From: Ilyonectria destructans
Taxonomy: Eukaryota > Ascomycota > Sordariomycetes > Hypocreales > Nectriaceae
Assembly: GCA_020740775.1 (NCBI GenBank)
Contig: JAHEWK010000015.1
Location: 992,001 to 1,056,000, forward strand
Length of the DNA stretch: 64,000 nt
Direction of reading: 5' to 3'
Below, piece by piece: positions 1 through 64,000 of the stretch. The position numbers and the translations under genes were made by a program. Every line of letters begins with the position of its first letter. Position 1 is the stretch's first letter. Below the pieces are notes generated by a model. The model was not told the origin of the DNA. It worked only from the letters and a program-made list of their open reading frames with translations, and made no database searches.

Positions 1-2464
1 AGACAAGCCGCGTGTCTCGTCTGTCGCCGCAGCAAGATTAAGTGCGACTGGCGACCGAACCAGGAGCGCTGCAGGCGATGCATCCAGCTCGACTGCGAAT
101 GCGTGCGCCCGGCGTATCACCCGGGCCGCCAGAAGGGCATTAAGAAGCAAGCCGCCCCCGTTGTGCATGTTTCCCGGCGTTGAACTGACTGCGTGAAGCA
201 AGCGGACGGGGCTGGACAAGGCCCTCTTCCAGATCGACCAGGCCGTCAAGCGCGCGCGGTCGGCAGCGCAGCAGAATCCAGATGACAACCGCGTGCTGGC
301 CCATCTCCACGGGCTGCTGAGTGGAGCGGATGCCGACGAGGCGTCCACGGCCCGCGACGCCTACGCCTCGGGGTCTCTGGGCACCGACGACAACGACGAT
401 GCCTTCTCCGCCGAGGACGACGACGACGACGAGCAGGATCCCGTGGCCATGACGGACTTCATCCAGCGCACGGAGTCGAGCCTGGCCATCGACGATGCCG
501 AGAACCCGTTGCAGCTGCTCGCCCGTGCGTCATATATCCAGCCGTCGCCGGAATCACGCCACGGCAGCTCGCCGGGGCAGCCGCTCATCGCAATTGCCAG
601 TCCCGCCCAGCAGTCCGGGGATGAGCTCTCGGCCTTTTTTGCGCCGGCCCGCGTGCATCTCGACGTTGGCGAAGACGTGGACCCCGTGTTGCTAGGTCTT
701 GTCTCGGATGAGGAGGCTGAATCGCTCTTCACATTGTAAGCCCCCCCCTCCCCGTCGTCTCATTTCTAGAGCTCACCCCTATCCCAGTTTTCATCGAAAT
801 CTTGCACATACAAGATGGGGTCTCGATCCGAGGCTGTACACCGCCGAGTTCACTCGCTCGCGGTCAGCCTTTCTCTACACGTCCATCATGGCCATGTCGG
901 CGCTTTTCATGCCGTCGGCTGCAGCCCTATCTAAAAGACTTTCTAACCACGCAAAAAAGCTGGCGCACCGGGTCATGATCGATCGGTACAAATCCGTCGA
1001 GATTGTTCTTGCATTCATGGTCAACATTCCGTGGATGTTCCCCGGCGAACAGAGTACCGATGATGAGACGTGTGTCTACATCTCGATGGCCAACACCGTG
1101 GCCACAGACTTATCGTTGCACAAGTCTCTCGTCTCCACGGAGATGCTCGACCCGGGTTCGGGAATCGGCCTTGCTCGAGGCGATTGTCTGGACCCTCGGT
1201 CTGCTTTAGCAATGGATGGCTTTCCAGACCTGGATCCCTGGTCTGATCGAGGAAGACTGCTTCTTCGCAACAGAGAGCGGTGTTGGATTTCACTTTTCGT
1301 GCTAGAAAGGGGGTATGTTGCATTTCTTCTCTAGCTGAGTAACCGCTAATCAAGCAAATAGAATGTCACTGGCTCGAGGACGGCCGTTCTCAGTTCCGAT
1401 GACTCGGTCTTTGAAAGATTGCGATAGCTGGCACAGATCTGATTTGGCAGACCCCCTTGATGGTCACCTTGTCTCTATGGCAGTTCTGAGGAGGGATTTG
1501 GTATGTACTCTAGGGTGTAAGCAAGATAATGTGCTAACTGATGTAGGATGGACTTTTTGCTACTGTTCGTGCCCTGTGCGATGGGTCTCAGAATGCTGCA
1601 AGCGACGGGTCGCTGATTGCTCAATCGTAAGCCATCCACTTCGAACAAACGACGGACGAGAACTTACACCCGTTAGAATCGAAGGCTCAATAGAGCGGTT
1701 TTTTGACCAGTGGTATACCGAGTGGGGAATATCAATAGGCACTGGACTAGGTGAGCATCCGTGATATTGAGGGTCGCACGTTGGCTAACTCCCAAGACCG
1801 TCGCCTCCCGCCATACGTTGAGATTCTCGTCACTCACACTCGTCTGTCCATCTACGGCGGCGTAATAAACCACCCCACTGCCCCGTTAGAGGTCCGCGGA
1901 TTCTTTCACACGGCTGGGCTTTCGTCAGCGCTCAATGTCATGCGTGCCGCTATCCAAGGTGAATCTCAATTGCAATCGATGCCCAACAACACGGCTATTA
2001 TGATATCCTTTGCGGCTTGCTTCGCTCTCACGTTGAGTGCCTATGCGACAGGCGGCTCAGGCCTGGCTCCCAGCATCCGAAACCTCATCAAGGAGACTGC
2101 AACCGTTCTCGAGAGGATTGGAAGGGTGACGAAACACCGGAATGGCCTTTCGGTTCTGTACGGGAAATATCTGAAGCAAATTGTAAAACGAGCCGCCACT
2201 CAAGAAAACACTGGAGCCGCAGCGGCAACGTCGAACCTCTCGGCAGCACCCATGACAGAGAGCACGCCGCTGGCAACTCAGACCACCTTTTTGGACAATC
2301 AAGCCCTTTGGTCAGAGACATTGCAGTTCTCTACAATGTCGGACGATCAAATTGCACAGGTTCTCAACCAACCTGGGAATAATTTCGATCCGTCTTTCGG
2401 GGGATTGTCTTGGGACGACATGACCAACTTTGAATGGCTCTATTGGCCTGAAGTTGGCATCTAG
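1..2464 (+). CDS. Zn2Cys6 transcription factor, 5' end outside window
   Basis: This is a fungal binuclear zinc-cluster regulator with a middle homology region, acting in the nucleus. Base 1 falls inside the zinc cluster, which reads C-x2-C-x6-C-x9-C-x2-C-x6-C within the first 40 codons, so the start codon lies upstream. Seven exons join in frame: 1-162, 203-735, 788-1312, 1362-1500, 1547-1626, 1677-1750 and 1797-2464. They give 726 visible residues. After the finger comes a linker helix (GLDKALFQIDQAVKRAR), an acidic stretch, and the MHR, seen as DPRLYTAEFTRSRSAFLYT, then LERG joined to MSLARGRPFSV across the third intron. The C-terminus is rich in Ser, Asn and acidic residues, as in an activation domain. 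It ends 43 bp from the convergent carrier gene. The family call is firm; the target genes are unknown. Confidence 0.9.
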
Positions 2465-2507
2465 CGTCCTTGATATGAAGACTCTAGTTAATTACAAATG
2501 AGAGACT

Positions 2508-3816
2508 CTAGCGTAACTCCACTTTCTGGACTGGGACCGTGTCGGCGTGCAGCCATGGGATCCCGATGGTAGTCAGTTGTCGTAGTTTCTCCATAAACAC
2601 AAACGTCAAAACAGTATGCGGCCTGTGAACGAGTTAATACAAGATGATGAAGTTGGCTTGCGTACTCACGTCAGTCTCAACCATGCAGGCGTCCATCCCC
2701 TCATGAGAAACCGAACTCCTTCCTCCCGAAGACCTGTCCGCAGGACCGTCAAGAGTCCCTGCCTCGCGTGAGTTGGATTCCAGAAATGGCGGCATGGAAC
2801 TGACCTCTTTTCCTGCACTTGCTTGCAGACGGCTCTTTAACACATCGGCTGGCGCGCAGAGTGTTGTTGCCATGGTCCCTGCCGCTAGAGAAGCGATGGC
2901 ATGTGTCTTAATATCATCTCCGAGTCCTGCGGATCCCATGAGGTACTGCTTCGCTGAAGAATATCTGGGAAAACAAGTTAGATGAGGTTTGTCAATACTG
3001 GGCTGGAATCCTTACGTGGCAATTTGTGACACGTCTATACACTGTCAGTTGTGATTCTCGTGGCGCAGATCTTGGACGTACTCATCAACACGCTCCTTGC
3101 GATATTCGCAGTGATTCCCTTCCCGAACGCCTGGAGGCCTTCTTCTCTGGAAACTCTGATCAACGCATCGATAGCGTTGGAATACCCAAACCTCTGCGCT
3201 GGCGGCTTTGCACCGTCGGCGCACATGCGCACGAGGGCGACTTCGGCTGGATTGCCTACGACGCCTGCAATGCCGCCGGCGAGGCCCGCACACGCAATAT
3301 TCCACGAGACGGATATCTTGCTGTCGCCTGTGAATTTAAGGACCTTTTCGGAGAGGAGGCTGTGGATGCCGAAACGGGCTGTTGAGTATGATCCCTGACG
3401 GAGGATGGAGGCCGAGAGTCCGGTCCAAAGTGAAGCGATTCCTGGCCAAAGTCAGTCGGGCCGCAATTTGGGTGCAGTTGGAACTTACCGTCTTGCGCGG
3501 CAAAGCGGTACATGACGTTTAACATGGAGGTTTTGGACTTGAGCACCTGCATCCGGCTGTTGGTTGTGTGAGCTTGAGTCTTAGACGGAAGGGTGTAAGT
3601 CGCGGTACTCACTACTTGGTCTGGTCTAACGGGTGTGCTTCGCGAGTTCAGCTTCCACGACTATTGCCCGCTTTTGGAGAGTACCCACTGAAGCATACTG
3701 CCATGCAAGCTGCGGCGCCCCTTGGATTCATCTGTTAGAGTAGATACTATACAGGCCGGGTCGGAGTTGGCTTACCCCAGCCAGAACGGCTCCTTGGTCT
3801 TGCGATTTGGTGCCAT
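2508..3816 (-). CDS. Mitochondrial dicarboxylate carrier (SLC25 family)
   Basis: This inner-membrane carrier should exchange dicarboxylates such as malate or succinate for phosphate. The three signature repeats are visible after splicing: HPLDQTKYRMQ, NPAEVALVRMCADG and APADVLKSRLQ. HPLDQTKYRMQVL and the NPAEVALVRMCADG loop are typical of fungal DIC1-like carriers. The start is MAPNRKTKEPFW at 3816. The 5' part is split into very small exons: 41 nt (3776-3816), then about 32 nt and 25 nt. The last exon reads through HTVLTFVFMEKLRQL to a TAG at 2508. All joins keep frame. The gene is head-to-head with the AhpD-like gene (265 bp between starts). Substrate is assigned by family resemblance only. 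Confidence 0.88.
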
Positions 3817-4081
3817 TTCTCCCACTTTGCTTCTCGATATTGCTGCTTCTCAAATCTGGGGAATACCGACCTACCAAGAGTGCCCATAGCCAGTGGACTG
3901 TTATAATATCCCCCTCGGCATGCTGAGTCGGGCCCCAGAAGTGTCGACCGGGATTCCGCCGGACATTCGGAAAGTGGGGTTGCTCTCTCGGGACCAAGTC
4001 TGGAGCCCGAGCATCGTGGTCGGCTTGGAATCTGTCGACGATCAAAAGCGCCGAGTTCCCACGTGCAAATCGCGACTCATC

Positions 4082-5025
4082 ATGTCGCAGCCGCAGAAAC
4101 CACCCAAAGCCAACATGTCCAAGCTATCTACTTCGCTCAAGGCCCTCGTCAACGCGCCCTTTTCGCGCCCGGGGCCGCTGCCGGCGCCTGGCCAGGTGCA
4201 GGACCTCTTCCAGTCGATTGCGCGGGACGCATCTAAGCGGAACCTCGGCGTCAACTCGTGGCTTGCCATTTCTGTACGAATGCCCTCACGGCGATGCGAT
4301 ACCATGTTTAGACTGACAATTGTTCACAGACCGCGACGACCTTTACGCTCAATTCTCCCGACTCGCTCCCCGTGCTCCACCGCGTTGCCTCGGCCGAGCA
4401 GAATGGGGCGGGGGTTAAAACAGCCGAATACATGAGGGAAGTCGGCCTCAAGTGCATCAGCTTCAACGGGATCCCTCGATCAATCAACTGCCTCAATGCG
4501 TTCTACGCATCTCTCCCCAAAGACATCACGTCGCAGCTCTGCACCGCGCCCAGCCGCAGGCCGACAACGCAGACCCTGGACGCTGGCCTGGCGAGGGGCC
4601 GAGGTCTGTGGGACTCCGTATACCGACCCTTCGAGGACAAGCTCTACGAGAAGCTTGCCCTTTCGCACCCGGATCTTCCGGCATATATCCTGAGCCATCA
4701 CTACGCGGGCCTGCTAAGCGATCCTCCGGCAGAGGAGCGAGCCGACCTGGCGAGTGTCGGACGAATCCACACCTCAATGGTGGCCATTTCGTGCTTGAGA
4801 GCTCAGACGGGAGTTGGGCCGCAGGTGCTATCACATGTCTTCGGCCTGAGGAAAGCCATTGAGGATGAGTCGTTCCGCGCGGACCGAGATGGTGAGAGCG
4901 AGGAGAATGTCAAGTGGTTGGCTAGTGACGAAGGCAGCGAGTGGATTTTGAACACTATCGATAAGATCGTCGAGGTAATGGGTGGCTCGACCTTTGCCCC
5001 GGCTGGACGGGAGGCAAAGTTGTAG
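4082..5025 (+). CDS. AhpD-like (carboxymuconolactone decarboxylase-like) fold protein
   Basis: Two exons, 4082-4273 and 4330-5025, give a 295-residue protein starting MSQPQKPPKANMSKL. The region around SCLRAQTGVGPQVLSHVFGLRKA resembles fungal members of the AhpD/CMD superfamily, which are helical and often redox-active. The usual CxxC of peroxidase-type AhpD is not present: only one Cys is seen (SCLRAQ), so a peroxidase role is doubtful. An in-frame ATG at 3893 exists, but the 4082 start lies in better family context. Fungal orthologues are usually annotated only by fold. Four TGTAG units follow directly and the first contains the stop codon (5021-5040). The function is unknown. Confidence 0.6.
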
Positions 5026-5390
5026 TGTAGTGTAGTGTAGCATACCTGGCATCAAGCATTATGAGAATTAGCGAAATACTTCCATTTATCAACTCCTAAA
5101 GAAAGCTGGATTGTGACTGGGATTGTATAGGCTGGTACATTGCAGTTTACTCAACGATGTGTGTATGCAGATGATACTCAAAGACGACAGTTCACAGTCT
5201 AAGAGGTGGTATCATCCCAAAAAGACATAATCGTTTGCAGGCCCTGGATTCATATACAAACTGCACAACTATGCCTTCCTCATAATACATCGCTTATTTA
5301 AATTCATATATACTTTGTTCAAGATCAACTTGGGCCTTCTATGGCTAATTGATGTCTATAAACATTTATCAGTCCTCTACGAATGTAGGC
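5026..5390. other. Convergent 3' intergenic region
   Basis: This AT-rich interval of 365 bp separates two convergent genes. It begins with the microrepeat TGTAG x4 (5021-5040). Nothing else is recognisable. Confidence 0.6.
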
Positions 5391-7340
5391 TTATTCGTAT
5401 GATCGACTCTCATCCAGATCCACGGTAAACTCAGCCTCCGTCTTGCTCCGGACCTCCTCAACAGTAACACCGGGTGCCAGCTCAGTCAAGGTGAGAGTGG
5501 CCTCTTGTCTGTTTACTTCAAATACACACTGCAATATCATTAGCCTCTGCAAAGGTCTTTGTATCCAAGGGGGCTGCTTACCAAATCAGTAATAATGGTG
5601 CTGACCACTCGGGCTCCGGTCAAAGGTAGGGTGCATTGTTGCAAAATCTTCGACGAGCCATCCTTGGCGACGTGTTCCGTAGCCACGACAATCTTAGTGC
5701 TGTCGGGGTTGGCGACCAGATCCATGGCACCGCCCATACCCTTGAATACCTTGCCAGGAATCATGTAGTTTGCAAGGTCGCCGTTGGCGCTAACTTGAAG
5801 AGCCTAATGTGAAATGGTTAGTTATGAAAAGAGGAGGATGCAATGCTACTCACTCCGAGAATAGAGACATCTACATGACCGCCACGGATCATGCCAAAGG
5901 ACTCAGTAGAGTCAAAGCATGATGCTCCAGGAACGAGGGTAACAGTTTCTTTGCCGGCGTTCACAATATCACTAGCCATCGTTAGAGAAGTGACAAAGTC
6001 ACGATCAGGGACACTCACGGGTCGACCTCGTCAATAGTGGGATAAGGACCCATGCCGAGAATACCATTCTCAGACTGGATCCAAACCTTTCTATCAGAAG
6101 GAAGCAAAGAAGCAGCCAGGGTAGGAATGCCTGAAAGCGTTAGATGCTGAACTAGATGACAATGGATAGGGAACTTACCAACGCCGAGGTTAACGTAGAA
6201 ACCTTCCTTAAGCTCCTTGGCCGCTCGCTTCGCAATGCGAACTCGCTTTTGCTGCGCCTCGCTCACAGGCTTGGATGAAGCAGAGCCCTTGTCACTGTCG
6301 TCTCGGAGCTTGAGCACCTCGATCTGCTTCTCCGCGGTCGACGGGACAATGCGGTCGACAAAGATTCCAGGCAAATTGACGTCATTGGCATCAATCTCGC
6401 CCACCTCGACAATATTTTCGGCTTCGACGATGGTCAACTTGGCGGCTTTGGCCATGATCGGTCCAAAGGCCTTGGTGGCATATCTACACCCATACGTCAG
6501 TTGTGAAAAGGAACGCAGCTCCTCAAGAACTTACCTGAAAACGCAGTTTCCTTCCTTGTCGGCCTTCCACGCCCTGATAATTGCGACGTCTCCCGTCAAT
6601 GAGGTCTCCATGAGAAAGGTCCTGCCATCAAACTCGCGAGACTCTCTCACTCGGCCCTTTTCGACGACGGCACCCGATTTATCCAGGCGAACGGGGATAT
6701 CTCCGGTCTGAAGGAGGGTGTCTACTGAGGTCAGTAATTCTCTAAGAATTGAAGCTGTAAATGCTCTTACGGGCTGCCGTGGGCGTAAAAAAGGCCGCGA
6801 TGCCGGCACCACCGGCTCGAATACGCTCCGCCAAGGTTCCTTGCGGGCACAGCTCAATCGCAAGCTCTCCCGTCAAATATTTCTTTTCCAGCACCTTATT
6901 GTTGCCGAGATATGATAGAACCAGGCGGTCGACCTGGCCACTGCTGGTGAGGACTGCCAATCCTCCCTTTCCTTCTTGTCCGGCGTTATTCGAGACGGCA
7001 GTGAGCGAATGCAGCGACTCGGGTCCTCTCCGGTGAAGCGCGGCGATGAGCGTGTCTGGAATTTCTGTTAGCAGCAATGCCACCCGCAGTGAGGCCAATC
7101 TCGCATACCTGCAACACCACAGAGACCAAATCCCGAGCTGAGGACGGTAGATCCGCTCTTAACATCTGCAACCGCGGCGTCCGCGTCTGGAAAGAGCTTC
7201 GAGTGCCCTTTGGCCGAGAACCCCACCCTCGTCGATGAGAAGTTGCGACGTCCCTGGAGGGTGAAGCTGCACATCCATGTCGCCGGTCTCGCCGCGAGAC
7301 GTGACCGGATGCAAACCGTCATGACCATTGATCTCGACAT
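5391..7340 (-). CDS. Succinyl-CoA:3-ketoacid CoA transferase, mitochondrial
   Basis: This family I CoA transferase moves CoA from succinyl-CoA to acetoacetate-type acids in the mitochondrial matrix. It contains both halves of the SCOT fold. The A half starts around [29 protein letters not shown] and continues to [10 protein letters not shown]. The B half contains [19 protein letters not shown], then [16 protein letters not shown], with the catalytic Glu in SENG, and ends near [16 protein letters not shown]. The gene has about eight exons with short introns. The chosen start (7340, [10 protein letters not shown]) gives an Arg-rich leader ending [13 protein letters not shown], as in mitochondrial presequences. 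An upstream in-frame ATG at 7451 is possible. The stop is at 5391. Confidence 0.9.
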
Positions 7341-9205
7341 GATGCGCTCTTGCGTTGGCACAATAATTCTCAAGATTGAATGGAGAATAGCATCCTTATG
7401 ATGGTTGGAAGGCGTCGGCATCAGATCTGGTTCCGAGGACCTCTGGGGCAATCGGAGTTAAAACTGGCGCCGAAACACAAACCGACCCATCTCCAATTCG
7501 GAGTGAAATAGTAGCCCCGGATTCTTACCCTCCTGCATGTCGTCACTTCCCCGCAAGCCGAAACCTGGGGAAGACTATTTGAGCAGCATTGGATATTTCT
7601 ATTGGATGTTTTCAAGTGCTGTCTAATGGTCTGCAGACTGGCCGGCTTTCTGTCCCGCTGCCAACCGCAGAGTAGTGCGCTCATCTTGTTCCACGTATTT
7701 GCTCCTTGAAATATGCAATGTCCTTAAAGTCCAATGCACCGGGTGCTTAGTATGCCGAGGGCAAAGTCATATTATACATTAGGTATTAAAATACCAGCTG
7801 AAAAGCCTTTGGAGATAGTCCATGTACAGCCTACAAGGATAACAAAGGTTGGCTTCCGCACTAGTTCCCTCCTACTGACATATATCAGTACGGTTTTACA
7901 ATTTGGTACATCGTTGCAAATAAGTATTCGCCGCTTCTGGGAGAGTTCTGCAGATTCGCTGGATGCGACTGACATAGATACAATGTGTCCAGAGCCACAC
8001 GCGGATCCAATCTAGCTCCCGTCACTTGGTCAATACTATACTACCTCGATGAAATCGTTCCTGCTTGTCGGGCTGAGTAGTCGCATGAAAGACCTGCGGC
8101 TAGGGAGTTATTAGGCATGTTTCCTGATGAAGAAGAATGTTTCATGACATCCAATGATGTAGAAAGGGCTACAGACAATATGCTTCTGAAGAGAAGTCTC
8201 CAAGGATGCGACGTCAACACAACTTCCAGTGGTCTAGCTACCCCCAGAGACAGGATGGCCAACAAATTTTCCAAAATGCTCATAATCCAACTGGAGGAAG
8301 GCCAAAAACTATATAAGTTCAATGCCACCTGTGCCATTTGCGAACGGCTCACGACGGAGCATCTTTTCAAATGCATTTTTTGTTCATCCAGCGTTTATGA
8401 AATCTGTCCGTAGTGTTTCTTAAATTGGGTGCATTGCTTAGCACCTTATCATTATTTATTTGAAACAGGATCACTAACAGCGCAGGAGAGTACATTCTTA
8501 AATATCAAGAAGGATGGTAAAAGGGAGATTATTTTTCGATAAGGTCAATTACTTTTAAATTTATCAGACAAATACCTAAAACTTATTTCTTTTGTCTCAA
8601 TATATTCTGAATATTCATCAAAGAACTGAGGTAATAATACAGACGTCACTGTTTGGAATTAATATCTTTTACCAACTAATTCTTTCCCGAGCTCCATCGG
8701 TGCATATATAAATACAAGCATAGCTTATTTAAGTACATCGTTATTCAAGCTCTATACTCTAATTAATCCGCACGATGATGAACTAGTACTGCCGGCTGAA
8801 ACCAGAAGTTTATTACAGCTCTTTGGAGGATAGCCGGGTCTTGAAGTTGGAGCTCATTCATTAAGCTGTTAAGCAATTAGTCTACGAGGAATACAAGTCC
8901 TTAATATTTGACACATGATGGGGGCCAGAGTGATCTTTGGGTATAAGGTTAGTGCGACGAAATACTACACGATCATTAAAGGCAATGGACGTATGATAAA
9001 GAAAACAGAAAGGATAATGATTACAAAGAGCTCTTTCACAGGCTGAGATTAGCTGGATTTATAACTTAGGTCTAAAAACCTGGTGGACCCAAACGTGGCT
9101 CGTCTGAGTAATACGGGCTAGCCCCGCTCTCTTATCATCTGTGACTCTTAAGTCTCTTAGCATCATCAACCACCACCTCTACACCTTCACAGTCAGCCAT
9201 CCAGA
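7341..9205. other. Gene-poor, AT-rich intergenic tract
   Basis: About 1.9 kb without an intact gene. The part from about 7,680 to 9,150 is clearly AT-rich, with many TA-rich words. It contains one decayed coding remnant (see 8117-8460). The last 100 bp form the probable promoter and 5' UTR of the AlaX-type gene. Confidence 0.6.
8117..8460 (+). pseudogene. Remnant of a ZZ-type zinc-finger coding sequence
   Basis: A 98-residue open frame ends in ATCAICERLTTEHLFKC, then IFCSSSVYEIC-P-stop. Reading past the TAG in the same frame gives CFLNWVHCLAPYH. The pattern CxxC, CxxC, CPxC, then H..H matches ZZ-type fingers found at the end of fungal ankyrin or HET-like proteins, and the stop sits exactly on the variable residue of the third CxxC. 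The surroundings are AT-rich, as expected after repeat-induced point mutation (C to T), which would turn CAG into TAG. Upstream parts of the parent gene are not recognisable. This is inference from a short motif. Confidence 0.4.
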
Positions 9206-10617
9206 ATGACAGAATGCCTCGTAAACTCTCAGAGCCAGATGGTCGGAGCTTTAGCATGTCAGAAAGACTCGTACCTCCGCACTATTGAGGCCGAAGTCAT
9301 CTCATGCGTCAAATTTTCACCGCCGAAAGATAAGAGCAGCCAGAAAAAGAAGAAATCGTCGTCTGATGCCTCATCTCTAAACAACACAGACTCATGGCTA
9401 GTCGAGTTTTCTGATTCAGTGTTATTCCCCGAGGGTGGGTTCCCTACCAGCTTGGCTCTCTTCCATCTAACATAACCATTAGGTGGCGGTCAGCCCTGCG
9501 ACTATGGTTCTATCGTACCATTGTCGCCGCCTTCCTCGGAACCAATCCCTATCACTCGCGTCGAGCGTCAAGGACTCAAATGTGTCTATCACGTGGGAAA
9601 GGCCTTGGTTCCTGGTGCCGCATTTCGCCAGGATATTGACTTCAACCGTCGGTGGGACCATATGCAGCAGCATACCGGTCAGCACTTGCTCTCTGCCGTC
9701 ATGGACACTTACGAAAACCTCGGGACTCTCGGTTGGGGCATGGGAACAGAAGGTGGTATGAACTATGTCGACTTGCCCCGAAAGCCATCGCAGTCAGAGA
9801 TGCAAGCGATTCAGGACAGATGCAATGAGATCATTCGCGACAATGTCTCCATCACAGTCAATACTCCCAGTACTGCCGAATCCAACAGCTCGCCGAGCGA
9901 CTATGATCTTGAGAAGGGCCTTGTCCGGATGATTAGTATTGGAGATTTCGATCACAACGCGTATGTCCCTCAAAATAACTTCATCTCAGTTACTAACCGC
10001 GCATTCTTAGCTGCTGTGGCACCCATCTGGCTCAAACTTCTCACGTCTCTCTTATTCTACTACATTTCACACAACCCGTTCATGGCACGAACTGCCGCCT
10101 GTACTTTTCAGTGGGCGACCGAGCTATCAAGGCATCTACAGAGTCTATCAATGCTCTTCGTTCCATTGCCAAAACTATATCTTCATCAAACGTCCCTGCT
10201 GAATTGGTTACTAGCGTTAATAGAGTCAACGACACTGCGACAGATTTGAAGCGACGAGAGAGGAGTTTACTGTCAGAAATTGCCAAGTATGAAGGAGATC
10301 GAGTGAAGGCCATTCTTCAGAGTGGAAAGAATGCATGGGTCTATCGTCCTTCAGGCAATCTTGAGTTTCTGAACATGGTCGTTTTTGAGGTCAAAGACGT
10401 AGTGAAAGACGGCGTGGTTGTCTTGGCAGCCGGTGAAGGGCAAGCAGGTGGCCCCATTGTTGTCATTGGAGATAAAGATTCGGTATCAAAGATTTCCGCG
10501 AAGGTTCAAGAAGTTGTGCCGAGCGTTAAGGGCGGTGGCAAAGGGGAAAAATGGCAGGGCAAGGTGAAGGAGTGGAGAAAGGAGGACTTAGAAGCGATCA
10601 GAGAGTTAGTAGAGTAG
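9206..10617 (+). CDS. Alanyl-tRNA editing protein (AlaX / AARSD1 type)
   Basis: This trans-editing hydrolase removes wrongly attached Ser or Gly from tRNA-Ala in the cytosol. Three exons (9206-9434, 9483-9960, 10011-10617) give 437 residues. The N-terminus (SVLFPEG joined to GGQPCDYG) matches the AlaRS-like entry to the editing domain. The zinc ligands are seen as HMQQHTGQH (HxxxH) and CCGTHLAQT, the latter completed across the second intron. The C-terminal part from about residue 270 has a coiled segment and a small alpha/beta domain (GEGQAGGPIVVIGD), as in AARSD1-type proteins. The stop is followed by a short convergent gap to the arrestin gene. Confidence 0.9.
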
Positions 10618-10849
10618 TTTCAACCCAATCAATGGCTCTTTGGTTAATGGCCCAAGCCTGAGGTATGCACGTATGGGCACAGATTCGAGAGCTTTGGTTG
10701 TAACCGTGACGGCGGACCTACTATCAGCCCTGGCGCATAATCTACTTCAAGTCTTCAATTATAGCCGTGGTATCATTCATTCATCTATCTGCTATTAATG
10801 TAGTCATTTTTAATTGTCGCTATCCCAACTTTCCACTCCCGAAACATCG

Positions 10850-12061
10850 CTAAACGTGGTATTCTCCATCCTCTAGAAGGTTTTCCTCATCCAAATAGTC
10901 TGGCGGACTTGACCACTCATCCTGGTAGCATGGTAGATTCTCGACAACCCAGCCAGAAGCCATATCCGGGTCATCAGCCAACGCGACCCGGTAGCTCAAG
11001 CGTAGAATCCGGCCAACGCCAGTTCGGATTGCTAAATGTGGCTTGCCCTCGGGGAAATGCTCCTTGACAAGGACAAGCTCGACAACCAGCGTGTGAGTTA
11101 CCTCAGTACCATCGACACTCTTTGTGTCATAACTGTAGGAAGTGTCAGGGCCGCTGGAGTTTTGGCGAATATTAAAACTGAATTCCACTTCAGCAGTTCC
11201 ATCGGCCCCGTTTTCTTCCCATCCACTGTATATGCCCTTTTCGCCGAGGAGTCGAGTTTTCTGGCGAACTAAGTCGTCTACATCTGCAGATATCGCAACG
11301 CCATGTCGTTCGCAAGGTGTCGAAACGGTCTGGATGCTCTCCTCGAGCCTCCAAGCTCCCTTCCATAGACGCCAGAGATGGTCATTTTGGCCATTCCCTG
11401 GGGAGCCAAGGAGGCCCTTGAGTGAGAGTGAAACTTTGTTGATTCCGGCTGGGCGAATCATAGAGTCGATGAGACTGTTTACTTCGATGCCTGCAGCCGT
11501 AAAATTGCGAGTCCATTGCAAAGGGCAGTTTGGAACAGATAAGCGACGTCTGACGGTCAGGTTGCGATCAAATATTGTACTTCGGGAGGTGCTCGTTGGC
11601 GTGGCTTGTGGCTTGAAATGAACTTCGGCGTGGAATTCGTAGGATACGGAAAGGACAGGTGAATCCATGGAAGCCGGAAGGTGATCTGGTATCAGGGCAG
11701 AGAAGGGAAATGTGTGATTACCACCTCTCAGGGTGGTTGGTTGGTCCAGAAAACGCCAGCTCTGTATCTCAATGTATTTATCCTTGCAATTGATGCACCG
11801 ACTCTTGAAGGGTCTCTTTTGAACTGTGTGAACGCTGAGCACAGCCCTGAAGCTCTCAATTTCGATGGAAGGCTCTTTGACATTGAGAGACAGTGTACCG
11901 GACAAGAACGATGGCAGACTGTCTGGGCCGGTTCCGAGGATGATGGTGGGCGAGCTTTCGACCTCCCAGTCGATCAAGACTGACGAGTTTGATCGTTCTC
12001 GAGCCGCCTTGGTGAATGGCAGGCTCCTAAGAGGTCTTACGAGACCGGCGAAATCCGGCAT
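10850..12061 (-). CDS. Arrestin-domain protein (Ldb19/Art1-like)
   Basis: A single exon of 403 residues. The arrestin N domain carries the Ldb19-type block FKSRCINCKDKYIEIQSWRFL and the HTFPFSALIPDHLPAS strand. The second sandwich extends to about residue 370. Near the end, SSPPDYLDEE contains a PPxY motif, which in arrestin-related trafficking adaptors binds WW domains of the ubiquitin ligase Rsp5. The inferred role is recruitment of Rsp5 to plasma-membrane transporters for ubiquitination and endocytosis. It is shorter than yeast Ldb19 because the long disordered tail is missing. The cargo is unknown. Confidence 0.82.
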   Translation of the reverse strand: MPDFAGLVRPLRSLPFTKAARERSNSSVLIDWEVESSPTIILGTGPDSLPSFLSGTLSLNVKEPSIEIESFRAVLSVHTVQKRPFKSRCINCKDKYIEIQSWRFLDQPTTLRGGNHTFPFSALIPDHLPASMDSPVLSVSYEFHAEVHFKPQATPTSTSRSTIFDRNLTVRRRLSVPNCPLQWTRNFTAAGIEVNSLIDSMIRPAGINKVSLSLKGLLGSPGNGQNDHLWRLWKGAWRLEESIQTVSTPCERHGVAISADVDDLVRQKTRLLGEKGIYSGWEENGADGTAEVEFSFNIRQNSSGPDTSYSYDTKSVDGTEVTHTLVVELVLVKEHFPEGKPHLAIRTGVGRILRLSYRVALADDPDMASGWVVENLPCYQDEWSSPPDYLDEENLLEDGEYHV

Positions 12062-14042
12062 CTTTTGTGATGAGTGACGCTAGCCCAACGATTAAGTATC
12101 AGGGATGGCAATATTCGTGAATCGTGATGACGAGGGCGTGCGTGCTTTAGAAGTCGTATAGGCGTCCTTTGGAGCAATTATGGAGAGCTTTTCAGGAGAT
12201 GCAAAGTGATGAGATTTGTTCCCCTGAGAAGATATGAGATGCAAAGAAACAGGAATCTCTTCCATGGGCCATTTCTTCTTTTATGTCGAGGCCACGCCTC
12301 ATAACCAAGCACCTCAATCGGGCAATTGCGAGCAAGGCTTTGAGAAGACTGCATACCGGGAAAAGCTGCCAAAGTAGGTCTAGGCGATCGGATGCCATTC
12401 TTGATCGATGTCTCATGGGTTTCAAGGCCCAGTTCTTTACATTTATCATTGGACACCATGGCAGGAACCGCTCCTGTGCTTGGCACTCCAGGTCCGTCGA
12501 GAAACGCGGTGGGCCGTTCCGCTGTGGACACAGCTGCAAAGACCACCTCTCGAGCTTCTGGCACACTAGTCCTCTCTTAGAAGCTTTACCCGGTTAGATG
12601 AACCAGGTGATGAGCAACGGGGATGTCATGCACGTCAACAGCTTCTGTTACACTATGATGCTTTCGATAGAGGCGTTTGTCAGCGAGGCTCGTGAGACGC
12701 ACTTCTTTTTGCATAAACACTAACCCCAGTAACAGCTACTTTGCCCATCGTGGGTCATTACCGTGTGGCTCGGGAGGAACCCGAACGACAGCGATCTTCA
12801 GCTACCAACATGTACATCTCCGTGAGGCTGGCTGTACTTGAAAGCTTTAGAGTACAACACTTATGTCATGTCACGACGGATTGCGAAAAGTGAATAGTGC
12901 TATTACGGTGAGGTCTAATGCTGCCATCTCGATCGTAAATATGGAGTATTTAGCCGGTAACAGCACCAAGGACCGTGGGTCGTGATTTTATGACCTAATT
13001 GCATCTTGCCCATGTCTTGACGACGGAGCCAGCCATTCGTTCACCCTCGTAAGTTGATGAGAGTCAAATGGCAGCCGAGTAAATCGTGCATAATTCTTGT
13101 CGACTCATTGACTGCAAATAGAATTTAGTATGATTTGGACATTCCCAACGTGTCGCGCAGAGTAGCCTCATCGGTGGTGGTGGTCGCGATCAACTTCCTA
13201 TTCCGGTAATTTCCTATTTTGTCGATTCGTGAATCACACCCGTTATCGGCAGGCGAAGATCCTGCTCAATGTCGTAGCAAATGGGCACCTCGCCAGGTGG
13301 ATACACTTGGAATATGGGATATAAACAAGTGGCCTAGACAAGTCTCATGAGCGCAGTCTGTGTCATGACGCCTTTGAGGCTCCTTTTTTGCAAGCACACA
13401 TTGCCGATATGCTGACATAGGGTAAGTTAAAGAACAGTTCAATGAACGTCAACGCTGAACCACATAGGGGTAACTATGTGATCCTAGAATGAATGAACTT
13501 GGAAGAATAGTTTCCCGCAATGCTTATGGCAATAGTCTTGGATTCTATGTCTTTCAATCAATACTTTCTAAGAAGTACAAACATCAGAAATGATCGACGT
13601 TTCCACAATGGTCAGTTCGGAGCTAATCTTCTCCGGGATCCTTGCGTTGGGAGCAAGGGTAGCTCCACCTGCCTGTCAAAACCGGTATTTGGACAAGACG
13701 CATCGGACTATGATTCAGCAATGAATGGGAATCGATAAAGCTCCATGCAGCTTGGAACGTGCATCACCGATCGGGTGGATTCTGAGATAAATATGCCGGT
13801 CTCGAGGAGCTTGATGCCTTGGATCGGGCGGGGAAAACGGGGGGTCGGGGCCGGGGAGAATGGGTTAGTCCCAATCTGGGGCCAGATGTACAATTCCGCA
13901 AATCCTAGCAGTCTTACTCGACGAATGGCTGGGGAGTGGAGCATGATAACGACATTTTCATCATGGTTCGTCAGCGGGAAAAACGGAGGCACGAGGCTCC
14001 TCATTCCTAACTCCTTGTGGTGGCCATCACGTCCCTTCGCCC
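12062..14042. other. Long intergenic region
   Basis: About 2 kb between divergent genes. Open frames at 12178-12597 on both strands overlap each other and show no recognisable domain, so I do not call a gene. A GA/GGGG-rich stretch lies at 13820-13870. It probably holds upstream regulatory DNA of the arrestin and of the 14043 regulator. Confidence 0.5.
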
Positions 14043-16007
14043 ATGTCAGAACACCTCAATACAATGCAAGGGAGCTCTAATCCCGATGCTACCTCCAACC
14101 AGGGACGAAAGGCCCGCACAAAGACGTTCTCTGGGTGCTGGACATGCAGAGCCAAACACGTCAAATGCGACGAGAGCCGACCAACCTGCAAGCGCTGCCA
14201 ACGCTCAGGGCTCTCCTGTGAAGGCTACGGCGTAAGGCTGTCATGGACTTCAGTGCGCGGCCCGTCAAATTTCCGGAATGGCGCCTCGAGGAAAGGCAGG
14301 CGTCTGCCACCGGGCAGCTCCTTTGACTCTCGTGAAAACCTCATGGACCAGTCTGGACCGGCGGAGGAGAGACAAGGTCTCGGCCTCAGAGAGTCCACAG
14401 AGCATTCGCCCGATTCAACAACCCATGATACGACAGGTTCATCTGGGTTGAGCCCGAGCTCTGCTATGGAGGAGGAACCTGCCGATGGCGAATTGGGTCC
14501 CCGGCTATTTAATTCCTACAAAACATTAGGTCAAGGCCTCGGTGCGAGAACCTCAAACCCACCTTTTCAGCCGCGACATGAACAATCGGATGGCCAAAAT
14601 AGTGTTGCTGGCACACAGAGCAACAATGAATCACCTTGCGGCATCGCGACCAGTTGCGAGCCCCCCACCCCGATAACTTCCAACGAGATTGACGCCAGCT
14701 ATCAAGACATTACATGGCTTCCCCCGCGGCGGTCTAATTCACCGCCGTCAGGTCATCTCCTTTACCAAGGCGATCCTCCGATGGGCATGACCAATGCTGA
14801 AGCACCCTTGCGACACTTGGATGCCCTGCCGAATCTCGTCCTCCAGTGCCAGCTGATGGAACACTGGACCCTACATCTCTGCGATGCTTTGAACCCGGTC
14901 CCGGGAATCCATAATCCCCTGCGGACTATCATGATGCCAATCGCCCTCGAAGGAGCCCGAGCAGACTTGAAAACGTCGACTGGCGCAACTGCCTTGTTTC
15001 ACCTCATCTCTTCAGCATCTGCGTTTCATTTGTCGCAGAGAAGGAGCTCGCCGGAAGAGAGGCGCACTCTCGAGAGTGTAGCCCTGGAACATCACAACCT
15101 CGGCATCACCCATCTTGGCCAAAACATCCAGTCCGATGACCTGAGCCAGTGTGTGCCTGTTCTTGCATCCCTGGTCATGTGCATCTTGAACGAGGCGATT
15201 TCAACGCCCGCCCCGTTCTGGCGCCTTCACTTCCGAGGCGCTGTAGAATGGGTAAACCACATCAACCCTCAGGTTTGGCACGAGACAGAATCAGCTTCGG
15301 TAATCTATCAGATGTTTTCTGGGATGGCGACAATTGTTCAGTCGCAGCTGCTCCTTGACGGCCTCGACTCGGCACTATGGGATCTTCCTTATGATCCAGC
15401 ATCACAACCGGGCCCATACATTTTGGACATGGCATTTGGGTTGCCTCAGCCCATCATGCAATGTCTCAATGCCATGAAAATGATCCAGAAGGAGGATAGA
15501 CGATCGGACGGCCAACCTTCGGAGAATACGGCCCAAAAACTGGACCGACTCGAGCTCGAGCTCTATCTTGCTGCGCCAAAGAAGCCAGACTCGTCCTTTG
15601 GCCAAGAGTACGGCGACCTGGTGTATCACCATGGCTACACGTACTACTTTGCGGCACTGCTATACATGAAGCGTACGGTAAAAGAGACGCCAATAGAGGA
15701 CGTGCAGGCGTTGGTCGAGCAATCTCTCCATCATATTGAAGCCCTGAGCAAGTGCAGCGACCGGCCGTTTTCTCCGATGCTGTGGCCGATAGCGATGATC
15801 GCTTTCGAGATAAGCCACTCCATGGCGCAGACCCGCATGCTGAAGTGCCTTGACGTATTCCTGGATAGATCAGGGTTAATGCTCTGGAAACAGCTCTCAC
15901 GCTTGGTCAAGGATCTGTGGGCTTTGCGAAAAACAGAAGGCAATGCTAATGTGAAATGGCACAAAAGTGTCCTCACGGCGGTTAACGACAGTTTCATGCT
16001 TCTATGA
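14043..16007 (+). CDS. Zn2Cys6 transcription factor, single exon
   Basis: 654 residues without introns. The zinc cluster lies at residues about 32-60 (CWTCRAKHVKC then CKRCQRSGLSC; C-x2-C-x6-C-x6-C-x2-C-x6-C). A Ser/Pro-rich linker of about 180 residues follows. The C-terminal half is helical and resembles the fungal_trans_2 type of regulatory domain (NLVLQCQLMEHWTLHLCDALNP, then HLGQNIQSDDLSQCVPVLASLVM). The P450 gene lies 572 bp downstream on the same strand, so this protein may regulate it, but that is inference. A poly-A/AAAAACA stretch follows the stop codon. Confidence 0.9.
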   Translation: MSEHLNTMQGSSNPDATSNQGRKARTKTFSGCWTCRAKHVKCDESRPTCKRCQRSGLSCEGYGVRLSWTSVRGPSNFRNGASRKGRRLPPGSSFDSRENLMDQSGPAEERQGLGLRESTEHSPDSTTHDTTGSSGLSPSSAMEEEPADGELGPRLFNSYKTLGQGLGARTSNPPFQPRHEQSDGQNSVAGTQSNNESPCGIATSCEPPTPITSNEIDASYQDITWLPPRRSNSPPSGHLLYQGDPPMGMTNAEAPLRHLDALPNLVLQCQLMEHWTLHLCDALNPVPGIHNPLRTIMMPIALEGARADLKTSTGATALFHLISSASAFHLSQRRSSPEERRTLESVALEHHNLGITHLGQNIQSDDLSQCVPVLASLVMCILNEAISTPAPFWRLHFRGAVEWVNHINPQVWHETESASVIYQMFSGMATIVQSQLLLDGLDSALWDLPYDPASQPGPYILDMAFGLPQPIMQCLNAMKMIQKEDRRSDGQPSENTAQKLDRLELELYLAAPKKPDSSFGQEYGDLVYHHGYTYYFAALLYMKRTVKETPIEDVQALVEQSLHHIEALSKCSDRPFSPMLWPIAMIAFEISHSMAQTRMLKCLDVFLDRSGLMLWKQLSRLVKDLWALRKTEGNANVKWHKSVLTAVNDSFMLL

Positions 16008-16579
16008 AAAGCAAAAACAAAAAGCTAAAAAAAAGAACAAAAAAAACATGGATTCGGCTAGTCAGTCTCAGGGTGTACGAGAAACTGGTGGTACAACTGC
16101 TGGTGTTGATTCGACAATCTATTGCATGAGCTAGCTATGCCGCCTCTGCCCTCGCTAATATCTCAACCCAATGATACCGCGTCATTAGTAATATTAGTAC
16201 CATGCAGCTTTCTACCTTGCATGATCTGCAGATCGTCAGCCCGCCTCTTCTCGACGGCTGGCCCCGCGCCCAACCACCTGAGACTAGTCGGCCTATGAGA
16301 AGGCGTGGATAGTCTGCCGCAGCCATTTTGAGGACTGGATTGAGTTGTACTTCTCCACTGCGCTGAGACATACACTGCACACGGGATGTTCGCGGCCAAT
16401 TACACAACGAGCTTGCTGCCGTGTCTCACCTAGTAACTCGAGACAGCGGCACTGAGTGGACAGCTTTTGATGTATGATGTAGCATTCCGGACAGCTCATA
16501 AGGCGGTCAATCCCGAGCTGCTGCCCGAGCTGTGCTCCCCAATCCTCCCCTCTTTGTTCTTTTCGACACACGCAGTACT
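16008..16579. other. Intergenic, TF to P450
   Basis: This starts with an A-rich run after the regulator stop and holds the promoter of the P450 gene. No coding remnant was recognised. Confidence 0.5.
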
Positions 16580-17950
16580 ATGGCCTCACCAATCCCTCAG
16601 CCGCCGGGTCTGCCGCTGGTTGGAAACATCCGCGACATCGACCCCAGCAATACCTGGGCCTCTCTCAAGACACTGGCTGAGAAATACGGCGACATCTTCC
16701 AGATCAAGGTCCTTGGCCACACCATCGTTTTCGTCGCTAGCGCCGCCCTCGCCGAGGAGATCTGCGACGAGAAGCGGTTCCGAAAGTACGTCGGCGGCCC
16801 CATCGTCGAGATCCGCTACGCTGTCCACGACGCCCTCTTCACTGCCTTCGACCATGAGTCAAGCTGGGGCATTGCCCATCGCATCATTGCGCCGAAGCTC
16901 TCGTCAGCCTCAATTGGCGAGAGGTTCGACGACTTGAACATCACGGTAGATGATCTCATCAAGAAGTGGAAGGGTCTCGGCACGAACGACAAGATTTTTC
17001 CCATCCAGGACCTCAACAGCCTCAACCTAGAGTCTACAACCTATACTTTGTTCGGGAAGAGGCTCAATTGCCTCGAAGGCCCTGCCCATCCCATGCTCAA
17101 GGCAATGGAAGACTCGACATCGGAAGCAATGAAACGACCTAACCGCCCTGGCTTGCTCAACTGGCTTTTCGGCAAAAAGTTCAAGTCCTCCACGGCCATC
17201 ATGCGCTCGTGGGCCGAAGAGCTGGTGCAGTACCGCAAGGAGAACCCCACCGACCGCAACGATCTTCTCACCGCCATGCTCAACGCCAAAGACCCCGAGT
17301 CTGGCACGGCGTTGACCGACTCCCAGGTCATCGATGAGATTGTATCAATGCCAATTGGCAGCAGCACGGCGCCATGCCTCATGACCACAGCCATTTACTA
17401 CCTGGCCAAGAACCCGCAGGTTGTTGCTGCTGCCCGCAAGGAGATTGATGCGGTGGTAGGGTCGGATGAGTTGACGTATGCACACATCTCCCAGCTACCT
17501 TATGTTGAGGGTCTTGTCCGCGAGTCGCTCCGCCTCTCTTTTGCCGCGCCTGGATTCAACATCGAGCCTATCCCAACCGAAAGCAAGGCTCCAGTGCTCC
17601 TCGCAGGCGGCAAGTATCAAGTCGCCCACAACCAAGCTCTCATTCTTGTTCTCGCCGGAGTGAACCGTGATCCTGCCGTATTCGACGAGCCCCTCGCCTT
17701 TCGACCGGAGCGGATGGTCGGGGAGGCGTACGACAAGCTGCCATCTGGGGTGAAGAAGGGCTTTGGCAATGGAAAGAGAGAGTGCATTGGCAAGCATTAC
17801 GCTTGGATATGGTTGATGATTGTGATGACGAGGATTGTCAAGGAGTTTGACTTTGAGTCCGCTGATCCAAACTATGAACTTCACATGGACGGTTGGTTTA
17901 ATGTGCGCCCCGTTAACTATGCCGTCAAAGTCAAGCCTAGAGGTGCTTGA
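16580..17950 (+). CDS. Cytochrome P450, CYP505-like stand-alone heme domain
   Basis: A single exon of 456 residues. The start IPQPPGLPLVGNIRDIDPSN is typical of the heme domain of CYP505 (fungal P450 BM3 relatives, fatty-acid subterminal hydroxylases). The heme loop is FGNGKRECIGKHYAW (FxxGxRxCxG complete) and the K-helix ExxR is ESLR. CYP505 proteins usually continue into a fused P450 reductase. Here the frame stops after VKPRGA and no flavodoxin sequence follows, so it must use a separate reductase or another electron donor. The I-helix reads PIGSSTAPC where BM3-like enzymes have AGHETT: the Thr is kept but the acidic residue is Ser. An in-frame ATG at 16532 exists, but the 16580 start matches relatives. 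The substrate is unknown. Confidence 0.85.
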   Translation: MASPIPQPPGLPLVGNIRDIDPSNTWASLKTLAEKYGDIFQIKVLGHTIVFVASAALAEEICDEKRFRKYVGGPIVEIRYAVHDALFTAFDHESSWGIAHRIIAPKLSSASIGERFDDLNITVDDLIKKWKGLGTNDKIFPIQDLNSLNLESTTYTLFGKRLNCLEGPAHPMLKAMEDSTSEAMKRPNRPGLLNWLFGKKFKSSTAIMRSWAEELVQYRKENPTDRNDLLTAMLNAKDPESGTALTDSQVIDEIVSMPIGSSTAPCLMTTAIYYLAKNPQVVAAARKEIDAVVGSDELTYAHISQLPYVEGLVRESLRLSFAAPGFNIEPIPTESKAPVLLAGGKYQVAHNQALILVLAGVNRDPAVFDEPLAFRPERMVGEAYDKLPSGVKKGFGNGKRECIGKHYAWIWLMIVMTRIVKEFDFESADPNYELHMDGWFNVRPVNYAVKVKPRGA

Positions 17951-18960
17951 TGTTTCAAGTGATGGATTGAGTGGATCGGGAAGATTGCGACATGTCCAAT
18001 TTTGCAGGATTCGAAGTAGTACCGAGAGGATAATGAGGTGGAGGGGGATTTAATATTAAGCAGCGATTTCCACACTATATTCTTCTGACCTCTTATGTGA
18101 TCAAAACGTAAGTGGATGACGGCCTTGTCCATGTCCTTGGTTCTTGCGAATGTACGCCGTGCCGAGATGGTGTAGCTGGGGGATGTCGGTATGGTTGAAA
18201 TGAGAGCGTAGTGCTTTGTGCTACCCAGGTGTTGACTAGAGTCGCATGAGTAGTGCCGAGCATCTATCTGAACCGATGGAAGAGATTTTAGCCCGGTTAT
18301 CCCGTCAGATCGTGCTCTCCACCGGAGCCAAAATTCACCCCAAACTTTGTCGATCAAGTGTCAAACAATCCTTTTGGCTAAAATGCAAAATGTCAGGAGA
18401 TGAGTGTGATTAGCCTAAGAGGATGATGAAAGCGGGCAAAGGTGCTCAAGCCAAGGAAATCACCCACCTAACCCATGATATCAGCTTTACACACCCTGCT
18501 GCATCTCTAATTCTGTCCTAAACGTGGCAAATGCCCTGTCCCGATTCGTATGGCAATAGACATCCTTGCCGCAGTTGGATGCCGAGGGTAGAAGCCTGCA
18601 GGAACAAATTGATGCGCACCAACGGGTCCCCGCAGTCGACTAACCGAATCTAGTTCACCTTGAGGAGATAGTTAAGGTTAATATGGGGAGTTTGGACTTG
18701 GGGTGTGATTCTTGGTGTGATGGCGGGTTTCCGGTGGAGATGCCCGGCGGGAGATGTCACATCTTGGTCTTCCGGCGGACCCTAGTTCTAGGCACAGGAG
18801 GCAATTTCCGAATTTATCAAGTGATCTAGTAACTCGATGTAGGGAAAGGCTGAAAAAAGATAATGAAAGTGGAATATAGTATATATATGGTTGCCGGCTG
18901 CTCACGATGATCAACTCATCAACTGCAGCACGCCGAATCCTGACACATCTTGTTTTAACA
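17951..18960. other. Intergenic region with TATA element
   Basis: About 1 kb. A TATAGTATATATATGG tract at about 18876-18892 lies some 70 bp before the hydrolase start and is a good TATA candidate. No gene was seen. Confidence 0.5.
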
Positions 18961-20394
18961 ATGATTCCTCAATCCCCTCTTCTATTGGCCTTGGCTGTCT
19001 CTGCAGCCGCACATCTCCTGCCTCGATGGAGCCCTGATTCAATTGCCGTAGTTGACCTCGCCGTCAACCGCGGTGAGCCCCAGCACTACGCAAGCGGCGT
19101 CATCTACGGCATCCCAGACACCCCAGACCAGATTCCTGACCACTTCTATACAGACATTGGTCTCCATTGGTTCCGGGCTGGCGGTGCACAAATGGACGCA
19201 CCCAACCGTGGATGGGTCTGGGGCGAGCTTGATGGGCGCTGGGACTCGGCGCTGAGTAACTACAAAACCGTCCGCAAGTACGGAGGCAAGTTCCAGCTGC
19301 TGTTACATGACCTATGGGGCACCGACCACGCGACCGAATCTATGAACTGGCCCGGAGATAATGGAGATTGGTCCGACTTTGACAACTTTCTGGATGCCGT
19401 TATTGACAGAATCGTTGCGAACAACATGCTCCCTGGCCTGCACATTGATATCTGGAATGAGCCCGAGTGGGGCTTTTGGCTGAGATCTCAATCTCGATAT
19501 CTGGATTTGTTTGGGAAAACCTTTAGGCGATTCCGGTAAGATGAAGTTGTTTACTCTTGCCGGATTTTAGCTGACGTCCTAAGCAATGATCCCGTCCTTG
19601 GGAGTCTTCCTATCCTGGGGCCCTCGCTCTCTCTGCCACCAACCGAAGACAACACCTGGTGGAGCAACTTCTTGAGCTATGTTGCCGCCAATGACACAGC
19701 ACCGGACTACTACTCGTGGCACCACATCGAAGCTCTTGACAACGAGGCCAACGACTTGCAAAACAGCCTCCCAACATTTGACAAGATGCGTGTGGCCGCT
19801 GGCGCCCCAGAGAAGCCAATCAATATCAACGAGTACCTGAATCTTGGCGACGAGCTCAACCCAGCAGCAACTGTGTGGCACCTGTCCCGGTTTGAGCGAT
19901 ACAACGTCCCCGGGTTGCGAGCTAATTGGCGCGGTGGGCCAAATGGCACACACCTCCGCGATTTCCTCGCAAGTCTTCTCTGGCGCGACAACACTGACCT
20001 CCCGTATCATCCCAACGGCGACTGGCAGGCCCTCAAGTACTACAACACGAACATGACAGGGTACCGTGCTGGAACAACTGGATCTGAGGATAGAGTGTTT
20101 GATGCGTACGCCACCGTTGGTGACAAAGTCCGGATTCTCACTGGCGTTCGTGTGCAGACAGGAACCTGGGCCCTCACTATCAAGAATCTTAGTGCAGCAG
20201 GCCTCCCCTCCTCTGGAAACCTCGCAATTCAGACTTGGGGATTTACGTACGTGATCCCAGAGACTGAGCTCGACGCCCCAACAAATCGTGGCGTTGCGAC
20301 GCACCCTTACTCTAATGATGAAATCACAATCGCCATTTATCAAACTGAGGAGGATTGGAAGACTGCTTGGGCGTTTGAGTTTAGTAGTGCATAG
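18961..20394 (+). CDS. Secreted glycoside hydrolase, GH39-like (clan GH-A)
   Basis: Two exons, 18961-19535 and 19584-20394, give 461 residues. The start at 18961 gives a clean signal peptide (MIPQSPLLLALAVSAAAHLL). An in-frame ATG 54 bp upstream would hide it. A TIM-barrel signature is seen: WNEPEWGFW supplies the likely acid/base Glu after strand 4, and ININEYLNLGDE the likely nucleophile Glu after strand 7, as in clan A. A C-terminal beta-rich segment (DAYATVGDKVRILTGVRVQTGTW) follows. Family members act on plant cell-wall glycans or glycoconjugates; the exact substrate cannot be read. Potential N-glycosylation sites include NDTAP, NGTHL and NMTGY. Confidence 0.8.
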
Positions 20395-21102
20395 ATTTGG
20401 AGACTGAGAGTCGATTTCTTGATAGTACAAACCAAACATATTGAGTGGTGTTTTGAGTCCTCTTGTTAATCGCGCACTGGAGGCGAGCCAAATCGGGACT
20501 TATGACATAAATAAGAATTAGAGTATTACTATTCGCATGACCCTAAATCTTTATTCATACAGCCTAAATAATATAATTCTATTACTATATTAGTTTTATA
20601 GACTAAAAAGAAATAATTAGTAAATTTATAAACTATTTATATAAGATAAAATCTTAGCCTAACTATTATTCTAGTATATATACTGCAACTGATATTATAG
20701 CTATATTAAGAGTATTACTATGACTGCTACTCTGAGTTTTTTTTTCTTTTTTTTTTTTAATTTTCTTTTAGGTCTTATTATCTTATAGTTCCTCAGCCCC
20801 TTCAACTAAAGCAGCCCTACAATCTCTGCAACAACCCATAGAATTACTCAATATCTTTTCTTCAATCTCCAATTGCATTAGGGTCCATCTTACGCTATAA
20901 TTGAAGCAGATAGGTGCAGTGTTGCCTACAGCGGCTGGATTGGGTTACCTGATAAAGGTTGTGCGATTGGAGATTTGGGGTAGTGCGAATAGTAAAAATG
21001 AAACTTCATTGTCATATCTAGTTAACTATCTAAATCGGTCTACTAGCGGATCAAAGATCAAGCTGTTGAGAACCATATTGTGATGTGAATCTAGTACAGT
21101 CT
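20395..21102. other. AT-rich tract
   Basis: 20,510-20,780 is extremely AT-rich, with a T-run near 20,740, and has no coding potential. Its composition differs sharply from both flanking genes and suggests a RIP-mutated relic. Its origin is not identifiable. Confidence 0.55.
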
Positions 21103-22757
21103 TTAGACTTTGGCATCAGCGTCGAGGACATGGCCAGCACCCAGCTTCCTCTGCTTGCGCCACTCCTCCGCATACCGGACACCAAATCCGTTCTCAAAGA
21201 CGACTCTGATCTCCTCGAGTGTCATGCCTGCAGCCTCTGGGTAGCAGAAGTAGACGAAAATGTAGCCCAGGAGGCACATGCCCGCATAGAAGCCGAAGGC
21301 GCCGGAGGGTGAAATGCCGCGCATCATGGACAAGAAGGTGGAGGAGACGATGATGTTGGGCCCCCAGTTGAAGATGTTGATCATCATGGTTCCCATGGCG
21401 CGGACTTCCATCGGGAGGAACTCGTTTGCCTGCCAGGGCACACATCCGAGGCCGGCGGCGTAGCAGGCTACGAACATGATCATGGAGACGAGGACAACGA
21501 TTGCGGGCCATCCGATCTTGTCGTCGGTCAACTCTAGCGTGTTGCGGTCGATGGGGATCTGGGAAAAGACACCGGCGGCGAGAGTCAGGAAAACGGGCAT
21601 TCCCCACATGGTCCAGAGAAGGAGTCTTCGGCGTCCAACGCGGTCGATGAGGAAGATGGAAAGGAAGGTGAAGATCCAGTTGGTGGCTGTGACGATGGTT
21701 CCGACAGCGATGGGGTTGTTGAAGCCGACGATCTGGAACAGAGTGCTAGAGTAGTACATGAGAGTATTGAATCCACAGAGTTGCTGGAAGGCCATCAGTC
21801 CACAAGCAACAATGGCGGCTCGGCGGTTGGGTGCGACGGTGGCGAGGCTCTTGAGAGCTGTGCGGACAGAAACCTCCTCGTTGAGGGCCTTGGACTGTGT
21901 GACGCCGTGCTGGATATGCGCAACCATCTGCTGAATCTGCTGCTCAGTTGCAGTGGGGTACATGCGGCGGATGACACTCATGCACTCCTCGGTACGGTTA
22001 TGGAAGAGCAGCTGGCGAGGGGATTCGGGGCACCAGAACAGCAAGACTCCTAGCATGATGGATGGAATACCTCCCAATCCAACCATGTATCGCCAGCCGT
22101 GGTCGATCTTGTAAAAGGCCGCGTCGAAGCCATAGGCGAGAAGGGAGCCGGTTCCGAGGAAGACCATGTCGATGGATATCATGCGGCCACGATACTTGGC
22201 AGGCGAGATTTCGGCAATGTACAGCGGGATAATCTCCAAGAACAATCACTTGTCAGTGGGGGTAGCAGCACCAGTTCTCGTCATACAAAACATACCATAG
22301 AGGCAGAGCCAACACCGAGGCCAACAAGAATACGGCCAACGCACATCTGGGCAATCGAGAAGGATGTGGCTTGGACGAGGGCGCCGATGGTGAACAAAAC
22401 AGAGGCGAACCAGATGGCGGGCTTTCGTCCGTACTTGTCGGCCGTGACTCCGGCGATGATGGCGCCGAACAACGCACCAGCTGCACACAGCGCCGTGATC
22501 AACTCCTTTTCTCCGTGGCTCAGCTCTCGACCGTTGAGGTCTGTGCCGAGCACAACCAGGACGCCAGAGATGACTCCAGTGTCGTAGCCGAAGAGCATGC
22601 CGCCAATGGCAGTTGCTACAACGCAGAGGTTGAGGAAGAGACCGGGGGTCGAGTCTTCAATGAAGTCATCGCCGGCCTTGAGGTCGATGGGGTCTTCATT
22701 GTTCTCGACATGTCGAGACTCTGAGCTGACAGCAAGAGATTCGTCTTTGACGGCCAT
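21103..22757 (-). CDS. MFS sugar/polyol transporter, myo-inositol transporter-like
   Basis: Two exons (22296-22757 and 21103-22233) give 530 residues and 12 predicted membrane segments. The intron acceptor must be TTGGAG at 22234, because the nearer AG leaves a stop codon. This gives GVGSASM joined to IIPLYIAEISPAKYRGR. Sugar-porter signatures are DKYGRKP, PESPRQL, DRVGRRR and PWQANEFLPMEVRAMG. APNRRAAIVACGLMAFQQL, the YYSSTLFQIVGF stretch and the ending YFCYPEAAGMTLEEI resemble fungal Itr1-type inositol/H+ symporters. The divergent neighbour encodes an inositol 2-dehydrogenase-like enzyme, which supports an inositol substrate. The shared promoter has CreA-like sites. Confidence 0.8.
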
Positions 22758-23804
22758 TTTGAATGGTTGATGATGGAGGAGAAGATGGGTAAAATGGTTG
22801 ATTTGATTCCGCAAGTCCAAAGGGAAGTTCTGAGACTTTATACTTCTCGGCCGGCCCGAAGGCGATAGCAGCCATACCCAAATGACTCGACCATCAGCAC
22901 GGCCTCAGCTCACCAAAAAAAGGCGTTGGCTGATCAGAGACACTGAAGCCCATTGCTACCAGGGCACACAATACTCGACGTCTCCTTGCAATCCCTGGAG
23001 CGCCCAATCGGAAGCAGCATAAAAAAGCAGCTGTAACCCTCACGACCCACCGCATTCGCGATGACTCCGGGGTAGCGAAGTTGGAGAATGCGGGAGAGAT
23101 CCCCGCGGCTCCCCCGTGGGGATGGCTGGTTTCCCGCATCTTGACACGAGATATCCGAGACGATGGGCTGGTGGCGTCTGTGTGAGGAAGTTCGTTCCGG
23201 GCGTGAGGAAGTTGTATCCGGACTCCGCTCGGAATGGCCGCATCGTGTGCTAACGTGTGGAGTGGCAAGGAACGTGCTGATGCGAACCCCACCCCCGCAA
23301 TGGTTATCGACAGGGGCGAGAAGCTCTTGGAGGCGGTTGTCGAATTGGGGTAAGTCGTTCCAAGTGCGAAGAAGGTCTGTCCGGCGGAGCATCTCAGAGC
23401 GTGGTTAGTGGCAACCATCTAGAAGCAACGAGGCGCAACTTCATCGCCCGAGGTAGGGGATAGACAACAACCCCGCATCATAGCGTGCCGAATCCCCGTC
23501 TTTGGATGTCGACTCCCTTCTGGAAAGTCTTTCCGGAGACAGGGCAGGTTCTCCCGCCGGCCGATCAGTGGCATCGACACCGAAACCCGCCGAAGATGTC
23601 CATTGTGGCCAAACGGTCACGGAGAGAACAGAGGCGGAGATCGTGGCGGGGGAACATATTCAATCGCGACCAGATGCGCGGCGCTCGAGGGAAACATAAA
23701 AGAAGCAGCGTCTCGCAGTCTGCTTCATCTCCTCGCCATCCTCATCACACTCCTCCTCCTCCTCCTCCACAACAACACAGGACTCCCGTCTCAATCCCTA
23801 CAAC
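22758..23804. other. Divergent promoter of transporter and dehydrogenase
   Basis: This 1,047-bp region drives both genes. It carries several GC-rich CreA-like hexamers near 23,099-23,297, and a CTCCTC-rich 5' UTR at 23,745-23,770 next to the dehydrogenase start. Confidence 0.55.
23099..23121. promoter_or_regulatory. Inverted pair of CreA-like sites
   Basis: ATCCCCGC and GTGGGGAT face each other across a few bases. GCGGGG and GTGGGG both match the carbon-repressor consensus SYGGRG. Further matches (CCCCAC, CCCCGC) lie at 23,287-23,297. Glucose repression of inositol use would be expected; this is inference from consensus only. Confidence 0.4.
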
Positions 23805-24920
23805 ATGTCCCCCCAGAAGCTCAAGATTGCCGCCGCTGGCCTCGGTCGCATGGGGAAGCGCCATGCCATCAACTTTCTCAACCGCACCCCCCGCGCTGAG
23901 CTTGTCGCCGCCTTCACCCCTGACCCTGCGGAGATGGCATGGGCCAAGATCAACCTGGAGCCCCATGGCGTTACCCTCTACGATGACTACTCCAAGATGA
24001 TTCAGCAGGACGGCCTCAATGCCGTTGTCATTGGCACCGCCACCTCGGTCCACGCCGAGGAGGCCATCCAGGCCATGCAGAAGAACCTCCACGTTCTGGT
24101 TGAGAAGCCTCTCTCCACCGACCTCGATATTGTTGGTACTTTGTGAATATTAATTGATTACCCACTCACACCTCCATAGTGCCGCTCAGTCGTTGCCGAG
24201 GCCAAGAAGCATCCTCACCTCAAGGTCATGTGTGGCTTCTCCCGCCGCTTCGACGAGTCCTACCGCGATGCCCATTCCAAGATGGAGCAGGGTCTGATCG
24301 GCCGCCCCTCCATCATCCGCAGCCAGACCTGCGACAAGCATGACCCCTCGGGCTTCTTCGTCGCCTACGCTGCGTGGTCCGGCGGCGTGTTCGTCGACAT
24401 GGCTGTGCACGACATCGACCTCACCCTGTGGTTCTTCGGCGACGACATCGTCCCCAAGAGCGTTTCCGCCCACGGCATCCGCGCCGTCCAGCCAGACCTT
24501 GCTCAGTACAACGACTACGACAACGCCGTTGGCATCGTCGAGTTCTGGGGCGGCAAGATCGCACACTACTACTGCTCTCGCATGATGGCCCACGGCCAGG
24601 AGGACACCACCGAGATCATCGGCACCGAGGGCAAGCTGACGGTCAACGGCAACCCCCAGTCCAACCTCGTCAACTACTACCACGCCGGCGGCATCACCCG
24701 CGAGGTGCCCGCCCACTACTACGGCCGCTTCGAGATGGCCTTTGTCCAGGAGGCCAACGACTTCGCCGAGGCCTGCCTCGACAACAAGCCCCTCGCCCTG
24801 AAGCTCACCAACGCCGTCCGCGCTGTCGAGATCGGTGCTGCTCTGCAGGAGGCTCTGGTCAGCGGCAAGCAGATCCGCTTCGATGAGATCGGCCGACGCA
24901 TCGAGGAGACCAAGTTGTAA
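23805..24920 (+). CDS. Gfo/Idh/MocA oxidoreductase, inositol 2-dehydrogenase-like
   Basis: Two exons, 23805-24131 and 24180-24920, give 355 residues. An N-terminal Rossmann fold is seen (KIAAAGLGRMGKRHA) with the conserved VEKPLSTD, the EKP motif typical of the family. The intron (donor GTTGGT, atypical) gives DLDI joined to CRSVVAEAKKHP. The C-terminal part has GGVFVDMAVHDIDLTLWF with the family's catalytic-site Asp and His. The closest recognisable theme is myo-inositol 2-dehydrogenase, which oxidises inositol to scyllo-inosose with NAD+. Codon use is strongly C-ending, unlike the AT-rich neighbours, which hints at high expression. Its divergent partner is the inositol-type transporter. Confidence 0.85.
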
Positions 24921-25036
24921 ATAGATCCGAATGGGAGTTTAAGACTAGATTGTGCTAAAAAGGAAATTCAAGTTTGTTAATGTCGCTCTCATGACTCTCC
25001 AAACCACGGTGATTCTGTTGATTTCCATACTCTACA

Positions 25037-27247
25037 TCAGCCGTTTGGCTCGCTATCCTGTGCCCATTGCTCACTGAGCGACGAGCGAAGAAGCATAGTG
25101 TTCCACCCGGTTTTTTGCTGTACATAATCGAGGAAATCCTGAACCATCGCTTGATCTTCTTTGTCACCAAAGACACCACCCCCTAGACAAGGTGAGTTTC
25201 GCCGATCCGAAAAAAAGTTCAGAGAAGCGTAACTTACAGACTGACAACGAGTGCCTCGCAGTGAACAGAGTATTCTCTCCTCTGGAGTTGGAGGTAGCCA
25301 GAGCTATTACCTGGAGGAGGTGGTGTCGAACAACTTGCTGAATTTATTCAGTAAACTTCCAGCCTTGTGTCGATAAATTGACCTACCTCCACCTTTTTGC
25401 CCATTCTGATGTGGTCGTACACAGACGCCGCTAGGATAGGTGTTGACATGGCGAGGATAATTTTCGCAATGTGATAGTACTGCAATCCGACCGCTTAAAT
25501 AAGTCAGCCGCCGGTCTTGTCGTTTTTGGGATCCAACAAACCATGAAACGGAGACAGAACCCAAATCTCAGGTAACAATCGTCCATCGGGTCGGCTCCTT
25601 CGCTCTTCGTGGATCGGGTTAAACGCAGCAGGCTTCGAGTCAAACCAGGCGTCAACTTCAGCCCTGATGCTCTCCAGGCTTTGCGTTGAGCATTGCTCAT
25701 TAGCAGAAAATGCGCAACCAAGTGCCTTAGCTAGCAAGAACACCATCCGGTTAGCATACGCGGCATCATCTCCTTTCCTGAATACATTTGATTGCAGGAA
25801 CGTCTCCAGGTCGGTCTTTAGTGGCCGCTGTTTGGTCAACGAGATGTAGATGTCTTCTCTGAGGCACAGCCACGCAGCCGCCTCGCCCAAGCCTCCATTG
25901 AAGTCAAATACAGACATGGAATTGACAATTCGGGAGGTCCCAGTGAGATGGAGCTCCTTGTCATCGGCTGTTTTCTCGTTAGTTTAGGTCAACCACGACA
26001 ATCAGTCAGCCTCACCATCCATTTCTTCATACTGGCGCAAGATTGCAATGGCTGCAAGAACTTCTTCCTCCACTTGCCCGTCTTGTCCAGAAACAGCCTC
26101 AATCAACAGCTCCAGGCATTTGTCGTAGTACTCGAGTGATTCCGTAGTTGTATCCGGCATACTTCGATTTAGATGTCGAGATGAGAAGGCGCAAACTGCG
26201 TAACGAAGAACTGGAAAACAAAGAGCTCGGCGCGGTACTTCAATCTCAAAATGGCGCCTCATGTCGGTCGCGTCCGCCTTTGTTGATCAGTAAATACTTC
26301 TTGCCTGGACTCGGTGCATGTAAACGTACCCACGACGCCATGTTTTCGATGAAATTCCTCATCAAGACAGCCTCTTGTGAAGTAAACGGAACGACTGGAG
26401 GTGCTGAAGATGGGGAAAGCCCTTGGTGCGTAGTAGAATGGCTCATTGATGAACCTTGGGAGGCGGGCCGAGCCCCGAGGATACTGGGGCTTCGTATCTC
26501 ATACTCTCGGGATATCGGGCTGGGCAGCTCAGGGGGTTGGAGTGTCGGGGGCGAATTGAAGCTCTCTGGCTGGCTGGTCGGGTCAGCTAATGCTGCAGAA
26601 CAGGTCTCGGCACACGTTACCGGAACTGCAAGGAGGCAACGCGAGGTCTGAATTTTCACATTAGCAGGATGCCCCTGAACGCCGGGTTGGAGAACGTGCA
26701 GCCGCACTCCAGAAGATGAACTTACTCTTCCATTTCGGCGGGTGTGCCTTCATACAGCTGAGACAGCTGAGCCGTCTCATCGCAGTACTCGACTACCGGG
26801 ACACGCCAGGAATGGTGAGTCACACTCAACAGGATTGCCGATTTCACTCACGATTCTTCTCGTGCTGAACCCAAGTTTGGCTGTCGGAGAAGGTATAATC
26901 TTCATCCACAGAGTCGAGTCCGTTCCGGAAACGGACTTGGAGAGAGCGGACACATTCGATACCCGCTTTCAGACATGCCACGCATGATGGCAGGTTCTTG
27001 TCGCCTTGAGTTCAAATTAGTTGGGTGAGCTTGTTGGAGCAGCGCTATGAAGGCTTACATCGAACATGTCGGACTGTGGCCTAGATTAGCCATGATCATT
27101 TCAGCTCAATTGGATCCTTGCAAGTACCTCGACAAGCATTACTATTCCCCAAGGGCGATTAGCTATGCTCTCTCAACATGTCACCTCAAAGGCTCACCAT
27201 CCTATCGCCACGCGGCCAGCTCTTTTTGAGCCTTCCCTGCCACTCAT
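25037..27247 (-). CDS. Zn2Cys6 transcription factor with microexons in the zinc cluster
   Basis: The start is MSGREGSKRAGRVAIG at 27247. The zinc cluster is assembled from four exons: 27198-27247 (50 nt), 27128-27141 (14 nt), 27059-27073 (15 nt) and the start of 26852-27004. Joined, it reads GCNACRVRHVRCDKNLPSC then VACLKAGIEC, a perfect C-x2-C-x6-C-x6-C-x2-C-x6-C. Every join keeps phase. Later exons give FRNGLDSVDEDYTFSDSQ, MRNFIENMASW joined to ADATDMRRHFEIEVPRRAL, GGLGEAAAWLCLRED, FHAVGLQYYHIAKIILAMS and FTARHSLSVW, all conserved blocks of this MHR subfamily. The stop is TGA at 25037. It is convergent with the inositol dehydrogenase, so it may be the pathway regulator (inference). One exon near 26,620-26,640 (about 27 nt) is uncertain. 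Confidence 0.82.
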
Positions 27248-27832
27248 CGTGGGTCTGTTGCAAGGTGAAGCAGCCACTGGTGGGCGAGCACAGACGAGGA
27301 GGAATTGCAGCTTCCCCAAACCAAGACGCTTTGATTAGGTCAATCACGTGCGGGCATTAGCACATTGATTACCCCACAAGAAGCGGGGAAGGGGGAAGGC
27401 GAGAATCCCTTTTTGCCATGTTCCATGACCTGGTTAGCTTCAGCGCTACGGGGTACACGGATTTCTTTATTAGTGGCGTTGGAGGCCTGGGTAACTAGGT
27501 TAGGTCGAGGCGCCTCTTGAGTGGCAATTGTCGTATTAAAACGACATTGATTCGAGAGTGTATCGTCAACAGCTGGGCTCAGCAAAAGAGTAGCCATGTG
27601 ACATCCCCCAAAACAGGAAATACATGATCAAAACAATATAATCGCGAATCCATCCTCAGACATCGTCTCCTCAGCAGTCTCCCAGCCGATATTTTTATGC
27701 AATCTAATTTGCGTCCTTCGTCGCCATTCCAACACACCGAAGTCACCCTACACCCAATCTCACTATTCGCCCTCAGCGCCACCCAATGTCACTCCAGTAT
27801 TGGGCGTCCCTCTACGATTGCGCACTCCATCC
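27248..27832. other. Intergenic region
   Basis: 585 bp upstream of the zinc-cluster gene and downstream of the MFS gene. Short open frames here have no recognisable domain. It should hold the promoter of the regulator. Confidence 0.5.
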
Positions 27833-29394
27833 CTACTCGCGATGAAGCGACGTGTTTTCACTCTCCTTTGGCTTCGGCACAAACAGCCAGCTGATTGAGG
27901 TTGCCGTCAGGAGCCCACACAAAATAGGCTGCAGAACTGCCACACCCGCACGCGCCGCGATGAGACCGGTGATGATGGGAAAAAAGCACCCGCCCAATTG
28001 TGCAAACACGAACACAAAAGCCAACGCTGTTGAATGAATTCGAGGTGAAAATAGCTTTGAGCCAACCGACATTCCCTGCATAAATGTTAGCACTGCTAAC
28101 TATACAGTAAGCAGACGACTCACCGTAGCAAAATATGGTCCCATGAAGAAGCCCAAAAGACTAATGGAGATGGAGGCTGCAATGATGCTAGGTACCCTAG
28201 ACAGTGTTAGCCACTTTCCTGAAAACGATTCAACAGAAGCACTCACAGCCAAAACAACACCTGAAGACCAATGCACAAAATGCTAAAGAGGAAAATGATC
28301 GGTCGGACGCCAAATCGATGGATGGGTTCCGCCAGGAGCAGTCTGCCTAGTAGTGAACCTCCGTTGAAGCCGGCTGGAACATAACCCATTTGAGACAATT
28401 CCCCGTTGCGAACGACAACCAGATATTCCACAACCCATCCACTGGCCGTAAGCACCGCACCCAAATAACAAAAGTAGAAGAGGCTTAGGAGCCAAACGCT
28501 TCGGGTCTTTAGGGTATCCTTGATAAGGGTCGAAGCACTGTCATTCTTCGGCGTGTTTGCTGGGGTAGGGGTTTGTCCCGCGTCCACAGCAGTTTCTGCA
28601 TCGATGGCAGTCGTAGGGACACTGGGAGATTGTGTTTGCTTGAATCCAACGCTATCCCGGAAGGCTGTGAAGACAAGAGCCACATTGACAAGGCCGATGC
28701 CGAGGGGAAAGCAGTAAAACAGATACCAGCGAGAGGGTTCTCCTGAAGAAGCAGTCGCCGTCGCAACGAAGGGGCCGCAAAGACACCCAGCCATATACAT
28801 GGCGTGGATAAGAGCGAGCCACCGGTGCGCTCCCTTTGTCCCAGCAACAAACGTATTCCCGTGCGTGTCTTGGTAGGCTTGACCAAGGCTAGCCAGCCAG
28901 AAAGTGACGGCATATAGCCCAAACGGAGGTTTCCATGCGCGTAGAGCATGCGCAAGCACTTGTAGCACGGCACCAAGTATGAGCATTGAGCCGAGGTCGA
29001 ACTTTTGGGAGAGGTGGGTGTTCGTCAAGGCTCCTCCCAGCCATCCCATGAAGTTGGCTCCGTATCTGTTTGTCACCTTGTCAATACTTATTCTCATTAG
29101 AGTAGTGCTCGTCATTTTCACTTACACTGATGAGACTATGGCCGTGTTGATTCCGTAGTCTCGAATGACATAAGGGACCAGGGCACCAAAACTACCATCA
29201 TTGACACCTGCAACGAAGAAGGAGAAGGCAGCACTTGTGATTTTCAAGTAAGTGGCTCGGTCCATTTTCATGTCGGTTGAATTCGATTGAGGCGCGGGCG
29301 GCTCTTCCCACTCTCTGGGTGGGATTTTGGGACGACTTTCAAGCTCATATGTCTCGGAGACATGAGCGGGCTCGAGCTGTGTGATAGTCGTCAT
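27833..29394 (-). CDS. MFS permease, BSC6/fucose-permease-like
   Basis: Starts MTTITQLEPAHVSETYELE at 29394; four exons. The first intron joins NTAIVSSV to YGANFMGWLGGAL. About 12 membrane segments are expected, with a long central loop (about residues 255-290, TPTPANTPKNDSAST). GVNDGSFGALVPYVIRDYGI and the GYVPAGFNGGSLLGRLLL segment resemble the fungal MFS group related to yeast BSC6. It ends SISWLFVPKPKESENTS with a TAG at 27833. The substrate cannot be read. A perfect CCGACAT palindrome lies about 310 bp upstream of the start. Confidence 0.75.
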
Positions 29395-29701
29395 TGCGAG
29401 GGTTGAATGACTTGGGAGCTAAGTCAACAGAAGAATTCCAGTTCCAGAGCCTGGGCTTTGGTGGACAAAAGTTCAGAGAACGCCAGAACCGATGATCAGA
29501 GAAGCCATGTCAGGCGTTCATCAATTAAATACGCAGCACCCAGCCATTATAAGCAAACCCCACGCGGAGAAATAGCACGGGGAAATATCCGGGACTATTC
29601 TCTTAATGGAGATACCCCCAACTTCGGCCTGCGGGCCGCCGTGGCTAAGCATCGGGTATGTGTCACCTGCCCCGGAAATACGCCGGTCGCACTCTGTCTC
29701 A

Positions 29702-29732
29702 CCGACATGGCTAAATGTCGGAGATATGTCGG
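29702..29732. promoter_or_regulatory. CCGACAT inverted repeat plus third half-site
   Basis: CCGACATGGCTAAATGTCGG is a perfect 7-bp inverted repeat with a 6-bp spacer. Another ATGTCGG follows 11 bp after the second half-site. CCG..CGG half-sites are typical of Zn2Cys6 regulators. It lies upstream of the MFS permease start and beyond the 3' end of the alcohol dehydrogenase gene. Function is inferred. Confidence 0.45.
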
Positions 29733-29944
29733 CTGGTGGAAGTTTACGCTTTGCCTGGCATCAACCGAATCCGCACCCAAATGAACAAGCTGAACAAGCA
29801 ATGATGTGCAAAGCGCTACGTAAGTATTTGCACTTGATTCCAGCTTTAGTCTCTACTTATCCACTGGTACCTCAAATGCTATCTGTAGCTGTTTTTGGTG
29901 TTAAAGAAAATTCACCGAGTTCGAAATTAGTGCCAACGACGGTC

Positions 29945-31285
29945 TCAATCTACTTCTATGACAACCTTCAAGGCACCGTGCTCTGCGGCCTTCCCGAATG
30001 TCTGATATGCCTTCTCCATCTCACTGAACTTGAAATCTAGAGCGAGGAGATTTGGTTAGCTTAATCTGAAACACAAGTCCTCTAAGATTTAGGTGTAACC
30101 TACTATGGGTAATTAGTTGGCTGGGCTGCAGCTTGCCTGCCTCAACCATCTTCAACAGCATGGGTGTTGTAACTGCGTCAACAAGTCTGGTGGTGATGGC
30201 TATAGTGGGGTATAATTAGCAAACGGAACAGCGCCTTCTCAAGTGACCCGAAACAAAAAGCGAGACTCACAGATGTTTTTATCCCAGAGGTTTTCCAGAT
30301 GCAGATCTACCTTTGTTCCGTGGACACCAATATTCGCCAGTACACCACCGGGGGCGAGCAACTCTTGGCATAAGCCAAATGTAGCTGGGATGCCCACTGC
30401 CTCGATGACGGAGTCGCAACCCTTACCGTCCGTCAAGGCCTTCACTCTTGCAACTGCATCCTCCTTGGCGCTGTTAATCGTATCGCTGGCGCCAAGATCC
30501 CTTGCGAATTCCAGTCTGTTGGGATCGGTATCAATGGCAATGATCTTGGTCGGGGAGTACATCTGCGCCGTGATAATCGACGCCAGGCCAATTGGCCCAG
30601 TCCCGACGACGGCCACGGTGCCGCCGGGTTGGACCTTGCCATTGAGCACGCCACACTCGAGTCCCGTGGGAAAAATGTCGCTCAGCATGACGAGAGCAGC
30701 CTCGTCGGCGCCCTCTGGGATTGGGTAGAGGCTTGAGTCGGCATGAGGAATGCGAACGTACTCGGCCTGGGTGCCGTCGATGGTGTTGCCCAGGATCCAT
30801 CCGCCCGAAGTGCAGTGGCTGTGCATGCCTCTGCGGCAGTACTCGCAGGTCGCGCAGCTTGAGATGCACGAAATAAGAACGTGGTCGCCTTCTTTAAACC
30901 GAGTGACGGAGGCTCCTGTCGATTGCACAATGCCAACGCCTTCGTGGCCCAAGATGCGCCCGGGTTCGCACGTCGCCACGTCACCCTTGGTGATGTGCAG
31001 GTCGGTACCGCAGATGGTAGTCTTGGTGATCTTTACAATGACATCTGTAGGGGAGGAGATGGCAGGGAGCGGTCGGTCCTGCAGGGAGACGGAATTGACA
31101 GCGTTGTACACGAGAGCCTTCATCGTGGACAGGTATCGAGGAGTGAATGGGCGAATTGAATTGAAACTGCTACTGTTCAGGGACGCGCCGAATCGAGTCG
31201 CGCGAGCAGTGCAACTGAATGCGGGGATGGATGAGCGGGCAGCTCGGGTGAGCATGGCTCTCGCGGTTCTTGAAGTAGTCGCCAT
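29945..31285 (-). CDS. Zinc-type MDR alcohol dehydrogenase, mitochondrial
   Basis: A medium-chain, zinc-dependent NAD(P) dehydrogenase with an Arg/Ser-rich leader (MATTSRTARAMLTRAARSSI, to about residue 54) typical of mitochondrial import. The mature-type start MKALVYN follows. Catalytic zinc ligands are in TTICGTDLHI and LGHEGVG; the structural zinc loop is CATCEYCRRGMHSHC. The cofactor loop is VVGTGPIGLAS. The first exon (30292-31285) ends at WDKNI, followed by exons giving SITTRLVDAVTTPMLLKMV and FKFSEMEKAYQTFGKAAEHG, to a TGA at 29945. It resembles isopropanol/threonine-dehydrogenase-like fungal enzymes; the substrate is unknown. Confidence 0.85.
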
Positions 31286-32442
31286 GGCGGCAATAATTGT
31301 GGCAATAGACTTTTCTAGATCCGAATTGAGATGACAAAAAGCGAACCGTGCAAAGCAACCTGTTTTGAGGAGGTTAGAGGTTCAAAAGAGCGACGCAAGC
31401 TCGACCGCTTTGGTGGTGTCATTGCGACCATGATCTGACATCCGAGACGCCAATGAGCCACTGGGATGCTTTTGCGGCCGCATGAGATGACAATGGCGAG
31501 ACTCCGAACGGCATTGCGGAGCATGGTGGACACCGATAGTGCGCGAGAAGAGCATCATGTGCCGAGCAGGGGAACCTTGCCTGCGAATTTTGGTCAAGGG
31601 TTCGCAGTCTGCTGACCGTCCTCGCGATTCATGTCTTTGCATTTGTTCGTACACGGCGTCGCATTCCACCGGAATTGGCTTCTCCGGAGGATTTAGATGA
31701 GGTATGTGGCTTTGTCCTTTAATGTGTCCACCTGCTAAGCATGTGTTCCGTTCGGCCGGACTACGCTAATGACAGAGTTATCAACGCCACTCATATTCTG
31801 AGTAAATAGAGGATATATGTCCCATGGCACTGAAAGAGGGGGAATTAATATGCTGGCGTACCTCAAGTGGGTGAATTTGAAGTTGGAGAATTCTGATAAT
31901 TTTCGGGATCACGTTGCAAGCGCTCACTATGTTTCAATTTGACCCTCGTGGTTGTAATAGCTAGTTTGGCCGCAGTCTGCATTCTCGCTGTTAGATCAAT
32001 TTGTTCAGTAACATTCGACATGTTTGTTGCTCTTTTTGCTGTAACCACTTGGGATAATTTTCGCGAAGTAGCTCTGTGACAGGAGGCATTTGGATTTGAC
32101 GGAGGGGGGAGTGCGTACGTGGAGATGGAATTGGGTGGTTATAAGGTGGTACATCTCCTTTCACCTTTAAGGTGTAAAGGAGCAGGCGATTGCCTACAAG
32201 CAGTAATGTTAGAGACAGAAGCTTTGGATTGAAAGCCTAAGGCAAATGGAAACTCCTAATACCTCTATTGCTCAAATTACTATATGCCCTAGTATTGGGT
32301 GTGATGCTAAGAGTGTGCTTACTTATTTGCAACTTCTATACCTTTGATCTATCGGACGATATTGCTTATAGGTAAAGAGAAATGATAGGTAGTTCGAAGT
32401 AGTTATATTAGAGACGTTTAAAGTGTCGTGGATAGAATTCTC
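31286..32442. other. Intergenic region
   Basis: 1.16 kb, AT-rich towards 32,000-32,440. It contains the promoter of the dehydrogenase. No coding sequence was recognised. Confidence 0.5.
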
Positions 32443-34432
32443 CTATTTAAGGTCGCCAAGCACATTTGATCCTTGATGTTGGGTACCTTGAATCGCGGAT
32501 AAAACGAGGAGTCCCGAGGTACTTACCACGCAGCCATTGGGAGGGATCCATGAAGCAATTTTCACAACAGAATCCAGCCCGATTATTGGGAAAAGCCTCC
32601 CTAAGGTACTCATCGAGTGGCGATGGGGAACTACTTCTATCGCCATAGCCATCGTCATCGCTATCATTCACTGGCGCCGCCCATTCGGTAAGCTCTTCAG
32701 GATAGTCAAGATCGCTGTCGGGCGTTGAGAAGCTATATATGTTAGCCTTGTTCATGGCGATCGGGACCCCGACGGTTTTATGGTCGAGGCTGCCTGTGTT
32801 TGGAGGGTAGAGTATTAATGTCTTGGCATGCACGTCTCAACGTACCTTGGGAATGAGAGACCGGTATAGGAGGCCGTACTCTTTTTGCTTTCTGCTTTTG
32901 ATGTGGATGTCGGGGAATTGTGCTGAGGGAGCAGTAAAGGATTAGTTGAAGCGGCGGCGGTCAGTTTCGAACGAGATATCGGTTCAACCGTTGTCGGGCT
33001 CGTGGGACTGTGCGAGCGGGATTCTCTCTGGCTCTTGGTCTTCCGTTTCTTACGGATGATTCTTATCCTCACGAGACCGCTCACGTCGTCCTCATCAGAT
33101 TCTGATTCAACATTTGTCGTCTTTTCGAAAGCGGCGGTGATTTTTGTTGATGGCCTCCCGAATATGGAGGCGGGCGCATCGTGTTCTGCCCGCTTCTCGA
33201 CTTCGACATCTTCTATCTCTGTCACCCTCGTGTAGAACATGTTGCAATTTTCGCTGATGCGAGTCAGAATCAAACCCACTCAACTTGTGGCTGCCCGGGG
33301 GTGGGGGGGTATATACCATTTGATCTCCGCAGTCTCTTCTCCCGATGCAAGGTGGCGGCACCAGGGACAGCTCCTCTTTGGCACTTCACCAGGTTTGTCG
33401 AGCGAGTCCTTGCAAAGTATACTCATATTAACCTTCTGATATGGGCGGAAGGCATGGTCCCATGGCACCGATTGATTTAGTTCCTTGCGGCTTGCATGAT
33501 CCTCAAGTGCGTATTTGTGCCTGGCAACACGACGTCCTCCTTTCATGCCCTCGAATCGCCTTCGTATAATGTAGCCTAGATCTTCCCAGGATGTTATGGT
33601 GCGGAGATGAATAGGGAGTGTTCGTCCAATGGCATCTTGGAGAGTAAAGTATTCTTCGCTTATTGGTCTCTCTAGCCTGACAAAGAGAGAATGAAGTCCA
33701 CGTAACTCCGCATGTATGGCAGAGCCAATAGAAAGAATGAATAGAGAGGTTTGTTTCAGCTCGCCGCCGATATAGTAAGCCATCTGTAAGCCTAGGATGA
33801 CCAGGGACATGAGTTCTTCCATCAAACGCTGCATGTTCTGGCTTTGTTGCGTAATTGAGTTCACAGTCCGAGTTTCCATCAAACCAAGCCGCTGCTGCAT
33901 ATCGGTTCTACTGGATTTGATAAGGTGTCTAGACAATAAATATAGTGAGCTGATCTGCCTTCGGTCCATTGAGAATTGTGTAACACGGAAACTTTTACAT
34001 TGTTGTAGCATGAAGTAAGATCCTGAGCGAGTGTGTGTAGCACTTAATTTCGGTATGGAACTTGTGAATGTCCTTTTCGTCAAGTTTCCATTGAACCTTT
34101 CTCATGGCATCTTTGAGAAGATTTCCTGACCCCATCCCAGAAAGACAATCAGCGTACTTTGCGATTTTGTGCTGGAATTCTGTCAGTGCTCGAGTGATCT
34201 GTCTCGCTGTGTCGGAGGCGGCTGTTTTGAGTCCACACAGCTGTCCGGAAAGATCAGGATCTGTGTAAATTCCATCGATTTCTTTGAGAGCCCTCTCTAG
34301 CAAATCCAAACTCTCGATGAGTTCTCGATAGTCCCGGGCAGAACCTCTGGTGTCGTTGAGTGCAGTGACGATATCTTTTATGATCAGACCGATGGAGATG
34401 AAGTCCCCCACCGCACCGAAAGTCACCTCCAT
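32443..34432 (-). CDS. STAND-N / ubiquitin-like domain protein, paralogue A
   Basis: Five exons (33999-34432, 33317-33928, 32846-33253, 32527-32789, 32443-32486) join in phase to 586 residues. The N-terminus MEVTFGAVGDFISIGLIIKDIVTALND resembles the helical fungal N-terminal domain of STAND/NLR proteins (PigL_N type). A middle segment (about residues 235-340) resembles fungal ubiquitin-like domains (PIHLRTITSWEDLGYIIRRR, then YQKVNMSILCKD). It carries CPWC and, across the second intron, C-E-N-C. The Cys codon is split TG|C by the intron. The tail is Ser/Lys-rich and acidic. It is divergent from its paralogue at 35311. Relatives have no assigned function; a role in fungal self/non-self or stress signalling is speculation. 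Confidence 0.75.
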
Positions 34433-35310
34433 TTCGCAACTTGGCTTCTGCGTGGGTACTGTGGGTTGGAGTGGACAATGCGAGGGTAGCAACTCAAGGT
34501 TGAAGGACTGGCAGCGATGGTACGCAGTCGGGCAGCAATAAAATTGCCGCATTGCCTTTGTGACGTCAAGTCAGGCCGATTCAGCCTGACCGTAGCTGAG
34601 CCACATGTGCCGGATGGCTGTGCAAAGGCTGGAGGTATCGTCCACGTGTCCGCATGCCGGCCTTGGAAAACAATCCGCCGCCTGATTCTTACTCCATTAC
34701 GGTTGCACTTTTATGCGGCTTCCCCCGGATGTGCAGGATTCGGTTGAGTGCGAGGCGGTCTGACTGTAATTGCGTCGGCATCACTTCGCCATGTTTCACA
34801 GTTAATCATGTCAACTCTCCGGAATTCTGATCACCATTTCTATAACCAGTATCTGAATTTGCTCACTCTTTTTTGTAGATTTTAGATTCTTATAGCATAT
34901 GGACCAAAAGACAGTAACGTCGTCGGAGGATGTCTTCCGTACTGCCAGGAGCGAAATCGGCTTCCTCTTCACCACAGCTAGACAATGATGATCGATTTTA
35001 CTTAACTTGTGAACCTGTCGCTCCCGAATGTTTTAAGTGGTAGTACGCATCTTTGGGGACATATAGCCGGGTCTTTGTGAGGAGTCATTATTTTAATAGG
35101 ACAGACGAAAACTGGCGGGAAGAAGCACACAGATGGTCATGGCAGAGCCGCAATGGAAAGGTTGCACAATGGAGTGATTGGGCTGTGCTGGAGGCACATG
35201 TGGCTGTGTTGGAGGCGGCCATAAAAAAATAACATCCGGTCCTTATGGCCTCGTTACCATTTTTCCTTCATGCTCAGCACTTTGCTTATGCAGCTTCAAC
35301 CTAGAAGACC
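34433..35310. promoter_or_regulatory. Shared divergent promoter of the paralogue pair
   Basis: 878 bp between the two starts of the head-to-head paralogues. A TATAA-like word is not obvious. The in-frame ATG at 34552 would extend paralogue A by 40 residues with no family resemblance, so it was not used. Confidence 0.5.
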
Positions 35311-37062
35311 ATGGCAGCTCCACCCTTTGGCTTCTCCGTGGGCGATTTCATCGCAGGCGTGAGTTTGGTGAAAGACCTCATCCAAGCACTGGACGATACC
35401 TCCGGTGCAAGGCCAGCATACAGGCGCTTGATTTCCGAATTGCGTACCCTTGATAAGGCCTTGATAACGGTCCAGAAACTTGACGTCGTGCCGGCCCAGA
35501 CACCCCAGAAAATAGCCCTGGAGCAGGTTGCAGCACGGTGCCATAAGAGCATCGAGGGATTCTTGACGAAGAACGCAAAATTCCAGGCCACTTTGGGGTT
35601 GCAATCGCCAGTGAATATATCTCGATGGCGATCGAGCCTGCATAAGGTCCAATGGGCACTTTACAAGGACAGTGCAATAGATCAGCTTAGAACAGAGATT
35701 TCTGGTCATACGACAACCATCAATCTGATTCTCAATACGATCCAGATCACGGCCCTGAAACTCCAAGCAGATCTGGCAGAGAGCGGTTGTCAGACGTTGC
35801 GAAGCGATGAGAAGGAGACGCAAGCTCTGGTGAAAAAGAACCACGGCCTCCTAACCACTCTGGTAGACCTCATAGTCTCCATCTCGCAAATCGTCACGGC
35901 GATCGCGACACATGAGCAAGGTTGCGACTTTCAATCATTCATGAAGAATGTCCTGGAATCGAATATGAAGATCTACACGAGGACCCTTGAGATGCAGAAT
36001 CTCATGCAGACCCAGCTTCCACCACAAATCGAACGACAGCAGCCTGTCTACTTTGAAGATGCTCATGGACGAATCTCGCCATTCCATATCGAGTTCATCA
36101 ACTCATTCGAGGCTTTCCAATCTGTTCTCGAGGTCCGGTTTCAACACGTTCCAGGTTTTAGAAAAGTCAAACAAATCGAGTACATCGTTCGGGATTCTAG
36201 ATTGAAGAAGTCACTCGATTTGCAAAATAACACTTGGGAGACAATGTTCCTACCTGGGAGAAAATTCAATATGAGCATGGTTTTCCGGAACATGCCCAGC
36301 GACGTATCAACATCTTGCCCTAGCTGCCACACAGAAAATGCAGTAGCCGGAGAGAACAAGGGCATGGAGACGAAATGGTATGTACGAATCATAGCTCTTT
36401 GAATTCAGTAATTAATAACAGTAAAAAGCTCCAACCCTGACTGTGGGATGTGGTACCAACGGGTTGAGGAAATTGATGCGATGAACTCCGACAATGCCCA
36501 GAATAGCAAGCTGGGAAAGGAAGCTAGGGGCAGTTCAGACAGCCGGCCTACAAACAGGGGAGTTAGAGAGGACTCTGCGGGTCGGAATGTCAATGCTGCC
36601 AGAGGAGCAGAAGAAGGCGAGGAAGTCCACCAGTTCCGGCGCGTTCAGGTCGTTCACCCTCCAGCGGCGGAGCGGCAGAGAGTCATCTCTGTACACGAGC
36701 TCGCCGTGCACGATCGATCTCTCGAGTATCTCGTCAAGAAATGTACTGGCGAAGAGGAAGACCTAAGACGTACACTGGAGAAGATTGCTGATTACATCCC
36801 CGGCTCGAGGAAGTGGGGAATGAAGAAGACTTATTGGAAGGAGCTTGACGTTTGGAATTACGACTATGATACCCAGGAACTGCGACAAAGGGCGATTGAT
36901 AACGCGGTGCGACAGTACGACAAACAGAGATTGTCGCAATCGGAACCAGAGTGGCAGAATCTGTTACCCAAGGACGAGCGAGGGCAGGGCAAGTGTTTGA
37001 GCAAACTTCAAGCCCGCTTGGCAAAGGAACCATCTTGGCCTCCACCCAAGAGCAAGGTGTAG
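35311..37062 (+). CDS. STAND-N / ubiquitin-like domain protein, paralogue B
   Basis: Two exons, 35311-36377 and 36429-37062, give 566 residues. The N-terminus FSVGDFIAGVSLVKDLIQALDDT matches paralogue A (FGAVGDFISIGLIIKDIV). The ubiquitin-like part holds PVYFEDAHGRISPFHIEF and GRKFNMSMVFRN. Zinc-type cysteines are CPSC and, over the intron, C-SNPD-C-GMWYQRV; the first of these Cys codons is again split TG|C, at the same position as in A. The C-terminal region from about residue 430 is helical and charged (SLEYLVKKCTGEEEDLRRTLEKI) and is not clearly shared with A. The TAG at 37060 is followed by a long open continuation in the same frame. Confidence 0.75.
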
Positions 37063-37712
37063 AAGGCATATGGTAGCCCATCGTCTCGGAACGAGACTGG
37101 CTCACTGGATAACGACCAGCCAAAGGCGGGGGCAGAGAACATGCCAAGATCCACCTACAATCTTCGACCCGGGAAAGAGGCTCGGGTCAAGCGGCTGCTT
37201 AGCAACTCTAAGCTCAGGGCAGCTGTGACGGAAACCTCGCCCACCAAGGCCCGCCAAACTCGGAGCAAGGCCGATGGAGGCCGAATTATCCCCAAGTATT
37301 ATATCCTCAAGTATTATATCCTTTATTCGGACTCGTCAGGGGATGAGGCTCCAGCTATTCGGGTCAAGTCAAGCCCGTTAACACTACGGAGATGAAGGAT
37401 ACAGTCCTAACCAAGCCTGGAGGCGTCAGTCAAGAGCCCATCAAGCAAGGGCAGGCGATAAAGCCACCACTCAAAGACGACGACTCGAGCTCGAGCTCTG
37501 GAACCCCTCTGTCGAAACGCATCAAGCCTAAGAAACGATTTCCCCCTTTCGTCAGCCGTGATCACGTCCATTCACTGGTCTCATCGGCTTCGTCGCTTTA
37601 TGACACAGGAGACTCAAACCGCGGGCAGTTTGCCGAAAGAGCCTTGAGGACCGAAGCTAGTTGTAGATTTCAACATGCTGGAGCAATTAATAGCAGGGAG
37701 TCTATTAGTTAG
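37063..37712 (+). pseudogene. In-frame continuation after the paralogue B stop codon
   Basis: The frame of paralogue B stays open after TAG from 37063 to 37395 (KAYGSPSSRNETGSLDN, then YNLRPGKEARVKRLLSN). A second basic/Ser-rich frame runs 37392-37712 (SSSSSGTPLSKRIKPKKRF). The composition (Lys, Arg, Ser, Pro, short acidic clusters) continues the disordered tail. A 15-bp unit around AAGTATTATATCCT is directly repeated at about 37294-37323. Most simply this is a former C-terminal tail cut off by a nonsense mutation, or it is separate noncoding DNA. Confidence is low. Confidence 0.35.
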
Positions 37713-37719
37713 ACTTTCA

Positions 37720-38040
37720 CCAGGGATCTTCAGGAAAGGATAGTGGTAAAGCTTCAAAAGTTCCTGCTGCAGCCGGTCAACTGGCGATGTAGAAGACTAA
37801 GGTCGGACAAGGATCGTGAAGGCTGTCGCAAAAGTCTCGAAAAAATATCAAAAAATAGCAGCAAAAGTTTGTATTGACTCTGACAACAAGGCCTCCAGGG
37901 CTTCTGTCTCTCTGACTAGGTAGAAAGTCAAGGAAAGATGCTATGAGAATCCGTTACTCCCTGTGCAGCTTCCATCCCTATTTATCCCTGTCACGTCCCT
38001 GCTAGCGACCAACTAGCCCAAAAGTCACTGACCCCCTGCA
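37720..38040 (-). repeat. Dispersed LTR-like repeat, copy A (diverged)
   Basis: On the reverse strand this segment aligns with 53,861-54,190. Shared words include ctag-tggt-gctagcagggacg, a TATA-like ATAAATAGGG/TTAAAAAGGGG block, a GTCAGA..AGGC..TTG-TGTCAGAGTC block, CCTGTCC-ACC, and TTGAAG. The copies are inverted relative to each other and strongly diverged. The outer ends are not sharp here. Confidence 0.5.
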
Positions 38041-38311
38041 GCCGAGACGCTCCGGATGCGTCGGAATCTTTGGCTTCAGCTAGCTATTGACCTAATCAAA
38101 TGAAAAGCTAGGTTAGTGACGTGGGGAAGGTGGAGATGGACGCTTACTCCGTAGTGTGATGAAGGAAGAAAAGCTTATATAATATGTGACAATAACTCCT
38201 TACCCAAGAAGTCAATTTATCATTTTTCTCTCCACATCCCCGAAAGCGCGCAACGAGTTCGCTCTCAATCTATCAACCGATCTACCTGCCTCATCAGACG
38301 ACCGCTCAATC

Positions 38312-38776
38312 ATGGCGACCCAATCACGCCTCAACATCCCGGTCGTCTACCGCATACTGTTTCTCTACGTTGAGCCTTTCCTGGCCTTCGCTGGTTCCAT
38401 AATGCTGCACTTCACCCCTTCAGAATTTCTCAGCAAAATTGCCCCGAATGCGAAATACGCGCCGGACAATCAAGTCGTTTACGACCAGGTTGCTGCATTC
38501 TATATCCTCACCGTATTCAATCTGGCCGTCATATTGCGCATCACAAACGACATTCGGATGTGGAGAGCTATCCTGATGGGCGTCTTACTCTGCGATACAT
38601 TGCATCTGAGTGCGAACTGGAGAGCTCTTGGCAGTGCAATATTCTGGGACCCTCGAACATGGAGTGGCGACGACTGGGGAAACCTTGGCTTTCTTTGGGG
38701 ACACGCACTGGCACGTGTTGCTTTTCTAGCAGGATTTGGCATTGAACTCGGCGGGGCTGCCAAGAAGAGTGATTAG
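38312..38776 (+). CDS. Small fungal membrane protein, DUF7704-like
   Basis: 154 residues, single exon, starting MATQSRLNIPVVYRILFLYVEPF. Four hydrophobic helices are seen: about 10-32 (FLYVEPFLAFAGSIMLHF), 62-80 (VAAFYILTVFNLAVIL), 88-105 (AILMGVLLCDTLHLSANW) and 128-148 (LWGHALARVAFLAGFG). This is a common layout of an uncharacterised fungal family. An in-frame ATG lies 126 bp upstream, but the added segment lacks family features. Function unknown. Confidence 0.65.
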   Translation: MATQSRLNIPVVYRILFLYVEPFLAFAGSIMLHFTPSEFLSKIAPNAKYAPDNQVVYDQVAAFYILTVFNLAVILRITNDIRMWRAILMGVLLCDTLHLSANWRALGSAIFWDPRTWSGDDWGNLGFLWGHALARVAFLAGFGIELGGAAKKSD

Positions 38777-38987
38777 GTGCTGATGGCCGGTCATTTGAGA
38801 ACTCGGTGTTCTGAATTGATACGGCTAGGAAATAATACACATCTCATTTCTGTATAAACTAAAATACAGTTCTGTATTGGTAGATTACCAATGATTACTA
38901 CTCTATGCTAGCGATATTTCTCGTTCTTCTTTGCTGTTGCTGTATGTCGCCGCGTATTCTGTTCCATTTTGCGCGAGAGTCCAAACC

Positions 38988-39347
38988 TCAGCTGAAGTTG
39001 TTTCTGCTTCGTATTTTGATGCGATGGAATTCCTGTTGCAGCTCCCAGAAATGTTTTGCCATCAGTCGCCTCAACCCAGCCCATAACCCGCCCGGACCGA
39101 ATGTATGGATGCCAGCAGACACGTTCTCGAGTCGAGCCTCACCGATCACTCCTGGTGACTTCGAGTTAAGGGCTAATACTACTAGCTCTGCAATAGTTTC
39201 CCATGGGCTGGATTCCTTCCCCCAAAGAACCATGACAAAATCATGCCCAACGGCGACGAGCGCGTAAATTAGAATGATGTGCAAAAGTAGTGGAACTCTT
39301 GGTAAAGTCGTGGGTCTGTTACTATCTCTGTAAATGTCAAACACCAC
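38988..39347 (-). pseudogene. Fragment of an uncharacterised fungal protein gene
   Basis: The frame VFDIYRDSNRPTTLPRVPLLL, then VMVLWGKESSPWETIAELV and NVSAGIHTFGPGG, resembles the C-terminal part of a large family of uncharacterised Fusarium-type proteins (pattern FDIYRDSN..LP.VP, then LLAL.S..P..LENTSAG). No matching N-terminal part lies upstream, where the MFS gene begins to end only 25 bp away. I read it as a truncated relic. Confidence 0.4.
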
Positions 39348-39371
39348 TTATCCACCCTTATTATGCTCAAC

Positions 39372-41336
39372 CTAAAGCTTGAACTTATGTAGCCTCGAAT
39401 TCTTCGTCCATCTTCGGAAGTTTTTACCGAAAAATGGAAGGACGGCTAAGCCGATCACTGGAAAGCCAACAGTCATGGCCATCAATAGGAAAACTGGCTG
39501 CATGAATCCGTCCTTTGCGGCCCAATCGTTGATATAATAGGACATTCCAAACTTCTAAATGTTAGCATTCTTTTGAGAAGTTGTGATCGATTAAATAGAC
39601 ATACGCCAAAAGTGTTCTTGACTACAGTGCTGATCACCATAATTTCGCCGGCGACGGGCTTGTAGCAGTCGATAGCATACTATAAAACAAGTTAGAGAAA
39701 CGAGGAGTGACTTGAAACATTCATTTCGTACCGTGATACACAAAGTAGGAATAGACACAACAATACAGCCGACGAGGGTAAAGCCAAGAATAATGACGGC
39801 TTCCCATGGCCAGCCTTTCTGAAGACCAACACCAACAACCTAACCACTTATTAGACAGGTCACTTCGTGATCAACAGCTATACTCACAACCATGCCAATC
39901 ACAGAGCATATAATGAATGGAATCAGAGCAGGCAGTCTCATTTCCGGCTCCCGTATGCCGCCGTTCTTCTTGGTCGCTCGCATGACAATCCAGTCAGACC
40001 AGATTCCTGCAACAGCCAAGCCAATAGCGCCTCCCACTACAAGGGAAAAATTAGCTATTCCTACTTTCTGTGCATTGAAGTTGTATGGCGGTGCAGTGAG
40101 GGCCTGGGACTGAAGGAGATTGACGCAGAGAAGAGAGTTGGCCGCTGCTCCCATGGACATGGCGGCCCAGAAGACAATAGGATAGAAGAAAATCTCGAGC
40201 GGGGTGAATATATGGTGCAAAATACTCTGAACGGCTTGTCGGTCAATCGCTTGCAAGAATCCAAACTGTTCTTTGCTGGGAGAACCTCGACCAAGGTGCT
40301 CAGATAGATCCGTGTTGGCGGCCTCTTCAACTTGCTCCGTGTATTCCTTGCCAGAAACATCAGGATGTAGAGAGCTGTCAATTGTAGTTCCATTTGTTGG
40401 GGTGGTCGATTCCGGGAGCCGCCTTCTGGTCTCAGGAAACATGAAGCATATACAGATGAGGTTGAGACACTGGGCAATCGTACAAGCCCAGAAGAACCAC
40501 CGCCAGGAAGTACGCTGAGCAATAGATCCTGATATGATAGGTCCGATAAAAAGGCCCATGAAATAGCAGTAACTAGAGTGCAACGAATTAGTACAGATTG
40601 AGAATGCGTGGATAGCTAGTTTGACTCACAAGTAGGTTCCGATATACTTGCCACGCTGATGAAGAAACTTGATATCAGCAATGACGACCGGCATGATGCT
40701 CTCGTTGGCTGCTGCTCCGAGGCCTGTGAGTACTCGGGCTCCGAGGAACGAGCTATATGATGTTGCTACTGCTTGCCAAACGCAAGAAGCAATTGTGATT
40801 ATGGCGCAGATGATGAGGACGACTCGACGACCGAAGACTTCGCTACAGGGGATGATGATGAAGTTGGCGTACCCCAATGAAAGAACCGTAGCACCCGTCT
40901 ATTATGAATGTTTGTTAGCTTTCTATTTAATGACATTGGAGATCAGGTATGTGATGCGCGACTTACAAGCAAAGCAACCTGAGATTGAGATTTTCCCCAT
41001 TCCTCCATGTATAACGGTGTCAAAGGCGCAATGGAGAGATTTGTAATGACACTCAAGAATACAAACATTCCCTGCGTGAACAAGACGAGAGTCTTCCAAA
41101 GCGAGGACCAATTCTTGAAGGAACACGAGACAGTGTTAGAGAGGGCGTCTCATTTCTAGCCGACATAAAAATATCATGATGGAGTTTCTTACTAATGGAT
41201 CATGTGGGTCATTGGTTGGCCGGGGTATCAGGACAACTGAATCTGGGGAAGACCCGGCATGAACCAGGGGGGTGCCACCGAGATCAGTCATGATCTCAGT
41301 CCCAGGGACGAGGTCAACGTGGGATGCGTCTTCCAT
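39372..41336 (-). CDS. MFS transporter of the aromatic cluster
   Basis: Starts MEDASHVDLVPGTEIMTDL at 41336; multiple exons with short introns. The segment DPHDPL before the first helix is typical of fungal MFS_1 (DHA1-like) carriers. Membrane blocks include VFLSVITNLSIAPLTPLYME, SLGYANFIIIPCSEVFGRRV with the loop motif FGRRV, and GARVLTGLGAAANESIMPV. The C-terminus ends GMSYYINDWAAKDGFMQPV, then FFGKNFRRWTKNSRLHKFKL. A TTGCGGGACC motif sits 209-218 bp upstream of the start, shared with the catabolic genes to the right. The inferred role is uptake of the aromatic substrate or efflux of a product. Confidence 0.78.
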
Positions 41337-41522
41337 GGTGAACTTTTAGACACTAAAGATCCTTTTAATGGGAATGATTTGCTCCAGAGTCTTAAGTTCG
41401 AGTAGAAGATGATGTGAAATTCAAGTTCGCAATCCCCAGAGGGAGGATCTAGTCTTAGAATTTATGGTCAGTATATGTTGTGTTTTACATGGTGGTAGGG
41501 GTATCTCAACGGGCAGTGTATT

Positions 41523-41554
41523 GTCCCGCTGGAGGCTGATTTGATTGCGGGACC
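41523..41554. promoter_or_regulatory. GTCCCGC and TTGCGGGACC sites upstream of MFS gene
   Basis: GTCCCGC at 41523-41529 and TTGCGGGACC at 41545-41554 form an inverted pair. The second is an exact reverse complement of the cluster motif GGTCCCGCAA. They lie about 190-220 bp upstream of the transporter start codon. Confidence 0.6.
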
Positions 41555-42096
41555 ATGTCAAAATGGTCTAGAATTAGATGGATTAAGCTAGCTTCAACCG
41601 ATGATGCATGTTGCTCACTGAAGGCTAGTAGGTTTGTGGGGTAATTGGGAATCTGGGGGTCGAGGTGCGTTGGGAGCTGGAGAACTTGTGGACCAAGGTA
41701 CAAACATTGTAGGCTGGCTGAACAGGGCCTTGCCATCCACAACTTGCGAAATACGGTTCGACTAATGTCAATATTGGCTTAGTTCGGTATGTTTGTTGTC
41801 AATGCTTGATCCTGAATCAAGCCGACAACGCCCCGATCTCGTTCAGTTGGCCGCACCTGGTGACATTCCCCTACCCAACCATTACTTAAAATATCACCCA
41901 TTAGACTAGGAAATAAGACATATCCAAGACCATCAGGTCAAGGCAAATAGCCTGCCTAACATAAATAGCCCCAAATCGCTTTTTTTTGGGTCCTAGAATA
42001 ATTACCTCTGCCATGCACAAATACATCCCAAGGATCTCGACTTAACAGCGCCCTTGGAAACTACGTGAGTACGAAGCACACTACGCACCACACCAA

Positions 42097-42180
42097 GAAA
42101 ACTTACCCCGCCTGGCTATTGACTAGCTGACTTGATTAGAAAACTTACCCCGCCTTACCATTGACTAACTAACTTGATTA
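42097..42180. repeat. 42-bp tandem duplication
   Basis: Two adjacent 42-bp copies begin GAAAACTTACCCCGCC and end ACTTGATTA; they differ at a few bases (tggct/ttacc, gctg/acta). It lies directly left of the motif array. Confidence 0.8.
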
Positions 42181-42198
42181 GAGATAGCTCCAACGCAT

Positions 42199-42259
42199 CG
42201 TCCCGCAACAGAAAAGGTCCCGCAACAGAAGAGGTCCCGCAACTGACAAGGTCCCGCAA
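42199..42259 (+). promoter_or_regulatory. Four-copy array of GGTCCCGCAA, 17-bp period
   Basis: The motif starts at 42199 (CGTCCCGCAA), 42216, 42233 and 42250, exactly 17 bp apart. The 7 bp between cores vary (CAGAAAA, CAGAAGA, CTGACAA). The array lies 863 bp upstream of the transporter start and 196 bp left of the transposon. Confidence 0.75.
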
Positions 42260-42454
42260 TCGTAAATTTCACAAACAAGATGGATTTAATACGTTGGGCA
42301 ATACATCTTCTGCAAATGTAGCGTTTTAGTAAATTTCTGTATATTAAGACATAAATTAATTATCTTACTTCTTATATATTTCAAACACTCGAACCAGTAC
42401 TATATGGGGCTTCTCTTGGCATTCTTGTAGAGGGCTTCGCAGATGATTGGAGTA

Positions 42455-42506
42455 AGTCGGACCACCCATTAGCTGACCGACCCCTTACCTGACCGCCCCA
42501 CTTACA
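42455..42506 (+). repeat. Left terminal inverted repeat of transposon
   Basis: 52 bp; reverse complement of 44279-44330 with one mismatch (G against A at the 37th base). Confidence 0.9.
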
Positions 42507-42655
42507 TAATAACTAAAATCGCAATTCAACTTCACTTATAGATAAAATAACAACTAAAAGACCTAATTGGTCCATTTCAACTGATTTTTAATAAACTAAC
42601 TAATTAAATTTCTAAATATCAAAAAATCAACCAATAAGAACAAAGAAAAAACGAG

Positions 42656-44188
42656 CTATTCTGAATCTTCAACCTCAGGCGTTTTTATTCGCCTTCTTGC
42701 CCTCTTAACATTCCGGATATCTTGAAATAGCCTATTTGGGTCTTTATAAACCCGTCCTCTTTTCCTAGCCTTTGATTGGCTTGAATTTTGATCTTGGACT
42801 TTGATTTTTTCTTCTAATTGGGCAATTTGGAACTGGAGCCTATCAAATCCCTTGCTAATAGTCCGTAACAGCTGTCTCGTAGTTGGGCTAGCTAGTATTT
42901 CCTTCTTATGAGAACGGACCAATGAAGTAATGTCTCTCGAATTGCTAGGGGTTGTAAAAGGGATGATTTCAGACCTCTGATTCGTTTTTGGAGAAATAGG
43001 AGCTTCTGATTGGACCGTAATTGTATCGTTAGGGTTGTGAATAACGAATTTACTACCCATTGGCTTTGATATGTTGATTGGCCACAACCCGGCTCCTCTC
43101 CAACCTGATAAGGCATTTTTAGTAGTAAGAGCCTTCTTCCTTGCCTCAAAATAGCAAGTAAGAAAGTCTTCCTTCCTAGTTGGGCCAATATCAGTGAGGG
43201 GATTGGCTAGTGTTAAGGCGGCTCGATATGCAGCTTTAAGTGGCCCAAAGACTGATATATCAAGAGGCTGAAGAACGTGGCTTGTGTGAGGCGGCAAATA
43301 GAGTAAATGGACCCTATTGGTCACACAAATATGCATAAAATCAGGCGTTATGTGTGATCCATGCCCATCTAGGATGAGGAGCCTCTTCTCATTGGTCCGG
43401 GCTGGCTTAGAGCCTGGAAGGAAGACTTCCTGCAGCCAAGCAAGGCCAATTTCGTCATTAGTCCAGCCCTTATCAGACGATATGAATTTCCAATTAGTCA
43501 GAAAGTCCAATTCCTCTGGAAACCATTGGTGTTGGACGTATTTGCCTTTAAAGATGACTAATGGGTCGAGGCACCTTCCTGTTGCGGAAATAGCCTCAAG
43601 AATGGTTATCCAATTAAGGTCATATAGCTGTTTCTTAATTGTCGATCGGAGCTCTGATTGGCCAACTACAAGCCCGTTGGTTCCGAGCCCTTGGAAGACT
43701 CCAGTTTCGTCAAAATTCCAACGGTTGCGTGGAGGGATCGATTTGACCCCTGGTTGGTCCAATAGGTCATAGAACCCACGAATAGCAGCTGGATTTGCTC
43801 TATTTATCCTTTTCCGGTCAATTCCCTTTCCTTTGAGTGTTTTTATTCGCTGGTTGCGGCGTAGGAAGCCAGTCATCCAGTGCTTTCCGAGTTGTCGGTT
43901 GACGCCACTTTCGCCCAACAAGGAAGTTGCCAACTTCCGGATCTGGCTATGAGTCAACGCCATTCCGAGCTTATCTTGTAAGATGAGCCAATCACAGAGC
44001 TGGTCTTCCTGGTTCTTAGAAAGCACCTGACGCCATTCGTGGGCTTCGTTGCGGCTTGGGACGCCATTGAGCTTAGTCCGTAGGGTTGAATAAGGAACAA
44101 CGCGCTCATTGGCTGCTTTTCGCATTGATAGACCATTTTTCACATCCTGAATGGCTAGTTGGAGGTCTTCTTCGGTGTATTTAGGCAT
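42656..44188 (-). CDS. Fot1/pogo transposase (DDE superfamily)
   Basis: 510 residues, one exon, no internal stop. The N-terminal helix-turn-helix (YTEEDLQLAIQDVKNGLSMRKAA) and a CENP-B-type second HTH (LGKHWMTGFLRRN) would bind the terminal repeats. The catalytic core shows NFDETGVFQG (first Asp), LLILDGHGSHIT (second Asp) and HVLQPLDISVFGPLK (third Asp), the DDD triad of pogo/Fot1 enzymes. The C-terminus is basic (ARKRGRVYKDPNRLF, then KRARRR), as in a nuclear localisation signal. Full length compared with Fot1 relatives, so the element may be autonomous. Confidence 0.93.
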   Translation of the reverse strand: MPKYTEEDLQLAIQDVKNGLSMRKAANERVVPYSTLRTKLNGVPSRNEAHEWRQVLSKNQEDQLCDWLILQDKLGMALTHSQIRKLATSLLGESGVNRQLGKHWMTGFLRRNQRIKTLKGKGIDRKRINRANPAAIRGFYDLLDQPGVKSIPPRNRWNFDETGVFQGLGTNGLVVGQSELRSTIKKQLYDLNWITILEAISATGRCLDPLVIFKGKYVQHQWFPEELDFLTNWKFISSDKGWTNDEIGLAWLQEVFLPGSKPARTNEKRLLILDGHGSHITPDFMHICVTNRVHLLYLPPHTSHVLQPLDISVFGPLKAAYRAALTLANPLTDIGPTRKEDFLTCYFEARKKALTTKNALSGWRGAGLWPINISKPMGSKFVIHNPNDTITVQSEAPISPKTNQRSEIIPFTTPSNSRDITSLVRSHKKEILASPTTRQLLRTISKGFDRLQFQIAQLEEKIKVQDQNSSQSKARKRGRVYKDPNRLFQDIRNVKRARRRIKTPEVEDSE

Positions 44189-44278
44189 GAAAATAACGAA
44201 AATAAGGTTAAATTGACCAATTGAGTGTTATTGAAGGAAGAAACGCGTGTGGCTAGAGGCGCGTTGTGGTTGACGCGT

Positions 44279-44330
44279 TGTAAGTGGGGCGGTTAGGTAA
44301 GGGGTCGGTCAGCTAATGGGTGGTCCGACT
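44279..44330 (-). repeat. Right terminal inverted repeat of transposon
   Basis: 52 bp; the partner of 42455-42506. Its outer end abuts the TA at 44331-44332. Confidence 0.9.
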
Positions 44331-44332
44331 TA

Positions 44333-44954
44333 GTCATGTTGGAAGGTTTAACTCTCAAATGTCTACCTGTTGACGGATAGCGGCAGTTGTCTCCTGGGGC
44401 ATACTGCGACTAAGGAAGAAGTAATCAAAGAGATTAAATTGATGTCTTTGCAATATCCTGAACATGGGACCTTCACGTTATAGTTTAGCTCGCTTCTGGA
44501 GCTTGAAACCTGCCGCTGCAAAATGTCGTAGCTATCCCAATGCATGTTTTCTCTGCTACACTTCCTCATTTACGTATGTAAGACGCCAATTTATTTATAC
44601 GAAGAATCTAAGACCGACTGCTCGGCGGTTTCCGGACTAAATAAATCTTGTCAGACGGTCTCTGATCCCCTCAAATCCCCCCTGGTCGATTCTTGGTATA
44701 GATGGAATTACTTCACACCAAATCCTTATGCGTAACCCTCTCATGCCAGTCTTATCTAAAGGATTGTACATCATTTTCGTTCCGGATTGGATCAGTGCAG
44801 TATCAGGCCCGCCTTTTGGACTGGCTCGATGGATTGAGGCGGCCACTCATACTAGAATTTTCCACAACTTAAACCACAGCTATGATATAAATGTTTTACG
44901 TGCTGCTGTATAAGAGTATTTGGTTGAAGTTTATTGTATGACGGACTACCACAC
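44333..44954. other. Intergenic, right of transposon
   Basis: 622 bp between the element and the FAH stop codon. Joining left and right flanks at the TA does not restore a convincing reading frame. No gene was recognised. Confidence 0.5.
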
Positions 44955-45988
44955 CTATCGTGTATCATAACGGACCTGATTTACAAGTGTTCCAATTTTA
45001 GAAATCTCCACGCGAATTTCATCTCCGTGCTCTAGTATCACCCGAGGTGTCTTGAAGTAACCGATGCCGGCTGGAGTGCCGGTCAAAATCAGCGACCCAG
45101 CCTCTAGCGTAGTTCCCTGGGATAGATATGAAATTTGTTTACGGATGTTGAAAATCATATCAGCCGTCGTTCCATCTTGAACGACATTGCCGTTGTGGAT
45201 TGTCTTCACCCGTAGAGTCTGGGGGTCAGGAATTACTGCTGGAGAGACGAGTACAGGGCCTAACCGGAGAGCAGATAAGTATCTTGTCGAAGTGCATGGG
45301 GAATGTATTGGGATTAAACTTACCAATGGGGCAGCTTCCGTCAAGTCCTTTAGAGAACGACCACTGCGCAGTCAAGAGTTGAAGTTTTCTTGCCGACACA
45401 TCGTTCGAAGACGTGTATCCCAGGACATAATCAAGCGCGTCCTCTTCAGATATATCCCGCCCTGATTTGCCAATCACGGCACATAACTCGCCTTCATAGT
45501 CGCTCGTGCCATCTTGGGCGCACTTGGGCACGGTGATAGTGGCAGGATAGGGATCAGCCAATGCGGTACGAGGCTTGGTGAACAATACTGGAACCTCAGG
45601 AACTGGGAAGCCTCCCTCCTATTAACATGATGTTAGCATTCAACTTGTCTAGTAACTGGCTTTGTCATGGTACCTTGGCATGATCATGATAGTTTAGACC
45701 TAGACAGCGGATGTAGGAACAATCCTGTTCAGAGACGGGTGACAGAAGCTATTTGTGTTAGAAACATGTCGTGAATGACGGGGGATGTTTGATACATACT
45801 CTTTCCACGGTGTAAACAACGCCGGTGACATTTCCTTGGAAAATGGTTCCATTGATCAGGTATGCTTTAATCTCAATCCCTTCAGTGGCATCTTTTCCAA
45901 CGTCTCTCGACGTGTGGACCAGTTGACCGAGATGCACGGCATGGTCTTCTTTAGCCACAAAACGAATAAGATGAGTCCAGGGTGCCAT
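44955..45988 (-). CDS. Fumarylacetoacetate hydrolase-family enzyme
   Basis: Starts MAPWTHLIRFVAKEDHAVHLG at 45988; about four exons. After splicing: TVERV, LLSPVSEQDCSYIRCLGLNYHDHAK, then EGGFPVPEVPVLFTKPRTAL and DYEGELCAVIGK, the acidic metal-binding block (DxE). SSNDVSARKLQL, GSLILTGTPAGIGYF and HGDEIRVEISKIGTL complete the FAH fold. Family members are Mg-dependent and hydrolyse, isomerise, decarboxylate or hydrate 2-oxo dicarboxylic acids made by ring cleavage. Divergent from the extradiol dioxygenase with a shared promoter carrying TTGCGGGAC sites. The inferred role is processing of the cleaved-ring product. Confidence 0.87.
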
Positions 45989-46141
45989 TTTGGATATATG
46001 TGCTGTGTCTCGAAGAATTGGGTACTACTAGAAGTGGAAGATGCTTATAAGTAGGCAACACATTAATTAAAGACGGATATTTCTACTAAAATATTGGCAT
46101 CCTCTCGTATTAATTCGTGCTGGGCTTGAAACTCAGAGTGG

Positions 46142-46202
46142 CGGCGGGACGCCAAGGTTGCGGGACACGGATATACGGATAACTTCCATTAGATTGCGGG
46201 AC
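46142..46202 (-). promoter_or_regulatory. TTGCGGGAC sites in divergent FAH/dioxygenase promoter
   Basis: TTGCGGGAC occurs at 46158-46166 and 46194-46202, 36 bp apart (twice the 18-bp period of the 51.5-kb array). CGGCGGGAC at 46142-46150 is a near copy. They lie about 154-200 bp upstream of the FAH start and about 300 bp upstream of the dioxygenase start. Confidence 0.65.
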
Positions 46203-46496
46203 GTGATCATCGTCATCGATCCCACCGGTGTAATGCGGGGTTCAGGATTGTTACGGGATAGCACTATTGCTAGCCGATGAGCTCGACTGGGGGGAACTGA
46301 GTGACAGATGTGACTGTCCCCGCACAATTACTTGATGGCCGGCATCTTGATCGGCATCGAAGTTCGCCTGAGGACAATACTACAAGTATACTAGAGGGCC
46401 CTGATGCCGAACTGCAAATGATGACTGTCCACGCCTCTTCACAGAAGTAACGAAGTAGACAGAGATTAAGATTACATCATCAAATCGTCAACAACC

Positions 46497-47730
46497 ATGG
46501 CGGTCTCTTCTGCGCCAGAACCGAACCGTGGAGGATCAGTCTCAGACCTGGTGGCCGTTGGGCCCGAGAAGCAGAGTCTAGAGGATTGGAAGAAGCAGAA
46601 CAATGTTGATGCCAGCAAGCAGATCAAACTAGTCAAGCTTTCCCATATGCGTTATCAGCACCCGGACTTAGATAAAATTACGACATTTCTTCAAGGTAAT
46701 GTAATATTTCTTCCCGGAGCTTAGCAGCCTTATTGACAGGGCATCTCTTAAGATTTTGGCTTGTCCATTGCGCATCGGACCGAAACCGAAATATGGTATC
46801 GAGGGTACGGTTCAGATCCATATGTTTGTACGTTTAACATTCCCTATTTAAACTCGCGTAAATTACTCACCACGCATGTTAGACTATGCTGTCAAAGGCC
46901 CCAAGAAATTCTTGGGTGGTGCGTTTGTTGTGGAATCCTATCAGGACCTTGAACGAGCGAGTGCTCTTGGGGGTGGAAAGATTGAAGAGATGACATGTGC
47001 TCCCGGAAGGGGCCAGAGTGTCACAATCCACGATCCCGAAGGGTTTCCCATGGTCTTAATCCATGGTCAGGCTTCGGTAGACGGACAAGAGCCTCCAGAG
47101 AACATCGTCTCCAATTATGAGAAGAAGAAACCTCGACTTCGCGAGTTCCTAAGATTCACTCATGGACCCGCGGCTGTATTCAAGGTAAACAACTGTCCAA
47201 AGTCCTGCCAATGCTTAATAAGATGACTAATTAGGCTACCCGTATAGTTGGGACATTATGGGTTGTGTGTTCAAGATTTTGAAGCCCAGCTCGACTTCTA
47301 CCTGACCAACTTCAACTTGGCCCCAACAGATTTCCTCCACGTTGATCTTCCAGACGGATCCAAGAAGTCAGTGGCCCTTTTTGCTCACATCGATCGAGGC
47401 GAAGATTATGTCGACCACCACACCTTCTTTATGAGCACCAACAAGACGAGCCATGTCCACCACTGCTCGTTCGAGATTCATGACTATGACACTCAGATGC
47501 TGGGTCATCAGTGGTTAGCGAAGAAGGGCTACGAGTCTGTCTGGGGTGTTGGTCGACACATTCTTGGATCTCAAATTTTTGATTATTGGTGGGATCCTAA
47601 TGGAAACATGATTGAACACTACGCCGATGGAGATCAGGTTAACGAGAAGACTCCAATCAGCTATTCCGCTGCTGGCGATGAGTCCCTGGCTGTTTGGGGT
47701 CCAGAAGTACCGAAATGGTTTCTGGAGTAG
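46497..47730 (+). CDS. Extradiol ring-cleavage dioxygenase (VOC family)
   Basis: Four exons (46497-46695, 46753-46827, 46883-47184, 47248-47730) give 352 residues. Two vicinal-oxygen-chelate modules are seen. The N-terminal one starts VKLSHMRYQHPDLDKITTFLQ joined to DFGLSIA. The C-terminal one starts LGHYGLCVQDFEAQLDFYL. The likely 2-His-1-Glu metal site is GH in LGHYG, VHHCSFEIHD and NMIEHYADGD. WWDPNGNMIEHYADGD is characteristic of type I extradiol dioxygenases such as BphC/metapyrocatechase. The inferred reaction is Fe(II)- and O2-dependent cleavage of a catechol next to one hydroxyl. Substrate unknown; VOC proteins can also have other roles. Confidence 0.85.
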
Positions 47731-48415
47731 ATTCTCAAAGTCTATCGCCAGTACATGTTTCAACGTCACATTCAATTGACTCATTACCACAGTCGCAGAT
47801 ACATTCAACATTAACTTTGGACCAAGTGATTGTGTTGTTTCTAGAATGTGGATAATTGCTGCTGGATCGCGGTATCCGGATTTTGCATCGCCAGCACTAG
47901 ACTGCAGAATTCTGTTTCAGTAAGTAAAGCTGCAAGGTACTCCAGCTGTCAGGGCAATTAGTAGCTACAGTACATGAAGTAGGCAGAGCCACCTAAGGCA
48001 TGAGTTCATACTCTTCATTTTAGAAATATACTGGAAGGGCTCGCATATGTGCTCGCCTAGTGGTTTATTGCCATAGTGAGAGGGATCGTGCAATTGCATG
48101 GGCCTATTCCAGCCTCACAGCAGAAACAGGCATCGCTCACTATCAACTGCGAGTTGTCAACGGGCCGATGAGACGACGACCTTGTTGACACGCAATTTAC
48201 AGGGGTGCCCACCACACAAATGCCCAGAATGTCGGCGGGGAACTTGAACGGTCCCGCAAGATCCTGCGAGATCGGATGGGTTGGTCCCAAGTTACGGCAC
48301 TAGACCAATCTTGGACATGGCTTATGCCATAACAGAAACACCTCCTCTTTTGAACACCGCTAAGCACTTTTGCAATTGGTATTGGATGATTATTCATACA
48401 TACAGCCTCATCTGC
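47731..48415. other. Convergent intergenic region
   Basis: 685 bp between the dioxygenase and the C2H2 regulator, tail to tail. It holds one exact GGTCCCGCAA (48250-48259) and nothing else recognised. Confidence 0.55.
48250..48259 (+). promoter_or_regulatory. Single GGTCCCGCAA motif
   Basis: Exact 10-bp match to the array core, with unrelated flanks. Its place between convergent genes makes a promoter role less obvious. Confidence 0.4.
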
Positions 48416-50931
48416 TCATGGAGCCGTTGTCAGATCGTCGAGTAGAGTTTCTAAGATTGAAGCAAATTTCCTCGATATCTCCCAATGCCCGATCCTTCGC
48501 AAAATATCAATGGCACTGCATAAAACGCTGGGCTCAACAGGAGAAAAAATATCCGACGACGTCCTGTCGCTGCTCAGGTTGGCGGGGCCAGATGATCCCG
48601 AGATTTGTAGTTCGGGAACGTTCACCTCGGCTTGTGAAGGCGTGTAGGCACCGGCGGTTGGTTTCAACCTTATATAACTGTACACCACAATGGCCGAGTA
48701 GAAGACGGCTTTGGGCACGTGTATCGCCGGCTCAAATCCGATAGGTAGCATCTCCAAGTATTTGAGGAGAAGGAGCGAATGGAGGACACCATACCGGGCT
48801 TCCGAAGAAGCAGCCCAGTCGTTGGTCTCTCGCCTCGCCTGCTCCGCGACGACTCTACCATCACGGCCTATTGAGCGCTCCAAGAGGTCGAAGTCAGCGT
48901 ATAGGGCCATAAATGCCAAATGCCAAAATATCATGAGGCTGAGGTGGTTGTTCTTGGATCCCTGGCCGTGCTTGCTGTGCTCACTGTGCCAAGTGAGGAG
49001 CATGTTGCGAAAGGAGTCAACTAAGACGTGATCGAGCGACTGGCTCCTAGTTTCCTGTATTGAAGCCACAATACCAGACAAGGAAGCATACTTGTACATG
49101 TGGGAATTGCGAATCATTGAAGTTGGGGTTGTGGTTCCCGAAGCGAACGGACGGGACTGAGCAGTTGTAGAGTCTCCTTCCCTCTCCTTTTCGAGAAGGC
49201 TATGCCATTCAGATGGATTAGCAGCGAAAAAAACGTCATCGGAGCTGCAAAACGGGAGGCTATTAAGCCTATACCGAAGAAGTGGTTCATGGTGAAATGT
49301 AGTTGCAAATTCTGAGTCGTGGACATAAAGCCCCAAGATGAGACGAACTGACTCTTCTGCATGAGCCCAAGTTTTCCAAGTATCCTCTTGAGGTGTCCCG
49401 AGCTCATCTGCAAGTACTGCTAAAGGCTCTTTAATCTTGAAGAAACCTCCTTGACGAGCCCAAGCAATGACGGTACCATGGAAGCTTTCCGTCAAGCATA
49501 GATCACTCGGCTGGCCTGAGAGCATGCCAAACGTCTGCCCGATGGTAGCAGCTTGAACAAGCGAGAGCACCTCTCGACTGCCCTGGCGGATGTAGCCATC
49601 CCACTATATTCGACGTGTTAGTCAGTGGTCATAGGGATCAAAGGTAATCGCTTACGGATGCTAGGATGGCCTTGTTAAGCATTTGGAAGATTTTCCTGCC
49701 CTGTGTGGCGGCACTGGCAGAGCCCATGAAAAGAGCGCCAACCGAACATACAGACAAGAGGAGCAAAGCATTCTCGGATGAAGGTCGAAATGATGGCGCG
49801 TGCAGAAGGGGGAATACTGGGTTGAATCTCACAAAATACAGTTTAATGCAAAGATTCTGCTCAATGTCAGATCGTCCTCAAATCAAAAGCTATGATTCCT
49901 GTGGCTTACCAGAAAGTCTGCCGATGGCAATGGAGTATTACTGAGTGGTGGTTGCAACCTGTGCGAAAGACCTTCTCGATACGCCTCATCAATCTCATCC
50001 TGGTCGGTTGATCCGTGAGAAATAACATCGCGAGAGAGCGTCGTATGCCAGTTATTTTGCACAGCGGGAACCAACTGCGTGAGCGTTCCAGACCCAGACT
50101 CACGGCTCGAATGGTGAGTAATCTCGCCAACACCTTGGTGATCAGGAGCAACCTCATGACTCGGAAGCTCCCATGCTGATATGGCAGCAGAGATGGAATA
50201 GTTTAACGCGTCGAGGTCAAAATCGCTTCCGAGCAACCAAGCTTGATCGTAAGTATTTAGGCCAATGTTCATCAGTTCAAGGTCAGTTGGAGTGTTGAGG
50301 AAGCTTGCAGAAAACTCTACTCCGCCTTCCCCAGTGGGCACTTCGATAGTGGTTGAAGACAAGGCATTCGGCTGGGGAACGATGGTGTTGAACGGGTCAT
50401 TCGCCTGTGGCTGTTCTTGTCTCCCAGTTTGACTGCCGATGGTGCTCGTGACCGATGCAGCGCCGTGTTGAGAAAAGTCTGTGGAAGAATGAGCACCTGC
50501 ATTGTCGATTTCAACCGCGTCATCATTCGGACTACCTTCCACCACGATACTCTCCCAAGCTGGAGAATGTCGGGGTGGAAGAGGCGAGTGCCGCGAGGGT
50601 ACTCTGCCTGCCGTTATGCTCTCTTGATCACGGCCATGAACCCGAGAATGGCGAAGCAGCGAGTCCCTGTACCTTGTTAGTATCTAACCCAGCCGGATGT
50701 TTCCGGAAGGGATCGGGTTTACTGGCGACTGTATGCTTTCCCACATTGGTCACACCGGAATGGCCTTTCCCTTGTGTGTGATCGAACGTGGCGTGCCAGG
50801 TGCTCCGTCTTGGAGAAGCATTGTCCACAATGAGGACACTTTCGGAGCCGTTTGGCCCCTCCCGTGGTCTTTGCTAGACCAGGTCCTGTGGGACTACCAA
50901 GTTGCTCGTGAGACATGGCTCTTGGGCCCAT
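48416..50931 (-). CDS. C2H2 zinc-finger transcription factor with MHR domain
   Basis: Start taken at 50931 (MGPRAMSHEQLGSP); 50916 is also possible. Two classical fingers: CPHCGQCFSKTEHLARH-VRSH, and CDQCGKAYSRQ joined across an intron to DSLLRHSRVH. A long Ser/Thr/Asn-rich linker follows (about residues 95-310), then the fungal MHR domain (FVRFNPVFPLLHAPSF, SVGALFMGSASAATQGRKIF, WDGYIRQGSREVLSLVQAA). This AmdX/Adr1-like layout is common for catabolic regulators. Helix residues K-H-R (finger 1) and R-S-R (finger 2) at -1, +3 and +6 predict GNG-GG(N), fitting the cluster motif core GCGGGA. The stop is at 48416. Confidence 0.88.
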
Positions 50932-50933
50932 AA

Positions 50934-51022
50934 GGGACGAGAAACTTGTATGCCCGGAGCAGCCCGACGGAGCCGAGTCGAGTGAACGAAGATGAGGGAT
51001 GCCTGTAGCAAGATACTTTACA
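50934..51022. repeat. Direct repeat copy 1, 5' flank of the C2H2 gene
   Basis: About 88 bp, starting GGGACGAGAAAC and ending AGATACTTTACA, match 54400-54488 at roughly 84 percent by eye. It lies directly upstream of the regulator's start codon, so it is 5' UTR or promoter-proximal DNA. Confidence 0.75.
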
Positions 51023-51771
51023 GACTAGGGGCGGGGTGCATGTCTCGGCGATCGGTACTCCAGAAACGCCGGCCGTTATTTCAGTTTCCCCAGACATGAC
51101 TAAACCAGAAACAGAATAGTAGCATTATTACTCCACGAAGTGAATTACGGTTATCTTGTTTTGTGGCCCAACATGCACCATGTGCCTGCCCATGTCAGCA
51201 TACTTTCTCACACGGTTTACCGCAATACCTATAATATGTTGAGAAGGCATGGTGCAAAAAACAACAGACATTTTCCCTCAAACCCGTATTGCCACCGCGT
51301 TGCAAATGAATACTTTACTCTCGGATACACGAAAATTTACCAGATCGAGGCATCTCGACCTCATATGTCTATGCTAATATTCAATCAGACCATGCTGGTG
51401 TTGTTCTAGGCCTACCATTAGCTAAAGAGTGTTCCAGTACTTTGCGTCCCCGCATAAACACTCAGGTAACCAGAGTGGTCCCGCAGCATTCTCAGGTCCC
51501 GCAACATTCTGAGGTCCCGCAACGTTATGAGGTCCCGCCATTTGTCTTTCGCTTCCCCGCAACATCGTTCGAGTATGCCTCCTCGCCGCTGTTTGTGGGG
51601 GACAGGTATTGATGCATGGTGAATCCGGGGTAATGGACTGGCTATTGAAATACAACAATCATCTCTCTAATTGTATGAGACGTTTTACAAAGTGGTTCCA
51701 ACGGCAAGAAGCTTGCGACATTCGCCCTTTCGACATACGTAGGCCATACTCCTTCCTGTCTTTGCTTCACC
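51023..51771. promoter_or_regulatory. Divergent promoter of C2H2 regulator and FAD hydroxylase
   Basis: 750 bp between the two genes. It contains the 18-bp-period motif array (51477-51562), 210-295 bp upstream of the hydroxylase start. Further sequence similarity to the repeat at 54.4 kb extends weakly to about 51,080. Confidence 0.6.
51477..51562 (+). promoter_or_regulatory. Four-copy array of GGTCCCGCAA, 18-bp period
   Basis: Cores begin at 51477 (GGTCCCGCAG), 51495, 51513 and 51531 (GGTCCCGCCA), exactly 18 bp apart. A relaxed copy (CCCCGCAA) follows at 51555-51562. Spacers share CATTCT/CGTTAT-like sequence. This array and the one at 42.2 kb share only the core, not the spacers. Confidence 0.78.
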
Positions 51772-53805
51772 ATGTCGGCTTTTCTCACACCCGAGACCAC
51801 TGATGTTATCATCTGTGGGTGTGGACCGACGGGGGCCATGCTTTCAGCTCTCCTCGGACGGTATTCTGTCTCAAACGTCGTGATTGAACGCGACGAAACG
51901 ATCAACAGCGATCCCAGGGGCATTGCTCTCGACGAGGATGGAATTCGCCACCTACAAGCCTGCGGCATCTACGACAAGATCTTCACGGATATCGGTCAAT
52001 GTTAGTGACATGTCAAATCGAGTAGCAAGATCAAAGCTAATGACGTATCTCAAGGCATGGGCAACTTTAAATTCGTGGGTGGTATCCATCACGACCTGAG
52101 TACGAAGCCATTTATGACCATGGATTACAACACGGTTCGTGATGCGTCTTAGACGAACAACTAAACCTAATTCTAACATGCAATCTAGACAGAGGGTGGT
52201 ACTGGACATGTTGGGTTTATATGCCATAAACAACCCGCCATCGAAAGGCATTTGAGGTCCAAGATCAACAACTACTCTCACTCAGACCTGCGTCTTGGTT
52301 CTACCATTACATCAATCCGGGAGGACCCAAACTGGGTGTATGCAACATATGAAGACGCATCAGGCAAGAAACGCGAAGTTCGAGGAAAGTTTCTCGTTGG
52401 CGCCGACGGTAAGACCGGCTTCACAAGAAAGAATTACCTCGAACCCTTGGGCATCAGCATGGATACGGTCTCGCAGACATCGTACCAGGAAACCTGGGTG
52501 GCCTTGAATTGGAAGATCTCGCTTCCCACACCCGAGACACATCCCGACTTTGCTCTTTGGAAGTATGGCTACACACCTCAACAGGTTTATGATGCCTTTT
52601 TCCCCACCGACTTCCGTTTCTTATGCAATCCCAAACGCCCGGCGGTATGCGGTCGCTTCGGCATGCAAGCAGATAGGCTGTGGCGATTCGAGTTTGTTGT
52701 CCTTCCTGGAGAAGATGGCACGGTCATGTCGAGCCCAGACAAGATTCGCGAGGTTGTTTTCCCATACATTACGCATCCGGGCAAAAAATACAGCTCCAAG
52801 ATTACACAAGACATACAATATCCTACTGACTGCATAGAAGTACTACGATCACGGCCTTTCAACTTCTCTGCAAGGAGTTGCAACAGATGGGCTCGAGAGC
52901 GTGTCATTCTGTGCGGTGACGCAGCCCACGTATTCCCACCTTTTGGAGGCCAGGGAATCACGTCTGGCTTTAGAGATGCGATCTCGTTGGCTTGGAGACT
53001 TGTTATTGCCAGTCGACAACCTTCTGGGGCCAGCAAAACTACCGATTACCGATCGTTATTTGAGGGATGGTATACGGAGCGAAAACAGCAGCTGGACAAG
53101 TCTCTTGGTTCAACCATTGAGAATGGCACGTATTTGACCAAGTCGAACCCCATCAGAATTTTCATGCGCGACTGGTATCTCTGGGGACTTCAGCTAGTAC
53201 CCACCTGGAAGCGCTGGTTGGAGCAGGGGAATCGTAGAGAAGGCATGGTGAAGTATGAGTGGCAGACTGGGAAGGGAATGGCATTTCTGCCGGAGCTAGG
53301 AGGAGGCGGGAACTTTCCTCAAGTCTACTGCACGAGACTCAACTCTGCTGGTACGAGCAACAAGGTGGAATTCACGGATGATCTGATCTTTTCGAGCGAG
53401 AAGAAAGGCCTCTTTCAAGTCGTCACGTTTTTGGACTCGCTGAAGACCATCCAGGCAACTCGAGAGGTCCTTTCACTTCTTGACGAAGCATCCGGAGGGG
53501 CAGTAAAGGGAGAAGAAGCAACCTTTTTCGTCAGCGACACAAAACGACCACAGGGAGCGGATACGGCGGGACAAGACGGCGTGTACCGCTTGGCCACTGC
53601 GGAGGAATTCGCGTCGGACAAAGCGATCAGTACTGGACGGCCGAAGCCTCTATTCTACGATGCCGAGAGAATCAAGAGGGATTCTGGACACAAGCCTTTT
53701 GTGATTCTGAGACCAGATCGATTTGTCTTCGCTGTGTGTGGAGATCGAGAGGATCTTTTAAAAGCAGCTCAATGCCTTGCACTTCTTATAAGTGGTAAGA
53801 ACTAA
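51772..53805 (+). CDS. FAD-dependent aromatic monooxygenase (MhpA/PhzO class)
   Basis: Three exons (51772-52000, 52055-52134, 52189-53805) give 641 residues. The N-terminal FAD fold shows VIICGCGPTGAMLSALLG (GxGxxG). The second FAD/NADPH motif is KFLVGADGKTG (DG motif), and VILCGDAAHVFPPFGGQG is the GD motif that binds the ribityl chain. A thioredoxin-like C-terminal domain, as in phenol hydroxylase, is suggested by length and by DRFVFAVCGDREDLLKAAQ. Such enzymes place a hydroxyl next to an existing phenolic OH to make a catechol, the substrate of the neighbouring dioxygenase. It is preceded by the motif array. The exact substrate is unknown. Confidence 0.9.
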
Positions 53806-53860
53806 GGGAGTAACTAGTATTTAATACAACTATAACTTTTCTTTAAGTTGACCCTATTAT

Positions 53861-54380
53861 TGTGACAGGCGGTCGGGGACTTTGGCTAGCTGGTTGCTAG
53901 CAGGGACGCCTCGAGGGTTAAAAAGGGGAGGTCGGACCAGAGGGAGGGGAGAATCATCGCATTTCTTTTATTGGGATTTTTCCTTAGAGTCAGAAGAGCC
54001 CAGAGGGCTTGAGGCTTGCTGTCAGAGTCTTTAAAATATATTGCCTGCATTTTTGAGAGATTTATTTGAGTCTATTTTGACTGACGTCACAATCCCTGTC
54101 CAACCTCCGTCTCCCACCCCCTCAGATATTGGGCTACTGCGGACCCTATTGAAGTCTTCCCAGCGGAATTTCCCGCGATTAACTTAATATTCTATCTTAT
54201 AAGATGCTTTCGTATTTGGAGATATAAGCCTTAGATCTATCCGACCTTATATATATAGTCTGATGTAGCTTCAAACTGACTATTTAAGATATCTCTATAA
54301 TGGCCGTCCGTCGTGTCTTATTACGGGACCAAACTTATAGGAGTTCTTATGGGCACGTCTAGCCGTCCTAGGACGTGACA
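53861..54380 (+). repeat. LTR-like repeat, copy B (possible solo LTR)
   Basis: 520 bp starting TGTGACAGGC and ending GGACGTGACA, with TG..CA-type ends and a TTAAAAAGGGG promoter-like block. The second half is AT-rich. It aligns in inverted orientation with 37,720-38,040. No coding sequence lies inside and no second LTR was found. The flanking 5-bp duplication is not clear. Confidence 0.5.
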
Positions 54381-54399
54381 CATAAGGTATGCCACGGGA

Positions 54400-54488
54400 G
54401 GGACGAGAAACATATATGACCGGAGCAGCCCGATGGAGCTGAATCGATTGAACGGGGACGAGGGAAGCCTGCAGCCAGATACTTTACA
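54400..54488. repeat. Direct repeat copy 2 (regulator 5'-flank copy)
   Basis: Matches 50934-51022 in the same orientation. It starts 20 bp after the LTR-like repeat. Several differences are C to T or G to A, as expected after RIP. No regulator coding sequence accompanies it. Confidence 0.7.
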
Positions 54489-54756
54489 CAGTTACTCCGT
54501 GTATTGGGGGTTGAGGTGCCATTTTCGGGTGGGGAAAGCGCCAATTTTCAGGCTCCTAAACTGCCGCTCATGCCGCAGCTCTTGGCGACGCACACACATC
54601 AACGAATTCGTCAGTATTAGTGTTCCTTTTATTAGACAATAACTATGTAGCAATGCCAGGTATGGCCCGATTGATTCTCAAAAGATTGATGTTCGTGACT
54701 TTCTATTCAACTCTATTTAGAACAATACAAACGGCGACTCCAAAAATGGGTTTCTT

Positions 54757-55428
54757 TTACTCTGCTTCACTAGGAAAATCGCAAAACGGCTCAATTTTAG
54801 CCCACAATTGGTGATCCAGATGATTCCTGAGCCATTGTGCATGTTCTGGATACTCCCTTAAGAATTCAATATTTTCCTTAAGAATAGGGGTACCAAGGTA
54901 GAGCTTTGACTTGATGATTTCTCGATAGTCCATTGGATCATATTTCCCATCTGGTCCTTTAGGCAACCGGTGGAACTTCCTTCCCTCCCACGTAAATGGC
55001 CATTTCTTGAGTTCTTTCTGTATCTTAGAAGGGAGGTCCTCGTAGATACGGACGCTGAAAGCTTTGTTAGCTTGAGCCAGGGGTAAGATCAGATATAATT
55101 AAAAGGATCCGACCTACAGAGACTCTCCTGTCCACTTATACCATAATACTGGTGCCTTCTCCTCTTGGATAGTGTGATCGTGACCATGATGATCAATCAG
55201 AAAATAGCATTTACGGTTCTTCAAACCGAAGTAGTCATGATATGGATACCAACGTTCTTGGGCAAAATCGTAATCCCGTTTCCAATGATGTTGGCAGATT
55301 GTGTTTTGAATGAACGTGAGTTTTTCTGGACGATTACTGCCAGGTACAAGGTGAGTAATTGTCTGTAGCAAAATCCGCACCTTGCCTGTAGAATTCGCCA
55401 CGGGTGGCGGCGTTGCTGAGCTCTCCAT
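54757..55428 (-). CDS. Hypothetical protein
   Basis: Two exons, 55118-55428 and 54757-55054, give 202 residues starting MESSATPPPVANSTGK. The intron joins WTGESL to VRIYEDLPSKIQKELKK in phase. The middle has HHWKRDYDFAQERWYPYHDYFG and a His-rich CYFLIDHHGHDH. It is rich in Trp, Tyr, His and Lys. I do not recognise the family. The consistent splice and open frame support a real gene. An in-frame ATG at 55566 is less likely. Confidence 0.5.
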
Positions 55429-55700
55429 GATTAGGTGATGATGGGATAGCGAGTGCTTTGTGTTGTTGGCAATGAGTAGACGTAAGGCAGGGATTAACGA
55501 GTGGGTTGTGTGGTATGGGAAGAAGGAAAAGAGGGAGTAATTTGGATCGAGGCTAGATATACTCATTGGAAAAATTATTTTAACTTTGTTATTGCTATGT
55601 GGCCCATGGAGTCATTAAGCGTACCTTGATGGGTTTGAACCCTTTCGACATTGGAAGCTCGAGGCGAACTATGACTAATTACGGCCGCACCAGCGCTCTC

Positions 55701-55970
55701 TCAATAGAAACCCGAGCAACTACAATCACGTTGCTCGATGCGAGTCAGCAGCTCCCTACGTATGCCAGTCCCAAGGCAAAACTGGCAAGGGCAGAAGCGC
55801 TGTGTCCATCCCGACGATATAAACCTCTGCTGGCAACCCGGTGTATGGCCATAAAACGTGCAATGGCCTACCGCAAAGTCACACTGCCGTTCTCGCCAAT
55901 ACTGAATGGCGATGTTGAAAACCCCTCGCCCGTGACAAGTCTCGCACTCTGGATGAGGTGCCCTCGTCAT
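55701..55970 (-). CDS. Small Cys-rich ORF with CxxCxGxG motifs
   Basis: From MTRAPHPECETCHGRGVFN: 89 residues. An in-frame ATG at 56024 adds 18, with a Ser run. CETCHGRG and CQFCLGTG both match the DnaJ-type CxxCxGxG zinc-finger unit, and PGCQQRFISSGWTQRFCPC lies between them. Two such units could form one zinc site. No signal peptide or neighbouring homologue was seen. It may be a real small protein or one exon of a larger gene. Confidence 0.35.
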   Translation of the reverse strand: MTRAPHPECETCHGRGVFNIAIQYWRERQCDFAVGHCTFYGHTPGCQQRFISSGWTQRFCPCQFCLGTGIRRELLTRIEQRDCSCSGFY

Positions 55971-56024
55971 TCCAGGGCTCCGCCCATGAGAGCTGGAGCT
56001 GGAGCTCGAATGGTTTGACCACAT

Positions 56025-58060
56025 TGTGAAAAGAAACCCGTGTCTAATATGTTAGTCTTTGGTCAAAGGGCAGGAGGCGGAGCACTTACCAGGCAGGGAC
56101 TGCTGGGTTTGAGAGTCGAAGAAGAAAGGAAGAAAGGGAAAACACGAAGAAAGGAAATGGCGACTTAAGTAGGCGGGAGCAGAAGACTACCCGCCTCAGG
56201 CAAAGCAAACACCAACAGTGATTTACCCCCGATCCAGGCGCATAACACGCGGATCGGAGGCGGTCAGGCAACTGCTCGCTCACGAGAGATGTATAACGAT
56301 TGGACCGATCGAACGGCGACACAGACCCGAGCGCATACCGCCTGGCCATTGGCCCTGCACCCCGCGAACTCGGAACTCTAAGTCTGATACAGAGGCCAGC
56401 TTTAAGGGATTAGTGTATATGGTTATATGTAGAACAAGTTACCTGTACTTAAACTAATATTCTAGAACTAGATGAGGGAACCTAATGTTTGAATTTACTG
56501 TATTTTCGTTGTGTACGTCACAGTTGCTAAGGCCTACGATTGGGTTTCAGCTGCTTTTTTTCTGTCTGCCGGAATCCTGTTTAACTTTTCCGCCCCATTC
56601 TAACCTTCATAAACCAAGAGTCACAAACCACACGACCAAACCTAACCCCCCAAGGTCCCCACCGCCCATATTGATCCAAGTTACCCGAGCCCGCCCTCTA
56701 GCCAGCGCCCTAGCTGGCTTATATCTACACCAGCTCTATGTAACGCAGCAGCTCCTCGAACTAGGGCTTGGAAGTCTTTCTGCTGATATCGTCGATAAAT
56801 TCCCGCCCCTTGTGTTGATCGGAATCTTTCCTAGGGGTATATAATAGGCAAGGGGGTGTTCGGTACTTGATCGGAGTGTGATCAGGACGTCGGCTGTGAG
56901 CAATGTCAGACACGGGTCTGGTGATGTGTCAAATGGTAGTTTGACGTAACCAAATTGGATTGATAGGTTGGGAGCTTTTGTCCTAGCGACAGCTGGTACC
57001 TGAGTTTAAAATACGACAGTGATTGATGGCGATTACTATATCGGTGACCGTCGGATCAAAAATCATGTGTGCTCCGGAGCCTGTAGAAAAGGTGGGTCCC
57101 GTGCTGGTCTCGTGCGGCCCTTTCCCACGTCATCCAAACTACCCTTTGTCGCTCTGGACAAGTAATACATAGTGAATCAGAAATTCATTTGGGGGTCCAA
57201 TTATCAACATGCCAAAGTGAGGCCGAGGCGTACGTCACTTTGGTGGTTGAGATCTGAGATAAACGTCCCAGTCCACTCTACTGGTAACCGCGGCGACACT
57301 ATTTTGAGATTTCTAGCCCCAACGCCGATGCAGTGACCTAAAAATCGGACATTTCCCGTGCGTGAAACTCACTTACTCTCTGCTCGCGGAACGAAGTACC
57401 AGAGAAAAGGCCAAAGTAGTTTCCCATAGCCACCGATCCTTGTTTGGCCTACCCTGGTGCTAATAAGCTTATAAGCTTATAAGCTTATTCGACAAGACGA
57501 AGAGATCGTATACGACCCAGTAATTAGGCTACATACTAAGCTCAGGTGCAGGTTCTGGTCACCTTCCCTTTTGAGAAACAGTTGGGGCGTGATCGCCGTA
57601 CCAAGCCATTTCGCGACACCAGGGCTCGATGTCGACATCCCCTCGCCACACCTTATTGCTGCAAACGTCCCTTGCCAAGAACCATTCTGCAGGCTTCAAT
57701 GATCGAATCCAAGAAATAGGAAGGCCGAGTGTCAGCGCATGGGCATCCTGGTCGGCCTTGTATGGACAGAGGAAGGCTTGACGTTACATTCTCGGTTACA
57801 TCGCCCGGCATGCGCATGCCACCGCACCCGAACATCCTTGGGGAGATGCAGATGCTGTAGACACCTGCCCTTATTGTTGGCTTGGCTTTGTCTAGAACTT
57901 GATCATGCTGACTTGTCTCACGGTACGTCACATTAAACGTCAATTGGGAATACGATGGCGCGAGGTAAGCCCGTAGCTGGCTAGAGTATTTAAACGTCGC
58001 GGGAGGTCTCTTCATTATGAGTTCACATCCTTTTGCAATTCTATCATTTCAGTCGCCAAA
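56025..58060. other. Long gene-poor region
   Basis: 2 kb with only short, unrecognised open frames. It contains an ATAAGCTT x3 repeat (57463-57488) and the promoter of the permease. Confidence 0.55.
57463..57488. repeat. ATAAGCTT tandem repeat, self-complementary
   Basis: Three exact 8-bp units, ATAAGCTT, followed by AT. The unit contains the palindrome AAGCTT, so the whole tract is an inverted repeat of itself. Confidence 0.8.
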
Positions 58061-59808
58061 ATGGCAGCTGACGCCAAGGATACTCAAATTGCCGACCTTG
58101 GGCACAAGGTCGGCAGCAGCGAGGAGGAACACCACACCGATAACGAAAGCACCATCGAGGCTCAGAAGTATTCTTACACTGAGGACCGAAAGATTGGAAT
58201 CACAGGCTCCGTTTTCTTGATTTTGAACAAGATGATAGGGACTGGAAGTAAGTTGGATTGATATTTAATGCTATCACGACTAACGATCGGCCAGTCTTCT
58301 CAACCCCGTCCAGCATTTTTGCAGCCACTGGTTCGGTTGGAATCAGCCTCATGCTGTGGGTCATTGGAGGTCTGCTTACCTTCTTTGGTCTCAGTGTGTT
58401 TATGGAATTCGGCCTTGCCATTCCTCTTTCTGGCGGCGAAAAGAATTATCTTGAACGAGTGTATCGTCGACCCCGCTACTTGGCAACATGTGTTCTCGCT
58501 TCACAGATGATCCTTCTCGGCTTTTCTTCTGGAAACTCGCTCGCCTTTGGCAGATACGTGCTCTTCGCATCTGGACGAGAGGTTCCGGATGGCTGGGAGG
58601 CCCGCGGCCTCGCCATCGCCTGCGTGACATTCTCCGTTGTCCTGCACAGCACCTTGCCGAAATGGGGAATCAGACTGTTCAATGTGCTTGGAACCTTCAA
58701 AGTCGTCATCCTGTTGTTCATCGTATTTTCCGGGTTTGCGGCGCTTGCAGGTCACCGACGCGTGCCGAACCCGCACAACTTTGACGACGCCTTCAAAATC
58801 GAGAACGGGGATGGCTACGGAGGCGGAGGAGCGTATGCATACTCAAACGCGCTTCTGAACATCATTTACAGCTACAAAGGTTGGGAGAATGCCAACTATG
58901 TTCTGAGTGAGCTCAAGCATCCTCGGAAGACCCTGTCAATTGCAGCGCCCCTTGCCATCGGCGGCGTCACGATCCTCTACGTGCTCGCCAATGTCGCCTA
59001 CTTTGCCGCCATTCCCAAGTCAGACCTTGCCAAATCCGAGGTCATTGTGGCTGGTCTATTCTTTCGCAACATCTTCGGGCAAAGTGCCGCGGCTCGCAGC
59101 TTGCCGGCGTTTGTTGCGCTGAGCAATCTGGGAAACGTCCTCGCAGTCTCTTTTGCACACGCCCGCTTGAACCAAGAGTTGGCCAAGGAAGGGATGCTGC
59201 CATTCAGTCGTTTCTGGGCATCGAACCGACCTTTTAATGCTCCAGCGGCATCGGTATGTTTAAAACCTATCATTTTTTACTTCCACTAACTTTATTCAGC
59301 TCTTTATTCATTGGATCGTGACGGTAATTGTCCTTGTTGCGCCACCTGCAGGTCCTGCGTATAATTTCATTGTCAATTTGTATGTCAATCTGATATCCTT
59401 GTGCTCAACAACGACTAACAATAGTCCTCTAGATATACGTACCCTGGCGCTTGGATCAACGGCTTCGTCACCGCTGGCCTTATCTATCTCCAATGGACGA
59501 AATCGGAAAATTGGAGTTCACCATGGCACACTTATCTTCCCATCTCTATCCTCTACCTTCTCTCTAACATCTTCCTCGCCTTCGTTCCCTTTATCCCGCC
59601 CGAGGGTAGTTGGAATGCTGACGGCTATCCTTACTACGTGTTCCCTGTTGTTGGAGTGGGTGTTTTGATATTGGGAGGAGTTTACTGGGCCTTTTGGACC
59701 AAGGTTCTTCCTCAAATTGGTGGATACAAGGTTGTAGCTGAGCGGACTTTTGATGAGGATGGCACGGAAGTCGTAAGATATCGCAAGGTTTCTGTCAAGA
59801 CGGATTAA
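58061..59808 (+). CDS. LAT-type amino-acid permease (Mup1-like, APC superfamily)
   Basis: Four exons (58061-58247, 58295-59253, 59300-59379, 59433-59808) give 533 residues. A hydrophilic N-terminus of about 45 residues is followed by about 12 helices. GITGSVFLILNKMIGTG joined to IFSTPSSIFAATGSVG is the first helix with the substrate-binding GTGIF motif. IYSYKGWENANYVLSELKHP is typical of fungal LAT/methionine permeases, and the C-terminal FVPFIPPEGSWNADGYPYY fits the same group. The inferred role is plasma-membrane amino-acid uptake, possibly methionine. Acidic and Lys residues in both tails could serve arrestin/Rsp5 regulation. Confidence 0.88.
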
Positions 59809-60167
59809 GTGGCTAGGTGGATCAATCCCGATCGAAACAATTTGTATCTTACATGGGAGATTGACAACGCATAGTTATTTATGCAGTCATATCTCATGAT
59901 CTACTGATGAACTACAAGTGGGCTTGAACCCGTTCTTTGGCGTATGCATTTCGTCAATCTTGATCTAAATCACCTTGAGTTATCCGGGGATGTGGTCCTT
60001 TTTCGACGTCCTGACGGCATTCATGTATCACACACATGGTGGACTCCGCAACAGGTTAACTCGGAGACGGGCACAAGAGCAAACTGACACCTATTTCCTG
60101 TTTCTGGAGCCGAGCTTCCTGCCGCTTGAAAGTCTTCACCTCGCGCACCTCTTTACATCTAATCGTA
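59809..60167. other. Convergent intergenic region
   Basis: 359 bp between convergent genes. Nothing recognised. Confidence 0.5.
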
Positions 60168-60938
60168 CTACATGTATCCCAACTCTGCGAATCGCCTATT
60201 GGCCCATGCATCGTACTTGTCCTCCATTTCCTCTGTATCAGATTCCCACCTCAGTGCCTGCTGCATCGATATGCTGCCCTCGGCGAAGTCAACGCCCATA
60301 CAGAGCGGACATAGCATTCTTATCGAGCAGTCCCCGATATTTGCTGCAGAAGTCCATCTTTCAGCAACCTCCATACCGTCTCTGCAGCCAGCGCAGAAAA
60401 TTCGCGCCCCATCGCAGAGGTAACACTCGCCCTGCTCAGCCCAGGAAATGACGTCCGGGACGGTGAGTCTTTCGAAGAGTATCTTCTTCTCTAGAGCCGT
60501 TGTGGGGATTCTGAACACGACGACGACAGTTGCCTCGTCGCCGGGGAGGATGAAGGGGCGATCTCCTCCCCCTTGTGGGCAGCCGTGTGGCCTCGCGAGG
60601 TAGTATTCGTAATTCCAGACAAGGTTGACATTGGTTAACGAGCCGCATCGCTTCCACTTTGGAACCCCGGCGCAAATGAGCGTAGTGGATCCGGCCTTGC
60701 TCTGCTCGAGAGATCGAGGCTGAACAAGGAAGTATATGTGGGAATTATTGTCCCGGGCTGCGAGGTCAATGATGTTGCGCCATATATCAAGCGGTAGCTG
60801 CTTGTTGCCTTGCTTGGAAGAGATGTTGACTGGAACTACACTTTCAATGTAGTTGAGAAAGAGGAGAGTAACGTCTAACATTAGGATGCTCTTTTTCTCG
60901 ACCCGCGAGTCCAGGCTGGAGCAGCTGACTGGCCTCAC
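60168..60938 (-). CDS. Uncharacterised F-box-like protein
   Basis: 256 residues from 60938 (MRPVSCSSLDSRVEKK); 60881 (MLDVTLLFLNYIE) is an alternative start. QLPLDIWRNIIDLAARD resembles the start of an F-box. RLTVPDVISWAEQGECYLCDG, then CAGCRDG and LCPLCMGVDFAEG, form a Cys-rich C-terminal part found in an expanded family of uncharacterised Fusarium-type proteins (LTVPDVI...G.C.LCGG, then CP.CTGG, then CPLCIG). It may be a substrate adaptor of an SCF ligase, but the F-box is weak. Confidence 0.55.
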   Translation of the reverse strand: MRPVSCSSLDSRVEKKSILMLDVTLLFLNYIESVVPVNISSKQGNKQLPLDIWRNIIDLAARDNNSHIYFLVQPRSLEQSKAGSTTLICAGVPKWKRCGSLTNVNLVWNYEYYLARPHGCPQGGGDRPFILPGDEATVVVVFRIPTTALEKKILFERLTVPDVISWAEQGECYLCDGARIFCAGCRDGMEVAERWTSAANIGDCSIRMLCPLCMGVDFAEGSISMQQALRWESDTEEMEDKYDAWANRRFAELGYM

Positions 60939-62077
60939 GATTCTTCCGGGATAAACGTTGTAGAATGGCTGTTAAGATGAGAGTTGGAGAATGGTCGTTA
61001 AGAAGAGTGTTAAAGAATGATCGTTGGGATGGGCGCCAGGGAATCGTTTTTATGCTTCGGTTGAATCGATCAAGGTGCGGGAAGCATTTCTAAAATAGAG
61101 TCAAGACAAACTCGCTAAACTCTACCACTAGCTTACATCAATCTCCAACTTTATTATGACTCAACGGAATAAAAGAAACTTACGTTACAATCCGAATCCC
61201 TTTAAACCGTTTAATCCGTTTGTAACAATATGGTTTAACACGCTCATCGCGGAACTGACGCGGGAAAGCAGCCCATGACTTCTCTATCTATGAACTGGGG
61301 CTTATCAGAAGGCCAATGCAAGGCGCGGTTGAGATCTCGCTCGTCGCTCAGCATTGCTGATTATTTTAGCAATATCAAGATCGCTTTACTAAACAGTCTC
61401 CCAGCAAGGAAAGTCGAGGCATGGCAGCTGCCTAAAGCAGACTTTCAGCGAGATTCCACTACGAGGCCAAGAAGAACAAGAAAGTTGATGCCGAAATGAT
61501 GCTGATGACTGCCTCTTTGGCTTCAGCAACCCTGCATTGAAGGGTTTTCCGTATCTCGTGATCAGCAAGAAGACGTGTATACCTTGTGACCTCGCATGGA
61601 AGGAAGAAAAGCAAGATGACCGCAACCAGCCACAACAAACTTCCTACGTACAAGCAAGCCACTTATACGGATCAGACTGATTGCAACGGATTGATCGCAT
61701 CGGATCGGGATGAAGATATGAGGAAGATAGAGACTATCATAAATAGGGCCATAAGCTACCCATCAAATTGAAGGCATCAAGGGTCTTCCTGCCCGCGAGA
61801 TACTAGGGTCATCGTCGTGACTGCTCCGTGCAGAAGCGCTGGAGCCAGACGTGGTGGTAAACGTGTGGCCCGTGAATAGGCACTGGAAGGGTTGGGCTTG
61901 GGGATAGGCTTGGGCGGCATTGACCCATCAATAAAAACATTATTTCTCCGCCGTTTCACTCTACAAACACTTAGCGGTTGTGCCGTAATCATCCCTGACT
62001 AATTTTAGCATCATTAATGCGTTTGAATCCTTTCAAACTTGAGCTGTAGCGTGAACATGCATTAAGAGTAGTTAAAG
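60939..62077. other. Intergenic region
   Basis: 1.14 kb, upstream of the F-box-like gene and downstream of the last gene. Near 60,960-61,040 short imperfect direct repeats (GAATGGCTGTTAAGATGAGAG, GAATGGTCGTTAAGAAGAGTG, GAATGATCGTTGGGATGGGCG type) recur about every 30 bp. No gene was recognised. Confidence 0.5.
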
Positions 62078-63579
62078 CTAATGGTGACCCCTTGAATTCT
62101 CCCTCCGTATCTGCCGCATGGATAGAGGATCAATCACAGACGGCAAATCCAAGTAATAGATGGCATCTCCATGAGACCGAATCTCGCAATCCAGCAGTTG
62201 AGTCTCAACTCGAAATTCATGTCGACCATACTCCTGTACTGCCCTTTTCCAAACTTTCAAGACCGTATGCTCTAGCTTGAACTCCCATGTTCCTCGCCAA
62301 GTAATCAACCCATCCTTTTTGCGATATGTGAATGCGCAAGCTTCCCCCTTGATGCTATTCCACATGGTCATGACCTCCAGTCTCGGCATGAAAAATGCCG
62401 CCTTGCCAGCATTTTGCAACATGTAGGTAATTTGTAGAGGGAAGGACTTGGGGCTCATCAGCCGCGACGTTAGTGTAAGCGACTGGAGGTGGTTCCATCT
62501 CCATTGCGGCTGGCATGCCTCAAAGAAGTACTGGGCGTCAGCTATGAAGGAGACGGACAGTTGCTCGAGCTTGAGGCTTCTCGCTGCAAATGCCGCACCA
62601 ACCTCTGGGGTCGTAATCCGGACTTCATCTGGGTCAATATAAGGGATGTCGCTTGGTTGGACCTGGAATAGAGCGAGATAGTTTTCGTTGAAATCTTCAA
62701 ATACCGATAGTCTTTTGAGACGCTTGGGTAGGTGCTTCTCGATCATCTCCTCGTAATCTGTATTACAGTTAGCCACAAGAAATCCCTATGGCGTACATGT
62801 ACCAACGTACCTCGTTCCCATATAATTTCCTGGACATCTTTGTCGAATAGCTGCCATGGCTCATAAACAATATCTTCTAACCGGGGGAGCTTTGACCAAA
62901 GATACCACAAGGTAGCGGGTGCCCATTGACGACGACATTGCCGACGAAGAAGAAATTTTGTAACTGCTTTCACTTGAGGGAGCTCTTCCTGGAATTTTAT
63001 CGAGATCTGCGCGTAAGGCCGTCGTATGGCGCTAGTATTTGCAGAAACCTGCACACCGTCTCTCCAGCCATGTTCTGGGTCGTGGATTCCGGCTGTATTA
63101 TCCTGCGACGGGTATTCAGATCCGAGGATTTCATCTTCACCCGAGGCGCCGAAGTAACAATTCTTGAACCAGTGTTCTGGGTCACTGGGCGAATATGCAT
63201 TTAGTTCCAGCGTCAGACCTTCCTTTGCTGACTTCCAAGTGCTTAAAATGGAAAAGAGCTTTGCAATAGCCGGGATGATGATTTTGTTATTTTGATGCGT
63301 CCATGTCATCGACTCCCACCGTCGGCAACAGCGACAGGTATACCGCTGAAGCTCGATGTTTAGCCAAATGTGCCTAACTAAGCCGCGTTGTCGTTTTCCC
63401 AGCCGCTCGAAGTCGTCCAGGCATGATTGTTTCAACTTCAGCTGGTGGAACGTTTTCTTTTCGATCATAATCTGCCATTCTTTGGAGACAGTGGCGTACG
63501 TGCATAGACGCTGATGTTGGGTAATGAGCTCCAGAATCATAATGCGAATCTCGGTCGGCAAAGAATACCAGTTTGGCAT
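62078..63579 (-). CDS. F-box protein with DUF6546-like C-terminal region
   Basis: Two exons (62811-63579, 62078-62757) give 482 residues. The start MPNWYSLPTEIRIMILELI at 63579 is a typical F-box N-terminus; an in-frame ATG at 63627 adds 16 residues. VSKEWQIMIEKKTFHQLKL completes the F-box region. The intron joins IIWERG to DYEEMIEKHLPKRLKRLSVFEDF. The C-terminal part (FFMPRLEVMTMWN, WRGTWEFKLEHTVLKVWK, YLDLPSVIDPLSMRQIRRE) matches the repeated pattern of fungal DUF6546 F-box proteins, an expanded family in Fusarium. The inferred role is SCF ubiquitin-ligase adaptor; the target is unknown. Confidence 0.8.
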
Positions 63580-64000
63580 AGTTGCGGCCCAAATTTGCGT
63601 AATTTTCAGATGTTGATTCGTTGACAAGAGGGATTGATCTCGAGGTTATCAACAGGATGGATTGGATTGGACGGCTTGTTGACGATGGAATGTCTTGTCT
63701 GGAATTATATTGGACTGAGTGGAAGGGGGAGGGAGCAGTTTTTATAGCTGGGACTTGACAAGGTTTACACGCGAGATGATCAGGGTATTTTAAGATTTTC
63801 ACGTCAAGGTGTAGATTCTTGAGAGTCTACAAAGGTTTATGCCGACCTCAGTTGAACACCTTAAGTAGGGCTATACTAAGCTAGCTGCTGGCCTCTACTG
63901 CATTAAAACTCCAGGTGGACGGTTGGCCCTATCTCACTAGCTCTTGCAGTTACTGCGAGGTAAGCCAAAAACAAAATTATGCCTGTATTCTCTTTTTTTC
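63580..64000. other. Upstream region of the F-box gene
   Basis: 421 bp to the window end. Promoter-like position for the F-box gene. Nothing further recognised. Confidence 0.45.

Follow-up and report, generated by a model that had tools for sequence, protein, structure and literature searches.

A recurrent GTCCCGC motif in the promoters of a putative aromatic-catabolic gene cluster of Ilyonectria destructans and its candidate two-finger C2H2 regulator

A short motif with the core GTCCCGC recurs between the genes of an intact five-gene block in the ascomycete Ilyonectria destructans, and its reading as a protein-binding site used across this cluster is well supported by the evidence described below. 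The repeats are probably upstream activating elements in the promoters of a meta-cleavage aromatic cluster, bound by the cluster's own regulator, a protein with two C2H2 fingers and a PF04082 domain. The window, i.e. the whole stretch of DNA that was analysed, comprises 64,000 nucleotides of contig JAHEWK010000015.1. Judged by its enzyme families, on which the label "catabolic" rests, the block looks built for the breakdown of aromatic compounds. Its gene models are open and read as follows:

39372..41336, minus strand: MFS transporter (7 exons, 536 aa, open frame)
44955..45988, minus strand: FAA_hydrolase-family enzyme, HpaG/HpcE-like (FAH; 3 exons, 262 aa)
46497..47730, plus strand: extradiol dioxygenase, glyoxalase-fold, HpaD-like (4 exons, 352 aa)
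48416..50931, minus strand: regulator with two N-terminal C2H2 fingers and a Fungal_trans domain (PF04082), putative binder of the motif (4 exons, 784 aa)
51772..53805, plus strand: FAD aromatic hydroxylase, FAD_binding_3 (3 exons, 639 aa)

The FAH and dioxygenase genes form a divergent pair with a bidirectional promoter, as do the regulator and hydroxylase genes. The top NCBIfam similarity of the hydroxylase is MhpA-like, under the cut-off, and no relatives of this enzyme were confirmed in bacterial and archaeal contigs. No RNA families were found in the 64-kb window at gathering cut-offs. The block contains the following sites and related sequences:

41523..41553: facing GTCCCGC pair (41523-41529, plus strand; 41547-41553, minus strand), 187 and 211 bp upstream of the MFS start
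42096..42182, plus strand: 42-bp unit in 2.1 copies with TTACCCCGCC (GCGGGG class), adjoining array A
42199..42259, plus strand: array A, four GTCCCGCAA units with a 17-bp period, 864-915 bp upstream of the MFS start
46144..46202, minus strand: three GTCCCGC (46144, 46160, 46196) in the promoter between the divergent FAH and dioxygenase genes (distance to the start 156-208 bp for FAH, 295-347 bp for the dioxygenase)
46234..46324, either strand: two CCCCGCA variants (46234, minus; 46319, plus), also in the FAH/dioxygenase divergent promoter
48250..48259, plus strand: lone GGTCCCGCAA in the gap between the 3' ends of the dioxygenase and regulator genes, a non-promoter position
51449..51454, plus strand: CCCCGCA variant inside GTCCCCGCA, upstream of array B
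51477..51540, plus strand: array B, four GTCCCGC units with an 18-bp period, lying upstream of both the hydroxylase start (by 234-288 bp) and the regulator start (by 547-601 bp)
51553..51562, plus strand: TTCCCCGCAA, a possible diverged extra unit of array B

All 12 sites reported in the first-pass annotation were recovered at their positions, together with the two array periods and the presence of multi-site arrays at two loci (A and B). Its statement that the window held no further GTCCCGC has to be corrected, since 19 copies are present; among the seven that had been missed, two (41523 and 46144) belong to cluster promoters, one (53566) falls within the hydroxylase coding sequence, and the other four (600, 4222, 7652 and 28575) are outside the block. 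The sites were also said to lie in front of genes, which is incorrect for 48250. Exact GGTCCCGCAA occurs seven times (41545 on the minus strand, 42216, 42233, 42250, 48250, 51495 and 51513), and copies with one mismatch are found in the block at 42199 (C first), 46158 (minus strand, T first), 46194 (minus strand, C first), 51477 (G last) and 51531 (C at position 9), and outside it at 54321 on the minus strand.

The intergenic DNA of the block holds 14 GTCCCGC and 11 GTCCCGCA, ten of the latter in 2,457 bp of promoter and one in the convergent gap; GTCCCGCA is absent from the five genes and from the 49,566 bp of the window outside the block. When words were counted without bias over the three promoter regions, GTCCCGC came top of all 7-mers and GTCCCGCA joint top of the 8-mers. 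Over the whole window, GGTCCCGCAA with at most one mismatch is found 13 times (shuffle mean 3.68, maximum 8, 100 shuffles) and GTCCCGC 19 times (mean 7.19, maximum 15), nine of these 19 lying no more than 350 bp upstream of one of the five gene starts against 0.33 expected. The genome (71.67 Mb) contains 107 GGTCCCGCAA and 476 GTCCCGCAA, the reversed control words being commoner (183 and 615), and 10 of the 476 fall at window positions 41545-51522, a concentration of about 150-fold in 10 kb (Poisson 4e-19 for one such stretch, the genome having about 7,180 of them). In 16 comparison stretches (156,801 bp, counted whole with promoters unmapped) there were at most three GTCCCGCA and six GTCCCGC per stretch. 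Most of these stretches were picked for holding the motif or adjoining such places, which if anything inflates their rate of 2.1 GTCCCGC per 10 kb (window outside the block: 0.81).

Between neighbouring units of three arrays, differences occur at 2 of 72 core positions versus 27 of 75 other positions (Fisher 1e-7), and with the last units omitted at 1 of 45 versus 10 of 46 (p 0.004); for array B on its own the core constraint is weak (p 0.028; 0.29 without the last unit). The units repeat in the same orientation every 17, 18 or 21 bp, and those of arrays A, B and of a second block on contig C11 (see below) have only the core in common. The first-pass view that nothing but the core is shared applies between loci; within an array the spacers have been copied too, so that the arrays look as if they grew by tandem duplication.

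The regulator encoded in the block carries a Pfam zf-C2H2 match at residues 58-80 (finger 2), the C2H2 spacing CPHCGQCFSKTEHLARHVRSH by pattern together with a zf-H2C2_2 match at 44-69 under the Pfam cut-off (finger 1), and a Fungal_trans domain at residues 326-540 (E 2e-19). Its finger sequences are FSKTEHLARH and YSRQDSLLRH, for which the canonical recognition code predicts 5'-G[C/T]GGGG-3'. This agrees with the observed GCGGGA at five of six positions, the mismatch being the last base of the core, A, where the K at position -1 of finger 1 predicts G; the variant CCCCGC corresponds to the prediction exactly. Along with the intergenic restriction, the core held over the spacers and the upstream positions, this fit favours the earlier reading of the motif as a putative protein-binding site.

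We propose that the element core 5'-TTGCGGGAC-3' (equivalent to GTCCCGCAA) would be used in groups within promoters, and that an aromatic substrate or intermediate would turn the regulator active. Its fingers, predicted to bind TTGCGGGACC, would read GCG with finger 2 and GGA or GGG with finger 1, and several regulator molecules per promoter may jointly turn on the transporter, hydroxylase, dioxygenase and hydrolase genes. The regulator gene, whose own promoter holds candidate sites in the form of array B, would receive feedback through the promoter that it has in common with the hydroxylase gene; binding, activation, inducer and autoregulation are all what we infer from the DNA. A two-finger protein contacts about 6-7 bp and 9 bp are held in the repeats, so another contact or protein may take part. 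The distance of array A from the MFS start and the location of 48250 in a non-promoter gap speak against the repeats being activating elements of this kind.

Of six genes examined in an unlinked block on contig C11, which contains MFS, three anthrone-oxygenase-like and PhyH genes, five have the same core upstream, and the motif is therefore not "cluster-specific" as had been suggested; overall, the first-pass observation was partly confirmed and its interpretation partly supported. The 15 GTCCC[G/A]C sites of this block lie 134-255 bp upstream of predicted starts, and six of them read GTCCCAC, a form absent from the intergenic DNA of the window block alongside its 14 GTCCCGC. A tentative extension, which we would put at somewhat worse than even, is that one C2H2/PF04082 regulator drives both unlinked blocks (meta-cleavage aromatic and transporter/anthrone-oxygenase/PhyH) through GTCCC(G/A)C placed for the most part some 130-350 bp upstream of the start codons. 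Tandem duplication of operators would then raise the dose at selected promoters, and the C11 block would tolerate a changed base opposite position 3 of finger 2. If true, an operator for this regulator class would have been read from DNA alone.

No related C2H2 gene was found near the C11 block among the 50 matches listed, and a different factor could thus serve both blocks, either a C2H2 protein encoded elsewhere in the genome or a CGG-reading protein of the Zn2Cys6 type, with the local regulator acting elsewhere or indirectly. The GTCCCAC sites are consistent with this, as are a Zn_clus gene some 12 kb away from the closest of the C11 sites and, among the ten best loci compared besides the window's own, a C2H2 protein at C10:464630 (FGKAEHLHRH, FGRQDALTRH) that matches five of the six key finger residues. 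We consider such a factor unlikely, as the local regulator is encoded inside the marked block, has array B in its own promoter and possesses fingers that fit the core; moreover, Zn2Cys6 dimers typically recognize paired CGG...CCG, whereas the units found here are direct repeats.

CreA/Mig1 proteins are global repressors with two C2H2 fingers that bind GCGGGG-like DNA and require the final G; GCGGGG fits the CreA consensus SYGGRG. The genome encodes a CreA-like protein (FHRLEHQTRH/FSRSDELTRH, C23:2630077), and CCCCGC is enriched in the cluster promoters (7 versus 0.92 expected). Nevertheless, it is very improbable that the motif is a glucose-repression element: the A that ends the core of the dominant GCGGGAC falls outside SYGGRG, all 14 intergenic GTCCCGC read GCGGGA on the opposite strand, and such a concentration in one cluster is not expected of a global repressor site. 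CreA was dropped as the main binder because of the core's last base; the enrichment of CCCCGC keeps it as a minor rival. The regulator of the block differs from CreA/Mig1 in its recognition residues and its PF04082 domain.

That the arrays are minisatellites or pieces of transposable elements or MITEs without a regulatory role is hardly credible and was rejected, in line with the first-pass annotation, on spacers, core constraint and pair counts: although two loci are tandem arrays with copied spacers, a pogo/Fot-like transposon adjoins array A and a dispersed repeat accounts for 6 of the 15 GTCCCGCA pairs in the genome, the spacer of that repeat is different and nearly fixed while array cores are held as spacers drift, none of the nine GTCCCGCA pairs outside the cluster has an array A or B spacer, single non-array sites stand in other promoters, the transposon itself is without GTCCCGC, and CCCGCAA pairs are not enriched genome-wide (52 versus 60 for the control).

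Paralogues of the dioxygenase, FAH and hydroxylase are numerous in this genome, and the idea that the motif is general to such modules was discarded: GGTCCCGCAA lies within 5 kb of 2 of the 51 paralogue places on contigs C1-C62 (leaving out further exons of the same gene, the window's own genes and places on C67, C73 and C74), both near one site, C45:2939433, and by eye none of the paralogue places, whatever the contig, falls on any of the 15 GTCCCGCA pairs. A general association with C2H2 regulators was likewise rejected, GGTCCCGCAA being found within 5 kb of 1 of the 44 related C2H2 places on C1-C62 (C13:640010, a single site; four on C67 and C74 left out). These proximity tests used a list of 100 of the 107 GGTCCCGCAA sites, 99 of these 100 being on C1-C62. 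A 161-bp piece with array B gave no match to plasmids.

By its architecture, the closest precedent appears to be the HxnR/hxn regulon of Aspergillus nidulans. In the available parts of the published accounts, HxnR is a pathway-specific factor with two N-terminal C2H2 fingers and PF04082, its gene lying inside a catabolic cluster under its own control, and serves as the single factor for three separate clusters, with putative sites in shared bidirectional promoters and a further one upstream of its own gene (PMC5746545, PMC8478523, PMC9304392). Its site, 5'GHGGGG, was predicted from the fingers and, as of 2021, not determined experimentally (PMC5746545, PMC8478523). As far as these accounts go, the regulator described here resembles HxnR in its domains, its place in the cluster, the divergent promoters and the sites in its own promoter, and the motif-bearing C11 block may be a second target, in which case its regulon, like that of HxnR, would extend over more than one cluster. 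Unlike the nicotinate pathway of HxnR, the enzymes here are a hydroxylase, an extradiol dioxygenase and an FAH-type hydrolase; the main core, GCGGGA, departs from GHGGGG in its last base, with GCGGGG itself enriched in the promoters as given above, and GCGGGAC is arranged in tandem arrays and was deduced from promoter DNA.

In Fusarium graminearum, 19 clusters with an over-represented promoter motif, taken to mark a cluster regulator, were described, one of them including a putative C2H2 factor; in the accessible part of that report these are secondary-metabolite clusters, their motifs differ from GTCCCGC, and CCCGC is absent from the text (PMC4198257). A literature search on GTCCCGCA and TGCGGGAC gave no paper about a fungal operator among the matches listed, as judged by titles and the first lines of abstracts.

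Pathway-specific regulators of fungi are described as generally Zn2Cys6 proteins, with few C2H2 exceptions recorded in the sections of the literature available (PMC5746545, PMC8478523), and a 2025 review of A. niger describes, in its accessible part, the identified aromatic-pathway regulators as few and extradiol dioxygenases as less common in fungi (PMC12388069). Since the motif also stands before a second, distant block, the switch and its targets are directly testable, and this one genome, with a regulator, the operator it probably uses and two blocks as candidate targets, would offer a compact test system for finger-DNA recognition, for site dosage and for how an unlinked block joins a regulon.

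The catabolic block of the window comprises five genes, each with an open spliced frame, whose intron ends were picked from GT-AG signals by script and by eye, without transcripts:

39372-41336, minus strand, MFS gene
44955-45988, minus strand, FAA_hydrolase (FAH) gene
46497-47730, plus strand, extradiol dioxygenase gene
48416-50931, minus strand, C2H2/Fungal_trans regulator gene
51772-53805, plus strand, FAD hydroxylase gene

The presence of spliced genes together with PF04082 proteins, a P450 and a Zn2Cys6 factor indicates a filamentous fungus. The nearest NCBIfam matches, all below curated cut-offs, are MhpA-type hydroxylases for the hydroxylase, HpaD for the dioxygenase, and deoxyrhamnonate hydrolase together with the HpaG group for the hydrolase. 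Among solved structures, FAH-family and HpaG/HpcE proteins are closest to the hydrolase, and the dioxygenase is weakly closest to glyoxalase-fold and homoprotocatechuate dioxygenases. Because of these similarities, we infer that the block enzymes would form a route for a phenolic compound, via hydroxylation, meta-cleavage and hydrolysis. Two adjacent, divergent genes with a ULD_2 ubiquitin-like domain lie at window positions 33283-34083 (minus) and 35311-36399 (plus).

All twelve motif sites listed in the first-pass annotation were found in the window, and its statement that no other GTCCCGC occurs there was wrong, the total being 19 versus a shuffle mean of 7.19. Block intergenic DNA holds 14 of the 19 (six upstream of MFS, three in the FAH/dioxygenase promoter, four in the regulator/hydroxylase promoter and one in the convergent gap); one lies in the hydroxylase coding sequence and four elsewhere, outside the block. 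The description of the sites as standing in front of genes fails for 48250, which is in the convergent gap. The 14 copies in 3,151 bp compare with 0.66 expected (P 2e-14) from 16 other stretches of the same genome, the higher background. When every 6-, 7- and 8-mer was ranked in three promoter regions (41337-42445, 45989-46496 and 50932-51771; convergent gap and transposon tallied separately) against the window outside the block, GTCCCGC was the top 7-mer, its parts CCCGCA, GTCCCG and TCCCGC headed the 6-mers, and GTCCCGCA and GGTCCCGC tied for top among the 8-mers. Across the genome (71.67 Mb, 74 contigs, as for all genome-wide counts), GTCCCGCAA occurs at 476 places, 10 of them within the block's 10 kb, versus 615 places for its reversed control.

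Tandem pairs of the form GTCCCGCA-N4..34-GTCCCGCA number 15 in the whole genome, versus nine for the reversed pattern. Six belong to the window cluster, six to a dispersed repeat (C10, C16, C24) that has a spacer of its own, two to a third array on contig C11 (117398-117447; three units, 21-bp period), and one lies at C1:5485448. Between neighbouring units of array A (17-bp period, upstream of MFS), array B (18-bp period, regulator/hydroxylase promoter) and the C11 array, the nine-base core (GTCCCGCAA and the corresponding bases of every unit) differs at 2/72 positions versus 27/75 for the remainder, or 1/45 versus 10/46 without the last units, a contrast inflated in that core-less units never entered as units. 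Taken singly, the contrast gives p 0.002 for array A, 0.028 for array B (0.29 when the final unit is dropped) and 0.007 for the C11 array. The dispersed repeat, which contains GTCCCGCA[CAT]TTTTGTGGCAGTCCCGCA, occurs at C10:233763, C16:288728, C16:390609/391059 and C24:265330/265781, with two inverted copies about 450 bp apart on C16 and C24, resembling mobile-element ends. Four overlapping CCCGCAA pairs in 36-bp steps (C74:504857-504985) are probably a tandem repeat of a different kind. An identical 32-bp context surrounds GTCCCGCAA three times in 18 kb (C15:809860, 814783 and 827331; a single change in one copy), which is a local duplication. Between array A and the FAH gene end lies a pogo/Fot-like transposon (42455-44330) with an open 510-aa DDE_1 transposase carrying HTH_psq and HTH_Tnp_Tc5. 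Its terminal inverted repeats span 57 bp and are 96% complementary, and TA flanks the element.

The unlinked C11 block (C11:114400-121600) comprises MFS, three Anthrone_oxy, PhyH and DUF4336 genes, with an ABC transporter adjoining. Twenty kilobases of C11 contain 17 GTCCC[GA]C, 15 of them 134-255 bp upstream of predicted starts, which are ATGs of open frames without full gene models; in the third Anthrone_oxy frame, an ATG 33 bp farther upstream would bring four sites 33 bp nearer. The sites precede five of the six genes (MFS, the three Anthrone_oxy and PhyH), and none of the 15 lies before DUF4336. When the three array sites through which the locus was found are set aside, 12/14 fall in the 350 bp preceding predicted starts versus 0.62 expected (P 4e-12). 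The single head-to-head GTCCCGCA pair (3-33 bp apart) of the genome is a 38-bp palindrome at C11:114683-114720 (reversed control 0). The opposite arrangement, with the two copies pointing towards one another, was absent from the genome (control 3 per strand). GTCCCGC accounts for 9/15 C11 upstream sites and GTCCCAC for 6/15; in the window block GTCCCGC accounts for 14/14, a list of block intergenic DNA that omits one GTCCCAC in regulator exon 1 and sites outside the block.

The regulator is the putative binder of the motif; its spliced model has finger helices (positions -1 to 6) KTEHLAR and RQDSLLR, for which the canonical recognition code predicts 5'-G[C/T]G-GGG-3'. The core GCGGGA matches at 5/6 positions, and the exact word GCGGGG is itself enriched in block promoters (7 versus 0.92 expected). 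The predicted C/T ambiguity, at position 3 of finger 2, falls on the same base that varies in the C11 sites. A 42-bp tandem duplication with TTACCCCGCC, adjoining array A (42096-42182), possibly forms a second class of site, GCGGGG. Helices of other C2H2 matches were read at the best ten loci, one of which has no finger by pattern; the protein at C10:464630 has similar helices and remains a candidate binder. Near C11:117k, the 50 genomic matches include no related C2H2 gene.

HxnR, the pathway-specific C2H2/PF04082 regulator of Aspergillus nidulans, has a domain order identical to that of the window regulator and governs three clusters; its site GHGGGG is a prediction without experimental determination, and pathway-specific C2H2 factors are described as unusual (PMC5746545, PMC8478523). 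Over-representation of a promoter motif in a single cluster is an accepted indication that a regulator of that cluster exists (PMC4198257). At least six paralogous dioxygenase and FAH modules occur in the genome (C5:544k, C73:2953k, C73:2766k, C9:159k, C45:475k and C2:1996-2001k), five of them divergent pairs and the C2 module also with a hydroxylase. The meta-cleavage repertoire of I. destructans is expanded for a fungus.
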